52,854 nt of DNA from Lactobacillus sp. MRS-253-APC-2B (GTDB lineage: Bacteria; Bacillota; Bacilli; Lactobacillales; Lactobacillaceae): assembly GCF_012843675.1 (NCBI RefSeq), contig NZ_JABAFO010000011.1:1-52854 (forward strand), given 5' to 3'. This document shows, in pieces, positions 1 through 52,854 of this stretch; positions within the stretch are counted from its first letter, which is position 1; each line of letters opens with the position of its first letter. Under the pieces are notes generated by a model. That model was given only the letters and a program-made list of their open reading frames with translations. It was not told the DNA's origin and did no database searches. The position numbers were made by a program, and so were the translations under genes.

Positions 1-383
1 CTGGCTGCCTAATAAAAATTTTTATTCAGTTTACAAGTAATTAATATTCAATTCCAGCTTTTTGGGTACACACCAGTGAGCCGAAACTCACTTGAGGTTT
101 TTTAATTGGATGCATCCCCATTATCTTTATCATCGGCTGCCTGGAGCTGCAATTCAAATACAGCCCCATGCGGTTGATTTTTTAGATGTTAGGACTTTTT
201 TGACATTGTTGTCGGCAACAACTGCTATTACCGGGCGTTCAGCCTTGCTTTGCTGTTGCATGTATTTGACGAAACCAAATCCAACGATTGCGACCACGAT
301 TGGGCAATAATCATCCAATAATAAGCAGGCGACAGCGGCTTCTTTTTAAATACCATTCTGGCAACGGAAAGCACTCTACTCAT
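1..383 (-). pseudogene. ABC transporter permease remnant (NatB/YhaP-type), frameshifted and truncated
   Basis: An ATG at 383 on the minus strand overlaps the stop of the upstream ATPase remnant, as in NatA-NatB pairs. The first about 26 codons (MSRVLSVARMVFKKK...YYWMIIA) look like the cytoplasmic start and first membrane segment of a Na+-efflux ABC permease. The frame is then lost near 303-308. One frame over, reading continues convincingly as IVVAIVGFGFVKYMQQQ and RPVIAVVADNN, so a single base appears to have been lost. After about 180 the reading degrades and meets further stops. The remainder of a normal permease (about 400 residues) is not recognisable. The product would not be functional. 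The family is inferred from context and fragment sequence only. Confidence 0.6.
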
Positions 384-1306
384 GGCTGTCTACCTCCCCT
401 TTAATCGTTAAGCGAAAAATATCATCCAATGTTGCTGGTAAAAGACGATATCCACGTAATGATGGAAGATGCCTGGCTTGATCCATTGCCTGCTTGACAT
501 GCAGTTCAGAATCAAACGTAATTACTTTGCCGGGATAATCATCATCAATGGCCATCATCCCTGGCAATTCCTCAATTAAAAGATTATCAAAGACGCCTTC
601 CAGGTAGATCTTGGTTTTACCAAAACGTGATCTGATTTCATCAATCGGTCCATACAGTCGCTGATTCCCATTAACAAGCATCAACAACTGATCCGAGACT
701 TCAGCAACGTTTTTCATGTTATGTGAGGAAAAAATGATTGCCGTACCAGTTGCCTTTAGTTTTTTGACCGTTTCAATCAGCAGTTCCACGTTAACCGGGT
801 CCACTCCTGAAAAAGGCTCATCCAAAATCACCAGACGCGGACGATGGCCGTGATTAACTGTGATTACCCTTCGACAGATTTTTAATTCGTGATTTCTCAT
901 TTCCCTTTACTGATAATCGATTCATCCATAACGATAGATCGGCAGCCGCAATTTTTAGATCAAACCCATGCAGACTCGCAAAGTAAAGTACTTGTTCCTT
1001 GATCGTCATATCCAGATAAAGGCCCCGTTCCTCGGGCAAAAAACCAATCTGATCTAAAGATTTTTCATCCAGCGGCTGGCCAGCAATGGTAATGGTACCC
1101 TGATCCGGCTTTAAAAAATTCATGATCATCTTAAAAGTAGTTGACTTGCCGGCCCCATTTTGTCCAACAATGCCCAAAACCTCACCACGCTTAACGTAAA
1201 AGTTAAGATTATTTACAGCCGTGACCTCACCAAAACGTTTGATTACGTTTTTAATGAAAAAAGCTATAAAACTAGATAAACGCAATACAGTTCGAAAACT
1301 AATCAC
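376..1306 (-). pseudogene. ABC transporter ATP-binding protein (NatA/EcsA-like), broken in the signature motif
   Basis: Two overlapping frames make one ATPase. The upstream frame (854-1306) carries VIKRFGEVTAVNNLNF, a Walker A (GQNGAGKST) and ends at NLSKGN. The downstream frame (376-900) resumes at RPRLVILDEPFSGVDP (Walker B and D-loop) and runs to the C-terminal domain of the NatA/YhaQ group. A deletion of about 10 bases next to the LSKGN signature, near 865-880, breaks the frame. The N-terminus also looks abnormal: about 17 unrelated residues precede IKNVIKRFGEV, so the original start was probably lost too. The following permease is also broken, so the whole exporter is dead. The alternative, a sequencing indel, is less likely because several independent lesions are present. 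Confidence 0.8.
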
Positions 1307-1495
1307 CTTGTTTCTTATCTAAAGTCGCAATCGATTTCAACCTTCATTTCTTTAATAATTTAGATGAATAATCCCTTTACTTTTCTAATTGATTTTTAAT
1401 ATTTATGCGACTATTATGTATTTCAATATCACAAACAAAAATCAAAATATTATTGAAAAGAATCGTTTTTCCTTAATCCAAAGGTGGTTGATATT

Positions 1496-2893
1496 ATGAA
1501 TCTGTTTCGCAAAGAAAGTCTGTCACGGTATATGAAAACAGACGGCCAGATGCCCAAGACCATGAACGCTAAAGATCTGATGGCAATGGGAATCGGTGCC
1601 GTTATTGGCAGTGGGATTTTCATCCTGCCTGGTACTGTAGCAGCCAATGATGCCGGGCCCGGTGTCTCGCTTTCTTTTTTGGCCGCTGCTATTGTGTGTG
1701 GGCTGGCCGGAATGTGCTATGCTGAGTTTTCATCAGCAATTCCGGTTGCCGGTAGTGCCTATTCATACGGCAACATTATCTATGGTGAATTTATCGGTTG
1801 GATCATGGGTTGGGCCCTGGTCTTGGAATATTTATTGGCAGTAGCCTGCGTCTCGACAGGTTGGGCAGCCTACTTCAACTCGCTGCTGGCCAGTTGTGGC
1901 ATCAACATCCCCAGAGCTCTCGCTGGTCCATTTGATCCGGCCAAGGGCACCTATATCAACTTGACCGCGATTTTAAGCGTTCTTTTAATTACCTGGCTGC
2001 TGTCATACGGGATGCACGAATCGGTACGGGTTAACAATATTGCCATCATTATCAAGCTTTTGATTATTGTGGCCTTTATCATCATTGGCGTATTCTTTGT
2101 TAAAAGGGCTAACTATCACCCATTCTTGCCATATGGTGCTCATGGTGCATTCAAAGGTGCCACGACCGTCTTCTTTGCCTTTTTGGGTTTTGACTGCATC
2201 TCAAGTTCCGCGGCTGAGGTCAAGAACCCGCAAAAGACAATGCCGATTGGAATCATTGGTACACTGCTGATAGCAACGGTTCTCTACATGGGTGTCTCAA
2301 TCGTTTTGACGGGAATGGTCAACTACAAGCACTTGGATGTTGCCAACCCAGTCGCCTTTGCGCTACAGTCCGTTCATCAAGGCTGGCTGGCCTCATTGCT
2401 TTCAATCGGTGCTTTGATTGGGATGGCCACCTGCATGTTTACGGCAATCTACGCCTCGTCACGCCTGATTTACTCACTGAGTCGTGATGGCCTTTTGCCA
2501 ACTTCCTTGCGCCAGCTGGATAAAAAGTCGCATACGCCAAAAATTGCTTTGTGGGCCGTTGCGGTTTTGATTGCGGTAATGGGCGGCTTCGTATCACTGG
2601 ATAGCCTGACCAACCTGGTTAACATTGGGACGTTGCTGGCGTTTACCATGGTTTCGTTTGGGATCATTCCGCTGCGCAAGCGTGAAGATATCTTAAATGA
2701 CGGCGGCTTTAAGGTACCACTGTATCCAGTATTACCGCTGCTTTCCGGGTTTGCCTGCCTGTTTATGATGTCGTTTTTGTCTAAGGAAACCTGGATCGGG
2801 GCTGGTATCTGGTTTGCTATTGGGATGGTACTCTACTTTGGTTACGGCTATCGCCACAGCAACATCAACGATATGACGCCAACGCAAGGCTAA
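1496..2893 (+). CDS. APC-family amino acid permease
   Basis: A 465-residue integral membrane protein of the amino acid-polyamine-organocation superfamily, probably an amino acid/H+ symporter or exchanger in the cytoplasmic membrane. The N-terminal segment has the family hallmark GIGAVIGSGIFILPG in TM1, followed by about 12 hydrophobic segments, and FAFLGFDCISSSAAEVKNP matches the conserved TM6-loop region. It resembles the YfnA/CtrA cationic amino acid group, but the substrate cannot be read from sequence. The ATG at 1496 is preferred over an upstream in-frame ATG at 1484 because AAGGTGG (1481-1487) sits 8 bases before it. It is monocistronic: a strong terminator follows, and the broken ABC genes diverge upstream. 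Confidence 0.9.
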   Translation: MNLFRKESLSRYMKTDGQMPKTMNAKDLMAMGIGAVIGSGIFILPGTVAANDAGPGVSLSFLAAAIVCGLAGMCYAEFSSAIPVAGSAYSYGNIIYGEFIGWIMGWALVLEYLLAVACVSTGWAAYFNSLLASCGINIPRALAGPFDPAKGTYINLTAILSVLLITWLLSYGMHESVRVNNIAIIIKLLIIVAFIIIGVFFVKRANYHPFLPYGAHGAFKGATTVFFAFLGFDCISSSAAEVKNPQKTMPIGIIGTLLIATVLYMGVSIVLTGMVNYKHLDVANPVAFALQSVHQGWLASLLSIGALIGMATCMFTAIYASSRLIYSLSRDGLLPTSLRQLDKKSHTPKIALWAVAVLIAVMGGFVSLDSLTNLVNIGTLLAFTMVSFGIIPLRKREDILNDGGFKVPLYPVLPLLSGFACLFMMSFLSKETWIGAGIWFAIGMVLYFGYGYRHSNINDMTPTQG

Positions 2894-2924
2894 TTGGCTA
2901 AAAACGAACTTTATTAGATTATAA

Positions 2925-2959
2925 AAAAGGATTTGAGCAAACACACTCAAATCCTTTTT
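2925..2959 (+). terminator. Rho-independent terminator after the APC permease
   Basis: The perfect stem AAAAGGATTTGAG / CTCAAATCCTTTT with an 8-base loop is followed by a T run. It lies about 30 bases after the permease stop. Confidence 0.9.
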
Positions 2960-3109
2960 AATATTTAGAATTAAAAGATAATGATATAAATATTATATTT
3001 TTAATTATTTTCAGTCTAAAATTGTTTAATTCTAGTCATTGGAATCTGACGAATAAAATGCTGGTAAAATTGCATCTGCCTCGTTTTTGGCAATCTCAAA
3101 CCGTTCGTT

Positions 3110-3303
3110 GATGTCAAGCCGGCTAAGATCAGTCCCTTGAAAAGTCATTATGAAACCATGGAATTGATTGAAAACGAAAAGGCTTTTACAATCCACAGGA
3201 GCTAGGCTACCTCGTCCATTATCTAATCGTAGAAGAACCGGTCACGTTAAAACGTTTGTATGTCAGCGAGCTAAAAAAGATGATCGATCAATATAAAATT
3301 TAG
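3110..3303 (+). pseudogene. Frameshifted remnant of an unidentified gene (C-terminal part)
   Basis: Two open stretches in different frames read like pieces of one protein. The first, from about 3110, gives VKPAKISPLKSHYETMELIENEKAFTI. After a frame change near 3195-3200 the second gives PQELGYLVHYLIVEEPVTLK and then RLYVSELKKMIDQYKI, ending in TAG at 3301-3303. No start codon or ribosome site fits either. I do not recognise the family. The remainder of 2960-3110 shows no gene. The MerR-type promoter begins directly after this stop. Confidence 0.4.
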
Positions 3304-3313
3304 CAATCAACCA

Positions 3314-3344
3314 TTGACTTAAAGTTAACTTTAAGGACTAGAAT
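3314..3344 (+). promoter_or_regulatory. MerR-type promoter with AdhR-like 7-4-7 operator
   Basis: The -35 element TTGACT (3314-3319) and the -10-like element TAGAAT (3339-3344) are 19 bases apart, the stretched spacing of MerR-activated promoters. The spacer contains CTTAAAG-TTAA-CTTTAAG (3318-3335), a perfect 7-4-7 inverted repeat. As I recall, this is the operator form reported for Bacillus subtilis AdhR, a carbonyl-stress MerR regulator. It probably serves autoregulation by the MerR gene at 3377. Confidence 0.8.
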
Positions 3345-3376
3345 TAAAGCATCAACTGCTGGATTGGAGGGATGAA

Positions 3377-3856
3377 ATGTCTTATACAATTTCTCAAGTT
3401 GCCCAGATGATGGGCGTGGCACCTTCCACGCTTCGCTATTACGATAAAGAGGGGCTCTTGCCGAACGTCAAGCGGGTCAACGGCATTCGCGTTTTTGAGG
3501 ATGCCGATTTCCCCTGGCTACGGATTTTAAACTGCCTTAAAGGAACTGGTATGCCAATTCGCAAGATCAAAGAATATGTTGATCTGTGCGCAGATGGTGA
3601 TGCAACGCTGGAGCAGCGCTATTCAATCATCAAAGATCAGCGCCAGCATGTCTTAGATCAGATCGAGCAGCTAAACTTTTATCTAAAAGAGCTCGATTAC
3701 AAAGACTGGTATTATCGGACGGCAATTGCTGCTGGTACTGAAAAAGCAGTCTATCATCCCGATCCGGTATCCGGTTTGGCATTGGATGAGATCCCTGGTA
3801 TGGGGACTGCACCATCAACTGATGAACAGGAGGAGAAAAATGAGCATTCTGAATGA
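3377..3856 (+). CDS. MerR-family transcriptional regulator (AdhR/NmlR-like)
   Basis: A 159-residue regulator. The N-terminal winged helix-turn-helix (SYTISQVAQMMGVAPSTLRYY, then DKEGLLP) is typical of MerR, followed by an antiparallel coiled-coil dimerisation helix (about residues 75-120). There is no metal-binding cysteine cluster, so it is not a metal sensor. Together with the 7-4-7 operator upstream and an aldo/keto reductase downstream, this points to a carbonyl/electrophile sensor, which is an inference. GGAGGGATGAA gives a good ribosome site for the ATG at 3377. The last 17 bases overlap the start of the aldo/keto reductase gene, so the two are probably translationally coupled. Confidence 0.88.
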   Translation: MSYTISQVAQMMGVAPSTLRYYDKEGLLPNVKRVNGIRVFEDADFPWLRILNCLKGTGMPIRKIKEYVDLCADGDATLEQRYSIIKDQRQHVLDQIEQLNFYLKELDYKDWYYRTAIAAGTEKAVYHPDPVSGLALDEIPGMGTAPSTDEQEEKNEHSE

Positions 3857-4709
3857 AGATTATGTACTAAACAACGGGGTCAAGATCCCCAAATTAGCAC
3901 TAGGCACTTGGCTGACTGAAGGTCAGGCCGCTACCGAAGCCGTTAAAGAAGCCATTAAGCTGGGCTATCGACACATTGATACGGCTCAAGCCTATGGCAA
4001 CGAAACCGAGGTTGGGCTGGGCCTGCGCGAATCGGGCAAGGATCGTCAAGCTATCTTTGTCACGACCAAACTAGCGGCCGAGTTAAAAGACTATGACTCA
4101 GCTGCCAAGGCAATTGATGAGTCACTGACCAAATTAGGCCTGGATTACATTGATTTGATGATCATTCACAGTCCACAGCCATGGAAAGCGGTCAACCAGT
4201 CCGATAACCGCTATGAAAAAGGCAATCTTGAAGCTTATCGGGCACTGGAAGATGCCTATAAGGCTGGTAAATTGCGAGCAATTGGGGTTTCCAACTTCAA
4301 TCAGCATGACCTGCAAAATATTTTGGATCATGCCGATGTTAAACCTGCTGTTGACCAGATTTTGGCCCATATTGCCAACACACCGTTTGATTTGATCGAC
4401 TTTTGTCAGCAAAATGACATCCTAGTTGAGGCCTACTCACCAGTTGCGCATGGTGCCGTTTTAAAGAATTCGGTACTGGTAGCGATGGCCCAAAAGTACG
4501 GCGTTTCTGTCGCCCAACTCTGCATTCGCTATGATCTGCAGCTGGGCATGCTGCCATTGCCTAAGACGGCCAACCCAGAACATATGGCACAAAATGCCGC
4601 AGTTGATTTTGAAATCGATGCAGCAGATATGGATACATTAAAACAGGTTGAACACATTAAAGACTATGGCAATGACAGGTTTTTCCCTGTTTTTGGAGGC
4701 AAACTATGA
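3840..4709 (+). CDS. Aldo/keto reductase
   Basis: A 289-residue NAD(P)H-dependent reductase of the AKR superfamily (TIM barrel), expected to reduce aldehydes or ketones such as methylglyoxal to alcohols in the cytoplasm. The catalytic tetrad is visible: Asp and Tyr in HIDTAQAYGNE, Lys in VTTKLAAE, His in IIHSPQPW. GVSNFNQHDL matches the second AKR signature. The ATG at 3840 is chosen because AGGAGGAGAAAA lies just upstream and the protein then starts MSILNEDYVLNNGVKIP, the normal AKR start. It overlaps the MerR gene and shares ATGA with the next gene, so the three form one operon. Confidence 0.92.
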   Translation: MSILNEDYVLNNGVKIPKLALGTWLTEGQAATEAVKEAIKLGYRHIDTAQAYGNETEVGLGLRESGKDRQAIFVTTKLAAELKDYDSAAKAIDESLTKLGLDYIDLMIIHSPQPWKAVNQSDNRYEKGNLEAYRALEDAYKAGKLRAIGVSNFNQHDLQNILDHADVKPAVDQILAHIANTPFDLIDFCQQNDILVEAYSPVAHGAVLKNSVLVAMAQKYGVSVAQLCIRYDLQLGMLPLPKTANPEHMAQNAAVDFEIDAADMDTLKQVEHIKDYGNDRFFPVFGGKL

Positions 4710-5440
4710 AACAAACTGCAGGACATGATGCTTTAGGCGAATTTGCTCCTGAATTTGCCCACTTAAATGATGACATTCTTTTTGGTGAGGTTTGGGACCG
4801 TGAATCCTTGCTTTCACTCAAGCTGCGCAGTATTGCAACGGTCAGTGCCTTGATCGGCAAAGGTATTACTGACAACTCACTGAAATATCATCTGGCAACC
4901 GCTAAGAAAAATGGCGTTAGTAAGACCGAAATGGCTGAATTGCTGACTCACCTGGCCTTTTATGCTGGTTGGCCAAATGCATGGGCAGCCTTCAACATGG
5001 CTAAAGAAGTCTACGCAGATGGTGATGAAGCGGCTTCACATGGTGGCTTCTTTGGCTTGGGTGAGCCTAACGATGCTTATGCCAAGTACTTTAGTGGCCA
5101 GTCTTACCTCAAGGTCCTGACTAAGCCAGACGATCCACTGACCATCAGCAATGTGACGTTTGAACCGGGCTGTCGCAACAATTGGCACGTTCACCATGCC
5201 AAGAGCGGTGGCGGTCAGGTACTGATCTGTGTTGATGGTGAAGGCTGGTATCAAGAAGCCGGCAAACCTGCTCAAAGTCTGCACCCTGGCGATATTGTTG
5301 AAATTCCAGCCGGTGTCAAGCACTGGCATGGGGCTAAGAAGGATCAATGGTTCAGCCACCTGGCATTTGAGATTCCTGGCGTTGATACTAGCAACGAATG
5401 GCTTGAACCAGTAACTGACAAAGAATACAATCAACTCTAA
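4706..5440 (+). CDS. Carboxymuconolactone decarboxylase-like/cupin fusion protein
   Basis: A 244-residue two-domain protein. Residues about 20-105 form a CMD (AhpD-like) helical domain, with RSIATVSALIGKG and ELLTHLAFYAGWPNAWAAFN. Residues about 130-235 form a cupin beta-barrel with a metal-binding motif (NNWHVHHAKSGGGQVLICVDG and, later, HPGDIVEIPAGVKHWHGA). CMD-cupin fusions are often found with aldo/keto reductases in Firmicutes stress operons. The exact reaction is unknown and could be a gamma-carboxymuconolactone decarboxylase-type or redox role. The start overlaps the reductase stop (ATGA), and GGAGGCAAACT provides the ribosome site. It is the last gene of the operon, followed by a terminator. 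Confidence 0.88.
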   Translation: MKQTAGHDALGEFAPEFAHLNDDILFGEVWDRESLLSLKLRSIATVSALIGKGITDNSLKYHLATAKKNGVSKTEMAELLTHLAFYAGWPNAWAAFNMAKEVYADGDEAASHGGFFGLGEPNDAYAKYFSGQSYLKVLTKPDDPLTISNVTFEPGCRNNWHVHHAKSGGGQVLICVDGEGWYQEAGKPAQSLHPGDIVEIPAGVKHWHGAKKDQWFSHLAFEIPGVDTSNEWLEPVTDKEYNQL

Positions 5441-5460
5441 TTATTTGACCTGATCACTCA

Positions 5461-5496
5461 AAAAAGCACTTCTGTCGCTGGCAGAAGTGCTTTTTA
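5461..5496. terminator. Bidirectional terminator between convergent genes
   Basis: AAAAAGCACTTCTG / CAGAAGTGCTTTTT forms a perfect stem with a 7-base loop. It lies between the CMD-cupin gene (plus) and the AhpD-like gene (minus), with T runs on both strands. Confidence 0.9.
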
Positions 5497-5504
5497 ATTA
5501 TATT

Positions 5505-5852
5505 TTATTCAGCGGCCTTGGCAAACTGGTCGTAGCATTCCAATGCCTTGCCACCATATACCGTGGATGGGCCACCACCCATCATGACAGCTACACCAAT
5601 CGTCTCAACGATTTCATCACGCGTAGCGCCAGCCTTCAAACAGGCCTTGGTATGCTGAACGATACAGCCTTCACAGCGTACGGCAATCGCAATGGCTAAT
5701 GATTCCAGCTCTTTAGTCTTAATATCCAGAGCACCATCCTTAATGGCTCCACTATGCATGGCATTAAAGCCTTTGCCGGTATCACCCAGTGCACCGAACA
5801 GCTTCCGATTGTTGGCCCGCGTTTCATCCAATTCTGCTTGATAATCTGTCAT
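5505..5852 (-). CDS. Carboxymuconolactone decarboxylase family protein (AhpD-like)
   Basis: A 115-residue single-domain CMD protein. CEGCIVQHTKACLKAG carries the CxxC...H redox motif of AhpD-type alkylhydroperoxidases, and EIVETIGVAVMMGGGPSTVYGG follows as the second helix pair. It is probably a small helical oligomer with peroxidase-like or decarboxylase-like activity; the substrate is unknown. The start at 5852 (MTDYQAELDETRANNRK) has AGGTGA upstream. It converges with the CMD-cupin operon across a shared terminator. The two CMD domains side by side suggest a related stress function, but this gene is its own unit. Confidence 0.9.
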   Translation of the reverse strand: MTDYQAELDETRANNRKLFGALGDTGKGFNAMHSGAIKDGALDIKTKELESLAIAIAVRCEGCIVQHTKACLKAGATRDEIVETIGVAVMMGGGPSTVYGGKALECYDQFAKAAE

Positions 5853-5909
5853 AGTATCACCTCATTTGGATTGTTGCCTTTAGCATAACACGTCCAAAAC
5901 AAAGTTCAA

Positions 5910-6279
5910 TCAATCTGCCTGACTGCCAGAAACCTGCAGGCGCTTGTGATACTCACGCGGTGAACAGTGCATGCTGGCGCGAAAGGCCTTGGCAAAATAG
6001 CTGCTAAAGTTAAAGCTACAGCACAGACTGATCTGCAAAATGCTCAACTCCGAATTGGGGCTAAGCGATCAGGTACTGGATTGGCGACTGCTTGATCAGC
6101 TTTTTAAAACAGCACATGCATTCTTGGGGGCTAACACCAACTGATTGAGCAATCTGATCCAGCATTAATGGCTCATCATAATGATCGGCAATCAGCTGCA
6201 ACATCTTGCGCATTCGTTGTGACTGAATCAAGTTGGTTTTGACCATTGAACAATCGGCAAGATTAATTATTGGCAGCAT
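5910..6279 (-). pseudogene. AraC-family regulator remnant (C-terminal DNA-binding domain)
   Basis: Two frames together make an AraC/XylS helix-turn-helix domain. Frame one (6061-6279) has MRKMLQLIADHYDEPLMLDQ, then IAQSVGVSPQECMCCFKKLI and SPIQYLI before a stop. Frame two (down to 5910) continues with NSELSILQISLCCSFNFSSY and FAKAFRASMHCSPREYHKRL. A short deletion between them, near 6060, removes the helix between the two HTH units. The N-terminal ligand-binding half is missing, because the sequence upstream belongs to another gene remnant. The product would be non-functional. Confidence 0.75.
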
Positions 6280-6307
6280 CTTTTGCCATCAGCCGTGCAG
6301 AACTTGA

Positions 6308-6633
6308 GGATCGCTTGACTTGAATGGACAAAACAAGCTCTGTGACTATCTGGTCAAGCTCATGGTTGCCGACCAGAATGCCAATCATCAGACACACGCT
6401 TGGTCACAAATCATCTGGGACGTCACGGTAGTTGCTTGGCTGATTGATGAATCATTTACCCACAGCCATTTGGTACCAACCCCTTATATCGAAAGCAATC
6501 CGCGTTATGATATTTTTTATGATGGTCACTATCAATATGCGTTCAGTCAGTCACGCCTTTGATGCGCTATGTTTACCAAATTGGTCGCGATCTGATCTGG
6601 GAAGACCTGGTTAAAAAACTGACCCAGGCTTGA
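6308..6633 (+). pseudogene. Nucleoside hydrolase remnant (C-terminal part)
   Basis: Reading from 6308 gives LCDYLVKLMVADQNANHQTH, then AWSQIIWDVTVVAWLIDESF and a VPTPYIE-type segment, the C-terminal region of IunH/RihA-type ribonucleoside hydrolases. A small insertion near 6550 shifts the frame. In the next frame VTPLMRYVYQIGRDLIWEDL and VKKLTQA reach a stop at 6631-6633. The N-terminal catalytic DxDxxxDD region is absent, and an in-frame stop at 6305-6307 precedes the fragment. It abuts the AraC remnant, suggesting that a deletion fused two decaying genes. I identified the family from memory of the conserved WSxxIWD motif. Confidence 0.55.
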
Positions 6634-6683
6634 TTCCACGAACCTGATCCTAGATGATTGTTCAGCTGAATTGCAATAATCAC

Positions 6684-7286
6684 CTAAAGCATCAGCACTG
6701 AATGTGCAACATTGCTACTTGGCTCAGTCGCATGGTATAAGAAGCACCCCGGTTCATGACTGTTAACTACGCCCACTGCCTGCAGGTAGGCATAAACCGT
6801 CTTGGTGCCAACAAACTTCATGCCGCGTTTTTTGAGATCTTTAGACACGACGTCGGACAGTGGTGAATGGGTCTGGCCGGTTTCATAAATCGTCTTGCCA
6901 ACTGTCCAGTGCCATAAGTACTTAGCAAATGAGCCCCATTCTTTTTGAATCTGCATAAAAACCTGCGCATTATTGACGGCAGCATTGATCTTCAAGCGGT
7001 GGCGAATGATGCTGGGATCGTTTTGCAGCCGCTGCTGATCAGCTTGCGTAAATTGCGCTATTTTTTTAACGTCAAAATCAGCAAAAGCATGTGCAAAACC
7101 TTCTTCTTTGTTTAAAACAATCTCCCAGGAAAGTCCCGCTTGAAAGGTCTCCAAAATCAGCATTTTAAACAGTTCATGGTCATCTTTGACTGGGCGGCCC
7201 CACTTTTGATCATGGTACTGAACATAACGTGGATTTTGGGGATTGGCCCATGGACAGCGTATTTTGCCATCTTGCCATTGATTCAT
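6684..7286 (-). CDS. tag: DNA-3-methyladenine glycosylase I
   Basis: A 200-residue base-excision repair enzyme of the Tag family, which removes 3-methyladenine from alkylated DNA. RCPWANPQNPRYVQYHDQKWG matches the N-terminal Tag motif with Cys and His zinc ligands, and NSHEPGCFLY supplies the C-terminal His and Cys ligands. FQAGLSWEIVLNKEEGF is the family's helix-hairpin core. Three in-frame starts are possible (GTG 7295, ATG 7292, ATG 7286). I chose 7286 because GGTGAT lies at suitable spacing and homologues begin close to the RCPW motif. It is a monocistronic gene in a region of decayed neighbours and appears intact. Confidence 0.92.
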   Translation of the reverse strand: MNQWQDGKIRCPWANPQNPRYVQYHDQKWGRPVKDDHELFKMLILETFQAGLSWEIVLNKEEGFAHAFADFDVKKIAQFTQADQQRLQNDPSIIRHRLKINAAVNNAQVFMQIQKEWGSFAKYLWHWTVGKTIYETGQTHSPLSDVVSKDLKKRGMKFVGTKTVYAYLQAVGVVNSHEPGCFLYHATEPSSNVAHSVLML

Positions 7287-7342
7287 TTTCATCACCGCTG
7301 CAAAAAAGTGTGCAATGTAGTTATTTTACGATTTTAACTACA

Positions 7343-7560
7343 TATCCGAAGACTTAAATACAAACGTTTTTCTTATTGCCGTTATCGCCGGTATTCCGAT
7401 ATTCCAACGAGGGAGTAATCACATTGACCAACGCAGATGCCGAAACATCACTCTTGCAACATCTAAGGAAGGCTCTCGCCAATCCTCGGGTACAGCTAAC
7501 CCGTGTGGCCTCGATTGCTCAAGGCCATTAACAATCCTTTCTTTTAAGTTTATAGTGCCT
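7343..7560 (-). ncRNA. Probable omega RNA (TnpB guide RNA) at the right end of the IS607-type element
   Basis: Directly downstream of tnpB on the same strand lies a gene-free, structured stretch. The first helix is GGCCTTGA-GCAA-TCGAGGCC (8 bp, GNRA-type loop). It is followed by CGGGT/ACCCG with a 7-base loop and GGC-GAGA-GCC. This is the location and style of the omega RNAs that TnpB uses as guide scaffolds, overlapping the 3' end of tnpB and the element's right end. Both ends are approximate; the scaffold should end exactly at the element border, with the guide read from flanking DNA. A T-box or other riboswitch is less likely given the position. Confidence 0.6.
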
Positions 7561-8833
7561 TATTCAATTTTGGATGCTCAATCAGTGCTAAAAGATTAAA
7601 CATCGCATTGGTGTCCCGATCTACAACTAAGTTGTAGTTGGGACATTTTTTGTTATAGCAAACAAACTCATTATGTTTGGTGCCATGCTTCTTGTTGCCA
7701 TACAGCGTAATGCGTTCATCACCATGCTTAATGGTGCCGCAGACTGCACAACGCTGAGTAGATGGATATAGTTTGTCGGCTAAAATCAATTTGCGACCAT
7801 ACCATTTACACTTGTAAGTCAGCATTTGCTTAAACCTGCCAAACATGGAACGATGCACGCCCTTAGAAGCTACATGGCTCATTAGCATGCCTTTGACAGA
7901 CAGGTTTTCAATTACGATTTGATCATAATTATTAACCAACTTAGTCGTAAATTTGTGCATGAGGTCATTCTGGATATTAGATGCTTTGCGATAGCATGCT
8001 TGAAGCTTGGTTCTCGTCTTCAAATAGTTATTGCTTTGCGTACTGCCAGTAACAACCCGTTTATGTGCTAATTTACGTTGATAATGTTTAATTTTTTCGT
8101 AAATGCGTTCCAACTTCTTTGGAAGAACGTTTTGTTGACCATCCGTATAGTTGAAATGACCGACATTAACATCAACTGCCGTATTCTTACCAGTTTTGGG
8201 TAATGCTTTTTTATTGGCGACTTTAAACGGTACAGCTGCATAGTAACGGCCGTTTTCACGGAAATAGCTGACTACACCGATTTTGTCGGACAAAGGTTTC
8301 TCACTTAATTTAAAGTCCCGCCATTCTTCACTTGGAACGAGGCTTTTCTGAGGACGTTCCAGACGCAGTAAACCGTCTACAATCTTGCTTTGATCGCTTT
8401 TAAAGCCCTGGCGTGGTTCTCGACGGGAATGAAAATGCGGCTTTCCCCAATCGGGCTGTGCCTTGTCAAAAAAATTCTGCCAAGCATTGCCCAAGTCCTT
8501 AACGGCAAGGCCAAGCAGGTGGGCAGAGCGCTGATATTGCCAATCTGCTTTGTCGTGTACCATAATGTCACGAACCATCTTCCAATTTGGAGAAGGATTT
8601 AGATGAATGTCGATAGGTTTTACCGTGATTTTTCCCGTTTTTTTATTTTGTTTGGGAATAAATTTAGTCCATAAAATTTTGTCGTAAATCTTATGAGCAA
8701 GATACAACTCATTCCATGTTTCTAAGGCTTGGTTCCAACAATAACGACGATAATCAATAGCCTCATCCAAAACCAGCTTCATAGTCTTATTCGGATGCAG
8801 TTCGTAAACCACCGTTTGGATTGTATCAGTCAT
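7550..8833 (-). CDS. tnpB: RNA-guided endonuclease TnpB
   Basis: A 427-residue TnpB of the Cas12 ancestor family, normally an omega-RNA-guided DNA nuclease that helps retain the element. The split RuvC active site is complete: Asp221 in AVDVNVGH, Glu309 in IVIENLSVKGM and Asp405 in VVDRDTNAMFN. A zinc finger lies between them (CAVCG near 365 and CYNKKC near 395). The N-terminal REC/WED part includes YRRYCWNQALETWNELY. The ATG at 8833 is preferred over a GTG at 8842, since GGCGGTGG precedes it. The start overlaps the tnpA stop by 8 bases, indicating coupling. The length is near the upper family norm, with no truncation. Confidence 0.93.
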   Translation of the reverse strand: MTDTIQTVVYELHPNKTMKLVLDEAIDYRRYCWNQALETWNELYLAHKIYDKILWTKFIPKQNKKTGKITVKPIDIHLNPSPNWKMVRDIMVHDKADWQYQRSAHLLGLAVKDLGNAWQNFFDKAQPDWGKPHFHSRREPRQGFKSDQSKIVDGLLRLERPQKSLVPSEEWRDFKLSEKPLSDKIGVVSYFRENGRYYAAVPFKVANKKALPKTGKNTAVDVNVGHFNYTDGQQNVLPKKLERIYEKIKHYQRKLAHKRVVTGSTQSNNYLKTRTKLQACYRKASNIQNDLMHKFTTKLVNNYDQIVIENLSVKGMLMSHVASKGVHRSMFGRFKQMLTYKCKWYGRKLILADKLYPSTQRCAVCGTIKHGDERITLYGNKKHGTKHNEFVCYNKKCPNYNLVVDRDTNAMFNLLALIEHPKLNKAL

Positions 8834-9443
8834 TCTTACCACCGCCTTTCAAGCTGGGATCCGTCTCAATCTGTTTTTTATAACGGCGTAGGCCGTATAA
8901 GCGACTGGAAAACACATGGATAATACTGGTCAGATCGTCAACCAATTCCTTATCGGGGCTAGTTTTAGGATTATTAACCACGATGATTTCTGCACCATGA
9001 CGCTTACAAAAGTCAGCGAACCAATCAAAGCCAAAGCGGATAAAGCGATCCTTATAAGTCACATAAATTTTGCCAATTTTGCGATCTTCAACTTCTTGTA
9101 ACAGCTTATTCCACTTAGGTCGTTTGTAATTGAGTCCACTGCCAATATCTGTAATATGCTCATCAATAATAATGCCCTTAGCATTACAATATTGAATCAA
9201 GAAATCCATCTGATCCTCTAGATCACGTTTTTGTCCAGCTGATGATACTCGAGCATAAGCAATGTTTTTACGGTCTTTTTCACTGATCCCTAGATACTTA
9301 TTCAATTGTTCTTGAGTGTAGTAACGCCGATTGGCAGCATTTCGATAAGCCTTGATGCGCCCCTCTCGATCCCAACGCTGCATTGTTGAAACTGAAACAC
9401 CAAGCAGTTCAGCAGCTTGGCTAACCTTATAGATTTTGTTCAA
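8826..9443 (-). CDS. tnpA: IS607-family serine recombinase TnpA
   Basis: A 205-residue transposase. Residues 1-52 are a MerR-like helix-turn-helix (VSQAAELLGVSVSTMQRWDR). Residues 60-190 are a serine resolvase catalytic domain, with the nucleophile Ser67 in IAYARVSSAGQK and downstream RFGFDWFADFCKRHG. This domain order, HTH first, is diagnostic of IS607. The start codon is TTG at 9443 with AGGTGA 8 bases upstream; no ATG fits. A TATAAT box and an 8-bp inverted repeat lie just upstream, so the protein may regulate itself. The gene overlaps tnpB. Confidence 0.93.
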   Translation of the reverse strand: MNKIYKVSQAAELLGVSVSTMQRWDREGRIKAYRNAANRRYYTQEQLNKYLGISEKDRKNIAYARVSSAGQKRDLEDQMDFLIQYCNAKGIIIDEHITDIGSGLNYKRPKWNKLLQEVEDRKIGKIYVTYKDRFIRFGFDWFADFCKRHGAEIIVVNNPKTSPDKELVDDLTSIIHVFSSRLYGLRRYKKQIETDPSLKGGGKND

Positions 9444-9445
9444 AA

Positions 9446-9482
9446 TAGATTCACCTCACTTTAGTAGGTTGAATCTATTATA
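9446..9482 (-). promoter_or_regulatory. tnpA promoter with inverted repeat
   Basis: On the minus strand TATAAT (9482-9477) lies about 35 bases before the tnpA TTG start. Just downstream, TAGATTCA (9470-9477) and TGAATCTA (9446-9453) form an 8-bp inverted repeat that spans the transcript start and ribosome site. The repeat could be a TnpA binding site (MerR-like HTH) or a 5' hairpin in the mRNA. No clear -35 box is seen. Confidence 0.5.
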
Positions 9483-9586
9483 ACACATTTAAACACTTTT
9501 GATTATGTTAGTTATATTTTTGCTAATTAACAATTAGCCCTTTCTTAACTAATCTAATCTTACTAAATTGATAATCATTCGCCAAC

Positions 9587-9618
9587 GAGCATTTCCAATT
9601 TTGAAATGCTCATTTTTT
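9587..9618 (+). terminator. Orphan terminator between the IS element and the NiaP-like gene
   Basis: GAGCATTTC / GAAATGCTC with a 7-base loop and ATTTTTT is a clean terminator on the plus strand, yet no plus-strand gene lies directly upstream. It may be left over from a gene displaced by the insertion sequence or lost earlier. The rest of 9500-9735 shows nothing recognisable. Confidence 0.7.
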
Positions 9619-9734
9619 GATCTTAATTCTGGTTTGATGGTCATTTTTTGGCATCGAAATCGTTTTCTGAGTATCCATTACCAAAATTATTTTAGGTAGT
9701 TTTTACTTTTATAAAGTATTATTAAACCAGTTTT

Positions 9735-9825
9735 GTAAACGCTCACTGTTACGTTTACCTAGTTAGTAAATAATTAATTCTGGCTTGCATTTGACCGATA
9801 AAGGACTAAACTTGACCGAAATAAA
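9735..9825 (+). promoter_or_regulatory. Repeat-rich regulatory region upstream of the NiaP-like/nadC operon
   Basis: GTAAACG (9735-9741) and CGTTTAC (9752-9758) form a 7-bp inverted repeat with a 10-base spacer, and two near-identical direct repeats TTGACCGA...AAAGG start near 9789 and 9812. These look like transcription factor sites. A niacin-responsive repressor (NiaR-type) would fit the downstream genes, but I cannot match the repeats to a known consensus. Confidence 0.45.
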
Positions 9826-9868
9826 GGTAACTCTTACTTTTACAAAATTTGGTTAAGGGAGCAGAAAA

Positions 9869-11062
9869 ATGGATCAAAGTTTAACAGCCAAGAAAACGGC
9901 CTTGGCTTCGTTTTTAATCATTGCAACGGCATGGATGTTTGACGCGTTGGACGTAGGTCTGCTGTCATTTATCATGCCGATCGTGCGTAAAGCGTGGGGG
10001 CTGGCCAATTCACAGACCGGATTGATCAGTTCGGTCAGCACTATTGGGATGATCTGTGGTGGCTTTTATTTTGGTCACCTGGCTGATCGAATTGGCCGTA
10101 AGAATACGCTGATCATTACCCTACTGATGTTTTCACTGGGGAATGTGGTCTTAGCGGCCGCGGTTGGCTTTAAAAGCTTTTTGGTAATTCGTTTCTTTGT
10201 TGGCATGGGACTCGGTGGCGAACTGCCAGTAGCTGCTACTTACATTTCTGACTTATACCAGGGCAACAAGCGCTCACAAATGCTGATTATGGCTGACAGC
10301 TTTTGGGCAATTGGCTGGTTGATTGCCTCATTTCTGTCATTTTTGTTCAGCACGCAAATTGGCTGGCGGGGTCTGCTTTTAGTTACAGCGCTGACTGGAT
10401 TCTTTGCTATTATGATGCGTCGTAATATTCAAGAAATCAGTCATGTTCAAACAAAACGGGTTGGTTTGGGCCAGGCCTTAAAGAAATCTTTTCATGGCAA
10501 GACTATTATGCTCTGGATTGCCTGGTTAATGGTCATGTTTAGCTATTATGGAATGTTTATGTGGCTGCCAAGCATTATGCTGGCACGGGGCAACAGCGTG
10601 ATTGAAAGTTTCGGCTATACAACGATCATTGTGGTGGCCCAGTTACCAGGATACTATCTGGCAGCTTGGCTGGCTGGTAAAATCAAAACTAAGTACGTCT
10701 TCGCAATCTACATGTTGGGGACGGCACTAGGCGCGATCATGTTTGGCAACGTTTCGAGCAGCGCTTTGACGGTTATTGCTGGCTGCATCCTATCGTTCTT
10801 CAACCTCGGCGCTTACGGTGCCATCATCGCTTTGACACCAACGCTGTATGAGACTGACGTTCGCGGGACGATGACGGGGATGGCGCAAGGAATGGGCCGG
10901 ATTGGTGCCGTCGTTGGTCCACTGCTGGTTGGGATTTGGATCGATCAGCATGTCAGCATCAATATGATCTTCTTGATTTTCATGATTTCTTTGATTATTG
11001 GTTCGGTGGCTGTCTTGGCATTGCCAGAACCAGGAAAGAACGAGGACGCTCATGCTGAATGA
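9869..11062 (+). CDS. MFS transporter, NiaP-like (aromatic acid/nicotinate-type symporter)
   Basis: A 397-residue, 12-segment major facilitator protein. It has the AAHS/metabolite-H+ symporter features DALDVGLLSFIMPI in TM1 and GHLADRIGRKN in the loop 2-3 motif, and MGLGGELPVAATYISDLYQG matches the TM4-5 region of NiaP and related carboxylate carriers. It overlaps nadC by 11 bases, so its substrate probably feeds NadC (quinolinate) or NAD synthesis (nicotinate). That is inferred from context. The start at 9869 has AAGGGAGC upstream. The alternative is another small aromatic carboxylate. Confidence 0.85.
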   Translation: MDQSLTAKKTALASFLIIATAWMFDALDVGLLSFIMPIVRKAWGLANSQTGLISSVSTIGMICGGFYFGHLADRIGRKNTLIITLLMFSLGNVVLAAAVGFKSFLVIRFFVGMGLGGELPVAATYISDLYQGNKRSQMLIMADSFWAIGWLIASFLSFLFSTQIGWRGLLLVTALTGFFAIMMRRNIQEISHVQTKRVGLGQALKKSFHGKTIMLWIAWLMVMFSYYGMFMWLPSIMLARGNSVIESFGYTTIIVVAQLPGYYLAAWLAGKIKTKYVFAIYMLGTALGAIMFGNVSSSALTVIAGCILSFFNLGAYGAIIALTPTLYETDVRGTMTGMAQGMGRIGAVVGPLLVGIWIDQHVSINMIFLIFMISLIIGSVAVLALPEPGKNEDAHAE

Positions 11063-11891
11063 TTTTCTTCTAAAACAAAAACTGACCGCTTTTTTAAAAG
11101 AAGATCTGGAATTTGGGGATGCCAGTCTTGCTCCCCTACCAGATCATGTCATTGAAGGAATGTTCATTGCCAAAGCTGATGGTATTGTCTGTGGCCTACA
11201 GGTTATCAGTGCCGTCTATGACCTTTTAGGTGGTGCTGAAGTTGAGTTGTTGGTCAGCGATGGTGAAAAAGTCGCTAAAAAGACCGAGTTAGCACGAGTT
11301 AAAGGATCAGCTGCCGTTTTACTAAGCGGTGAACGGGTTATTTTGAATCTGCTGCAGCACATGAGCGGGATTGCCACTAAAACTGCTCAAGCCGTCGAGC
11401 TGCTGGCTGATCCAACCATCAAAATCGTGGATACGCGCAAGACGATGCCTGGGCTAAGAATGTTTGAAAAAGCAGCTGTTCGTGCTGGTGGCGGTTTTAA
11501 TCATCGCATGGGACTGACGCACGGGATTATGTTAAAAGACAATCATCTGGCATTGGCGGGCAGCGTTGGCAAGGCAATCGATCTAGCCAAGCAGAACGTG
11601 GGACCTATGACGCGCGTGGAGGTTGAAGTTGAAACACTCAGTGAATTACAGGAAGCTATCAAACACCATGCCGATGTGATTATGTTTGATAATCAAAAGC
11701 CAGCAACCATCAAGCAATGGCAAAAACTGGTGCCGGCTGGAATTCTTACTGAAGCTTCAGGCGGCATTGATCTAGCAAATATTGCCCAGTACCAGGGCTG
11801 CGGCGTTGACTTTATCTCGCTGGGGACGTTGACCAATGCCGTTGAACCACTGGATATCAGTTTTTTGGTCAATGGCGCCATTAAAAGCTGA
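11052..11891 (+). CDS. nadC: Nicotinate-nucleotide pyrophosphorylase (quinolinate phosphoribosyltransferase)
   Basis: A 279-residue cytoplasmic enzyme converting quinolinate and PRPP to nicotinate mononucleotide, CO2 and PPi in NAD synthesis. The signature region is intact: TRKTMPGLRMFEKAAVRAGG and NHRMGLTHGIMLKDNH carry the Arg, His and Lys residues that bind quinolinate and PRPP. EVEVETLSE and the FISLGTLTNAVEPLDIS tail complete the barrel. The start is the ATG at 11052, inside the end of the transporter gene, giving the normal N-terminus MLNDFLLKQKL. No nadA or nadB is nearby, so quinolinate may be imported. A terminator follows. Confidence 0.94.
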   Translation: MLNDFLLKQKLTAFLKEDLEFGDASLAPLPDHVIEGMFIAKADGIVCGLQVISAVYDLLGGAEVELLVSDGEKVAKKTELARVKGSAAVLLSGERVILNLLQHMSGIATKTAQAVELLADPTIKIVDTRKTMPGLRMFEKAAVRAGGGFNHRMGLTHGIMLKDNHLALAGSVGKAIDLAKQNVGPMTRVEVEVETLSELQEAIKHHADVIMFDNQKPATIKQWQKLVPAGILTEASGGIDLANIAQYQGCGVDFISLGTLTNAVEPLDISFLVNGAIKS

Positions 11892-11905
11892 AATAACGAT
11901 TAAAT

Positions 11906-11956
11906 AAAAAACAGTGCTGATTAACTGGTAAACAGGTAATTTCAGCACTGTTTTTA
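11906..11956. terminator. Terminator after nadC
   Basis: AAAACAGTGCTGA / TCAGCACTGTTTT forms a long stem with T runs on both strands, between nadC and the convergent lactonase-like pseudogene. Confidence 0.9.
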
Positions 11957-11989
11957 TTATTGAACAATTTATTGGCTATCCGGATTTTC

Positions 11990-12450
11990 TCAATACGGCA
12001 AAACTATTTCGTGAGGCTGCACAGCCGGATCGTGATTGGCAATACATTCAACACAGTATTGATCTTTAGCGACTTCAGCCAGGTAGTTCAATGATCGCTG
12101 AGCCGCCTTTCGATCAATCACTACCCCTGGCGTCAGATTCTCAATCCATGATTTGGCAGCATATCCGCCATCGGAAGCAAGCATTACATATTCCTTGCGT
12201 CCAGGAGCTTGAAGCTTGGCAGCACATAGCCCGGAACTGTGTCCTGGTTTCCAAATCATTTTAATCGTCCCATCGCTAAAAAGATCAAATGAACGATTCC
12301 AAGCGCCATCATTACTGTCAGCCAGCTCAAACGTCTTTAAAGGAACGTTTTTCCATTCATAATTGATGATCGCGGTTCGCTTTATTCCAACCAGTATCAA
12401 TTAAAATCAAACCACGGGGATGTTCAATAAAACAATTAATCAGACATGCT
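11990..12450 (-). pseudogene. Metallo-beta-lactamase-fold (lactonase-like) pseudogene
   Basis: A fragment near 12388-12450 reads CLINCFIEHPRGLILIDTG, the strand pair that precedes the metal site in MBL-fold lactonases. After a frame change, the ORF at 11990-12400 gives the C-terminal half: FDLFSDGTIKMIWKPGHSSG (the late GHxxG metal-ligand strand), VMLASDGGYAAKSWIE and an AHL-lactonase-like ending. The HxHxDH metal motif that should lie between the parts is missing altogether, so a large internal deletion plus a frameshift has inactivated the gene. It is on the minus strand, convergent with nadC. Confidence 0.75.
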
Positions 12451-12458
12451 CAACAATC

Positions 12459-12497
12459 AAAAAAACCGACTGATGAGCAGTTCATCAAGCCGGTTTA
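12459..12497 (-). terminator. Terminator after the DUF554 gene
   Basis: On the minus strand, AAACCGGCTTGATGAACTGC and TCATCAGTCGGTTTTTTT form an imperfect stem and T run just after the DUF554 stop. Confidence 0.75.
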
Positions 12498-12500
12498 AAG

Positions 12501-13214
12501 TTAAAATATCACCCAAACGGCACCAACGATCAGCGCTGGCAAGAGATTGGCTACTCGGATCTTGTTGCCCCAAAAAAGGTTGACCCCGACACAGAAAATC
12601 AGAATCGAGCCAACATATGAGATGTTATTCATAACTGCAGTCGTCATCACGGGCTTGAGCAATTCGCTAAACAACGTGACGGTCCCTTGCAAAATCCCGA
12701 CTGGAATCGCTGCAAATCCGCAACCCTTGCCCAGCGAGGTGGCCATGATCAAGACGATGACAAAATCAAGAATTGCCTTAGCGAACAGGATTGAGTGGTC
12801 GCCAAAAATGCCGTCTTCAATCGCGCCTACGATTGCCATCGCGCCAATGCAGACGGTTAAAGAAGCTGTTACGAAGGCTTCGATGAATTCTTGATCGTTA
12901 GCGTTGCCGGTCTTTTGCTTGAGCCAGTTGCCAAATTCGGTAAACCGATCCTCAATACGCAGCCACTCACCGATCAGACCACCGATTGCCAGGCTGCCGA
13001 TCATCATCATGGTCCCTTGCGTTGAAAAAGAGCCATTCTTAAACTGCAGCATCTGTGCCATGGTGCCGCCCAGCCCTAAAAACAAAACGGCAATTGCGGC
13101 CGATTTCATCAGCATATCCTGAAAGCGTGGCGAGATTCTTTCTCCTGCTACACAGCCAATGATTCCCGCAAGTGCAATGGCAATTACGTTGACGATGGTT
13201 CCTAATCCTGGCAT
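12501..13214 (-). CDS. DUF554 family membrane protein
   Basis: A 237-residue polytopic membrane protein of the DUF554 (YdfK/YqgA) family; its function is unknown and transport has been suggested. About seven hydrophobic segments are visible, with conserved glycine-rich stretches (GTIVNVIAIALAGIIGCVAG near the N-terminus, and TVCIGAMAIVGAIEDGI). The start is the ATG at 13214 (MPGLGTIVN), since GGAGGAATAG lies directly upstream; a longer in-frame start at 13229 would overlap the ribosome site. It follows a LysR gene on the same strand but is separated from it by a terminator, so it is a separate unit. Confidence 0.9.
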   Translation of the reverse strand: MPGLGTIVNVIAIALAGIIGCVAGERISPRFQDMLMKSAAIAVLFLGLGGTMAQMLQFKNGSFSTQGTMMMIGSLAIGGLIGEWLRIEDRFTEFGNWLKQKTGNANDQEFIEAFVTASLTVCIGAMAIVGAIEDGIFGDHSILFAKAILDFVIVLIMATSLGKGCGFAAIPVGILQGTVTLFSELLKPVMTTAVMNNISYVGSILIFCVGVNLFWGNKIRVANLLPALIVGAVWVIF

Positions 13215-13231
13215 CCTATTCCTCCACATAT

Positions 13232-13265
13232 AAAACCGCCATTCAGCATTTAATGGCGGTTTTTA
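13232..13265. terminator. Terminator after the LysR gene
   Basis: AAAACCGCCATT / AATGGCGGTTTTT is a strong stem downstream of the minus-strand LysR gene and upstream of the DUF554 gene. Confidence 0.88.
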
Positions 13266-13308
13266 ATTTTTCTTTAATAAACTATTTATATTTTAACAAG
13301 CCAGACAA

Positions 13309-14214
13309 TCAATTGCCAGTCGTTTTTGAATCAGCCACTGTCAGTTCTGGCATCATCTCCTGCACGCAATCAATAAAGCGCTGGGCAGACGGTGAGCATT
13401 CCTTAAAGCTTGGCGCAGCCAGACCAAGTGACACATAATGAGCCGGTCGCAATGGCACTTCTGCAACTGCACCTTGCCACTTTTGCGAAATCAGCCGTTG
13501 ATTGACGCTCACGCCTAGTCCCGCTTCAACCATATTATAAGTGGTAAAGCCATCACGCGTCGTGTAGCGCTCATTGAGTTGGAGCTTTTCAGCCACAATC
13601 AAGCGATCCTGATCGGTATCCTCATTGGGCAATGTATGAATGAATTTTTCCTTACTAAGCATTGCAACCGGATAGCTTGTCTGATTTGCCATTGAATGAT
13701 CCTTGGACAGCCAGACTACCATCTCATCTTGATAAAGTGGCAGCCAGTCACAGGAAGTCTTCGGATCTGGGGCCGCACAAAAGCAAAGATCGACCGCCTT
13801 TTCATTTAGCCAGCGGGCAATTTCTTGATTACCGCCCTCCAGCATCTTGACTTTGATTTTTGGAAAACGTTCTTCAAACTGTTTTAAGATGGCTGGCATC
13901 CAGATTGCCGAAACACTGAAGTAGCTGCCAATCGTCAATGTCCCCTGCACAACGCCACGGATCGAGGCACTCAATTCATTGGCCTGTTTTTGTGCCTGCA
14001 CGATACTACGCAGTTTTGGCAGCATGATCTTGCCATTTTCAGTGAGTTTAACGCCTCTTTTTTGACGTATGAACAGTGCAAAACCCAATTCATTTTCCAA
14101 ACTGTTGATCATGCGCGTAATCCCCGATTGAGTGTATCCGAGCGCGCTGGCTGCCGCGGTCAGACTGCCTCTTTCTGCGGCTACAATCGCGGCCTTGCAT
14201 TTGATTGTGTCCAT
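13309..14214 (-). CDS. LysR-family transcriptional regulator
   Basis: A 301-residue LTTR. The N-terminal winged HTH is clear (AAERGSLTAAASALGYTQSG, then ITRMINSLENELGF and FIRQKRGVKLTENGK), followed by the two-subdomain effector-binding region (LTIGSYFSVSAIWMPAILKQ, PDPKTSCDWLPLYQDEMVVW). It is transcribed divergently from the threonine aldolase-like gene, the usual LTTR arrangement, so it probably controls that operon. The effector is unknown. A short inverted repeat (GATAT-N6-ATATC, 14246-14261) lies in the shared intergenic region and is a candidate binding site. Confidence 0.9.
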   Translation of the reverse strand: MDTIKCKAAIVAAERGSLTAAASALGYTQSGITRMINSLENELGFALFIRQKRGVKLTENGKIMLPKLRSIVQAQKQANELSASIRGVVQGTLTIGSYFSVSAIWMPAILKQFEERFPKIKVKMLEGGNQEIARWLNEKAVDLCFCAAPDPKTSCDWLPLYQDEMVVWLSKDHSMANQTSYPVAMLSKEKFIHTLPNEDTDQDRLIVAEKLQLNERYTTRDGFTTYNMVEAGLGVSVNQRLISQKWQGAVAEVPLRPAHYVSLGLAAPSFKECSPSAQRFIDCVQEMMPELTVADSKTTGN

Positions 14215-14245
14215 TATTTACTTCCCTTTTGCCTTTTACAACATT

Positions 14246-14261
14246 GATATGACTATATATC
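14246..14261. promoter_or_regulatory. Candidate LysR binding site in the divergent promoter region
   Basis: GATAT-GACTAT-ATATC is an inverted repeat 32 bases upstream of the LysR start and about 90 bases before the aldolase-like gene. Its size and AT richness suit a T-N11-A type LTTR box. This is positional inference only. Confidence 0.4.
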
Positions 14262-14349
14262 ATGTTTACCATGATAATTAGCCATTTGTGTCATATCTAA
14301 TTCTAGCGTAAGATATCCATAAATCAAATTCCAAGCGAGGTAATCTTCA

Positions 14350-15396
14350 ATGACTGAAAAAATTTCATTTGCTTCTGATTATATGGAAGGTGCCCATCCC
14401 AACATTTTAAAACGACTGGCTGATACCAATTGGCAAAAGATGCCCGGCTATGGTTTCGATGAAATCTCCTTATCAGCTAAAGAACGGATTCGCAAAGCTT
14501 GTGAGGCACCCAATGCTGAAGTCGAGTTCTTGATCGGCTGCACGCAGACCAATGCCGTGATGATCGATGCATTGCTGGCTTCTTATCAAGGCGTGATTGC
14601 CGCCGATACGGGACATATCAGCGTGCATGAGGCTGGTGCCATTGAATTTGGTGGCCACAAGGTATTGACGGTTCCTGCCAAAGAAGGCAAGATTGCTGCT
14701 GATCAAATTGTGGCCTATGCAGCTGACTATCATAACGATGCCAACCACGATCACATGGTTATGCCAGGGATGGTTTACCTGTCGCAGCCAACCGAATTCG
14801 GGACGCTGTATTCCAAAGCTGAACTGCAAGCCATTCATGATGTCTGTCGTCAATATGACATGAAACTTTATGTCGATGGCGCGCGCCTTTCCTACGCCCT
14901 GGCTTGTCCAGAAAACGACGTAACCATGGCTGATCTGGCTAAGCTATGCGATGCCTTCTACATTGGCGGTACCAAATGCGGAGCTTTGATTGGCGAAGCC
15001 GTTGTGATACCGGATGCCAAGCTGATTCCGCATCTGTTTACCATTATCAAGCAGCATGGGGCATTACTGGCCAAGGGACGACTCTTGGGAATTCAATTCG
15101 ATGAGCTGTTTAAAGACGATCTGTACGTCAAGATTGCCAAAGAAGCTATCGACTATGCCAATCAGATTCGTCAATGTCTGAAAGAAAATGGCTATCAGCT
15201 TTACTACTCATCACCAACCAATCAGACGTTTTTTGTCATTGAAAATCAAAAGATGCAGGAGCTGGCCCAGCATGCCGAGTTCAGCTTCTGGGAAAAATAT
15301 GATGAAAATCATACCATTATCCGTTTTGCTACCAGCTGGGCCTCAAAAAAAGCCGATGTCGATCAGTTGTGTGAATTGATTGCCAAGTTAGCTTAA
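14350..15396 (+). CDS. Threonine aldolase family PLP enzyme
   Basis: A 348-residue fold-type I PLP enzyme of the beta-eliminating lyase/threonine aldolase family, which cleaves L-threonine or allo-threonine to glycine and acetaldehyde. The PLP lysine is in FYIGGTKCGALIGEA, the cofactor-binding aspartate in KLYVDGARLSYAL, and TGHISVHEAGAIEFGGHKV matches the family's His stacking region. The Cys after the PLP Lys is a common variant. Start: ATG at 14350 with CGAGGTAATC upstream. Eleven bases after its stop comes a YbaK-domain gene, so they form an operon. The specificity (threonine, phenylserine or other) cannot be read. Confidence 0.9.
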   Translation: MTEKISFASDYMEGAHPNILKRLADTNWQKMPGYGFDEISLSAKERIRKACEAPNAEVEFLIGCTQTNAVMIDALLASYQGVIAADTGHISVHEAGAIEFGGHKVLTVPAKEGKIAADQIVAYAADYHNDANHDHMVMPGMVYLSQPTEFGTLYSKAELQAIHDVCRQYDMKLYVDGARLSYALACPENDVTMADLAKLCDAFYIGGTKCGALIGEAVVIPDAKLIPHLFTIIKQHGALLAKGRLLGIQFDELFKDDLYVKIAKEAIDYANQIRQCLKENGYQLYYSSPTNQTFFVIENQKMQELAQHAEFSFWEKYDENHTIIRFATSWASKKADVDQLCELIAKLA

Positions 15397-15406
15397 GAGA
15401 ATTTTT

Positions 15407-15928
15407 ATGCTTGAATTTGTTTCTGTTGCAAGTCATCCCGAATATGTGGCACCAAAAATGCTTTCATTTTTAAAGTCCCATGAGCTGACCGATAAAATTC
15501 AGGTTGCCCAAATCGATCCCCAGTATGCTGATGGTGAAAAACTCAGTGAGGCTTACGGCGTCGACATTAATCAGGAGTTAAACTGTCTGGCCTTTGCTGG
15601 CAAGCGTGATGGTCAGATTAGATATGCAGCCGTCGTGGTTCCTTATGGCAAGCGGGTTAATTCTGGAGCAGTTCTCAAGCACGCCATGAATGCCACCAAG
15701 CCGTCATTGGCCAATTTGGATGATGTTATTGCCATAACCTGTATGGAACTTGGCAGCATTACTCCTGTTGGATTGCCCGATGATTGGCAGGTCTTAATTG
15801 ACAGCAGCGTTAAGGAACTGGATGAGGTCATCATTGGTGGCGGCCACGTTGATGCCAAGTTCAAGACCAAGCCTCAGATTTTGACACAACTGCCGCATGC
15901 CAAGTTTGTCGATCAGTTGGCAAAATAA
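15407..15928 (+). CDS. YbaK/EbsC-domain protein (aminoacyl-tRNA deacylase-like)
   Basis: A 173-residue protein that appears to be a YbaK/ProX-type editing domain, a family that hydrolyses mischarged aminoacyl-tRNAs such as Cys-tRNA-Pro. Visible features are NQELNCLAFAGKRDG, the strand YAAVVVPYGKRVN and the late VIIGGGHVDAKFKTKPQIL, matching the conserved glycine loop. The N-terminal part diverges from the family norm. It is closely coupled to the threonine aldolase-like gene upstream. That partnership may mean detoxification or quality control linked to amino acid pools, which is an inference. Confidence 0.7.
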   Translation: MLEFVSVASHPEYVAPKMLSFLKSHELTDKIQVAQIDPQYADGEKLSEAYGVDINQELNCLAFAGKRDGQIRYAAVVVPYGKRVNSGAVLKHAMNATKPSLANLDDVIAITCMELGSITPVGLPDDWQVLIDSSVKELDEVIIGGGHVDAKFKTKPQILTQLPHAKFVDQLAK

Positions 15929-15948
15929 CTCTTCAACCTAAAGTACCT

Positions 15949-15982
15949 AAAAAAGGCGCGTCTGAAACGGCGAGCCTTTTTT
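15949..15982. terminator. Bidirectional terminator between convergent genes
   Basis: AAAAAAGGC / GCCTTTTTT with a 16-base loop that may fold further (GCGTC...GGCGA), between the YbaK gene and the convergent HAD gene. Confidence 0.8.
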
Positions 15983-15990
15983 GATTGAGA

Positions 15991-16677
15991 TTATTTAAGA
16001 ATCAGCTGAACAGCTTGCTTTAAGTCGTGTGCGATCTTGATTTGATGATCGAATTTAGCTGAAGGGACCTGATCGTTTGGGGTTATCCAGATACAATCCA
16101 GGCCAGCATTTTGCGCTCCTCTAACGTCAGATTGCCAGCTATCGCCAACCATGACGGTATTTTTGCAAGTCAACACTGGGCAAGTGGTTATAATCTGCTC
16201 AAAAAATCGTGGATCTGGTTTAGCGACCCCTAGCTCCTCTGAGATGAACACTGCATCAAAATAATTCAAGAGACCGGCTCCTCTTAAACGTTGTTGTTGC
16301 ATACCAGTCTCACCGTTGCTGGCGGCATAGATATGAACACCGTTATTAGATAGCTGCTGCAAGATAGCATGAGCGTCTGGCATCGTATGATAGTTGGCAG
16401 CCTCCATTTTGGCATACCATTGCTGCAGCGCCAGGCCGTCAACCTGCTTGTCAAACTGAGCAAATAAATCATTAAATCGTTGATCAAACAATGGCTGACG
16501 ATCAGCGCCCTGTTCAATCTGCTGCCAAACATGCTGATTGATCTGCTTGAAAGCTGCCAGTCCTCGTTCGATGTCTTGTACGCCTTGTGACTGCAGAATC
16601 TTGGTAATACCGGCCTGCTGACCAGCTTGAAAATCAAGCAGAGTGTCGTCTAGATCAAAAAGCACATTTTGATACAT
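15991..16677 (-). CDS. HAD-superfamily phosphatase, YjjG-like nucleotidase
   Basis: A 228-residue haloacid dehalogenase-like hydrolase. Motif I is NVLFDLDDTLLDFQAG, motif II is HIYAASNGETGM, and motifs III/IV are VAKPDPRFFEQI and NTVMVGDSWQSDVRGAQNAG. The cap is alpha-helical (subfamily I). The closest family is YjjG/YfnB, which dephosphorylates nucleoside monophosphates including non-canonical pyrimidines. It lies just after a TetR gene on the same strand (27-base gap), so it may share that transcript. The substrate is inferred from family. Confidence 0.9.
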   Translation of the reverse strand: MYQNVLFDLDDTLLDFQAGQQAGITKILQSQGVQDIERGLAAFKQINQHVWQQIEQGADRQPLFDQRFNDLFAQFDKQVDGLALQQWYAKMEAANYHTMPDAHAILQQLSNNGVHIYAASNGETGMQQQRLRGAGLLNYFDAVFISEELGVAKPDPRFFEQIITTCPVLTCKNTVMVGDSWQSDVRGAQNAGLDCIWITPNDQVPSAKFDHQIKIAHDLKQAVQLILK

Positions 16678-16704
16678 TTATTCATCCCCCAATCAGATTA
16701 ACGA

Positions 16705-17274
16705 TTAAAACTGCTGATTATGCTGAGCAAGCCTACGGATATAGGTTAGGGCACCCTTGGTTAGGATTTTTTCAGCAACTTCGATCGTTTGATTGCCATC
16801 TATTTTATCAGAATTAAACAGCCAGTATTTAAGGGATGCAAAACCAGTCGCTCCAATTACCGATTTAGCCAGTTCGTTTTCTGGCGAGTCATTAGGAATC
16901 AGGGCATTAAAACGCTTGCTGAAGCCTTCCAGCATCTTGGCTTCGAAATTACGGTCGCCATTTGGCCCCAACAGTGCGTGAAATTCCTTGAAATGAACTT
17001 TTAAAATCTCAAGTCCATCGGCTAATGGGAGCCTATCAGCCAGTGGGTTGAAGCTGTCGCGTAAGTCATTCATTTCAGCCAGCAACTGGTCTTCAATCGT
17101 TTCTAGCAGATCATACTTATCATCGTAGTAGCGGTAAACCGTGCTGCGGTTGACATGAACATGACTTGCAATATCGTTGATCGTGATTTTTTCAAAAGGT
17201 TTTTCTTCCAATAGCTCAATCATGGCATTTTGTAATTGCCGTCTCGTATAGTTGGTTTTATTTTCGTAGGGCAT
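16705..17274 (-). CDS. TetR/AcrR-family transcriptional regulator
   Basis: A 189-residue repressor. The N-terminal HTH (TRRQLQNAMIELLEEKPFEK, then ITINDIASHVHVNRSTVYRY) is a clear TetR_N domain, followed by an all-helical ligand domain of the TetR_C_7-like type seen in Firmicutes. It is divergent from the MFS drug exporter at 17435, so it most likely represses that operon and is released by an exported compound. The ribosome site is AGGAGGAAAATC before the ATG at 17274. A HAD gene follows on the same strand. Confidence 0.9.
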   Translation of the reverse strand: MPYENKTNYTRRQLQNAMIELLEEKPFEKITINDIASHVHVNRSTVYRYYDDKYDLLETIEDQLLAEMNDLRDSFNPLADRLPLADGLEILKVHFKEFHALLGPNGDRNFEAKMLEGFSKRFNALIPNDSPENELAKSVIGATGFASLKYWLFNSDKIDGNQTIEVAEKILTKGALTYIRRLAQHNQQF

Positions 17275-17434
17275 GATTTTCCTCCTTTTGCATTGATTTT
17301 ATAATATTTCATTATTGAAAAAACGCCAATTTAAAACAACATGTCTTATTTGCCACAAAATGATTTAAATTAGGCTGTGAGTCGCATTTGAAATTCGTTA
17401 TATTAATTGCTGTTCAATACGAGGAGGAATCAAT

Positions 17435-18937
17435 ATGACAAAAACACAAGCCGTCGATATTCACGGACGGTCATATCACCGCACGATTATGTTTGTGCTG
17501 ATGCTGATTGCCACTTTGGCTGGATCTTTGATGCAGTCAACATTAGGTACGGCATTGCCTACCTTAATGGATAAGTTCTCCATCGACCTTAATACCGCTC
17601 AGCAAGCCACGACCTGGTTTCTGTTGGCGCTGGGTGTGATGGTGCCGGTATCTTCCTACTTGGTTAAAAAGGTACCAACCAAGCCACTGACGATCATCAC
17701 CTATGCATTTTTGCTGATTGGGGTTCTAGTAACCTACCTGACGCCTGAAAAACATGACATGTGGTGGATGTTCGTTGTTGGTCGAGTAATCGCCGCGGCA
17801 GCGGTTGGGATCAGTATGCCACTTTTACAGATTGCCATTGTCAACATCTACTCCAAAGAAGAACGCAGCTTTGCCATGGGTCTGATGGGACTGGTCGTCG
17901 GGATGTCACCAGCAAGCGGACCAACGTTAACGGGATGGATTTTGAACCGTTCACATCACTTCTTGGGATTTACGCTGCCCGATAATTGGCAGGCAATTTT
18001 TTATCTGCCAATTACAATTTTGGTTGTGGTCTTGGTTCTGTTGCCATTTTTTATGCGCGATATTATTCCTAACGAAGACGTCAAACTCGACTTCTGGTCA
18101 CTGTTGCTGTCCAGTTTTGGTTTCGGTCTGTTTCTGCTTGGCTTTACCAATGTTTCTAATGATGGCTGGTCAGCTCTATTAGCGGTTGATGCGCCAATTG
18201 TAATTGGACTGCTCTTAATTATTGTCTTTATCTGGCGCCAGCTTAAGATGGAAAAACCTTTCTTGGATGTGCGCGTCTTTAAATCATGGGACTTCTCGGT
18301 GGCAACCATTGCTGTTTCAGCAGTCATGATGGCCATGATGGGGGTCGAAATGATGCTGCCAACCTACTTGCAAAACATTCATGGCATGTCGGCCCTTGAC
18401 TCTGGTCTGACACTGCTGCCGGGGGCCTTATTCATTGGGTTCCTATCGCCAATTGCCGGTATTTTATACAGCAAGGCAGGCATCAAGCGCGTCGGTGTGG
18501 CTGGTCTGTTGGTACTTTCCGTTGGTACGATTCCATTTGCCTTTATTACGGCCTCAACGCCTTCTTTAGCCATCACCTTAATGTACACAATTCGGATGAT
18601 CGGGGTGGCGATGGTCTTAATGCCATTGACCTCACTTTCTATGGATGTCTTGCCTAAAGCTAAGGCTGCCGATGGAACGGCGGTTAATAATACTGCACGT
18701 CAAATTGCCTCATCCGTTGGGGTAGCGCTTTTAACCTCAGTAACGCAAAACACCATCAATAATCATAAGCCTGGAATGGCACTCAAACTGGCTGACCCAT
18801 TAAAATATGCTGCCAAGACGCTAGATGCTTCAATGGATGGGTTCCGATTGGCTTTCCAGGTTGGCCTGGCCTTTGCCGTAATTGGCATGATCGTTGTTAT
18901 GTTTTTAAAAGAAGCCAATCGGCAAACCAATAAATAG
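17435..18937 (+). CDS. MFS multidrug exporter, DHA2 family (EmrB/QacA-like)
   Basis: A 500-residue, 14-segment major facilitator of the drug:H+ antiporter-2 family. GSLMQSTLGTALPTLMDKFS is the TM1 signature, VGRVIAAAAVGISMPLLQIA corresponds to TM4, and GMSPASGPTLTGWIL is the antiporter motif C of TM5. It presumably exports lipophilic toxic compounds across the cytoplasmic membrane. The start at 17435 has GAGGAGGAATCAAT upstream. It is divergent from a TetR regulator and followed after 15 bases by a DUF4811 gene, a pairing common in lactobacilli. Confidence 0.92.
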   Translation: MTKTQAVDIHGRSYHRTIMFVLMLIATLAGSLMQSTLGTALPTLMDKFSIDLNTAQQATTWFLLALGVMVPVSSYLVKKVPTKPLTIITYAFLLIGVLVTYLTPEKHDMWWMFVVGRVIAAAAVGISMPLLQIAIVNIYSKEERSFAMGLMGLVVGMSPASGPTLTGWILNRSHHFLGFTLPDNWQAIFYLPITILVVVLVLLPFFMRDIIPNEDVKLDFWSLLLSSFGFGLFLLGFTNVSNDGWSALLAVDAPIVIGLLLIIVFIWRQLKMEKPFLDVRVFKSWDFSVATIAVSAVMMAMMGVEMMLPTYLQNIHGMSALDSGLTLLPGALFIGFLSPIAGILYSKAGIKRVGVAGLLVLSVGTIPFAFITASTPSLAITLMYTIRMIGVAMVLMPLTSLSMDVLPKAKAADGTAVNNTARQIASSVGVALLTSVTQNTINNHKPGMALKLADPLKYAAKTLDASMDGFRLAFQVGLAFAVIGMIVVMFLKEANRQTNK

Positions 18938-18952
18938 AAAGGACCGCAGCAT

Positions 18953-19576
18953 ATGATCATCTATCTGATTTTTCTGTTAGTCATTGTCGTGATTTTGTCA
19001 TGGACGCTGATCAATAATCGCACCTGGCGCTGGCTGATCGGTTTGACCAGCTCAATTGCCTTGGTTGCTGCCGTAAGCATCATGTCCTTGAACTTCTCTG
19101 ACCATTATGGGACGAAAAAAGAAACCATCGTTGAAACGCACCAAATCTATTCAGCAACTGGTGGCCAGTCACCAATGCAGATCATGGTCGCCAAACAATT
19201 GGGCACCAAATCCAAGCACTGGGTAATGGTTTATCGCGACTCTCAAGCTGTTAAAGCCTCAACTCATTTTGTTCCGCAAAAAAAGCACATTGTCGAAACG
19301 GTTAAAAAGCAGTCGACCTTGAAAAAAGCCAATGTCGACCATGCAACCGTCAAAACAACTACCGTACGTTGGGAATGGAAAAACGATACGGCTAAGTTCT
19401 GGCTCAATATTGGCGATCAAGCCGGTGAGCTGGTTAGTCAAAAGAGCGTTGTAACCGTTCCTGAAAACTGGCAGGTGCTGTCACCATCTCAGTTAAAGCA
19501 GCTCAAAAAGAAGATGGCTGCTCAACAGTCTTCGCAAAAGCAGGCTCTGACGGCACAAGCTTCGTCAAATCAATAA
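18953..19576 (+). CDS. DUF4811-type membrane-anchored protein
   Basis: A 207-residue protein with two N-terminal membrane helices (about 1-20 and 25-45) and an extracytoplasmic domain, ending in a Gln/Ser-rich low-complexity tail. I recognise it as DUF4811, a family found next to EmrB-type exporters in Lactobacillaceae; its function is unknown. It may act as an accessory subunit of the exporter, analogous in position to an adaptor. AGAAAGGACCGCAGC precedes the ATG. It is the last gene of the unit, followed by a terminator. Confidence 0.8.
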   Translation: MIIYLIFLLVIVVILSWTLINNRTWRWLIGLTSSIALVAAVSIMSLNFSDHYGTKKETIVETHQIYSATGGQSPMQIMVAKQLGTKSKHWVMVYRDSQAVKASTHFVPQKKHIVETVKKQSTLKKANVDHATVKTTTVRWEWKNDTAKFWLNIGDQAGELVSQKSVVTVPENWQVLSPSQLKQLKKKMAAQQSSQKQALTAQASSNQ

Positions 19577-19580
19577 AATT

Positions 19581-19616
19581 AAAAGATCATGGGCCGAACT
19601 GGTTCATGATCTTTTT
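19581..19616 (+). terminator. Terminator after the efflux operon
   Basis: AAAAGATCATG / CATGATCTTTTT with a 13-base loop. Confidence 0.88.
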
Positions 19617-19671
19617 ACGTCTAAATACTTCAGGCGAATAATGATAATCAACCGCCTAGGCTCAGCCTTGA

Positions 19672-20421
19672 TCAAGCCTGTTTTGGCTGGCCGGTACCAA
19701 TCTCAAAACCAGCTGTCACGGGGATGTTCTCACCGGTAATCGCACTGGATGCTTCCGTCGACATAAAGTAGACTGCCGCCGCAACCTCGCTTGGTTCCAC
19801 GATACGCTGTAACGGACTGTTTTGGCTAAAGCGCTCCTTCATTGTTTGAGGAAACATAGCCGTGTTGGTTGGACCAGGTGAAACGCTGTTAACGCGAATT
19901 CCAAGTGGTCCATAATCCATCGCCATGGCCCGCGTCATGTTGATAATCGCCCCTTTGGTAGCATTATAGGCCGTCATAGCGTAATCACCGGCCATCCCTG
20001 AAACTGAGGCAATGTTAACGATCGTCCCAGCATGGCTGGCAATCATATCAGGCAAGAACGCCTTACTGATCAAAAAGGTACCACGCACGTTGACCGCGAA
20101 GACCCGTTCCCAATCATCCAGACTTGTTTCATGCAACCGACCCTTAACCACGATTCCGGCATCGTTAACCAATGCATCGATCGTGCCAAAGCGTTCAACA
20201 GTGAAGTCATGCAGTGCGGCAACGCTTCTTTCATCGCTGACATCGACTTGGCAAAAATCAATTGCGGCTCCAAATTCAGCTGCCAGCTCCGTTTTTACCG
20301 CTGTCCCCTTATCGGCATTGCGCGCGGCCATCATAACCTGCCAGCCATTCTGCAAAAAAAGCTTGGTGGCAGCCAGGCCAATGCCAGCCGTACCGCCAGT
20401 TATTAATACAGTTTTCATCAT
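19672..20421 (-). CDS. Short-chain dehydrogenase/reductase
   Basis: A 249-residue classical SDR. The Rossmann motif TGGTAGIGLAATKLF, NDAGIV in place of NNAG, the catalytic Ser in NIASVSGMAG and Tyr/Lys in MTAYNATKGAI are all present, and SPGPTNTAMF follows. It is expected to be an NAD(P)-dependent alcohol or sugar dehydrogenase or ketoreductase; the substrate is unknown. The start is at 20421 (a second ATG follows immediately at 20418), with CAGGAGGCTG upstream. It is monocistronic and convergent with the efflux operon. Confidence 0.9.
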   Translation of the reverse strand: MMKTVLITGGTAGIGLAATKLFLQNGWQVMMAARNADKGTAVKTELAAEFGAAIDFCQVDVSDERSVAALHDFTVERFGTIDALVNDAGIVVKGRLHETSLDDWERVFAVNVRGTFLISKAFLPDMIASHAGTIVNIASVSGMAGDYAMTAYNATKGAIINMTRAMAMDYGPLGIRVNSVSPGPTNTAMFPQTMKERFSQNSPLQRIVEPSEVAAAVYFMSTEASSAITGENIPVTAGFEIGTGQPKQA

Positions 20422-20590
20422 TCAGCCTCCTGTTTGTGCATATTTTTGGTGCATCGATTTCCTATAAAGATTATAACGCGTTTTGTGGAACAAGTTGAAA
20501 ACTGATGCCGATCCTTATTCTGCAAATTTATGGTAAAATAGATTTCTTGACTTAAGCAAAAACGAGTCGATTCTGATCAAAGGAGAGATA

Positions 20591-21064
20591 ATGATGAGCA
20601 AAACCATTTATTTTTGCGCTGGCTGGTTTACTGATAAGCAAAACAAAGCCTATCAAACAGCCATGACAGCAATCAAGCAAAACCCAACCATTGACGTCGA
20701 AAACAGCTATGTTCCTCTGCAGCATCAGTACAAGAACATTCGCGTCGATGAGCACCCAGAATACCTGCATGATAAGGAATGGGCTACGGCTACCTTTAAG
20801 GGCGACTGCTTAGGCGTCACTACCACCGACGCCACGCTGGCTGTTTACATCCCAGATGAAGAAGACGTTGGCATGGGAACCGAAATTGCTTGGGCAAAGG
20901 CGCACGGCAAGTATGTGCTGCTGGTAATTCCTGATGAAGAATGGGGCAAGCCGATCAACCTGATGTCATGGGGCTTTGCTGACAACGCCATCAAGATGAG
21001 TAAGCTGGCCAGCTTTAATTTTAATCAGCCTTCGTTTAACTTTTATGAAGGAGCCGTCTACTAA
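20591..21064 (+). CDS. ntd: Nucleoside 2-deoxyribosyltransferase (class II)
   Basis: A 157-residue cytoplasmic enzyme exchanging bases between 2'-deoxynucleosides in purine and pyrimidine salvage, characteristic of lactobacilli. It matches the Lactobacillus leichmannii enzyme along its length: KTIYFCAGWFTDKQNKAYQT, SYVPLQHQY, RVDEHPEYLHDKEWATAT. The nucleophile glutamate is in the YIPDEEDVGMGTE region and the C-terminal NFYEGAVY is conserved. Two adjacent ATG codons (20591 and 20594) both suit the AGGAG site. It stands alone between terminators. Confidence 0.96.
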   Translation: MMSKTIYFCAGWFTDKQNKAYQTAMTAIKQNPTIDVENSYVPLQHQYKNIRVDEHPEYLHDKEWATATFKGDCLGVTTTDATLAVYIPDEEDVGMGTEIAWAKAHGKYVLLVIPDEEWGKPINLMSWGFADNAIKMSKLASFNFNQPSFNFYEGAVY

Positions 21065-21081
21065 AATTAATCAGAAACGGC

Positions 21082-21128
21082 AACAGCGTCAGACTCGGCT
21101 TAGTAAGCTCGAATCTGACGCTGTTTTT
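21082..21128. terminator. Bidirectional terminator between ntd and the malolactic enzyme gene
   Basis: AACAGCGTCAGA / TCTGACGCTGTTTTT with a 20-base loop, between convergent genes. Confidence 0.88.
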
Positions 21129-21141
21129 ATTTTGAGTCTTC

Positions 21142-22797
21142 TTATTTACGATAGTTTGCCAACAGCTGGTCAAACGGCTGGTACTCTGGCTGCCAGTGCA
21201 TTGCCGCAACTGCCTGTTCCGCGCTGAGATCAGTTTGTGCCAAGCCCTGGTCAATTGCCGACTGGGCCACGGCAAGCGCAACTTTCTTGGAAAATTCAGT
21301 CAGCTGACTAACTGGCGGCAAAACTGGTGCCCCGGGAACCTTGACGTCAACCAAACCGCCAAGCGCATGAGCAGCTGCGGCCAGCATCTCATCATTGATA
21401 ACTCGTGCATTAACGGCCAAAGCACCAAATCCTACGCCAGGATAGATCAAAGCATTATTGGCCTGGCCGATCTGGTAGTCGATGCCTTGGTATGCGACCG
21501 TAGCACTGGGAATTCCCGTTGCTACCAGAGCCTTGCCATTGGTCCATTTGATCAGTTCCTCTGGCATAGCTTCGATCTTTTCGGTTGGATTGGAGATTGG
21601 GAAAATGATTGGGCGGGCAGCATGCTTGGCCATCTCTTTAACGGCAGCTTCGGTAAAGGCATTATGAACCGTTGACGTGCCAATCATTACCGTTGGCTGA
21701 ACCGCTTTGATGATCGCAGTCAAATCCGTAAGCCTGCCTGCATCGGCAAACTCATCCCGTGAACGAACAAATGCTTGCTGCTTAGGTGTAAGTCCTGGCG
21801 TATCATCAAAAAGCAGTCCTTGCCGATCCACCAGATAGAAATGCCGCTTAGCCTCCTTCGGGCTCAGTCCCTGCTTGATGAGCTCGTTGTACAGCATCTT
21901 AACGATTCCCATTCCGGCTGTGCCAGCACCAAACGTCAAGAAACGCTGCTCAGTGATTTTTTGACCAGAGATCTTAAGCGCCCCTAAAACACCTGCCAGC
22001 GCAATGATGCCAGTGCCTTGAATGTCATCGTTAAACGTCAGAATTCGATCCTGATACTTGTCCAGAATCCGAGCAGCCGTGCCGCGACCAAAGTCCTCAA
22101 AATGCAGCAGACTGTGAGGAAATAGCTTTTCAACCGCCTTTACAAAACGATCGATGTATGCAAAGTACTGATCACCCGTCAACCGCTTATGACGCGTTCC
22201 CAAGTACTCATCATCGGCCAGCAGCTGCTGATTATCTGTTCCCGCGTCAATTACGACCGGCAGTACCTGCTGTGGATCAATGCCGGCTGCTGCCGTATAG
22301 ACCATGAGCTTGCCAACCGCGATGTCCACACCGTTAACGCCCCAGTCGCCGATTCCTAAAATACCTTCAGCGTCGGTAACGACAATCAGCCGAATATCGC
22401 GCTGATCAGCCGCGTTCTGCAGGCGTTGTTCAATCGTATCGGGATCGTCAATCGTCAGGTAAGCGGCATCTTGCGGCTGCATGAACCGTTCATTGTAGCG
22501 TTCGATCGCTTCGGCAATTACTGGATCATAGACGATCGGCATAAATTCATCAATGTGCCGAACCATCAGATTGAAAAACAGCGTCCGGTTATGATTAAAG
22601 ATCTCCATTAAGAAATGACGCTTTTCAATCAGTGATCCCTTACTTTGGTACAGTGCATACATTTCGGCAGCCTGCTCATCAATCGTTTTGACACGGGGCG
22701 GCAAAAGGCCAATCAAGCCATACTTACGCCGCTCAGCTTCAGTAAAAGCCGTACCGCGATTTAAAAACGGATCATTTAGGATTTGAAATCCGCGCAT
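21142..22797 (-). CDS. mleA: Malolactic enzyme
   Basis: A 551-residue member of the malic enzyme family, full length. Malolactic enzymes convert L-malate to L-lactate and CO2 using NAD+ and Mn2+ without releasing pyruvate, which deacidifies the cell and supports the proton motive force. The sequence follows Lactococcus MleS closely: [50 protein letters not shown] and the NAD-binding [12 protein letters not shown] divergent LysR gene of the MleR type supports this over a decarboxylating malic enzyme. No malate transporter (mleP) lies alongside, since the next genes are ntd and, across the promoter, the regulator. Confidence 0.88.
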
Positions 22798-22947
22798 TAG
22801 ACTTCATCTTCTTTCAACAAAATTCATCTTTTATCTCTCATCTCGCAACCGATTATAAAAACCGACCAATCACATAGTCAAATATACCCAAATCTATAAA
22901 TTTTTTTGATATGATAAATTAAAATCCAATTATGGCGGTGATTCAGG
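22798..22947. promoter_or_regulatory. Divergent mleA/mleR promoter region
   Basis: This 150-base AT-rich region separates the divergent malolactic enzyme and LysR genes. Near 22893-22920 an imperfect inverted repeat (ATCTATAAAT...TTGATATGAT) is the only LTTR-like element I see. MleR boxes are expected here by analogy with other lactic acid bacteria. Confidence 0.45.
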
Positions 22948-23847
22948 TTGAATATTAAAGAATTATATTATTATCATGATTTGGTTAGAACCAAAAATTT
23001 TTCCCAGGTCGCAGCAGATTTCAATATCAGTCAGCCAACCGTCACCATGGCCATCAAACGACTTGAAGAAAGCTTTGGAACGACTTTTTTCATGCGTGAT
23101 CGCTCGCATCATCAATTGAAGGTTACCAGTACTGGCCTTCAGTTTGACCAACACGTGCAGCGCGTGATTGAAGAGCTTGAGATTGCCCAAAAGGAGCTGA
23201 CCCGTGCCAAACATGAACGCATCAGCTTTGGTCTGCCGCCAATCATCGGCAGCTGGTACTTTCCCCGCTTCACTCCAGCGCTGCTGCAGGCGGGCCTGCT
23301 TAATCAGCTGGAAGTCGTTGATCACGGTTCGGCCTCACTGCTGCGACTGCTGGCAAACGGCGAGCTTGATCTGGCATTGCTAGGATCGCTGCAGCCATTT
23401 CAACAGCCGAGTCTGCGAGCCCGTGTGATTGATAAGGCACCGATTAAAATTATCGTGGCAAAAAATCATCCTTTGGCAGCTTTTAAAGAGGGCGTATCAT
23501 TTGTTCAAGCCGCGCAATATCCGTTTATCACGCTTGATGATGAATATGTCCATGCCCAGGCTTTCCGTCAGGCTGCGCGTTTGGCTCGCGTACGTCCCAA
23601 AATCGTTTTTAAAACCAGCGACGTGCAGATTTTAAAAGCGTTGGTCGCGAACAATTCTGGGATCTCTTTTCTGACGGATCTGGCACTGGATACCAATGAT
23701 GGCTTGGTGGCCTTGCCCTTGACGGATGGTAGTCAGCCCGAGTTCATCATTTCACTGGCGGCTCGTGCCAATCGCCTGCTGACGCCCAACGCGCAAAGGC
23801 TATGGTCAATTCTGGAGACGCCGCTTAGTAAAGGGCCAATATATTAA
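22948..23847 (+). CDS. mleR: LysR-family regulator, MleR-type
   Basis: A 299-residue LTTR with an N-terminal HTH (NFSQVAADFNISQPTVTMAI, KRLEESFG) and a periplasmic-binding-protein-like effector domain (ISFGLPPIIGSWYFPRFTPA). It lies divergent from the malolactic enzyme gene, so it is the likely malate- or acid-responsive activator. The start is a TTG at 22948, giving MNIKELYYYHDLVRTKN, the usual MleR-like beginning, with GGCGGTG upstream. No ATG fits at that end. Twenty-two bases separate its stop from the amidase gene start, so the amidase may be read through from the same transcript. Confidence 0.85.
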   Translation: MNIKELYYYHDLVRTKNFSQVAADFNISQPTVTMAIKRLEESFGTTFFMRDRSHHQLKVTSTGLQFDQHVQRVIEELEIAQKELTRAKHERISFGLPPIIGSWYFPRFTPALLQAGLLNQLEVVDHGSASLLRLLANGELDLALLGSLQPFQQPSLRARVIDKAPIKIIVAKNHPLAAFKEGVSFVQAAQYPFITLDDEYVHAQAFRQAARLARVRPKIVFKTSDVQILKALVANNSGISFLTDLALDTNDGLVALPLTDGSQPEFIISLAARANRLLTPNAQRLWSILETPLSKGPIY

Positions 23848-23869
23848 CAAACTGAAAGGAGTGGTTTTA

Positions 23870-25348
23870 ATGAATCTACTGACGTTGCCGGCCTACCGCT
23901 TAGCAGAAATGATTCGCCAACACCAGCTTACCAGTCGTGAACTGGTTGAAATGGCACTAGCTAAGATTCAAGCAGAAAATCCCACCCTTAATGCCGTTAT
24001 TCACTTAAGAACAGAGGCAGCCTTAAAAAAAGCCGACCAGCTGGCAGATCATGGCCAGCCGTTTTTAGGCGTTCCCCTGCTGCTAAAAGGACTTGGCCAA
24101 CGAATGAAGGGCGAACCCGACACTAATGGCAGCCGGCTATTTCGCCATCAGCTGGCTAATGAAACCGACAATTTTGTCAAAGCGCTCCAAAATGCCGGCT
24201 TCATCATTATTGGTCAGACAAACTTTCCTGAATTTGGCTATAAGAACATTACTGATGCCAAACTTTTTGGTCCAGCTCGCAATCCTTGGAATCCGCAGTT
24301 CACGACCGGTGGCTCATCAGGCGGTGCCGGCGCGGCCGTGGCAGCTGGCTGGGTACCAGTCGCCGCGGGCAATGATGGTGGCGGCTCAATCAGAATTCCG
24401 GCTAGCTGGTGTGGCGTTATTGGTTTAAAACCAACGCGCGGCCGCATGCCGGTTGGACCAGGCAGTTGGCGTTCCTGGCAAGGAGCATCAATCAATTTTG
24501 CGTTGACGCGTTCGGTTAAAGATACCGCGCTATTATTGGATACTTTGCAGACTGTACAAAGCAGTGCCGTCTTTCAAACACCCTTAAGCAAGCTGTTTAA
24601 ACCTGGCACGATGGAATTGTTGCCAACCCCACGGCTGAGAATCGGCTGGACCACAGTCTCCCCTGTTGATACGACAGTCGACGAAGATGCAACTCGGGCG
24701 GTTTTGGATGCCGTTGACTTCTTGCAGCAAATGGGCTTTGATTGTCAGCCATATGAAGATCCAATTGATGGCCGCAGTTTGATCGACAGCTATTATCTAA
24801 TGAATGAAGGCGAAACGGCCGCCATGTTTGCTCAGATCGAACACTCATTAAAACGTCCGATTGGTCCGGATGAGATTGAACTGGTTACCTGGGCACTGTG
24901 GCAAACCGGCAAAAACATCTCAGCCGCTGAATATATCGCAGCCTTAAATGTTTGGGATAAAGCTGCAGCGTTGCATGATCAGCTTCATCAAAAGTTTGAC
25001 GTGCTATTGACACCCACAACCGCTACCCGTCCATATCGTATCAATGAGCCGCAGCATACTGCCGACTTTGACGAGCAGCTTAGACATATCGATCAGCTGG
25101 CACCAAAAGAACAGCAGCAGCTGATTTATGATCAATGGCTTGATTCGCTGAGTAAAACGCCATTTACCCAAGCAGCCAATCTGACTGGCGAACCAGCGAT
25201 TTCTTTGCCAACCCACATTAGAAAAGATGGCTTGCCCCAAGGTATTCAATTGATTGCCAATAAAGGGCGTGAACTGGATTTATTGCAGTTGGCTGCATTG
25301 TTTGAAGAACATAATCAATTTAAGATGCTGCATCCGACAATTGAATAA
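23870..25348 (+). CDS. Amidase signature-family protein
   Basis: A 492-residue amidase. The Ser-cisSer-Lys triad is visible: Lys in VPLLLKGLGQ, the cis-Ser in FTTGGSSGGAGAAVAAGW, and the nucleophile Ser in NDGGGSIRIPASWCGVIGLK. It hydrolyses an amide bond of unknown substrate; it is not GatA, since no gatB or gatC is present and the family details differ. The start is the ATG at 23870 with AAAGGAG 9 bases upstream; a GTG at 23861 overlaps the ribosome site. It follows mleR closely. A bidirectional terminator separates it from the structured RNA on the opposite strand. Confidence 0.9.
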   Translation: MNLLTLPAYRLAEMIRQHQLTSRELVEMALAKIQAENPTLNAVIHLRTEAALKKADQLADHGQPFLGVPLLLKGLGQRMKGEPDTNGSRLFRHQLANETDNFVKALQNAGFIIIGQTNFPEFGYKNITDAKLFGPARNPWNPQFTTGGSSGGAGAAVAAGWVPVAAGNDGGGSIRIPASWCGVIGLKPTRGRMPVGPGSWRSWQGASINFALTRSVKDTALLLDTLQTVQSSAVFQTPLSKLFKPGTMELLPTPRLRIGWTTVSPVDTTVDEDATRAVLDAVDFLQQMGFDCQPYEDPIDGRSLIDSYYLMNEGETAAMFAQIEHSLKRPIGPDEIELVTWALWQTGKNISAAEYIAALNVWDKAAALHDQLHQKFDVLLTPTTATRPYRINEPQHTADFDEQLRHIDQLAPKEQQQLIYDQWLDSLSKTPFTQAANLTGEPAISLPTHIRKDGLPQGIQLIANKGRELDLLQLAALFEEHNQFKMLHPTIE

Positions 25349-25351
25349 AAT

Positions 25352-25394
25352 AAAGAGCCCATGAAACGCATCAAGCATCCCATGGGCTCTTTTT
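25352..25394. terminator. Bidirectional terminator shared by the amidase gene and the large RNA
   Basis: AAAGAGCCCATG / CATGGGCTCTTTTT with a 17-base loop. On the minus strand it follows the tRNA-like 3' end of the candidate RNA and ends in TTTATTTT. Confidence 0.88.
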
Positions 25395-25396
25395 GA

Positions 25397-25968
25397 CTAT
25401 GCCAGTAGTGGGACTCGAACCCATATTGACACCACTCAAACTAATTGATTCATTCAATTGATGAGTCGCCCTGGCATAACAGCCTGTGCATTGGTTTGCG
25501 TAGCTTAGCTTTGATAGTTGATTAGGCAACGTGCTCGACAAGGCTTAGCCATGACCCGTCGATCATAACCTCTTGTCGCTTTAACATGGCACGGGCTGGG
25601 ATCAGTACCCACCATCTTTTGGTCAGCATAAGCATTTTTCTATTGATTGTGTAATAGTAAAAGTCGCCTTGACCTACTCGAACCGGCCTCAATGCTTATA
25701 GCCACATCACTGCGGCATCACGGCGAACGTTTTTGGTGACGTTCCACTTTGGTTCTCAGGTTGTCGAGCCTGATTGACTGTGGATGGGATATTGCAAACG
25801 CGCATCGGGTCGTGCCTTAACTTATCAAAACCGCACTTGACTGACCAGGAACACGGCTTTTTCTCACCGCGATCAAGACTCACCACAAGCCTTAATGCTG
25901 GAAATCAGACAGCTATCGTTGCCTAACGTCCTAGTTCATGGATAAGTCAGTCAGCTGGGCGACTCTGT
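25397..25968 (-). ncRNA. Candidate large structured RNA (ROOL/GOLLD-like) with tRNA-like 3' end
   Basis: This 570-base stretch has no protein gene but dense complementarity on the minus strand. The two ends pair: 25957-25965 with 25463-25471 (GGGCGACTC and its complement, 9 bp). Nested inside are 25917-25926 with 25522-25531 (10 bp), 25887-25893 with 25540-25546 (7 bp) and 25691-25699 with 25628-25636 (9 bp). Local hairpins lie at 25725-25744, 25756-25773 and 25597-25611. The 3' end (25399-25477) is tRNA-like: a 7-bp acceptor-type stem and a canonical T-arm GGGTTCGAGTCCC, but no cloverleaf D and anticodon arms. A promoter-like site and a terminator bracket it. Size and layout resemble ROOL (about 580 nt) more than GOLLD; I cannot align it to either. 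It is not a tmRNA, because the acceptor halves are not at opposite ends. Confidence 0.7.
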
Positions 25969-25972
25969 CAAA

Positions 25973-26000
25973 GTCTTATTCACCTTTTAGTTAATGTCAA
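25973..26000 (-). promoter_or_regulatory. Promoter-like site for the large RNA
   Basis: On the minus strand TTGACA (26000-25995) is followed after 16 bases by TAAGAC (25978-25973), placing the transcript start close to 25966, right at the 5' closing helix. It begins immediately after a terminator, so the RNA would be an independent transcript. Confidence 0.55.
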
Positions 26001-26001
26001 T

Positions 26002-26031
26002 AAAAAATCACCTGTCACAATGACAGATGAT
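26002..26031 (-). terminator. Terminator after the small orphan gene
   Basis: On the minus strand ATCATCTGTCA / TGACAGGTGATTTTTT with a 3-base loop. It isolates the small gene at 26056 from the RNA promoter. Confidence 0.85.
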
Positions 26032-26055
26032 CCTTTAAATTGCATTATCAGAAAA

Positions 26056-26274
26056 CTAAAAGTCAAACTGCAGCTTTTCCAACTTGCTCCAAGCGACATT
26101 TTTAGTTTCTTCAGTTGGTACGGCTTGACCGTCAACTGAAACGTTTGCTCGCCGCAGCAGTACTTTGCCATCATTCAAAACCTTTTGAATCAGATAGGCT
26201 TGTGCACAGCGCCAATCGTTGATGCGAACCAGTACCGCATCGTTCATGGCCATTACGACTTCCTTCTTTGTCAT
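26056..26274 (-). CDS. Small hypothetical protein
   Basis: A 72-residue protein that I do not recognise. It is soluble-looking and mixed in charge, with DAVLVRINDWRCAQAYLIQK and VLLRRANVSVDGQAVPTEET. The ATG at 26274 has GAGAGAGGAATTG upstream; an upstream in-frame start at 26304 has no ribosome site. A perfect terminator follows. It sits directly upstream of the large RNA, on the same strand, and may belong to the same accessory module, though no function follows from that. Confidence 0.65.
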   Translation of the reverse strand: MTKKEVVMAMNDAVLVRINDWRCAQAYLIQKVLNDGKVLLRRANVSVDGQAVPTEETKNVAWSKLEKLQFDF

Positions 26275-26304
26275 GATATCAATTCCTCTCTCTCTGATGA
26301 TCAA

Positions 26305-26611
26305 CGATATCCGGCAACGATCATCAAGCTGCCGCTCCTAAATCAAAACAAATCTTTGATTCAATTGCATTTATGGATATCGAGAACAAATTATTCCACT
26401 TTTAAGATTGAAAGTCAAACTAATACGGAAGATACATATAGATCTTAATTATGGTTGCGTTTTGATAAAGCCGCTGGATGATTTGTCTGTTATTTTTTAG
26501 ACTTTAGTTAAGGTAAATTATCACTTGTCGATTAAAAATCAAGTCATCATTGTCTTAATTTGGGACTATAATTGACTCAATACTAGACTTTGACTTTAAG
26601 GGGGAATCGTG
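26305..26611 (+). other. Gene-free AT-rich stretch upstream of the SDR gene
   Basis: About 300 bases without a gene. A TATAAT hexamer near 26570, ahead of GACTCAATACTAG, is the best -10 candidate for the SDR gene; the -35 is poor. Nothing else is recognisable. Confidence 0.5.
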
Positions 26612-27367
26612 ATGCGCTACGACTATGATGGTAAAAACGTAATCGTCACCGGGGCAACTGGTGGTATTGGCAAAGAAGTCGCCAAGGGTGTCATTGCTGG
26701 CGGCGGCTCGGTAGCAGTAATTGGTCTGGAGTTTGACGATGCGGTGAAAGTTGCAGCTGAGCTGGGTGAACATGCCCGCCCCTACGCCATGGACCAGAGC
26801 AATCGTGATGAGGTTGCGACTGTTTTCAAACGCATCCTTAATGACTTTGGCCACATCGATACTTTAATCAACGTGGCTGGGATCATCAGTACCAAGTCGT
26901 TTGATGAGCTGACGCCGGCTGAATGGGATCGCACCTTGGCTGTTAATCTGACTGGCCCATTCAATACCGTGCATGCCATTTGGGAACACTTTAAGCAAAA
27001 TAGCGGCGGCCGAATCGTCAATGTTTCTTCCGTAGCCGGCAAAATCGGTGGCGGTTTGTTGGGAACAACGGCCTATGCATCATCGAAGGCTGGTTTGAAC
27101 GGCTTTACCAAGGCAATTGCTAAAGAAGGAGCTAAGTATGGCATCTATGCCAACGCGGTCTGCCCTTCCTTTACCCACACTGGCATGACGTCCGCATTGG
27201 AAGCCGATCCCGAAAAAAGACAGCGAGTTTTAAACATGATTCCACTTGGCCGTGGTGCGGCACCTGCTGAGATTGCGCAGATGATTCTGTTTTTCGGCTG
27301 TGACGCGGCCAGCTTTATTACTGGCGAGATTGGCGACTGTGACGGTGGCATCGTCATGGATGGCTAG
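26612..27367 (+). CDS. Short-chain dehydrogenase/reductase
   Basis: A 251-residue classical SDR, with NVIVTGATGGIGKEVAKGVI as the cofactor loop, NVAGIIS (variant of NNAG), the catalytic Ser in VNVSSVAGKIGG and Tyr/Lys in AYASSKAGLNGF. The sequence resembles 3-oxoacyl-ACP reductase or gluconate 5-dehydrogenase-like enzymes, but the substrate is unknown. The ATG at 26612 is preceded by AAGGGGGAATC; a GTG directly before it is an alternative. It is monocistronic, ending at a terminator shared with rarA. Confidence 0.9.
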   Translation: MRYDYDGKNVIVTGATGGIGKEVAKGVIAGGGSVAVIGLEFDDAVKVAAELGEHARPYAMDQSNRDEVATVFKRILNDFGHIDTLINVAGIISTKSFDELTPAEWDRTLAVNLTGPFNTVHAIWEHFKQNSGGRIVNVSSVAGKIGGGLLGTTAYASSKAGLNGFTKAIAKEGAKYGIYANAVCPSFTHTGMTSALEADPEKRQRVLNMIPLGRGAAPAEIAQMILFFGCDAASFITGEIGDCDGGIVMDG

Positions 27368-27390
27368 TCGCTAAATATTATATGAATGGA

Positions 27391-27433
27391 TACCAAAAAG
27401 GACACCCTGCTCAGCAGAATGCCCTTTTTTGGT
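27391..27433. terminator. Bidirectional terminator between the SDR gene and rarA
   Basis: ACCAAAAAGG...CCTTTTTTGGT with an inner CTGCTCAGCAG stem, between convergent genes. Confidence 0.82.
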
Positions 27434-27446
27434 ATGCGCCGGTCTT

Positions 27447-28778
27447 TTAATCGGACTGCCCATCATGATTCTGGTGCTGCCGCTTCCAGTTTTTGATCTG
27501 GGCCAAGCGTCGCTTAAAGCGAATCTCGTTGCCCTGCTCGGTTGGGTAATAATACTGATGTCCTATGAGATTGGCCGGCATCGTCTCCATCGTAGTCATT
27601 TTGGCCGCCGTGTCATGGGCATACTGGTAATCTTTGCCATAGCCAAGTTCCTTCATGAGCTTGGTGGTGCCATTGCGTATCTGGAGCGGTACCGGCTCAT
27701 TGGCTGTATTTTTGACGTCATCGGCAACTTTTTGCGTAGCTTCATAAACGGCATTGGACTTAGGGGTAGTTGCCAGATAGATTACGCATTCCGTCAAGTG
27801 GACGTTGCATTCTGGCATCCCCAAGAACTGACAGGCCTGGTAGACATTAACCGCGACATTTAACGCATTAGTATCAGCCAAGCCAACATCTTCGCTGGCA
27901 AAGCGTACCAAACGTCGGGCAATGTATAATGGATCCTCACCGCCATCCAACATCCGCGTCATCCAATAGATTGCCGCGTCAACATCGGAATTGCGCATGG
28001 ATTTATGCAGCGCCGAAATCAGGTTATAGTGTTCTTCGCCCTTTTTGTCGTATTTAAGCGTTTTATGCCCAAGCAGCTGCTCCAACAGATTGTCTGCTGC
28101 CGTAAACCGACCATTTTCATCAAGCGTGCCGTTGTCAACCAGCATTTCCAGTGTGTTGAGGGCCGTGCGCGCATCACCATCCGCAAAAATCGCCACCTGT
28201 TTCAATAAGCGGTCATCAATTTGAATGGGACGCGAAAACCCAGTCTGAGTCGCGCGCTGCAGCATCTTTTGCAGATCATCAGTCGACAGCGGCTGCAGCA
28301 CAAAGACCCGGCAGCGCGAAAGCAGAGCTGAATTAATCTCAAATGATGGATTCTCAGTCGTCGCGCCAATCAATACGATGCTGCCATTCTCAACGTAAGG
28401 CAAAAACGCATCCTGCTGTGCTTTGTTGAAACGATGAATCTCATCGACAAATACGAGCGTCCGCTGTCCATAATCAGCATTTTGCTGTGCTTGGGCCATA
28501 ATCTCTTTAATTTCTTTGATGCCGCTGGTAACGGCGCTGAATGAGATGAATTCTGACTTGGTATGCCGAGCAATGACCCGTGCCAAGGTCGTCTTGCCCA
28601 CGCCAGGCGGTCCCCAAAGAATCATGGAAGGCACGCGATCAGCATCAATCAAGCGACGCAGCATCTGATTGGCTCCCAAAAGATGCTGTTGGCCAACGAT
28701 CTGATCCAGAGTCTGGGGCCGCATGCGACTAGCCAATGGTTCTTGTTTTGGTTGTTCAAAAAGCGATTCTTGATGCAT
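27447..28778 (-). CDS. rarA: Replication-associated recombination protein A (AAA+ ATPase)
   Basis: A 443-residue AAA+ ATPase of the RarA/MgsA/WRNIP1 family, a replisome-associated factor acting at stalled forks. Walker A is LWGPPGVGKTTLARVIARHT, Walker B is TLVFVDEIHRFNKAQQD, sensor 1 is VLIGATTENPSFEIN, and the arginine finger region is ALLSRCRVF. The C-terminal tetramerisation part (RNGTTKLMKELGYGKDYQYA) is present. The start is the ATG at 28778 (MHQESLFEQPKQEPLA) because AGAGGTGATCTA precedes it; the longer frame to 28820 has no ribosome site. It lies downstream of a HAD gene on the same strand, separated by a weak terminator. Confidence 0.94.
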   Translation of the reverse strand: MHQESLFEQPKQEPLASRMRPQTLDQIVGQQHLLGANQMLRRLIDADRVPSMILWGPPGVGKTTLARVIARHTKSEFISFSAVTSGIKEIKEIMAQAQQNADYGQRTLVFVDEIHRFNKAQQDAFLPYVENGSIVLIGATTENPSFEINSALLSRCRVFVLQPLSTDDLQKMLQRATQTGFSRPIQIDDRLLKQVAIFADGDARTALNTLEMLVDNGTLDENGRFTAADNLLEQLLGHKTLKYDKKGEEHYNLISALHKSMRNSDVDAAIYWMTRMLDGGEDPLYIARRLVRFASEDVGLADTNALNVAVNVYQACQFLGMPECNVHLTECVIYLATTPKSNAVYEATQKVADDVKNTANEPVPLQIRNGTTKLMKELGYGKDYQYAHDTAAKMTTMETMPANLIGHQYYYPTEQGNEIRFKRRLAQIKNWKRQHQNHDGQSD

Positions 28779-28790
28779 TAGATCACCTCT

Positions 28791-28825
28791 AAAAAAGCCT
28801 TCCGCATGACAAACATACAAAAGGC
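28791..28825 (-). terminator. Terminator after the HAD gene
   Basis: On the minus strand GCCTT / AAGGCTTTTTT with a 19-base loop, just upstream of the rarA ribosome site. It is moderate, so some read-through into rarA is likely. Confidence 0.6.
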
Positions 28826-28843
28826 CGCTTATAATTGAATTGA

Positions 28844-29647
28844 TTACAGATAGGATTGCAGAACATGCAAAACGGCATCATGATTATTGTCTTCATCAGC
28901 CGTAAAATCAGCCGCCAGTTTGACGGTTTTGCTGGCATTCTGCATTGCCCAACCGACTCTGGCCATTTTAAGCATGGTGACGTCATTGCCGCCATCACCA
29001 AACGCCACCAGATCATCAGCCGTCAGCTGCCATTGAGCAAGCATCCTTTGCAGCGCCTGGGCCTTATCAACGCCAGGAATCGTTAAATCAACTGAGCCAT
29101 TGCCACTTGGCGTAATCTTTAACCGCTTGCCAAACCGGCTGCGCAAGGCCTGCAGCTGTTCTTTCAGTTTGTCTGGCTCAACGACAAACGATATTTGATA
29201 GAAACGATCGGCGGGCAGCTGCTTGAAATCATCTATCAAAACATGATTGGGAAAATAGAACTGTAGTCGCTTTAACTGCGATGCTGAAACGTTTGGCGAG
29301 ATATAGCCGTGCTGATGACCAGAAAGTGACGGTACCAGGTCCATTTTGTCGACCATAAACGGAATCAGTTCGCTAACTACCGTGGGATCCATGGTCTGCA
29401 CCACCAGCTCCTCGTCATGGTCAATAATATGCGCGCCGTTTTCACTGATAAAAGTCAGCTGTTCATGACGAGTTGGAAAGTATTTCAATAGACACTCATA
29501 CTGATCACCGCTGGCCACGACGACATGCACATCTTGCGCCAACAATCGATCCAACAGCTGGCTGAACAATTTGCGATCAAACGTCTTATCATCGCGCAGA
29601 AACGTGCCATCCATGTCAAAAGCGACCACTTTAAAAGGAAATGCCAT
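28844..29647 (-). CDS. Cof-type HAD-IIB phosphatase
   Basis: A 267-residue HAD hydrolase of the Cof/YidA type, dephosphorylating sugar phosphates, FMN or similar small molecules. Motif I is VVAFDMDGTFLRDDKTFD, motif II VVVASGDQY, motif III includes a Lys near TPSGNGSVDLT, and motif IV is VAFGDGGNDVTMLKMA. The large C2-type cap lies between motifs II and III. AAAGGAGAAGAAA precedes the ATG at 29647. The substrate cannot be predicted from sequence. Confidence 0.92.
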   Translation of the reverse strand: MAFPFKVVAFDMDGTFLRDDKTFDRKLFSQLLDRLLAQDVHVVVASGDQYECLLKYFPTRHEQLTFISENGAHIIDHDEELVVQTMDPTVVSELIPFMVDKMDLVPSLSGHQHGYISPNVSASQLKRLQFYFPNHVLIDDFKQLPADRFYQISFVVEPDKLKEQLQALRSRFGKRLKITPSGNGSVDLTIPGVDKAQALQRMLAQWQLTADDLVAFGDGGNDVTMLKMARVGWAMQNASKTVKLAADFTADEDNNHDAVLHVLQSYL

Positions 29648-29695
29648 TTTCTTCTCCTTTAAATTATCGTTTATGACAATTATGACACAGAAAAG

Positions 29696-30433
29696 CTACT
29701 TATCCAAATGAGCCGTATCAAAAAGATAGCCAAAGCCGCGCGCAGTCTTGATCCATTCTGGATTGTGCGGATCTTTTTCTATTTTATCGCGCAGATGGCT
29801 AATATGGATGTCAACCATGCGGGAAGTACCTAAAATATCATAGTTCCAAACGCCATTCAACAATTGTTCACGGCTGATAACCTGATTGCGATTGTCATAT
29901 AGGTATTTTAGCAGCTTAAACTCTTTGGGCGTTAAAATCACCTTTTGATCATTCACATAGGCACAGCGATGATTAAAATCAAGCCTTAAATTGCCAATCG
30001 TTACGTCATCACGTTGCGGTCGCCGCGGCTTATCGGCTGTCGACTGTTCCACGTTTAACTGATCGTAAACCCATAAGCGCTGTCTGATCAGCGGCACCAA
30101 CAGCTCAGCATCGTTAAGCGATCTTGGCAGGCAGTCATCAGCATGAAAACGAAACAGCTTGCGACGAACCTTAGGCTTAAATGCTTCACCCATAATAATA
30201 ATCGGACCATTCATCATCTGACGCATGACGTCCAGCGTTGCTAAAATCGTATCCAATGGTGTAGCGTCAAAATCCCATAGAATACCACCGTATGGGTGTT
30301 TTTTTATTTTAGCAACCCCTTCTACCGCGGTGGTCGTCTGGTGCAGCAGCCAACCCTCATCCGCAAACGCGGCGGCAATTGCTCCGTATAAAGCCATATC
30401 TTTGCTAATGAGCAGAAAGTGTCGCTGCTCCAT
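29696..30433 (-). CDS. Atypical OmpR/PhoB-type response regulator
   Basis: A 245-residue protein with an N-terminal receiver-like domain (about 1-120) and a C-terminal winged helix (about 150-240: LTPKEFKLLKYLYDNRNQVI, GTSRMVDIHISHLRDKIEKD, KTARGFGYLF) that is fully canonical. The receiver is not: the acidic pair is replaced by SKD, the usual switch Thr/Ser is Gly in IIIMGEAF, and the invariant KP is PRSL. A possible phospho-Asp remains in ILWDFDATP. No histidine kinase is nearby. Start: ATG at 30433 with GGGGATGG upstream. It is divergent from phoU, so a phosphate-linked role is possible. Confidence 0.85.
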   Translation of the reverse strand: MEQRHFLLISKDMALYGAIAAAFADEGWLLHQTTTAVEGVAKIKKHPYGGILWDFDATPLDTILATLDVMRQMMNGPIIIMGEAFKPKVRRKLFRFHADDCLPRSLNDAELLVPLIRQRLWVYDQLNVEQSTADKPRRPQRDDVTIGNLRLDFNHRCAYVNDQKVILTPKEFKLLKYLYDNRNQVISREQLLNGVWNYDILGTSRMVDIHISHLRDKIEKDPHNPEWIKTARGFGYLFDTAHLDK

Positions 30434-30589
30434 GATTTTCCATCCCCTTTTCTCTTCCAAGTCTAATTAAAACGCAATGTTTACAAAATTTCGATAAATT
30501 CCGATGATTTTACGCTATATTTACACATTTTTTACATTAGACAAGTATAGTAGTCAAAGAAAAAAAGCCCCATAAAGGAGAGAGATCAT

Positions 30590-31327
30590 ATGAACGAGAT
30601 TTTTAACGATGAGCTAAAAAAACTACGTGGCCGGTTTATGGAAATGGGGATCAACACCTCCGAACAGATTTATAAGGCAACCAAGGCGTTCATTGATCGC
30701 GATGTGGCACTAGCCAAAGAAGTCGGCGAAAACGACCGATTGATCAATGATGGCGAAACCTACCTGGAAAAGCACGCCTTTAAGCTGATGAACATTCAAA
30801 AGCCAAAAGAAAACGAGTTTCGTTCAATCATGAGCATCCTAAAAGCCAGCTCAGATCTGGAACGAATGGCCGATCACGCCTCTCATATCGCCAGAGACGC
30901 CATCCGTATTAAAGATATGGACCAACACTGGCCCGACATCGAAAACAACATCGCCGAAATGGCCGAAACCGTGCGTCATATGTTGGAAAAGGCTCTCGAT
31001 GCCTATGTCTACACTGACGAACAGACCGCCTATTCCGTTGCCAATATGGATCTGGAAGTCGACAAGCAGTACGTTCAGGTACATGAAAAAATCATCAATC
31101 AGATGCATAATCGTCCTGAACTGATCAAAGACGGCAGCCACTACATCACCGTTATTCATTTACTGGAACGGATTGGCGATCACATCGTCAACCTTGTTGA
31201 ATGGGTGATCTACGCGGCAACCGGCAAAATCACGGAACTCAACCCCGGCAAAGCTGATCCGGAACTGGTCAATCGCGAGCTGCAAAAACAAGCCGAAGAA
31301 CAAGAAAAAAAGCAACCACAAAATTAA
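30590..31327 (+). CDS. phoU: PhoU-family phosphate signalling protein
   Basis: A 245-residue all-helical protein with two PhoU repeats. Each has the metal-binding motif: DLERMADHASHIARDA near residue 90 and LLERIGDHIVNLVEW near 190. PhoU modulates phosphate uptake by Pst and the PhoR kinase, usually at the membrane. Here no pst genes adjoin; the gene stands divergent from an atypical response regulator. The C-terminal tail is Glu/Gln/Lys-rich and disordered. AAAGGAGAGAGATC precedes the ATG at 30590. Confidence 0.88.
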   Translation: MNEIFNDELKKLRGRFMEMGINTSEQIYKATKAFIDRDVALAKEVGENDRLINDGETYLEKHAFKLMNIQKPKENEFRSIMSILKASSDLERMADHASHIARDAIRIKDMDQHWPDIENNIAEMAETVRHMLEKALDAYVYTDEQTAYSVANMDLEVDKQYVQVHEKIINQMHNRPELIKDGSHYITVIHLLERIGDHIVNLVEWVIYAATGKITELNPGKADPELVNRELQKQAEEQEKKQPQN

Positions 31328-31578
31328 GCCGCTGACCGCAAAGAAACTTAAAATCAGCTCAATCGCTTAGCTACTTTGTAATAATAGTAATGCCTCAGTG
31401 CAATCGCTGACTGGCAGTTCAACCGCTGGAAATCGGCAGCAAGTTGATTTTCGGCGTTTTTTCTTACGCTCTTTTTACCTCTTTACTGTTCATTAATTTT
31501 TGAGATTACGACAATATGTTATTATAATCATACCTAATTCGATTATTCGATTAATCGTATGAAGAGAGAGGGATTGCT

Positions 31579-32436
31579 ATGCTTTATAATGCTGCGCTGG
31601 TTTTAGAAGGTGGGGCTTTTCGCGGTCAATATACGGCCGGCGTTTTGGACTGTCTGCTCAAGCACCACATTGAGTTTAAAAGCGTGATTGGCGTTTCGGC
31701 AGGTGCTTTATGCGGCGCCTGCTACGTTGCCAAACAATATAACTATGTCAACCATGTCAACACCAGCTACCGCCACGATTCCGACTACGTTTCACTTAAG
31801 CGTGGTCTGCGTCATGAGGATATTTTGAACCTGGACTTTTTGTTTGACGATCACGGCTGGGACTGGCATCAATTTGATCATGCTGCCTATGAGCGCTCAG
31901 CATCTAGTTTTACGGCGGTTGCTACTTCAATCGAAAATGGTAAGCGCGTTGATTTTGTCAACTATCGCGGCGATGGATTGGTAACTGCCCTGAAGGCATC
32001 TTGTTCCATGCCGTTTTTGGTTGAGCCCCAGCAGACTGATCAAGGCCCATGTCTTGATGGTGGGATTGCTGATTCGATTCCAACCGATCTAGCCAAAGAG
32101 CAAGGCTTTGACAAGATTGTCGTTGTCAGAACCCGTGAGGCATCCTATCGTAAAAAGCTTTCCAGTTCCCTGGTCAAGGCACTTTATCATCGGCAGTACA
32201 AAGATTACCCTATTTTTGCCGAAGAAGGCATCAATCGGCCTGAAGTATACAATCATCGTTGCGATGAGATCGATGCCGCATTTGAAAATCACGAGCTTTA
32301 CTGCATTACACCACAAAAGTCGGTCAAGGTCAGTCGCTTTGAAAATAATGTCAAAAAGCTGGCTGGCTTCCATGACGAGGGCATGATCGAAATGGAACAG
32401 CAATTGCCTGATTTGCTGAACTATTTGGCCGACTGA
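31579..32436 (+). CDS. Patatin-like phospholipase family protein
   Basis: A 285-residue patatin-fold hydrolase (RssA/YjjU group). The oxyanion loop is LVLEGGAFRGQYTAGVLD, the nucleophile elbow GVSAGALCGA (GxSxG), and the catalytic Asp lies in the CLDGGIADSIP motif (DGG). It is expected to deacylate phospholipids or acyl esters. AGAGAGAGGGATTGCT lies upstream of the ATG. The preceding 31328-31578 stretch, with an AT-rich promoter-like part after 31480, separates it from phoU. It is monocistronic with a terminator. Confidence 0.9.
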   Translation: MLYNAALVLEGGAFRGQYTAGVLDCLLKHHIEFKSVIGVSAGALCGACYVAKQYNYVNHVNTSYRHDSDYVSLKRGLRHEDILNLDFLFDDHGWDWHQFDHAAYERSASSFTAVATSIENGKRVDFVNYRGDGLVTALKASCSMPFLVEPQQTDQGPCLDGGIADSIPTDLAKEQGFDKIVVVRTREASYRKKLSSSLVKALYHRQYKDYPIFAEEGINRPEVYNHRCDEIDAAFENHELYCITPQKSVKVSRFENNVKKLAGFHDEGMIEMEQQLPDLLNYLAD

Positions 32437-32483
32437 TATATCTTAATCAGCTTTGCATAGACAAAATGAATTTCTAAATTATG

Positions 32484-32509
32484 AAAGTCGCTGATCAGGC
32501 GGCTTTTTT
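32484..32509 (+). terminator. Terminator after the patatin gene
   Basis: AAAGTCGC / GGCGGCTTTTTT (one G-U pair) with a short loop. The following 32510-32725 stretch has only a TATAGTAAAAT-type promoter element near 32680 ahead of the next gene. Confidence 0.75.
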
Positions 32510-32725
32510 ATGTCTTCATAATTGATTGGTGGCGTTGTTTTTAAAGTAAATTTTAACAAATATCTATGATCCGAGTATCCAACAAACGGACTGAGATTCG
32601 CATTTGATAGTGATCTTCATCATCAACCTGATTTTTCGTACCATAATCTTAAGAATTTTGTTGAGTCTCACTTTTGGCAACTATAGTAAAATAGATTGGT
32701 ATTATCTAACTAAGGGGTTAACAAG

Positions 32726-35641
32726 ATGAACTTTTCATTTGAAAAGCGTGATCATCGCATGCTGTATCTCAAATACACGCTGATGTTTGTTCTGATCGCG
32801 CTGTGCATGTTCGGTAGCTATGCGATTACCGGACATACATTAATCTGGAATAAGGATGCCCTCAACCAACACGTTCCGTTGCTCGGTGAATACCGAAAAA
32901 TCGTGCTGGGCTGGCTCCATCATCCAACGCGCTCGCTAAATTGGTGGTCGTGGAACATGGGGCTGGGTACCGATACCTTCCAGGTTTTTTCGTATTATAC
33001 GATTGGCGACGTGTTTGCCTATCTAGCCTTATTGTTTCCGGCTGCTAAACTGACGCTGGCCTATCAAGTTATCACCGTTGTCAGAACATATTTTGTTGGA
33101 CTAACGTTTTGCTGGTTTGCTGGCCACTTTTCTTTTCGGGATCACGTCATCTTAGGCGGCACCGTGGTCTACATGGTCAATTCATACTTACTCTATGCCA
33201 GCATCGCGCAGCCGTTTTTTATGACAACGTTTATTCTGTTCCCGATTTTAGTCGTTGAGCTTGAACGTGTTTTACAAGGCGGCTCGGCTTGGCCATTAGC
33301 GCTTGCCTTTTGGTGGATGCTGGTCAACAACTATTACCTAGCTTATGTGTTGGGGATTGGGACCTTTATCTATCTGGTGCTGCGTGTGGCTACAAATTAC
33401 CGGCGGACGCTAAACTATGGTAAAACGCTGGCTAAGCTGGCTTTTGCCACAATCACCAGTATTTTGTGTGCAGCTTGTTTGTTGGTACCTGAGATTATGG
33501 CCGTCATGAACTCTACGCGAGCTGGGGCTGAATTTGCCAATGGGCTGAAGCATTATCCACTCTACTACTATTTGTTTTTGCCCAAGCAATTGATCAATGG
33601 TGACCAGTGGACGTTTATGTTCTGGTCGGCACTGGGACTGGTCAGCATCGCTTTTATCGCCATCGTTTATCTTTACACGCGGGCGCGCCAGTTTCCACTG
33701 TTGTCGATCAGTCTGGCAATGGCATTGGTTATGCTGCTGATTCCGGCAGTTGGGGCATTTTTCAATGGTATGATGGCCGCATCAAACCGTTGGACGCTTT
33801 TGATCTATTTACCAATTGCAATGTCGGTCTGCCTGCTTTTACAAAATGCTACGCAGCTTGATCGGCACACGCTTTGGATCTTAACCTGCGCGACAGGCAT
33901 CTATCTTTTGGTCTTGGTAGTAACCTATATTTTCCAAAACGACACGACCATGTTCATGCCAATCATCTTTTTGATCATGTCACTTTTGATGATCTGGATC
34001 ATGAATCTGCATGGCACGCCGCATCCCGATCGCTGGCTGGTTGCGATCATTCTCGCCAATGCCGCATGCAACGCTTTGTACGTCGGCACGCCTTATAACG
34101 GTAATTTTGCCAACAGTACGCTGGTTCGCGGCCAATATCAGTCAATTGCCAAGAATCGCTATGGCGGATTGGAACAAGGCTTAAACGATGGCTCGTTTTT
34201 CCGGGTGTCCACGATCTCCAACAATCAGATTACTTCTGGCGGGCTTTTGGATAATGATCTGACTTCTGGTATGCATAACATCGATTCGTACTATTCACTG
34301 CAAAATAAATACCTGGGTCAGTTCAGCACCTCGTTGCAAAATACCCAATATGAAGCCAACGTACCATTGCGCCAGGTTGATGATCGAACCGTTTTAAACA
34401 ACTTCTTGGGCGTCAAGTATCTGTTCGTGCAGAGCAACAGCAGCAATGCCAACAAGATTCCTGGCGGCTACTTCTTAAGTGCCACTACCGAACCCAAGAT
34501 CAACTATGACGTGGGTCAGCCAAGCAATCCAACCGATAAAACGCAGCTGATCCCAACGACGACCAACCGTTACCAGACCAATAACGCGTTCCCACTGCTC
34601 TATTGGCAAGATTCCTACATCAGCAAAAAAGCCTACCAAAAGCTTTCGCCTACTGCTAAGGAACGTGCCTTGGCCAGCGGGGTAACGATTAGCTCAAAAA
34701 ACAACGGCGCCACCAATGGAATGAAGACTGCCAATTTGAAAGGCAATGTCATCAAACTTAAGTCGCAACTGGTTTCAAACCGCTTAAACAAAATCAAAGC
34801 AACTGGTCTTAAATATACTGACAGTCTGGAAACCTACCAACTGCAGCTGCCGCAGTTGACCAGCAAGGCATTCAAAAAACAGCTCAAAGGCAGTGAACTG
34901 CATGTTGAATTTGCTTCCATTAAGTATCAGCCATTTTCAATGAAACAACAGATCGCCTATGAGCAAAAGCACGAAGAACAGCAGTCGACAAACCCTGGAG
35001 ATATCGTCAACTATCGCTTTAACCAGTACAAATTCTGGCGCTACCATATTCTGAACGGTTCACCAGATATGAGCTATGCGATTAAGATTTCCAGTAGTCT
35101 GGGTACGGAGGCCTTAGAACAGCCTAAGCAAAGCAAGCTGTCGTTTTTCAAGCTGGTTAAAAACGGCACGATGAACATTGGCTACTTTGCTAAGGGAATG
35201 CCATCTTCTTTAACCCTCAAGCCTTCTAAGCTGGGGATCTATCAGTGGCAGTATCAAGTAGTTGCCGAAAAGCTGGGAACCAAATACAATCAAGAAGTGC
35301 GTCAGATTCAAAAACACGCGCTTAAAAACGTCAAATTCAAACGCAATCAGCTTTCAGGAACGATTACGACTTCGCGGGTCGGTATTCTGACTTCTTCGAT
35401 TCCCTATTCAACCGGTTGGACGGCGACCGTTGATGGTAAAAAGACTGCCTTGCTGCGGACCAACCAAGCTTTTGTCGGTCTGCGCCTGTCTGCGGGAACT
35501 CATCGCGTTGTCCTGCACTACCACGTACCAGGTTTGGCACTGGGCTGCAAGATTAGTCTGGTTGGTTTGATCTGGATGCTTTTGGCTGCAGTTGCCAGTT
35601 GGCTGATCAAACGTCACGGTGCCAACAAAGCTTCAGCATAA
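32726..35641 (+). CDS. YfhO family membrane protein
   Basis: A 971-residue integral membrane protein of the YfhO (bacterial membrane protein) family. About 12 membrane helices fill residues 15-480, then a large extracytoplasmic domain (about 490-930) and one final helix (about 940-960). YfhO/CsbB-type proteins are glycosyltransferase-like components that modify lipoteichoic acid or other surface polymers; GT-C-like features are seen in the N-terminal part (NKDALNQHVPLLGEYRK). The typical PSxTGWTATVDGK-type ending (IPYSTGWTATVDGKKTALLR) is a family hallmark. No partner glycosyltransferase lies nearby. AAGGGGTTAACAAG precedes the ATG. Confidence 0.88.
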   Translation: MNFSFEKRDHRMLYLKYTLMFVLIALCMFGSYAITGHTLIWNKDALNQHVPLLGEYRKIVLGWLHHPTRSLNWWSWNMGLGTDTFQVFSYYTIGDVFAYLALLFPAAKLTLAYQVITVVRTYFVGLTFCWFAGHFSFRDHVILGGTVVYMVNSYLLYASIAQPFFMTTFILFPILVVELERVLQGGSAWPLALAFWWMLVNNYYLAYVLGIGTFIYLVLRVATNYRRTLNYGKTLAKLAFATITSILCAACLLVPEIMAVMNSTRAGAEFANGLKHYPLYYYLFLPKQLINGDQWTFMFWSALGLVSIAFIAIVYLYTRARQFPLLSISLAMALVMLLIPAVGAFFNGMMAASNRWTLLIYLPIAMSVCLLLQNATQLDRHTLWILTCATGIYLLVLVVTYIFQNDTTMFMPIIFLIMSLLMIWIMNLHGTPHPDRWLVAIILANAACNALYVGTPYNGNFANSTLVRGQYQSIAKNRYGGLEQGLNDGSFFRVSTISNNQITSGGLLDNDLTSGMHNIDSYYSLQNKYLGQFSTSLQNTQYEANVPLRQVDDRTVLNNFLGVKYLFVQSNSSNANKIPGGYFLSATTEPKINYDVGQPSNPTDKTQLIPTTTNRYQTNNAFPLLYWQDSYISKKAYQKLSPTAKERALASGVTISSKNNGATNGMKTANLKGNVIKLKSQLVSNRLNKIKATGLKYTDSLETYQLQLPQLTSKAFKKQLKGSELHVEFASIKYQPFSMKQQIAYEQKHEEQQSTNPGDIVNYRFNQYKFWRYHILNGSPDMSYAIKISSSLGTEALEQPKQSKLSFFKLVKNGTMNIGYFAKGMPSSLTLKPSKLGIYQWQYQVVAEKLGTKYNQEVRQIQKHALKNVKFKRNQLSGTITTSRVGILTSSIPYSTGWTATVDGKKTALLRTNQAFVGLRLSAGTHRVVLHYHVPGLALGCKISLVGLIWMLLAAVASWLIKRHGANKASA

Positions 35642-35669
35642 CGGTTTGATCAACAGGTCTAAAACTACC

Positions 35670-35714
35670 AATAGCGCTATACCAGGCTTCAAAGCTTGAT
35701 ATAGCGCTATTTTA
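35670..35714. terminator. Terminator between the YfhO gene and the CRISPR array
   Basis: AATAGCGCTATA / TATAGCGCTATTTT, a perfect stem. It serves the plus-strand YfhO gene and could also end the array transcript on the minus strand. Confidence 0.85.
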
Positions 35715-35738
35715 GTTATCAATCAGTTTCAGTTGAGC

Positions 35739-38197
35739 AGACTGCCTCTACATACATGGGGAATACAAATTGGGCTTACAAGCATGCAGACTTACGCTAA
35801 GGATCACCCCCACATACATGGGGAATACGTCTGCGATCGCCAAACGGGACGGTTTATGCCAGGATCACCCCCACATACATGGGGAATACTAAACAGCCTG
35901 GCGCTGATCCAGATGGTGACGGGGATCACCCCCACATACATGGGGAATACCTAAGTCGGTTATCAATCTCGTTAGCAAGGTCAGGATCACCCCCACATAC
36001 ATGGGGAATACTCTCCTCCAGCTCCCCGAATTTTAAATTTATCAGGATCACCCCCACATACATGGGGAATACGAAAATCTGCAGTTGCGAGCTGATGATA
36101 AGGGAGGATCACCCCCACATACATGGGGAATACAACATGCACTGGTGCCAACCAACATTCTGTCAAGGATCACCCCCACATACATGGGGAATACGGCGTC
36201 AAGCCGAAGAGGACAGTTACATGGACAGGATCACCCCCACATACATGGGGAATACAAGTTATTAATCAGACTTGCCAACCAGGTGATAGGATCACCCCCA
36301 CATACATGGGGAATACGGGTAGATTTTTCGTTGCACAATCTGCTTGCCAGGATCACCCCCACATACATGGGGAATACGAAAACGGCTAAAGCACGCGACA
36401 AGCGATTATAGGATCACCCCCACATACATGGGGAATACGCAACTACGCAATTGCATTGAAGTTTGCACTGGGGATCACCCCCACATACATGGGGAATACA
36501 GGTTCATTTTTATGTTTATAAATCAACTCTAAGGATCACCCCCACATACATGGGGAATACAGATGATCACCGGTGGCGCTTGGGAGCTGGATAGGATCAC
36601 CCCCACATACATGGGGAATACACAAAACTCACACATTTTCATACTCCCGATAAAGGATCACCCCCACATACATGGGGAATACTTGCTCCGCTGATATGAT
36701 AACGAACCATTGTCAGGATCACCCCCACATACATGGGGAATACAAGCCCAGCCAAAGCTGAGCTAATGCAAGCCCACATACATGGGGAATACCGCGTAAC
36801 ATCAAGCTACAACGCGCGCGCGGAAGGATCACCCCCACATACATGGGGAATACTGATCGAGAACAAGCTGGCACAAATGAGCTTAAGGATCACCCCCACA
36901 TACATGGGGAATACTGATATGGTCTAGCGATGGCATCAAGGTTAAATAGGATCACCCCCACATACATGGGGAATACAAAATGGCTAATAATGTTTCCAAT
37001 TGCTTGTCAGGATCACCCCCACATACATGGGGAATACCGACAATCGAGTTTGGAAAAGGAACGGAAATCAGGATCACCCCCACATACATGGGGAATACTT
37101 ATCAGTTTTGCCCGAACCATACCGGAAAGAAGGATCACCCCCACATACATGGGGAATACGCTAGGAACCATCTATCGCAACCAGGCAAATGAGGATCACC
37201 CCCACATACATGGGGAATACCGGTCATGAAGACGAAATTAACACCATTCGTAAGGATCACCCCCACATACATGGGGAATACGCCCGGCACAGCGCCGAGC
37301 TTAATTTTTGCACAGGATCACCCCCACATACATGGGGAATACTGTCGGACTTTATCTCTAGTGTAGGTTTTCCGAGGATCACCCCCACATACATGGGGAA
37401 TACTGTTGGGTAATGAAATCCTTTCAAAACGATTGGGGATCACCCCCACATACATGGGGAATACCTAGATAAACCCGATATGGTTTGCCTTCCGCAAGGA
37501 TCACCCCCACATACATGGGGAATACAGAAGTATCGCTTAACTAACTTAGGTGTGAAGGGGATCACCCCCACATACATGGGGAATACTGGCACGGGCGTCA
37601 GCCGTGTAACCATTTCTAAGGATCACCCCCACATACATGGGGAATACCTAACGCCATTGTTACCGTATTGCCAATGCTTAGGATCACCCCCACATACATG
37701 GGGAATACTTCAACATTCAAAGCGATTATGAAAACCATGACAGGATCACCCCCACATACATGGGGAATACTGGACGTTCGCAACATCGTCAAGCAACTAA
37801 ACAGGATCACCCCCACATACATGGGGAATACAGCACCACTTGCGTTTGTTTGTAGTTACTATCGGGATCACCCCCACATACATGGGGAATACAAATGAAT
37901 GATCTTCAAAAAGCATCCGCTGTAAGGATCACCCCCACATACATGGGGAATACCATGATTAGCATTAATAAATCAATCGACTACCAGGATCACCCCCACA
38001 TACATGGGGAATACTTCATTGTAGCGCCTTTGGAACAGCTTCGTGGTGGATCACCCCCACATACATGGGGAATACCCGCCAAGCAGACTGTTCATGATTG
38101 CCCTACCAGGATCACCCCCACATACATGGGGAATACGAAATTGTTTATCGTCCTGATAATCATTTTTTAGGATCACCCCCACATACATGGGGAATAC
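35739..38197 (-). CRISPR. Type I-E CRISPR array, 41 repeats and 40 spacers
   Basis: The 28-base repeats start GTATTCCCC and end GGGGGTGATCC on the minus strand, with inner ATGTAT. Spacers are 33 bases (34 in three cases), giving a 61-base period. The CCCC/GGGG hairpin and GTGATCC handle match the Streptococcus thermophilus CRISPR4 (I-E) repeat, so crRNA is read from the minus strand, leader end at cas2. The last repeat (35739-35766) is degenerate in its 3' part, the usual sign of the old end. One internal repeat (36773-36792) has lost about 8 bases at its 3' handle side and its spacer is 29 bases. Nearly all other repeats are identical. The in-frame ORFs across the array are artefacts of the repeat. 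Spacer targets cannot be identified here. Confidence 0.98.
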
Positions 38198-38226
38198 AGT
38201 AAACAGATCCCTATATGACGCCTTTT
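38198..38226 (-). promoter_or_regulatory. Very short CRISPR leader between cas2 and the array
   Basis: Only 29 bases separate the cas2 stop from the first repeat. No promoter fits within them, so the leader and any array promoter must lie in the 3' end of cas2, or the array is read as the tail of the cas operon. Confidence 0.6.
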
Positions 38227-40076
<1,850 letters not shown>

Positions 40077-40080
40077 TCAG

Positions 40081-40722
40081 CTAGTTGATAGGAATGACGG
40101 TTAGCATTCCCATACCATAAGCTTTTTCACGCCCCAGACCATAAATTAGCGTGTTTTGAAGTGCAATAGGATCAGTGACTTCCAATATTCCTTCAAAAGC
40201 AACCCTGCTAAGCCTTATTGGACGATTTCCCTTATGATAAAGTGGTACAAAATCACGTTCCTTAATCTCAAAACTATTTTCAGAGAGCCTAAATCCAGCA
40301 CGCTCCGATCTTTTAATTAACCACTCTTTCTGCTGGTCAATTGTAATATGTGGAAACGTCCGTTCACGTTCACCATTCTTCCCAGCTCCCATCCGTAATA
40401 CTGGATTAGCTACTAATCGAAAACGTAACCGTTGTCCATTTCTTATACTGTTAATAAATGGTAAGTACTCTTTAGTAGCTGCCGTGTTAGCAACACCATA
40501 CCGTGATAATATTGTTAAATCTGGTTTATCCTCGCTCACAACGAGTAGGTATTTTCGATTGGCTAACGTATCGATACGCCATAAATGTCTTTTTCTGACA
40601 CCTTTTTGAATTTCGTCTGGAAAACTTTGCTCTATCCAATTATGGTATGCGCCTAGATTAGTTAAGTCTTTAATTTTTCGACGATTTTTGGTATCGATTT
40701 CTACTCTTGATAAATATACCAT
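40081..40722 (-). CDS. cas6e: Cas6e/CasE pre-crRNA endoribonuclease
   Basis: A 213-residue Cascade subunit that cuts pre-crRNA in the repeat hairpin and stays bound to the 3' handle. The catalytic His is probably in the LGAYHNWIEQSFPDEIQKGV segment, and the C-terminal Gly-rich loop is GLGREKAYGMGMLTVIP, the RAMP hallmark. The start is the ATG at 40722 (MVYLSRVEIDTKNRRKIKD), the normal I-E start; a longer frame to 40755 overlaps the cas5e end but has no ribosome site. The repeat hairpin in the nearby array has the stem it expects. Confidence 0.93.
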   Translation of the reverse strand: MVYLSRVEIDTKNRRKIKDLTNLGAYHNWIEQSFPDEIQKGVRKRHLWRIDTLANRKYLLVVSEDKPDLTILSRYGVANTAATKEYLPFINSIRNGQRLRFRLVANPVLRMGAGKNGERERTFPHITIDQQKEWLIKRSERAGFRLSENSFEIKERDFVPLYHKGNRPIRLSRVAFEGILEVTDPIALQNTLIYGLGREKAYGMGMLTVIPIN

Positions 40723-40739
40723 CGCAATCTTTCTCCAAT

Positions 40740-41447
40740 CTAAATCGATGCCCATATATCATGATCGGTATTTTTTCGTTGGACGTAATTACTGTTTTCT
40801 AAAAAAACATTATCTTCGGCAACTGACCGATACTCATAATATCGACTTTTTTGATTAAATGAGCCAACACCATCTTTAATTAAGTGATTAGGTTTGTCTG
40901 GAACTAATTTTGCATCAGCATAGATACGTGCATTAAAAGCATCTTTTTTGTACTTTCTTTGAAACCATACCGATGCTTGCCATGGCAACTCTTTTAAGAC
41001 GTTTATAGCAGTTTTATCTGGACACATTTTTATTTTTAAAATACCAGCAGGCGGGTTGGATCGCCTCCCAAAATAGAGTTGAAATTTTGGATGCCGTAAT
41101 GCATACTCAATTTCTTCCATCAAAGCGTCTTGCTTGCTACTAAGTGCAACCATAAAAACCGCATCCTGCAAATATATTCGATGAGAAAGTTTTCCTGGTT
41201 TCTTTAAACTATAGTGGGTAATTTGAAAATCACTTAACACTTCGCCAGGTTGATCAACACGAACGGCAAAATCTAAATCGTTTAAACATTTGTAATCATC
41301 ACTTTCCCTGCGAAAACCGAGGGCGGCACCAATCATCCCTATAATTGCGCTTTTACTTGGAGCTCGAAAAGTAGTTCTTTTTTCAAAAGATGCCGGATCT
41401 CCATACGACTGCAAAGGCGCAGCTAGTCTAATTACTAATGTTTTCAT
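40740..41447 (-). CDS. cas5e: Cas5e/CasD Cascade subunit
   Basis: A 235-residue RAMP protein that caps the crRNA 5' handle in Cascade. The N-terminal KTLVIRLAAPLQSYGDPASF and the SKSAIIGMIGAALGFRRE thumb region are diagnostic of Cas5e. The start overlaps the cas7e stop by 20 bases, so translation is coupled. It lies between cas7e and cas6e in standard I-E order. Confidence 0.95.
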   Translation of the reverse strand: MKTLVIRLAAPLQSYGDPASFEKRTTFRAPSKSAIIGMIGAALGFRRESDDYKCLNDLDFAVRVDQPGEVLSDFQITHYSLKKPGKLSHRIYLQDAVFMVALSSKQDALMEEIEYALRHPKFQLYFGRRSNPPAGILKIKMCPDKTAINVLKELPWQASVWFQRKYKKDAFNARIYADAKLVPDKPNHLIKDGVGSFNQKSRYYEYRSVAEDNVFLENSNYVQRKNTDHDIWASI

Positions 41448-42510
41448 CGTTCATCATCCGTTCTAAACATTCTGCAACGTTGGTAAGTAGTGATGAGATG
41501 TCTTTAACTTGATTATCAATTCTAGATTCTTTAGTGGACAAAACAATCGTTGTCTCTGGTTCTTCAACAAAGCTCTGAGTTACATCATACTCATTTTCAA
41601 GTTTTTCAATTGACTTTTTAATGTAACCACTATTTGAACGAACTGGTTCTTCAAAGGCTGAAACTAAGTTAACCGGCGTATCGTTTCGAATTGTTACCAT
41701 TACATATGGAGGAATTGTTTTATTTGCAAAGCTATTTTGTTTACCAGTTGGCATTGACAAAACAAATTCCTTGATAAATAGCTCAATTCCTTTCAGCGTT
41801 AATTCCGCAGAACCTAGATTGTGAAAGAGTTCTTTAACATTAACGTTAGCGTATCGATACAGCGTTGAGGAATTAAATTCCAATGTATCAATCATAGCAG
41901 CTCCTGCACTATCTTGTTCGTCATCCAAGGCAGTAAAATAGTCAAATTCGGGCACGATCTCGTGAGTTGAAATCGCATGAGCAACTTGCGAAGCTGCATC
42001 TACGTTTAATTCAGGATTATCAGCAACCATCCGACCAAAAAGTGCTAAATCAAGTGAATTTTTGTCACTAAACACTTCTTTAAGCTCTTTTTTATCATAA
42101 GCATCATTTTGTAAAGCATAGTCCGCTAATTTATCAATCTGACCATCACTAAGCAAAAACAGTGCACCAGTAGTATTCTCATCTTTTTTTATTTTGATGC
42201 CGGCTGCTTTGAAAACCTCAATTGCTTTTTTAGTTGCGGCATCTAAATCTAGGGTATTATCCTTTTCGGCAAGCTTTTCAGCCAAAAGCTGAACACCTTT
42301 TTTCGTCCGATGACTCAACAGCCATTCCGCACCATCGCTATCTTTCTTGAAAGCTTCTCGCATTGCATGTTTCCAACTCTGCGACGATACTCTTGCTCGC
42401 GTAACTCCGCCATAAAGAGCCGTCTTAGGAGCACCTGAATCATCGCGATTGATATTTGAAGCTGGAACCGTTTGTAATACATGAATATCTAAGTATAAAT
42501 TTTTAGTCAT
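41428..42510 (-). CDS. cas7e: Cas7e/CasC Cascade backbone subunit
   Basis: A 360-residue backbone protein; six copies bind the spacer part of crRNA. The N-terminus YLDIHVLQTVPASNINRDDS and GGVTRARVSSQSWKHAMREA are the canonical Cas7e motifs, followed later by FNSSTLYRYANVNVKEL. AAGGAAGGAAAAAAC gives a strong ribosome site. The length is normal. It follows casB by 26 bases. Confidence 0.96.
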   Translation of the reverse strand: MTKNLYLDIHVLQTVPASNINRDDSGAPKTALYGGVTRARVSSQSWKHAMREAFKKDSDGAEWLLSHRTKKGVQLLAEKLAEKDNTLDLDAATKKAIEVFKAAGIKIKKDENTTGALFLLSDGQIDKLADYALQNDAYDKKELKEVFSDKNSLDLALFGRMVADNPELNVDAASQVAHAISTHEIVPEFDYFTALDDEQDSAGAAMIDTLEFNSSTLYRYANVNVKELFHNLGSAELTLKGIELFIKEFVLSMPTGKQNSFANKTIPPYVMVTIRNDTPVNLVSAFEEPVRSNSGYIKKSIEKLENEYDVTQSFVEEPETTIVLSTKESRIDNQVKDISSLLTNVAECLERMMNDENISN

Positions 42511-42536
42511 GTTTTTTTCCTTCCTTATCTTTTGTA

Positions 42537-43130
42537 TTAATTAGTTGAAACTGATTGCCAATAATACTGGCGTCCCCATTTTAAGAAAACCTGTCTTGAG
42601 TACTCATAACCCATTTGAAAGAAAAATAGATCTTGCGCCAGCTGCGAAAAATCTAATAATAAATTTCTATCGGCAGATTTTAAAATTCTAACCAGCTGAG
42701 TAACACTCTTGGCAACACTATCAATATTAGTTGAAGATAAAAGATTTTGTATCCGCCGATCAAGAGCTGCCTGCTTGTCTTGATTTTTCCTTAGATCAGC
42801 CAAAGCGACAAACAGTTGCTGCCCTTTATCCTCAGCATTTACTTGATTAGAACTTGCGTAACTCAGTTGGGTAAGGCCTTGCTGATAAATAGCAAAGCAC
42901 CTAAGCGCAGTGTAGATAGCTGTTTCTTGTCGTGTTTCTCTGCCTTGTGGATCGCTGCTGATATCACTTGCTGCCATTTTTGAAAACATAATCGGCCAAA
43001 CATTTTCTGCACGACGATCTTTAATTGTTACGGCATGCCGCAAACTTGCCAAAACCGCCTTATCCAAATCGCCGTTATTATAAAGACTATATATTATCTG
43101 CGCAGTTACCTTTGCGATTTCATTTGCCAT
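42537..43130 (-). CDS. casB: Cse2/CasB Cascade small subunit
   Basis: A 197-residue all-helical subunit that dimerises on the Cascade belly and helps hold the non-target strand. The visible core is AVLASLRHAVTIKDRRAENV, WPIMFSKM and a C-terminal DFSQLAQDLFFFQMGYEYSR. The length matches Cse2. It begins 7 bases after the casA stop, within the same transcript. Confidence 0.92.
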   Translation of the reverse strand: MANEIAKVTAQIIYSLYNNGDLDKAVLASLRHAVTIKDRRAENVWPIMFSKMAASDISSDPQGRETRQETAIYTALRCFAIYQQGLTQLSYASSNQVNAEDKGQQLFVALADLRKNQDKQAALDRRIQNLLSSTNIDSVAKSVTQLVRILKSADRNLLLDFSQLAQDLFFFQMGYEYSRQVFLKWGRQYYWQSVSTN

Positions 43131-43137
43131 ATACTCA

Positions 43138-44835
43138 CTACCTCAATTTCTTTCGATACTTATTGATGCTTGCGCGGAGGATATTAACAAGGATAAAAAT
43201 ATTTTTAATCGATTCGTCATCCTTGCCCTTGTGATCACCAATGATTTCTTTGGGCGATGCTGTTGCCATAACTGACTTGACTTGTTCGTCAACCTGTTTA
43301 AGTAAAATCTTATCTTCCCATCGCAAAATTTGGGGAGTCGTCGGTTGCATCGGATCCAAATCTATCAGCCAATCAGCAAATGGTTCATTTAGGTGATTAT
43401 AAAAGTCTTCACTTAATCTGTTTGCAAAATCTTTTTTATTGCCAATGCCTCGTAATTCAGCCAACCCATTGGCAAATCCCCAATAGTACTTAATAATTTG
43501 TTGAGTATATTCAATAGCATCTTCAATCTTAGTTGTCCAATGCAAATCAAATAAAATATCGGCATTGATATAAAGATCATCGCTAATTTCTGCTGCCGGC
43601 ATTTGAGAAGTAGCATTTCCATCACTGATTAGGTTTGCCGTTGCCAAATTCACATAATGGGTATCCGGAATCAGCTGTTCATCTTTTAATAAACTCAACC
43701 AGTTGACTATTCCCGGCTTCATATCGGCATTTTGAGTATCAGCTTCAGTAGGAACATATAACCCAAAATTTCGCCACATTTTCTTACCCAGATCACTTAA
43801 ATGCTTAGTATTATGATGACGATCCTTCACACGCCAAGTAGTCATAGGTTCAATTTCATTATTGATTGTGTCATCATCAAATTTTGGCAGACAAGTTGAA
43901 AAGACAGTCGGCTCCTCATCCCATTGTACATAAATCATACGCGACCAGTTGGTATACAAGCCTGCAATATTGTCAGGGGCCTTTTTTTCTAGTAAATATT
44001 TAACATAGTCTGCTTGACTTGCAAATTCCCAATTAGGTTTTTGAATAATACTTCCATATTCTCCAGAAAAATCAGACATCAAGACAAGATTAAGCATTAA
44101 GGTTTCAAAAAGTGTTTTTCCTTGAGCATAAACGGTATCTAAACCATATAGCCAACCAGCTGATGCTGAATACTTCTCAACATCTTTAATTTTCGTCTTG
44201 TCAGTAGTTCCCGTGAAATTCTGATAGCTAATCAGCCACCTGACAAACTCTGCAGTTCCAATTTTGTTTTTTTGCGAACTAGATTTTGGCGAAAAAATAT
44301 CCGGTGAATTATTACTTTCCGAAATTAATCGATTCATCTGTTTAATTGCAACAGTACCTTTCCCCGATGCAATTTTTTTACTGGTGAGATCATCATAAAC
44401 CTCAGCCGTTACTTGATAAAACGGCTGCTCACCAAACACATCAAAACGTGCTGCATACTTTTCCAAATACTTTACAACGATATCTGAAAAACGTCCTTGT
44501 TGAAAAAGGTCTTCCCACGTTGCTAATAAATCTTCTTGGATATCATCATTATCATCTTCTAATGAATTATCAATTGGGCGCCAGCTTTGCGAATCGAGTT
44601 CTAGCCATTCATACGGATTATCATTCGCATCAAACCTTGTATAAACCGTTGTTAAGATTGCTAATAGAAAACGTAAAATTGCCAAATCCTGCGACCGCAT
44701 CTCGCCTGCTAACCGACGATAATTTTGTGCATTTTGAAAGAGATCCTCTAAAGAAATCTGTTTTTCTTCATCAGAATCAAGTCCAATTACCTTTATCCAA
44801 GGACTGGTCAGCAGATTAAAACTTTCTTCAGCCAT
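43138..44835 (-). CDS. casA: Cse1/CasA (Cas8e) large Cascade subunit
   Basis: A 565-residue Cas8e that recognises the PAM and recruits Cas3. FNLLTSPWIKVIGLDSDEEK is the family start, and RFDVFGEQPFYQV and the late four-helix bundle are present. The start is the ATG at 44835 (MAEESFNLL), since GGAGGAGAAGC lies just before it; the frame to 44856 covers that site. Its first 8 bases overlap the cas3 stop. The exact PAM cannot be inferred. Confidence 0.93.
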   Translation of the reverse strand: MAEESFNLLTSPWIKVIGLDSDEEKQISLEDLFQNAQNYRRLAGEMRSQDLAILRFLLAILTTVYTRFDANDNPYEWLELDSQSWRPIDNSLEDDNDDIQEDLLATWEDLFQQGRFSDIVVKYLEKYAARFDVFGEQPFYQVTAEVYDDLTSKKIASGKGTVAIKQMNRLISESNNSPDIFSPKSSSQKNKIGTAEFVRWLISYQNFTGTTDKTKIKDVEKYSASAGWLYGLDTVYAQGKTLFETLMLNLVLMSDFSGEYGSIIQKPNWEFASQADYVKYLLEKKAPDNIAGLYTNWSRMIYVQWDEEPTVFSTCLPKFDDDTINNEIEPMTTWRVKDRHHNTKHLSDLGKKMWRNFGLYVPTEADTQNADMKPGIVNWLSLLKDEQLIPDTHYVNLATANLISDGNATSQMPAAEISDDLYINADILFDLHWTTKIEDAIEYTQQIIKYYWGFANGLAELRGIGNKKDFANRLSEDFYNHLNEPFADWLIDLDPMQPTTPQILRWEDKILLKQVDEQVKSVMATASPKEIIGDHKGKDDESIKNIFILVNILRASINKYRKKLR

Positions 44836-47551
44836 GCTTCTCCTCCAATCTTTCATAGCATAAACCCTTATCAGATGAATAGCTTAACCTAAAGTCAAAA
44901 AAATCAGTCGTTTGTTTTGATCCTAAAATCAAGGCCAAAGAATCGTGCAGCCAAATACTCTGCTGCCATTGCGGCAAGTTTTCAGATGTAGTATCTTCAA
45001 GCTTTTTAATGATCTCATCTAGTTTCCACTCTGGAGTAATAACACCCGGCAAGCGGATAACTTGATCAGAGATAGTCTTATCATCAACTTCGGTCAATTT
45101 TCTTCCATCTAATAGGTAAAATTGATGATCAGTTTCTTTAAGTAAAATAACTTCTAAAGTCTCTTGAATATCACGAACCGCTGCCTGGGCTTTAATCTCG
45201 CCTTGCCTATCATCTGGGAGATCCCAATCAAGCCATTTATGAATTGTCCCTTTAAGCTTGGGCTTAGCAATTTGAAATACTTTTGCTTTATTCTCAGAAA
45301 TTTTTTGATCTTTATCAAATTTTGCCTTAGCTTCTATTAGGCCAGAAACTTCGCTGTCAGTCGCTGTGTCATAGACTTGCTGAACTAATTTGGAAATATC
45401 ACCCGGTAATGCTATTTTTTCTTTTAAAAAATGATCTGTTTTCATTAACAAATACTTTTCGTAGATGTACTCATTACTTTTTCCATAGTCGCCATAGTCA
45501 TTAATCCCTAAAATATATAATTGAGGGGTTTGTAAACCTTTAGGGCGCTTAATATTATGACGATGCAATCGACCAACCCTTTGCAAAATCAAATCCATTG
45601 GTGCGATATCAGTAAATAAAACGTCGAAATCGATGTCTAGCGATTGTTCTAAAACCTGCGTACCAATCACAACCAGTCTTGATGGCCGAGCAGCATTTTT
45701 CCCAATCATGCTTTGAAGCTTTTCTTCAATTTTTTGACGATATGGTGCCAAAAACGCAGAATGCAAGACAATCGTTAAAACGTCTTTTGGCATTAAGTCA
45801 GCAATTTCCTGTGCTCTTTTAACCGTATTAACAATAATTCCGGCTACGCCACCATCTTTTATCTTGGCATTTACGATATCAACCAGCTTATCATTTTCAA
45901 CATTGATTCTTTCAACTTGTACGCATTTAGATTTTTGTGATACAAAATTCGTTACTTGTTTTAGGCGTTTGCCATCTAACATACTTAGTAATGGGTATGC
46001 CTCATTGTTTTCCCAACCAGGCTCTGCTTCAAATTGGTCACTACCAAATTTACCTTTCGCATAACTTTTCAAAAGCTCATTTCTTTTTTCCTTTGGTAAA
46101 GTAGCAGAAAGGGCAATTACCGGAACATTGTATGCACCTAACCATTGCAGAACTTTTGCTAGATACGAAGACATGTAAACATCGTAGCCATGAACTTCAT
46201 CGATAACGACTACTTTTCCGCTCAATCCAAGGTGCTTTAAAAAAAGATGTCGTTGTTTCAATCCCATCTGCAGCAAATTGTCAATTGTTCCAACAGTAAA
46301 CTCCTCAAGAATTGATTTTTTGCCACTAAACCACTCATTGACAACCACTGCTCCCGAACCTTGTACATTTTCTGCCTTTGGTATTGCTTGGTTTCTTTGA
46401 TTAAACTTGGCTTTCCCATGCATCAACTTTATTGAAAGATTGGCATCTTGTTCCTTAGCTTCCTTCGCCAACCAATCTTCAACTCGATCAAACATTGCAT
46501 TAGACGTCGCTTGAGTTGGCAGCCCCATAAACAGGCCATTACAGCCACATCGACTAGCCAGCTGTTCAGCCACTGTTAAAGCAATTTCAGTTTTACCAAT
46601 TCCCATAGGCGCTTCAATAATCATCATGCCAGGATCAAGAGCCTTACTAATTTCCTGACACATTGCCAGCTGAACTTCACGTGGATGAAATCCCCAATGC
46701 TGAACGTAATATTCGTCAATATCAGAGACACACTCGGCACTCCACTCGTCAGTTATCTGCCATGTATTGATGGCATTTTGATAACGCTGTTCAGTATTAA
46801 CATCAGTAGCAGATTCATTAATGTCGATAAGTGGAAAAAGCGGTTTTGATGGATCATCATTCAAATACTCACTGGATGCCAACCAGTCAGCCATTATCAA
46901 TAGGCCCTCTAAAAGTACTGCTTGAATTTTATTGACCCGAGGAATTTCTGATGATGTATGAAACCCGCATAAATGTAGACCATATTGGAATAGATCCTCT
47001 TGAACCTTTCTCCATCGATTCTGTTCTTCTCCTGGTGTCTCTGGCCAATAGTTTTCTGAATTATGCTGTGTATCTTTTGCCACTGGATTGCTTAAAGGCT
47101 TACCATGATGACCACCTATTATGGCCGCAATAGATTTATTCACCCCATATGTTTCCAACAATGCTTCACCGGCCAAGGCATGGGGTGATGCACTGCGTTT
47201 CGAAAATGATAATTTATCGATGCCTTTGAACCCACCTCGAATCATTTTTTCCATAATGTCTTCATCAAGCGAGTCATTATGAACATATGACTGCTTAGTT
47301 TGAAATGCCGTCGTTGCCTTTCCGATATCATGGATATATCCCAGAAATTTAACTACATTTTGTGTTATCGTTTCTGAATTTTCAATCATTAGCAATGATC
47401 TTTGATTATCAGTCAGCCAATGATTGTACAGCCAATTAATAACATTTTTTGTATCAATTAAATGTATAACCAATGGCAACCAAAGTTCTTGATCATCGCG
47501 AATTGCTTTCTTTCCCCATAAAGAAAGTTCTTCTGTCGTTAGCTCTCCCAT
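44828..47551 (-). CDS. cas3: Cas3 helicase-nuclease
   Basis: A 907-residue effector nuclease. The HD nuclease comes first (His74-Asp75 in GYIHDIGKATTAF, and later IIGGHHGKPLS), then the SF2 helicase: Walker A APMGIGKTEIAL, motif II VVIDEVHGYD, motif III ALSATLPKE, and motif VI QRVGRLHRH. All look intact. It starts the operon at 47551 with AAAGGTGA upstream. Cas3 degrades target DNA after Cascade binding. The lengths and motif order are normal for type I-E. Confidence 0.96.
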   Translation of the reverse strand: MGELTTEELSLWGKKAIRDDQELWLPLVIHLIDTKNVINWLYNHWLTDNQRSLLMIENSETITQNVVKFLGYIHDIGKATTAFQTKQSYVHNDSLDEDIMEKMIRGGFKGIDKLSFSKRSASPHALAGEALLETYGVNKSIAAIIGGHHGKPLSNPVAKDTQHNSENYWPETPGEEQNRWRKVQEDLFQYGLHLCGFHTSSEIPRVNKIQAVLLEGLLIMADWLASSEYLNDDPSKPLFPLIDINESATDVNTEQRYQNAINTWQITDEWSAECVSDIDEYYVQHWGFHPREVQLAMCQEISKALDPGMMIIEAPMGIGKTEIALTVAEQLASRCGCNGLFMGLPTQATSNAMFDRVEDWLAKEAKEQDANLSIKLMHGKAKFNQRNQAIPKAENVQGSGAVVVNEWFSGKKSILEEFTVGTIDNLLQMGLKQRHLFLKHLGLSGKVVVIDEVHGYDVYMSSYLAKVLQWLGAYNVPVIALSATLPKEKRNELLKSYAKGKFGSDQFEAEPGWENNEAYPLLSMLDGKRLKQVTNFVSQKSKCVQVERINVENDKLVDIVNAKIKDGGVAGIIVNTVKRAQEIADLMPKDVLTIVLHSAFLAPYRQKIEEKLQSMIGKNAARPSRLVVIGTQVLEQSLDIDFDVLFTDIAPMDLILQRVGRLHRHNIKRPKGLQTPQLYILGINDYGDYGKSNEYIYEKYLLMKTDHFLKEKIALPGDISKLVQQVYDTATDSEVSGLIEAKAKFDKDQKISENKAKVFQIAKPKLKGTIHKWLDWDLPDDRQGEIKAQAAVRDIQETLEVILLKETDHQFYLLDGRKLTEVDDKTISDQVIRLPGVITPEWKLDEIIKKLEDTTSENLPQWQQSIWLHDSLALILGSKQTTDFFDFRLSYSSDKGLCYERLEEKHG

Positions 47552-47722
47552 TTTTTCACCTTTAATTTCAAGTTAAATACTAAATGCTTTGAATAATATC
47601 TGCTTAAGCATCAAATTAAAATCATTCAAATACAGAATCTACTAGTTGTTCAATTCTAAATTTAATCGCCCCCATCATTGCTATAACGTTTGACCATAAC
47701 AAAAATTTTCATAAAGAGCATT
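47552..47722 (-). promoter_or_regulatory. Probable cas operon promoter region
   Basis: This AT-rich stretch upstream of cas3 holds a TATTAT-like -10 near 47595-47600, but no strong -35. It is the only place for the operon promoter, since the next gene upstream is divergent. Confidence 0.45.
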
Positions 47723-47799
47723 CACTCACCCCCACATACATGGGGAAAACTAGCTATAAAGCAGTATCCCTAACATTAATATCGGGATCACCCCCACAT
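47723..47799 (-). repeat. Relic one-spacer CRISPR array upstream of cas3
   Basis: A repeat copy at 47723-47750 keeps ATCACCCCC-like and CATACATGGGG cores, but its first three bases and one near the end (AAAAC for AATAC) are changed. A 34-base spacer-sized segment follows (47751-47784), then a truncated repeat (47785-47799) that stops after CACAT. The orientation matches the main array. It lies about 9.5 kb from it, at the other end of the cas genes. Confidence 0.85.
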
Positions 47800-47962
47800 T
47801 CTCATAAACTATGGGTAAATATTACATTTATATCATTCATTATAATCACAAATCAATAAAATTCAACTCAGATTAAAGCATTGATCCGCGCTAAACTATT
47901 GTCACCTTGCTGCAAACGAATTATTATTAAAACTAATTACTATACTATTGGGAAAATTAACT

Positions 47963-48709
47963 ATGAATCCTCGCAAACACAAAATTCTGCTGCTCTATCA
48001 GCTGTTTATCGCCCTGATTGCTTTAATTTCGATTTTACTGTTGCTGTTTGACTGTGCACACGCCATCAACCTCAGCCAGTCGCCTTATGTCTGGATTGAT
48101 CGGGGCATCTGGGCCATTCTGGTAATCGATTATTTCACTCGACTCGCCCTTTCAAAAGATAAACTCCGCTTTTTCAAAGATAATATCTGGGATCTGCTTT
48201 CTATTATCCCGACCAATTCGATCTTTACCTTATTTCGATTTGCTCGAGTGGCGCGAGTCTTTCACATACTGCGCGTATTACGACTCTTTCGGCTGGTCGG
48301 TTTGACTGTCCGCTTAAAGCGCTTCTTTCACACGGATGGTCTGATCTATTACCTTTATCTTAGCTGTGGCATTCTGTTTATTGCTTCAGGCATGTACAGC
48401 ATCTCAGAAGGCGTGTCATTTTCAACGGCATTCTGGTGGGCTTTAACGACCGTTTCAACCGTGGGCTATGGCGACGTCTCGCCGACTACGCTCTGGGGAC
48501 GGATTGCCGCGGTTTTGCTGATGGTCGTAGGCGTCAGCATTATCGGGCTTTTGACCAGCACAATCACGACTTATTTTGAACCAACCAATCCGCATGAGGT
48601 CACAAAAAAAGAAATCGCCAAGCTGCATGCCGAAAATAAGCAGCTGCATCAAGAACTGATGGAAATCAAACAGCTGTTAAAAGATCAGCAGCATCACGAC
48701 ACCAAATAG
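47963..48709 (+). CDS. Voltage-gated-type potassium channel
   Basis: A 248-residue six-segment membrane channel. S4 is arginine-rich (RFARVARVFHILRVLRLFRL), and the selectivity filter TTVSTVGYGDVSPTT lies between S5 and S6. The C-terminus is a short coiled coil (IAKLHAENKQLHQELMEIKQ), probably a tetramerisation helix. There is no RCK/TrkA domain. The ATG at 47963 (MNPRKHKILLLYQ) is preferred; a TTG at 47948 would add five residues. It is independent of the CRISPR locus. Confidence 0.9.
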   Translation: MNPRKHKILLLYQLFIALIALISILLLLFDCAHAINLSQSPYVWIDRGIWAILVIDYFTRLALSKDKLRFFKDNIWDLLSIIPTNSIFTLFRFARVARVFHILRVLRLFRLVGLTVRLKRFFHTDGLIYYLYLSCGILFIASGMYSISEGVSFSTAFWWALTTVSTVGYGDVSPTTLWGRIAAVLLMVVGVSIIGLLTSTITTYFEPTNPHEVTKKEIAKLHAENKQLHQELMEIKQLLKDQQHHDTK

Positions 48710-48737
48710 CAATGCAATTAATTAAGGGTCCACACTA

Positions 48738-48771
48738 TCAGGTATTGGTAATCATCAATGCCTGATTTTTT
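48738..48771 (+). terminator. Terminator after the potassium channel gene
   Basis: TCAGGTATTG / CAATGCCTGATTTTTT with an 8-base loop and one G-U pair. Confidence 0.85.
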
Positions 48772-48826
48772 CATAAAATGAGGGCAAGTTCTCTTCAATT
48801 CCCCGCGGACCTGACCCAATATACAT

Positions 48827-48868
48827 AAAGCGCCTCAAGACCATTAAACCGGTCCTGAGACGCTTTTT
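48827..48868. terminator. Second inverted repeat, probable terminator of the PTS operon
   Basis: AAAGCGCCTCAAGACC and GGTCCTGAGACGCTTTTT form a long imperfect stem. The T run is better on the plus strand, but its place just after manO suggests it serves the minus-strand operon too. Confidence 0.7.
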
Positions 48869-48885
48869 CTCTTTTGCCAATCATA

Positions 48886-49272
48886 TCAGCCCTTTTGCTT
48901 ATGGCTTGCACGAATTCCTTGCCAGCCACGCTTGAGTTTTTGCGTAAACGTCAAGGCGCGGACCATATGCTTGGGATCGACGTGATTGCGAACGGCACGC
49001 AGCGTTGCTTTGGCATCCTTAGCGGCAAAGATAAACTCGCCGTTATGTCGGGTTCGAATCGTAAAGCGTGGAATCCAATGCCCGCCGAATACCAACGAGG
49101 CAATTACCAAGTCAATCTCATCCCAAGGAATCTGAATAAACTTGCGCACGTCGCGATCATCGTAAAACTCAAAGCCCCGATCGCCAATCATGATCTTGCC
49201 ATATGATACTGGTCCCATAAATGAAGTCCCGTCCGTAACGTATTCAACTTTGGCATTGATTGATTCAACCAT
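48886..49272 (-). CDS. manO: DUF956 family protein (ManO), mannose PTS-associated
   Basis: A 128-residue protein of the DUF956/ManO family, found at the end of mannose-class PTS operons in lactic acid bacteria and thought to help regulate them. Visible features are GTSFMGPVSYGKIMIGDRGF and IPWDEIDLVIASLVFGGHWI, typical of the family. The start is the ATG at 49272, since AAGGTGAGAAAA lies upstream; a GTG at 49281 would overlap it. Ten bases follow manZ. Confidence 0.9.
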   Translation of the reverse strand: MVESINAKVEYVTDGTSFMGPVSYGKIMIGDRGFEFYDDRDVRKFIQIPWDEIDLVIASLVFGGHWIPRFTIRTRHNGEFIFAAKDAKATLRAVRNHVDPKHMVRALTFTQKLKRGWQGIRASHKQKG

Positions 49273-49282
49273 TTTTCTCACC

Positions 49283-50212
49283 TTACAGCAGGCCGCAGAC
49301 GTGACCCAAAATACCTAAGACAAACAAGCCAATGATGATGACGATTGGTGAAACCCGCTTTTTAAGTAGCCACATACAAAGGAACGTCAACAGCAGCCCC
49401 GCCAGACCAGGAATCAATTGGTCCAGGTTATCCTGCAGCGTCGTAACCTTGTAGCTGGTCAGCGACAGTCCTTTACCCATATTCCACTCAGTCAATACTT
49501 TTTGAACTGAGTGCATGTTGTTTGGCAGGCTGCTCCAGTCAATGTAGGCACCTTTTTGCAATGGGGTTTTAGAAACCACTGGCGTAAACTTGATCGTAAC
49601 CCAACGCTCAATCAGGGTCCCTAAGATAAACATCCCCATCATAGCCGCGCCACGCGTTACTTTTTGCAGCAAGCCACCTGAAACGTCATCGGTGATCTTA
49701 GAACCGGCATGATAGCCAAATTCCTGCGTGTACCACATAAAGGCAATCCGCAATGCGTTCCAGATCAAGAAGAACAGGATTGGACCAACGACATTGCCTG
49801 AGATCGCCATTGAGGCCCCCAGACCGGCAATAATTGGCCGCGCCGTGTACCAGAACACTGGGTCACCGACACCGGCCAGTGGTCCCATCATCCCGACCTT
49901 AACACCGGAAATGGCAACGTCATCAACGGCTGCCCCATTGGCCTTGTCTTCTTCAAGAGCCAGGGTAACCCCGATAATTGGCGAGGCCAGATATGGGTGG
50001 GTGTTGAAGAATTCCAAGTGCCGTTTCAGTGCCGCTGCCTGATCATCTTTGTTCTTGTAAAGCTTCTTGATGGCAGGAATCATTGCATAAGCATACCCAC
50101 CATTTTGCATACGTTCATAGTTCCATGATCCTTGGATGAACGTTGAGCGCCAGCAGACGTCCCAGCGATCACGCTTGGATAATTTAATCTTGTTTTCCTT
50201 CTTATCTGCCAT
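49283..50212 (-). CDS. manZ: Mannose-class PTS system IID component
   Basis: A 309-residue membrane subunit of the mannose/sorbose family PTS, which with IIC forms the sugar channel. Features are DVCWRSTFIQGSWNYERMQN at the N-terminus, VGMMGPLAGVGDPVFWYTAR, and C-terminal membrane helices. It may also serve as a bacteriocin receptor in other species. It follows manY by 20 bases, with AAGGGAGCGACTG as the ribosome site. Confidence 0.94.
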   Translation of the reverse strand: MADKKENKIKLSKRDRWDVCWRSTFIQGSWNYERMQNGGYAYAMIPAIKKLYKNKDDQAAALKRHLEFFNTHPYLASPIIGVTLALEEDKANGAAVDDVAISGVKVGMMGPLAGVGDPVFWYTARPIIAGLGASMAISGNVVGPILFFLIWNALRIAFMWYTQEFGYHAGSKITDDVSGGLLQKVTRGAAMMGMFILGTLIERWVTIKFTPVVSKTPLQKGAYIDWSSLPNNMHSVQKVLTEWNMGKGLSLTSYKVTTLQDNLDQLIPGLAGLLLTFLCMWLLKKRVSPIVIIIGLFVLGILGHVCGLL

Positions 50213-50232
50213 AATCAGTCGCTCCCTTGATC

Positions 50233-51039
50233 TTAATAGTCATCCAAAATATCACCCAATGGATCGCCGGTATCACTGCCTGATCCACCATTGTTGCCAG
50301 AACCGCCCTTGGATTCCAAAGACAGGTACATCAGCGTCAAGGCCAGACCAATGGCACCAATTGCGATCAAGGTAAGCTCAGAAACTGCCGCCAGAGCAAA
50401 ACCAATCATAAAGAATGGCCAAACCTCACGACTGGCAATCATGTTGATAACCATGGCGTAACCAACGGCAACCACCATGCCACCACCGATCGTCATCCCA
50501 TCAGTCAACCAAGCAGGCATCGATCCCAAAAAGGCGCGAACGGCACTGGCTGGCACAAACAGCATGGCAGCAGCTGGAATAGCGATCCGCAGCCCTTGCA
50601 GACTAACGGCCAGCATCTGCCACATGTCAACGCCACGGAAGTTTGCTTTGGCGGCTTCTTTGTCCATGATGTGAATAATTGCAACGGAAATCGTCCGTAC
50701 GATCATTGTTAAGAATAGGCCGGCAACCGCCAAAGGAATGGCAACCGCGATTGCAGTCCCGATCTGCTTGATCTGACCACCACTTTGAATAAAAATAATC
50801 GTTGAAGCAACGGCTGCCAAGGCTGCATCTGGAGCAACGGCAGCACCGATGTTGGCCCAGCCCAATGCGATCATCTGCAGCGAACCGCCCAGCATCACGC
50901 ATGGAACCAGATGGCCAGTTACTAAACCAATCAATGTGCAGGCAATCAGTGGCTGGTGGAACTGGAATTCATCCAAGACACCTTCCATACCAGCCAAAAA
51001 TGCCACAATCACAACTAAAATCATTGAAATCGCAGACAT
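50233..51039 (-). CDS. manY: Mannose-class PTS system IIC component
   Basis: A 268-residue membrane subunit. SAISMILVVIVAFLAGMEGV opens the sequence, HQPLIACTLIGLVTGHLVPC and MLGGSLQMIALGWANIGAAV are hallmark IIC segments of the mannose family. The C-terminal tail is Gly/Ser/Asp-rich and cytoplasmic. The ATG at 51039 has GGGG at 9 bases upstream; a TTG at 51045 is less likely. It lies between manX and manZ. Confidence 0.93.
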   Translation of the reverse strand: MSAISMILVVIVAFLAGMEGVLDEFQFHQPLIACTLIGLVTGHLVPCVMLGGSLQMIALGWANIGAAVAPDAALAAVASTIIFIQSGGQIKQIGTAIAVAIPLAVAGLFLTMIVRTISVAIIHIMDKEAAKANFRGVDMWQMLAVSLQGLRIAIPAAAMLFVPASAVRAFLGSMPAWLTDGMTIGGGMVVAVGYAMVINMIASREVWPFFMIGFALAAVSELTLIAIGAIGLALTLMYLSLESKGGSGNNGGSGSDTGDPLGDILDDY

Positions 51040-51051
51040 AATCAAAACCCC

Positions 51052-52053
51052 TTAATTCTTTTGTTCATCGATCAGCTTTTGGGCCTTTTCCAGCAAAGCA
51101 TCCATATCCTCGGCATTGCTGGAAGGTACCTTCTTGACCACGAACTTGATTCCCAGCTGCTTAAGCTTCTTAAAGGTGTCAACATCTTCTTGATTCATGG
51201 CCAGAACCTGGTTGACGTTGACCTTGCCCTCTGAATAAGCCATTGAGCCAATATTGAGCTCTTTAATGCCGACACCGCCTTCAATGGCTCGTAAAGCATC
51301 CTCAGGCGTTTCAAACAGCAGCATGGCTCGTGTATTGCCGAAGCGCGGATCTTTGTCGACCTTGATCATCTTGGCGATTGGCACCGTATTGGCATGAACG
51401 CCGGTTGGTGCCGCTTGCTTAATCATGTTCTTGCGCAGCTTGTCTTTGGCAACATTATCCGAAACAACGATAATGCGGTTCGGGTTGGTTGCCTTGGTCC
51501 AGCCAGTTGCAACCTGACCATGCAGCAATCGTGAATCAACCCGTGCCAAAACGTATTTAATCTTACCATCGCCGATGACGGTGCCTTCTGGAATCGCACC
51601 CTTGGCAACCGGCTTGGCATTGCTTGGCGCAGCTGGTGCCTTAGTTTTTGGCATCAGCTCTTCTGGCAAGGTCTTGATGCCATCTTTGGCCGTTTCAACG
51701 ATGTGGGTGGCAATCTCTCTGGCCGAATTCATAGTCATCCGCGATGCCAAGGCTTCAATAACCATTGGCAAGTTCATGCCCGTTACGATGGCCCATGTAT
51801 CTTTATGCTGTTCAAACAGGCTGGAGGCTTGATTGAATGGCGTACCACCCCATAAGTCAACTAAAAACAAAACCTGTTCTTGATCTGAAAAGTCTTTAAT
51901 AGCTTCTTCAAGCTTGGCATGGATATCATCCGGCCCCTCATCCGGTTTTAAAATCACATGTGCCACGTCTTGCTGCTGACCAAAGATCATCTCAGCCGAT
52001 TGATTGATCCCGTCTGCAAAGCCACCATGACTCGTTAATACAATTCCTACCAT
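51052..52053 (-). CDS. manX: Mannose-class PTS system IIAB component
   Basis: A 333-residue phosphotransfer protein. Residues 1-130 form the IIA domain with the phospho-His in VLTSHGGFADGINQSAEM; a Pro/Ala-rich linker (about 140-160) leads to the IIB domain with a second His in ARVDSRLLHGQVATGW. It passes phosphate from HPr to mannose, glucose or related sugars at the membrane. The ATG at 52053 (MVGIVLTSHGG) has GAGGGATTCAT upstream. It starts the operon. Confidence 0.94.
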   Translation of the reverse strand: MVGIVLTSHGGFADGINQSAEMIFGQQQDVAHVILKPDEGPDDIHAKLEEAIKDFSDQEQVLFLVDLWGGTPFNQASSLFEQHKDTWAIVTGMNLPMVIEALASRMTMNSAREIATHIVETAKDGIKTLPEELMPKTKAPAAPSNAKPVAKGAIPEGTVIGDGKIKYVLARVDSRLLHGQVATGWTKATNPNRIIVVSDNVAKDKLRKNMIKQAAPTGVHANTVPIAKMIKVDKDPRFGNTRAMLLFETPEDALRAIEGGVGIKELNIGSMAYSEGKVNVNQVLAMNQEDVDTFKKLKQLGIKFVVKKVPSSNAEDMDALLEKAQKLIDEQKN

Positions 52054-52402
52054 ATGAATCCCTCGTATCACTATCAAATAATTCCAATTGATCTACAGTT
52101 TGACCACAGCTTATTAAAAGCCTCTGGTCTGAAGTAAATATTCATCACTTCCCATCGCAAAATCCCACTTGCTTATACTATGTAAGCGCGTTCTTATACA
52201 ATTTATCATCTCTGTCTTAATTTGACAATCTTTCATCAAACGTCCAATTAAGTTTAAGATTCTCTAAAGACCCAGTAAATAAGGGATGACGGTTTCTCAT
52301 TAATCTTTAAAAAATATTTTCTGCAATCGGTTGTATTCAAAAAAGCCATCGATTGCAGTCTTTAGGATTGTATCTTTTAACGTTTTATTCATTACAGTAT
52401 GC
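52054..52402. promoter_or_regulatory. manX promoter region with a cre-like site
   Basis: TGTAAGCGCGTTCTT (52181-52195) is close to a catabolite responsive element, suggesting CcpA control. I see no sigma-54 -24/-12 motif or LevR site. The part nearest the tRNA genes (52300-52400) reads as short, unrecognisable coding-like sequence on the minus strand, with no supported gene. Confidence 0.45.
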
Positions 52403-52440
52403 AAAAAGACCATGTTCAAAATTAATTGAACATGGTCTTT
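52403..52440. terminator. Terminator of the tRNA cluster
   Basis: AAAGACCATGTTCAA / TTGAACATGGTCTTT with a 6-base loop; on the minus strand it follows tRNA-His and ends in TTTTTGC. Confidence 0.88.
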
Positions 52441-52446
52441 AACAGA

Positions 52447-52522
52447 GGCGGTATGTGGGATTCGAACCCACGCATGTCGGACCCACAAACCGATGTGTTA
52501 ACCAAACTTCACCAATACCGCC
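52447..52522 (-). tRNA. tRNA-His(GTG)
   Basis: Cloverleaf on the minus strand: 7-bp acceptor (GGCGGTA/TACCGCC), T-arm TGGGTTCGAATCCCA and anticodon loop TTGTGGG. The last anticodon stem pair is T-T. No CCA is encoded. Confidence 0.9.
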
Positions 52523-52528
52523 ATAAAG

Positions 52529-52609
52529 TGGAGGAGGGTGGATTCGAACCGCCGAACCCGAAGGAACGGTTTTACAGACCGTCGCGTTTAACCACTTCGC
52601 TACTCCTCC
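52529..52609 (-). tRNA. tRNA-Tyr(GTA)
   Basis: Class II tRNA with a long variable arm on the minus strand: acceptor GGAGGAG/CTCCTCC, anticodon loop CTGTAAA, and T-loop TTCGAAT. Confidence 0.92.
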
Positions 52610-52616
52610 ATAAAAA

Positions 52617-52689
52617 TGGCGCGGGACGGAATCGAACCGCCGACACACGGAGCTTCAATCCGTTGCTCTACCAACTGAGCTACCGAGCC
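52617..52689 (-). tRNA. tRNA-Phe(GAA)
   Basis: Cloverleaf on the minus strand with anticodon loop TTGAAGC. The acceptor has one T-C mismatch at the fourth pair (GGCTCGG against CCGCGCC), whereas a CGAGCC end would pair fully. Confidence 0.88.
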
Positions 52690-52694
52690 ATTTA

Positions 52695-52770
52695 CGGTCC
52701 GTACGAGACTCGAACTCGTGATCTCATCCGTGACAGGGATGCGTCCTAACCAAAACTAGACCAACGGACC
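52695..52770 (-). tRNA. tRNA-Asp(GTC)
   Basis: Cloverleaf on the minus strand: acceptor GGTCCGT/ACGGACC with G discriminator, anticodon stem CATCC/GGATG with loop CTGTCAC, T-arm ACGAGTTCGAGTCTCGT. Confidence 0.92.
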
Positions 52771-52778
52771 AAGAATAA

Positions 52779-52852
52779 TCGCGGCAGGGGGGATCGAACC
52801 CTCGACCTCCCGGGTATGAACCGGACGCTCTAGCCAGCTGAGCTACACCGCG
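52779..52852 (-). tRNA. tRNA-Met(CAT)
   Basis: Cloverleaf on the minus strand with anticodon loop TTCATAC. The D-arm and T-arm are of elongator Met type rather than initiator; the acceptor has two G-U pairs. It is at the window edge, and the cluster probably continues. Confidence 0.85.
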
Positions 52853-52854
52853 AT

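Follow-up and report, generated by a model that had tools for sequence, protein, structure and literature searches.

The window analysed here (a stretch of 52,854 nt from Lactobacillus sp. MRS-253-APC-2B) contains a region that an initial annotation had described as gene-free and structured, and no ORF of at least 60 aa indeed lies within positions 25349 to 25979. Which RNA this region encodes, and how the ends of such an RNA would be formed, are the questions that this locus raises. ROOL RNAs are large multi-helix monomers that self-assemble into a hollow cage, and the initial annotation had wavered between a divergent member of this family and a new class, naming the ROOL and GOLLD models of Rfam as a check. 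A cmscan search against all of Rfam returned a full-length match to ROOL (RF03087) with 124.4 bits (E 2.8e-25) compared to a gathering score of 99.1 bits, and no match to GOLLD at the gathering threshold (Table 1). By its sequence, the stretch belongs to ROOL as a divergent member encoded on the minus strand, and a new class of giant RNA is excluded by the full-length RF03087 match above the gathering score. The strong terminator that had been noted is present and faces the minus strand, and the hairpin with a T run directly upstream of ROOL is the probable terminator of the neighboring 82-aa ORF.

Table 1. Features of the ROOL locus in window coordinates.
Feature	Position	Strand	Evidence or remark
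ROOL RNA, RF03087 model 1-574	25440..26008	-	cmscan match; only copy found in the genome
ROOL core	about 25480..25984	-	conservation vs sister genomes; 97/122 model pairs standard in both
Variable linker	25640..25668	-	17/24 aligned sites differ from G003
tRNA-like element	25398..25478	-	minimum-energy fold z -2.70; the G003 element scores 37.4 bits with the tRNA model
Intrinsic terminator of the ROOL unit	25352..25392	-	18-pair stem-loop, then T-rich tail
Hairpin and T run directly upstream of ROOL	26002..26030	-	10-bp stem, z -2.92; absent from the terminator-scan list
Orphan 82-aa ORF	26056..26304	-	likely start 26274 (72 aa)
Amidase-family gene, convergent neighbor	23861..25348	+	Pfam PF01425, E 6.3e-79

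The window's genome belongs to a gut bacterium, a Limosilactobacillus closely related to L. mucosae. Searches of the genus and family, run with stricter filters under which weak matches are lost, detected ROOL in 4 of 50 genus genomes (the window's own, L. mucosae DSM 13345 or G027, G003, and G049) and in 2 of 81 genomes of an even family draw, which includes the window's own genome and adds the L. salivarius-type locus L014. Three of the 50 genus genomes (the window's, G027, and G003) carry ROOL at the same chromosomal site between the 82-aa ORF and the amidase gene, and to date this chromosomal lineage has been encountered solely within the L. mucosae clade. The 82-aa ORF is found in exactly the same 3 of 50 genomes, and a scan of species genomes with two peptide patterns returned solely L. 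mucosae while missing G003, so that absence elsewhere is not implied. This ORF has no match in Pfam, PHROG, NCBIfam, or the phage and plasmid collections and no solved relative (best E 0.96), and its structure model is of low confidence (pLDDT 64, pTM 0.36). On the other side of ROOL, the amidase gene of G003 (L022) has an internal TGA and may be a pseudogene there.

None of the 28 window proteins scanned (8 with Pfam, 20 with NCBIfam) is named as a phage structural protein, terminase, or integrase. The earlier remark that no phage gene is in view thus holds for these 28 proteins, several of which have no family, with a TnpB gene being present; a prophage origin at this site was rejected because no phage gene is named among them. 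Since excerpts of two structural studies describe ROOLs in phages, prophages, and non-prophage regions as well as near tRNAs (PMC12191101, PMC12286853), a chromosomal ROOL is not new in kind. The fourth genome of the genus with ROOL, G049, has two copies on small contigs, one of which (L012) appears phage-like because it bears ten tRNA genes; in G049, ROOL is followed after 54 nt by a true tRNA-Arg and then by a terminator-like hairpin recognized by eye. Locus L014 in all probability represents the RNA already described from L. salivarius, as its ROOL is matched by 33 plasmid records that are all from Ligilactobacillus, the published sequence itself standing outside this comparison. The megaplasmid lncRNA of L. 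salivarius (PMC5643018) is a ROOL of similar size from a related genus. The L014 copy differs from the window locus in having a terminator-like hairpin close to its 3' end (by eye) and no tRNA, and in being followed by a small ORF (L014:10065-10337) whose NCBIfam matches (E 0.013 and 0.015) are repressor-like but weak.

By blastn, the window ROOL has no match in the phage and plasmid collections, and three phage or prophage ROOLs have none in the phage collection. The former result would suit a new giant RNA class unrelated to ROOL, but the full-length Rfam match over threshold and a closing helix P1 whose register is common to the ROOLs of G003, G049, and L. salivarius leave such a class with practically no probability.

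The ROOL core changes more slowly than silent sites when compared to G003. In its two parts, 42 of 316 (13.3%) and 19 of 160 (11.9%) sites differ, while fourfold-site divergence reaches 37.9% (11/29) in the 82-aa ORF, 46.5% in the amidase, 46.6% in the SDR, and 35.1% in the MgsA gene nearby, and 21.1% and 32.4% in the more distant LysR and malic enzyme genes. The variable linker stands out against these 12% to 13% of changed core sites (Table 1), and outside of it the core from 25984 on has a single gap position. Among 122 model pairs comparable in the direct alignment of window and G003, 102 are standard in the window and 97 in both sequences (81 unchanged, 13 with one-sided and 3 with two-sided changes), while 5 are broken only in G003, 3 only in the window, and 17 are standard in neither. 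With partners moved by 1 to 4 positions as a slide control, merely 32 to 48 of the 122 pairs are standard in both. The window/G003 pairing thus supports the ROOL core structure well, although three two-sided changes are a small number that one of the slide controls matched. Covariance-model alignments gave 14 two-sided changes where the direct alignment gives 3, and were set aside for covariation given that the registers of L001 and L004 differ.

Directly after the ROOL core, the minimum-energy fold forms an acceptor stem, a D arm, and a T arm. The acceptor stem has 8 bp (25478-25471 with 25405-25398), the D stem (25466-25463 with 25437-25434) encloses an extra hairpin inserted in the D loop, and the T arm (25424-25408) consists of a 4-bp stem and the 7-nt loop TTCGAGT, which fits the T-loop pattern TTCRANN. 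G027 adopts the same fold unconstrained (z -2.54) and G003 shows the same arms (z -2.83) despite differing at 35 of 67 aligned sites and at 17 gap positions, with the T-loop start TTCGA and most of the acceptor being kept. An anticodon arm is missing from the window and G027 folds, and G003 has at most a 3-bp stem-loop in its place. The G003 element exceeds the gathering score of the tRNA model (29 bits) with its anticodon arm collapsed, a match obtained when lax filters were applied to a query of 181 bases; it is absent from the tRNAs listed by more extensive scans of G003, and the window element reaches only 14.7 bits, to tRNA-Sec. ARAGORN calls no tRNA at either element. Standard pairing in both lineages is found for 13 of 16 element pairs, and 5 of these have changed on both sides. 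When the letters of the 3' part were re-dealt, five two-sided changes arose in 0.02% of 100,000 draws, a figure that applies to a structure drawn with both sequences in view and to an element of which only two distinct versions are known. We did not use a simple T-arm/acceptor scan as proof, which matches 115 of 3,200 shuffles and 661 of 9,600 random windows of the same loci. The tRNA-like 3' end proposed by the initial annotation is therefore real as a predicted fold, given its z score, the G003 tRNA match, and the two-sided pair changes.

The initial annotation had also proposed that the RNA is closed by a 9-bp helix (25957-25965 with 25463-25471). This match is perfect in the window, but about 0.6 complementary 9-mers are expected by chance in 570 nt (570 × 569/2 / 4^9, equal base frequencies), and as a closing helix it is not conserved: one base is changed in G027 with loss of the pair, and G003 lacks the helix. 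Moreover, it cannot be the closing helix because it shares bases with the acceptor and D stem of the tRNA-like element, where the G027 base that breaks it converts an acceptor G.U pair to A-U. We therefore rejected this helix as unconserved and incompatible with the element.

A tRNA-like sequence at a locus of this kind could also be the scar of an attachment site, left by the integration of an element into a tRNA gene, an event after which the 3' portion of the tRNA often stays behind. Yet a search of the window's genome that allowed up to 3 mismatches in 24 bases gave no second copy of the T arm and acceptor, no integrase is named among the 28 proteins scanned, and the D arm is kept while the species differ in sequence around a stable fold. 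We consider such a scar very unlikely, and the failure to find a second copy largely refutes it.

How the 3' ends of other ROOLs are arranged can be seen on viral contigs, where three sequence patterns yielded 27, then 5 new, and then 11 new loci, while one further pattern gave none. The following counts cover the first 32 of these loci and leave out the last 11. By cmscan, 25 of the 32 are ROOL, whereas L047, L049, L053, L055, L064, and L066 are not and L077 is a 3' fragment only. In 10 of the 25 phage ROOLs (8 of 20 clusters when grouped at 95% identity), a tRNA starts no more than 8 nt from the ROOL end, compared to a chance expectation of 0.34 for points drawn at random from the same strand up to 2.5 kb away (interval -8 to +10). 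The tRNAs were identified with ARAGORN or the tRNA model, the calls of the latter being used for L075 and L079 only, in count and control alike; L065 and L069 abut a tRNA by eye but are uncalled and so stay outside the 10. No tRNA directly 3' was called in the other 15 of 25 phage ROOLs, and the L. salivarius ROOL has none either. At the opposite end, 6 of 25 (L048, L052, L059, L061, L069, and L078) have an upstream tRNA whose last bases fall within the 5' edge of the ROOL match. Four of these loci (L048, L052, L061, and L078) form tight tRNA-ROOL-tRNA arrays in which the Rfam match overlaps the end of the upstream tRNA. The window locus resembles such arrays in that the ROOL end coincides with the start of a tRNA acceptor, as in the 10 phage cases, but the phage tRNAs have an anticodon whereas the window element has lost the anticodon arm.

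It is from the fold of the element together with this phage arrangement that we infer cutting by RNase P and RNase Z. Our favored reading, which we hold to be fairly probable, is that of a chromosomal minus-strand ROOL with a degenerate tRNA at its 3' end that is most likely cut by RNase P to set the ROOL end. The transcript would run from the ROOL body through a degenerate tRNA without anticodon arm to the terminator, with RNase P cutting at the 5' side of the element and RNase Z or exonucleases acting at its 3' side. A cut before the acceptor would place the 3' end of ROOL directly after the closing helix P1, as it would for the phage tRNAs, and an anticodon arm that is presumably dispensable for RNase P cutting could for this reason have been lost. 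The element is thus best read as a degenerate tRNA that would be kept as an RNase P/RNase Z signal freeing the 3' end of ROOL. A comparable case is MALAT1, a long noncoding RNA that acquires its 3' end through RNase P cleavage at a tRNA-like element (mascRNA), though it is mammalian and unrelated, and RNase P cutting is only a prediction for the window ROOL. If expressed, as our reading supposes, the window RNA may assemble into cages by analogy to ROOLs from L. salivarius (a hexamer), Enterococcus faecalis, and rumen sources for which cages are reported (PMC12191101, PMC12286853, PMC12515178); the L. salivarius ROOL solved as a hexamer has 526 nt (PMC12191101).

Instead of being cut off, the element could persist in the mature RNA and act as a functional 3' tail like that of tmRNA, serving stability, CCA addition, or the binding of a tRNA-binding protein. 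The retention of the TTCGA T-loop start, most of the acceptor, and the fold at such sequence divergence would be understandable for a tail, and an anticodon arm would be dispensable there too. We nevertheless regard an uncut tail as unlikely, for a helix of acceptor and T arm is the textbook minimal substrate of RNase P, the phage tRNAs at the same place need to be cut free to work, and no CCA is encoded after the acceptor in the window.

At its 5' end, the window copy has lost several features found in G003. In G003, both G049 copies, and L. salivarius, P1 forms in one shared register with -9.2 to -13.4 kcal/mol (-11.4 in G003), and for each of these four duplexes the native partner gives a stronger pairing than any of the five others does. 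The window and G027 have lost P1, with values of -3.2 and -3.3 kcal/mol that lie inside the range of mismatched species pairs (-1.4 to -9.1 kcal/mol). The first hairpin likewise drops from -15.0 kcal/mol in G003 to -6.4 in the window and -7.2 in G027, and the stretch that contains the best promoter match of G003 (TTGACA, 17, TATTCT) is missing from both. Promoter-like matches in this region number 2 where 3.6 are expected, and so do not exceed chance. The promoter-like site and the self-contained transcript of the initial annotation consequently find no support, as no convincing promoter is left in the window copy. Because of the losses in P1, first-hairpin strength, and promoter stretch, we consider the 5' end of this copy eroded, which is the strongest result against a working, self-contained gene in the window.

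With a 5' part that is eroded as it is in L. mucosae DSM 13345, the window copy may be decaying. It could then be the relic of a phage or plasmid ROOL and its tRNA that were left in an ancestral chromosome and have become functionless in the L. mucosae branch, an explanation that we rate as somewhat unlikely. Such decay would be in keeping with the absence from the window and G027 of what G003 has at its 5' end, and with the internal stop in the neighboring amidase of G003. Constraint after the 5' loss is, moreover, not demonstrable from comparing the window to G027, whose divergence is patchy along the locus and where 5 changes in 507 core positions including the linker are not separable from a low local background. 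A relic is harder to reconcile with the near absence of gaps in the core outside the linker, with pairing that is as intact in the window as in G003 (3 vs 5 pairs broken in one only), and with the retention of the tRNA-like fold and the terminator. The window copy shares with RF03087 a full-length covariance match, the order of helices, and the variable linker, along with P1 in its G003 counterpart, and differs in its location next to an orphan 82-aa gene at a chromosomal site outside prophages, its anticodon-less tRNA-like 3' end, and its eroded 5' end. The literature that we searched, with the 2017 founding ROOL paper and the structure paper of Ling et al. outside its scope and other sources present in part, does not describe an anticodon-less tRNA-like ROOL end.

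An anticodon-less tRNA at a chromosomal ROOL, together with phage ROOLs that abut or enclose tRNAs, offers a handle on how ROOL ends are formed and on whether the RNA-only ROOL cage concerns tRNAs at all, its role being called unknown in the structural literature consulted. We put forward, as a tentative and rather doubtful proposal, that ROOL cages are made and used with tRNAs: excision of ROOL from tRNA-ROOL-tRNA transcripts would be the work of tRNA-maturing enzymes, some phage ROOLs hold a tRNA in the loop turned toward the inside of the cage, and the tRNA next to ROOL would in the L. mucosae clade have become a dedicated non-decoding mimic in the sole service of the cage RNA. If true, ROOL would be an RNA compartment that handles or guards tRNAs. 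The G003 copy, with its promoter match, P1, and tRNA-like tail, offers a compact system for tests outside phages. GOLLD is similar as a large cage-forming RNA tied to tRNAs, with tRNAs stated to lie in a linker (PMC12286853), but it has another sequence and fold.

In solved ROOLs, the linker lies inside the cage (PMC12286853). Two phage ROOLs from separate 95% clusters have a tRNA inside the variable linker (L065:661-734 and L075:1954-2027), an arrangement that is not described for ROOL in the same partial literature, again apart from the two papers named above. By eye, the linkers of L079, L081, and L085 contain T-arm-bearing remnants, and the remnants of L081 and L085 have identical sequences. 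Another ROOL-bearing viral contig encodes a tmRNA (L072:5810-6083) among 12 tRNAs.

Elsewhere in the window, positions 38227 to 47551 hold Type I-E CRISPR genes, among which Cas3, Cas7, and Cas1 are named, and the ORF at 38227-39129 joins a Cas2e match to a DnaQ-like exonuclease domain. The TnpB-family gene occupies positions 7382 to 8842 and is followed just downstream by a match to the Transposase-1 RNA of Rfam with 54.5 bits.
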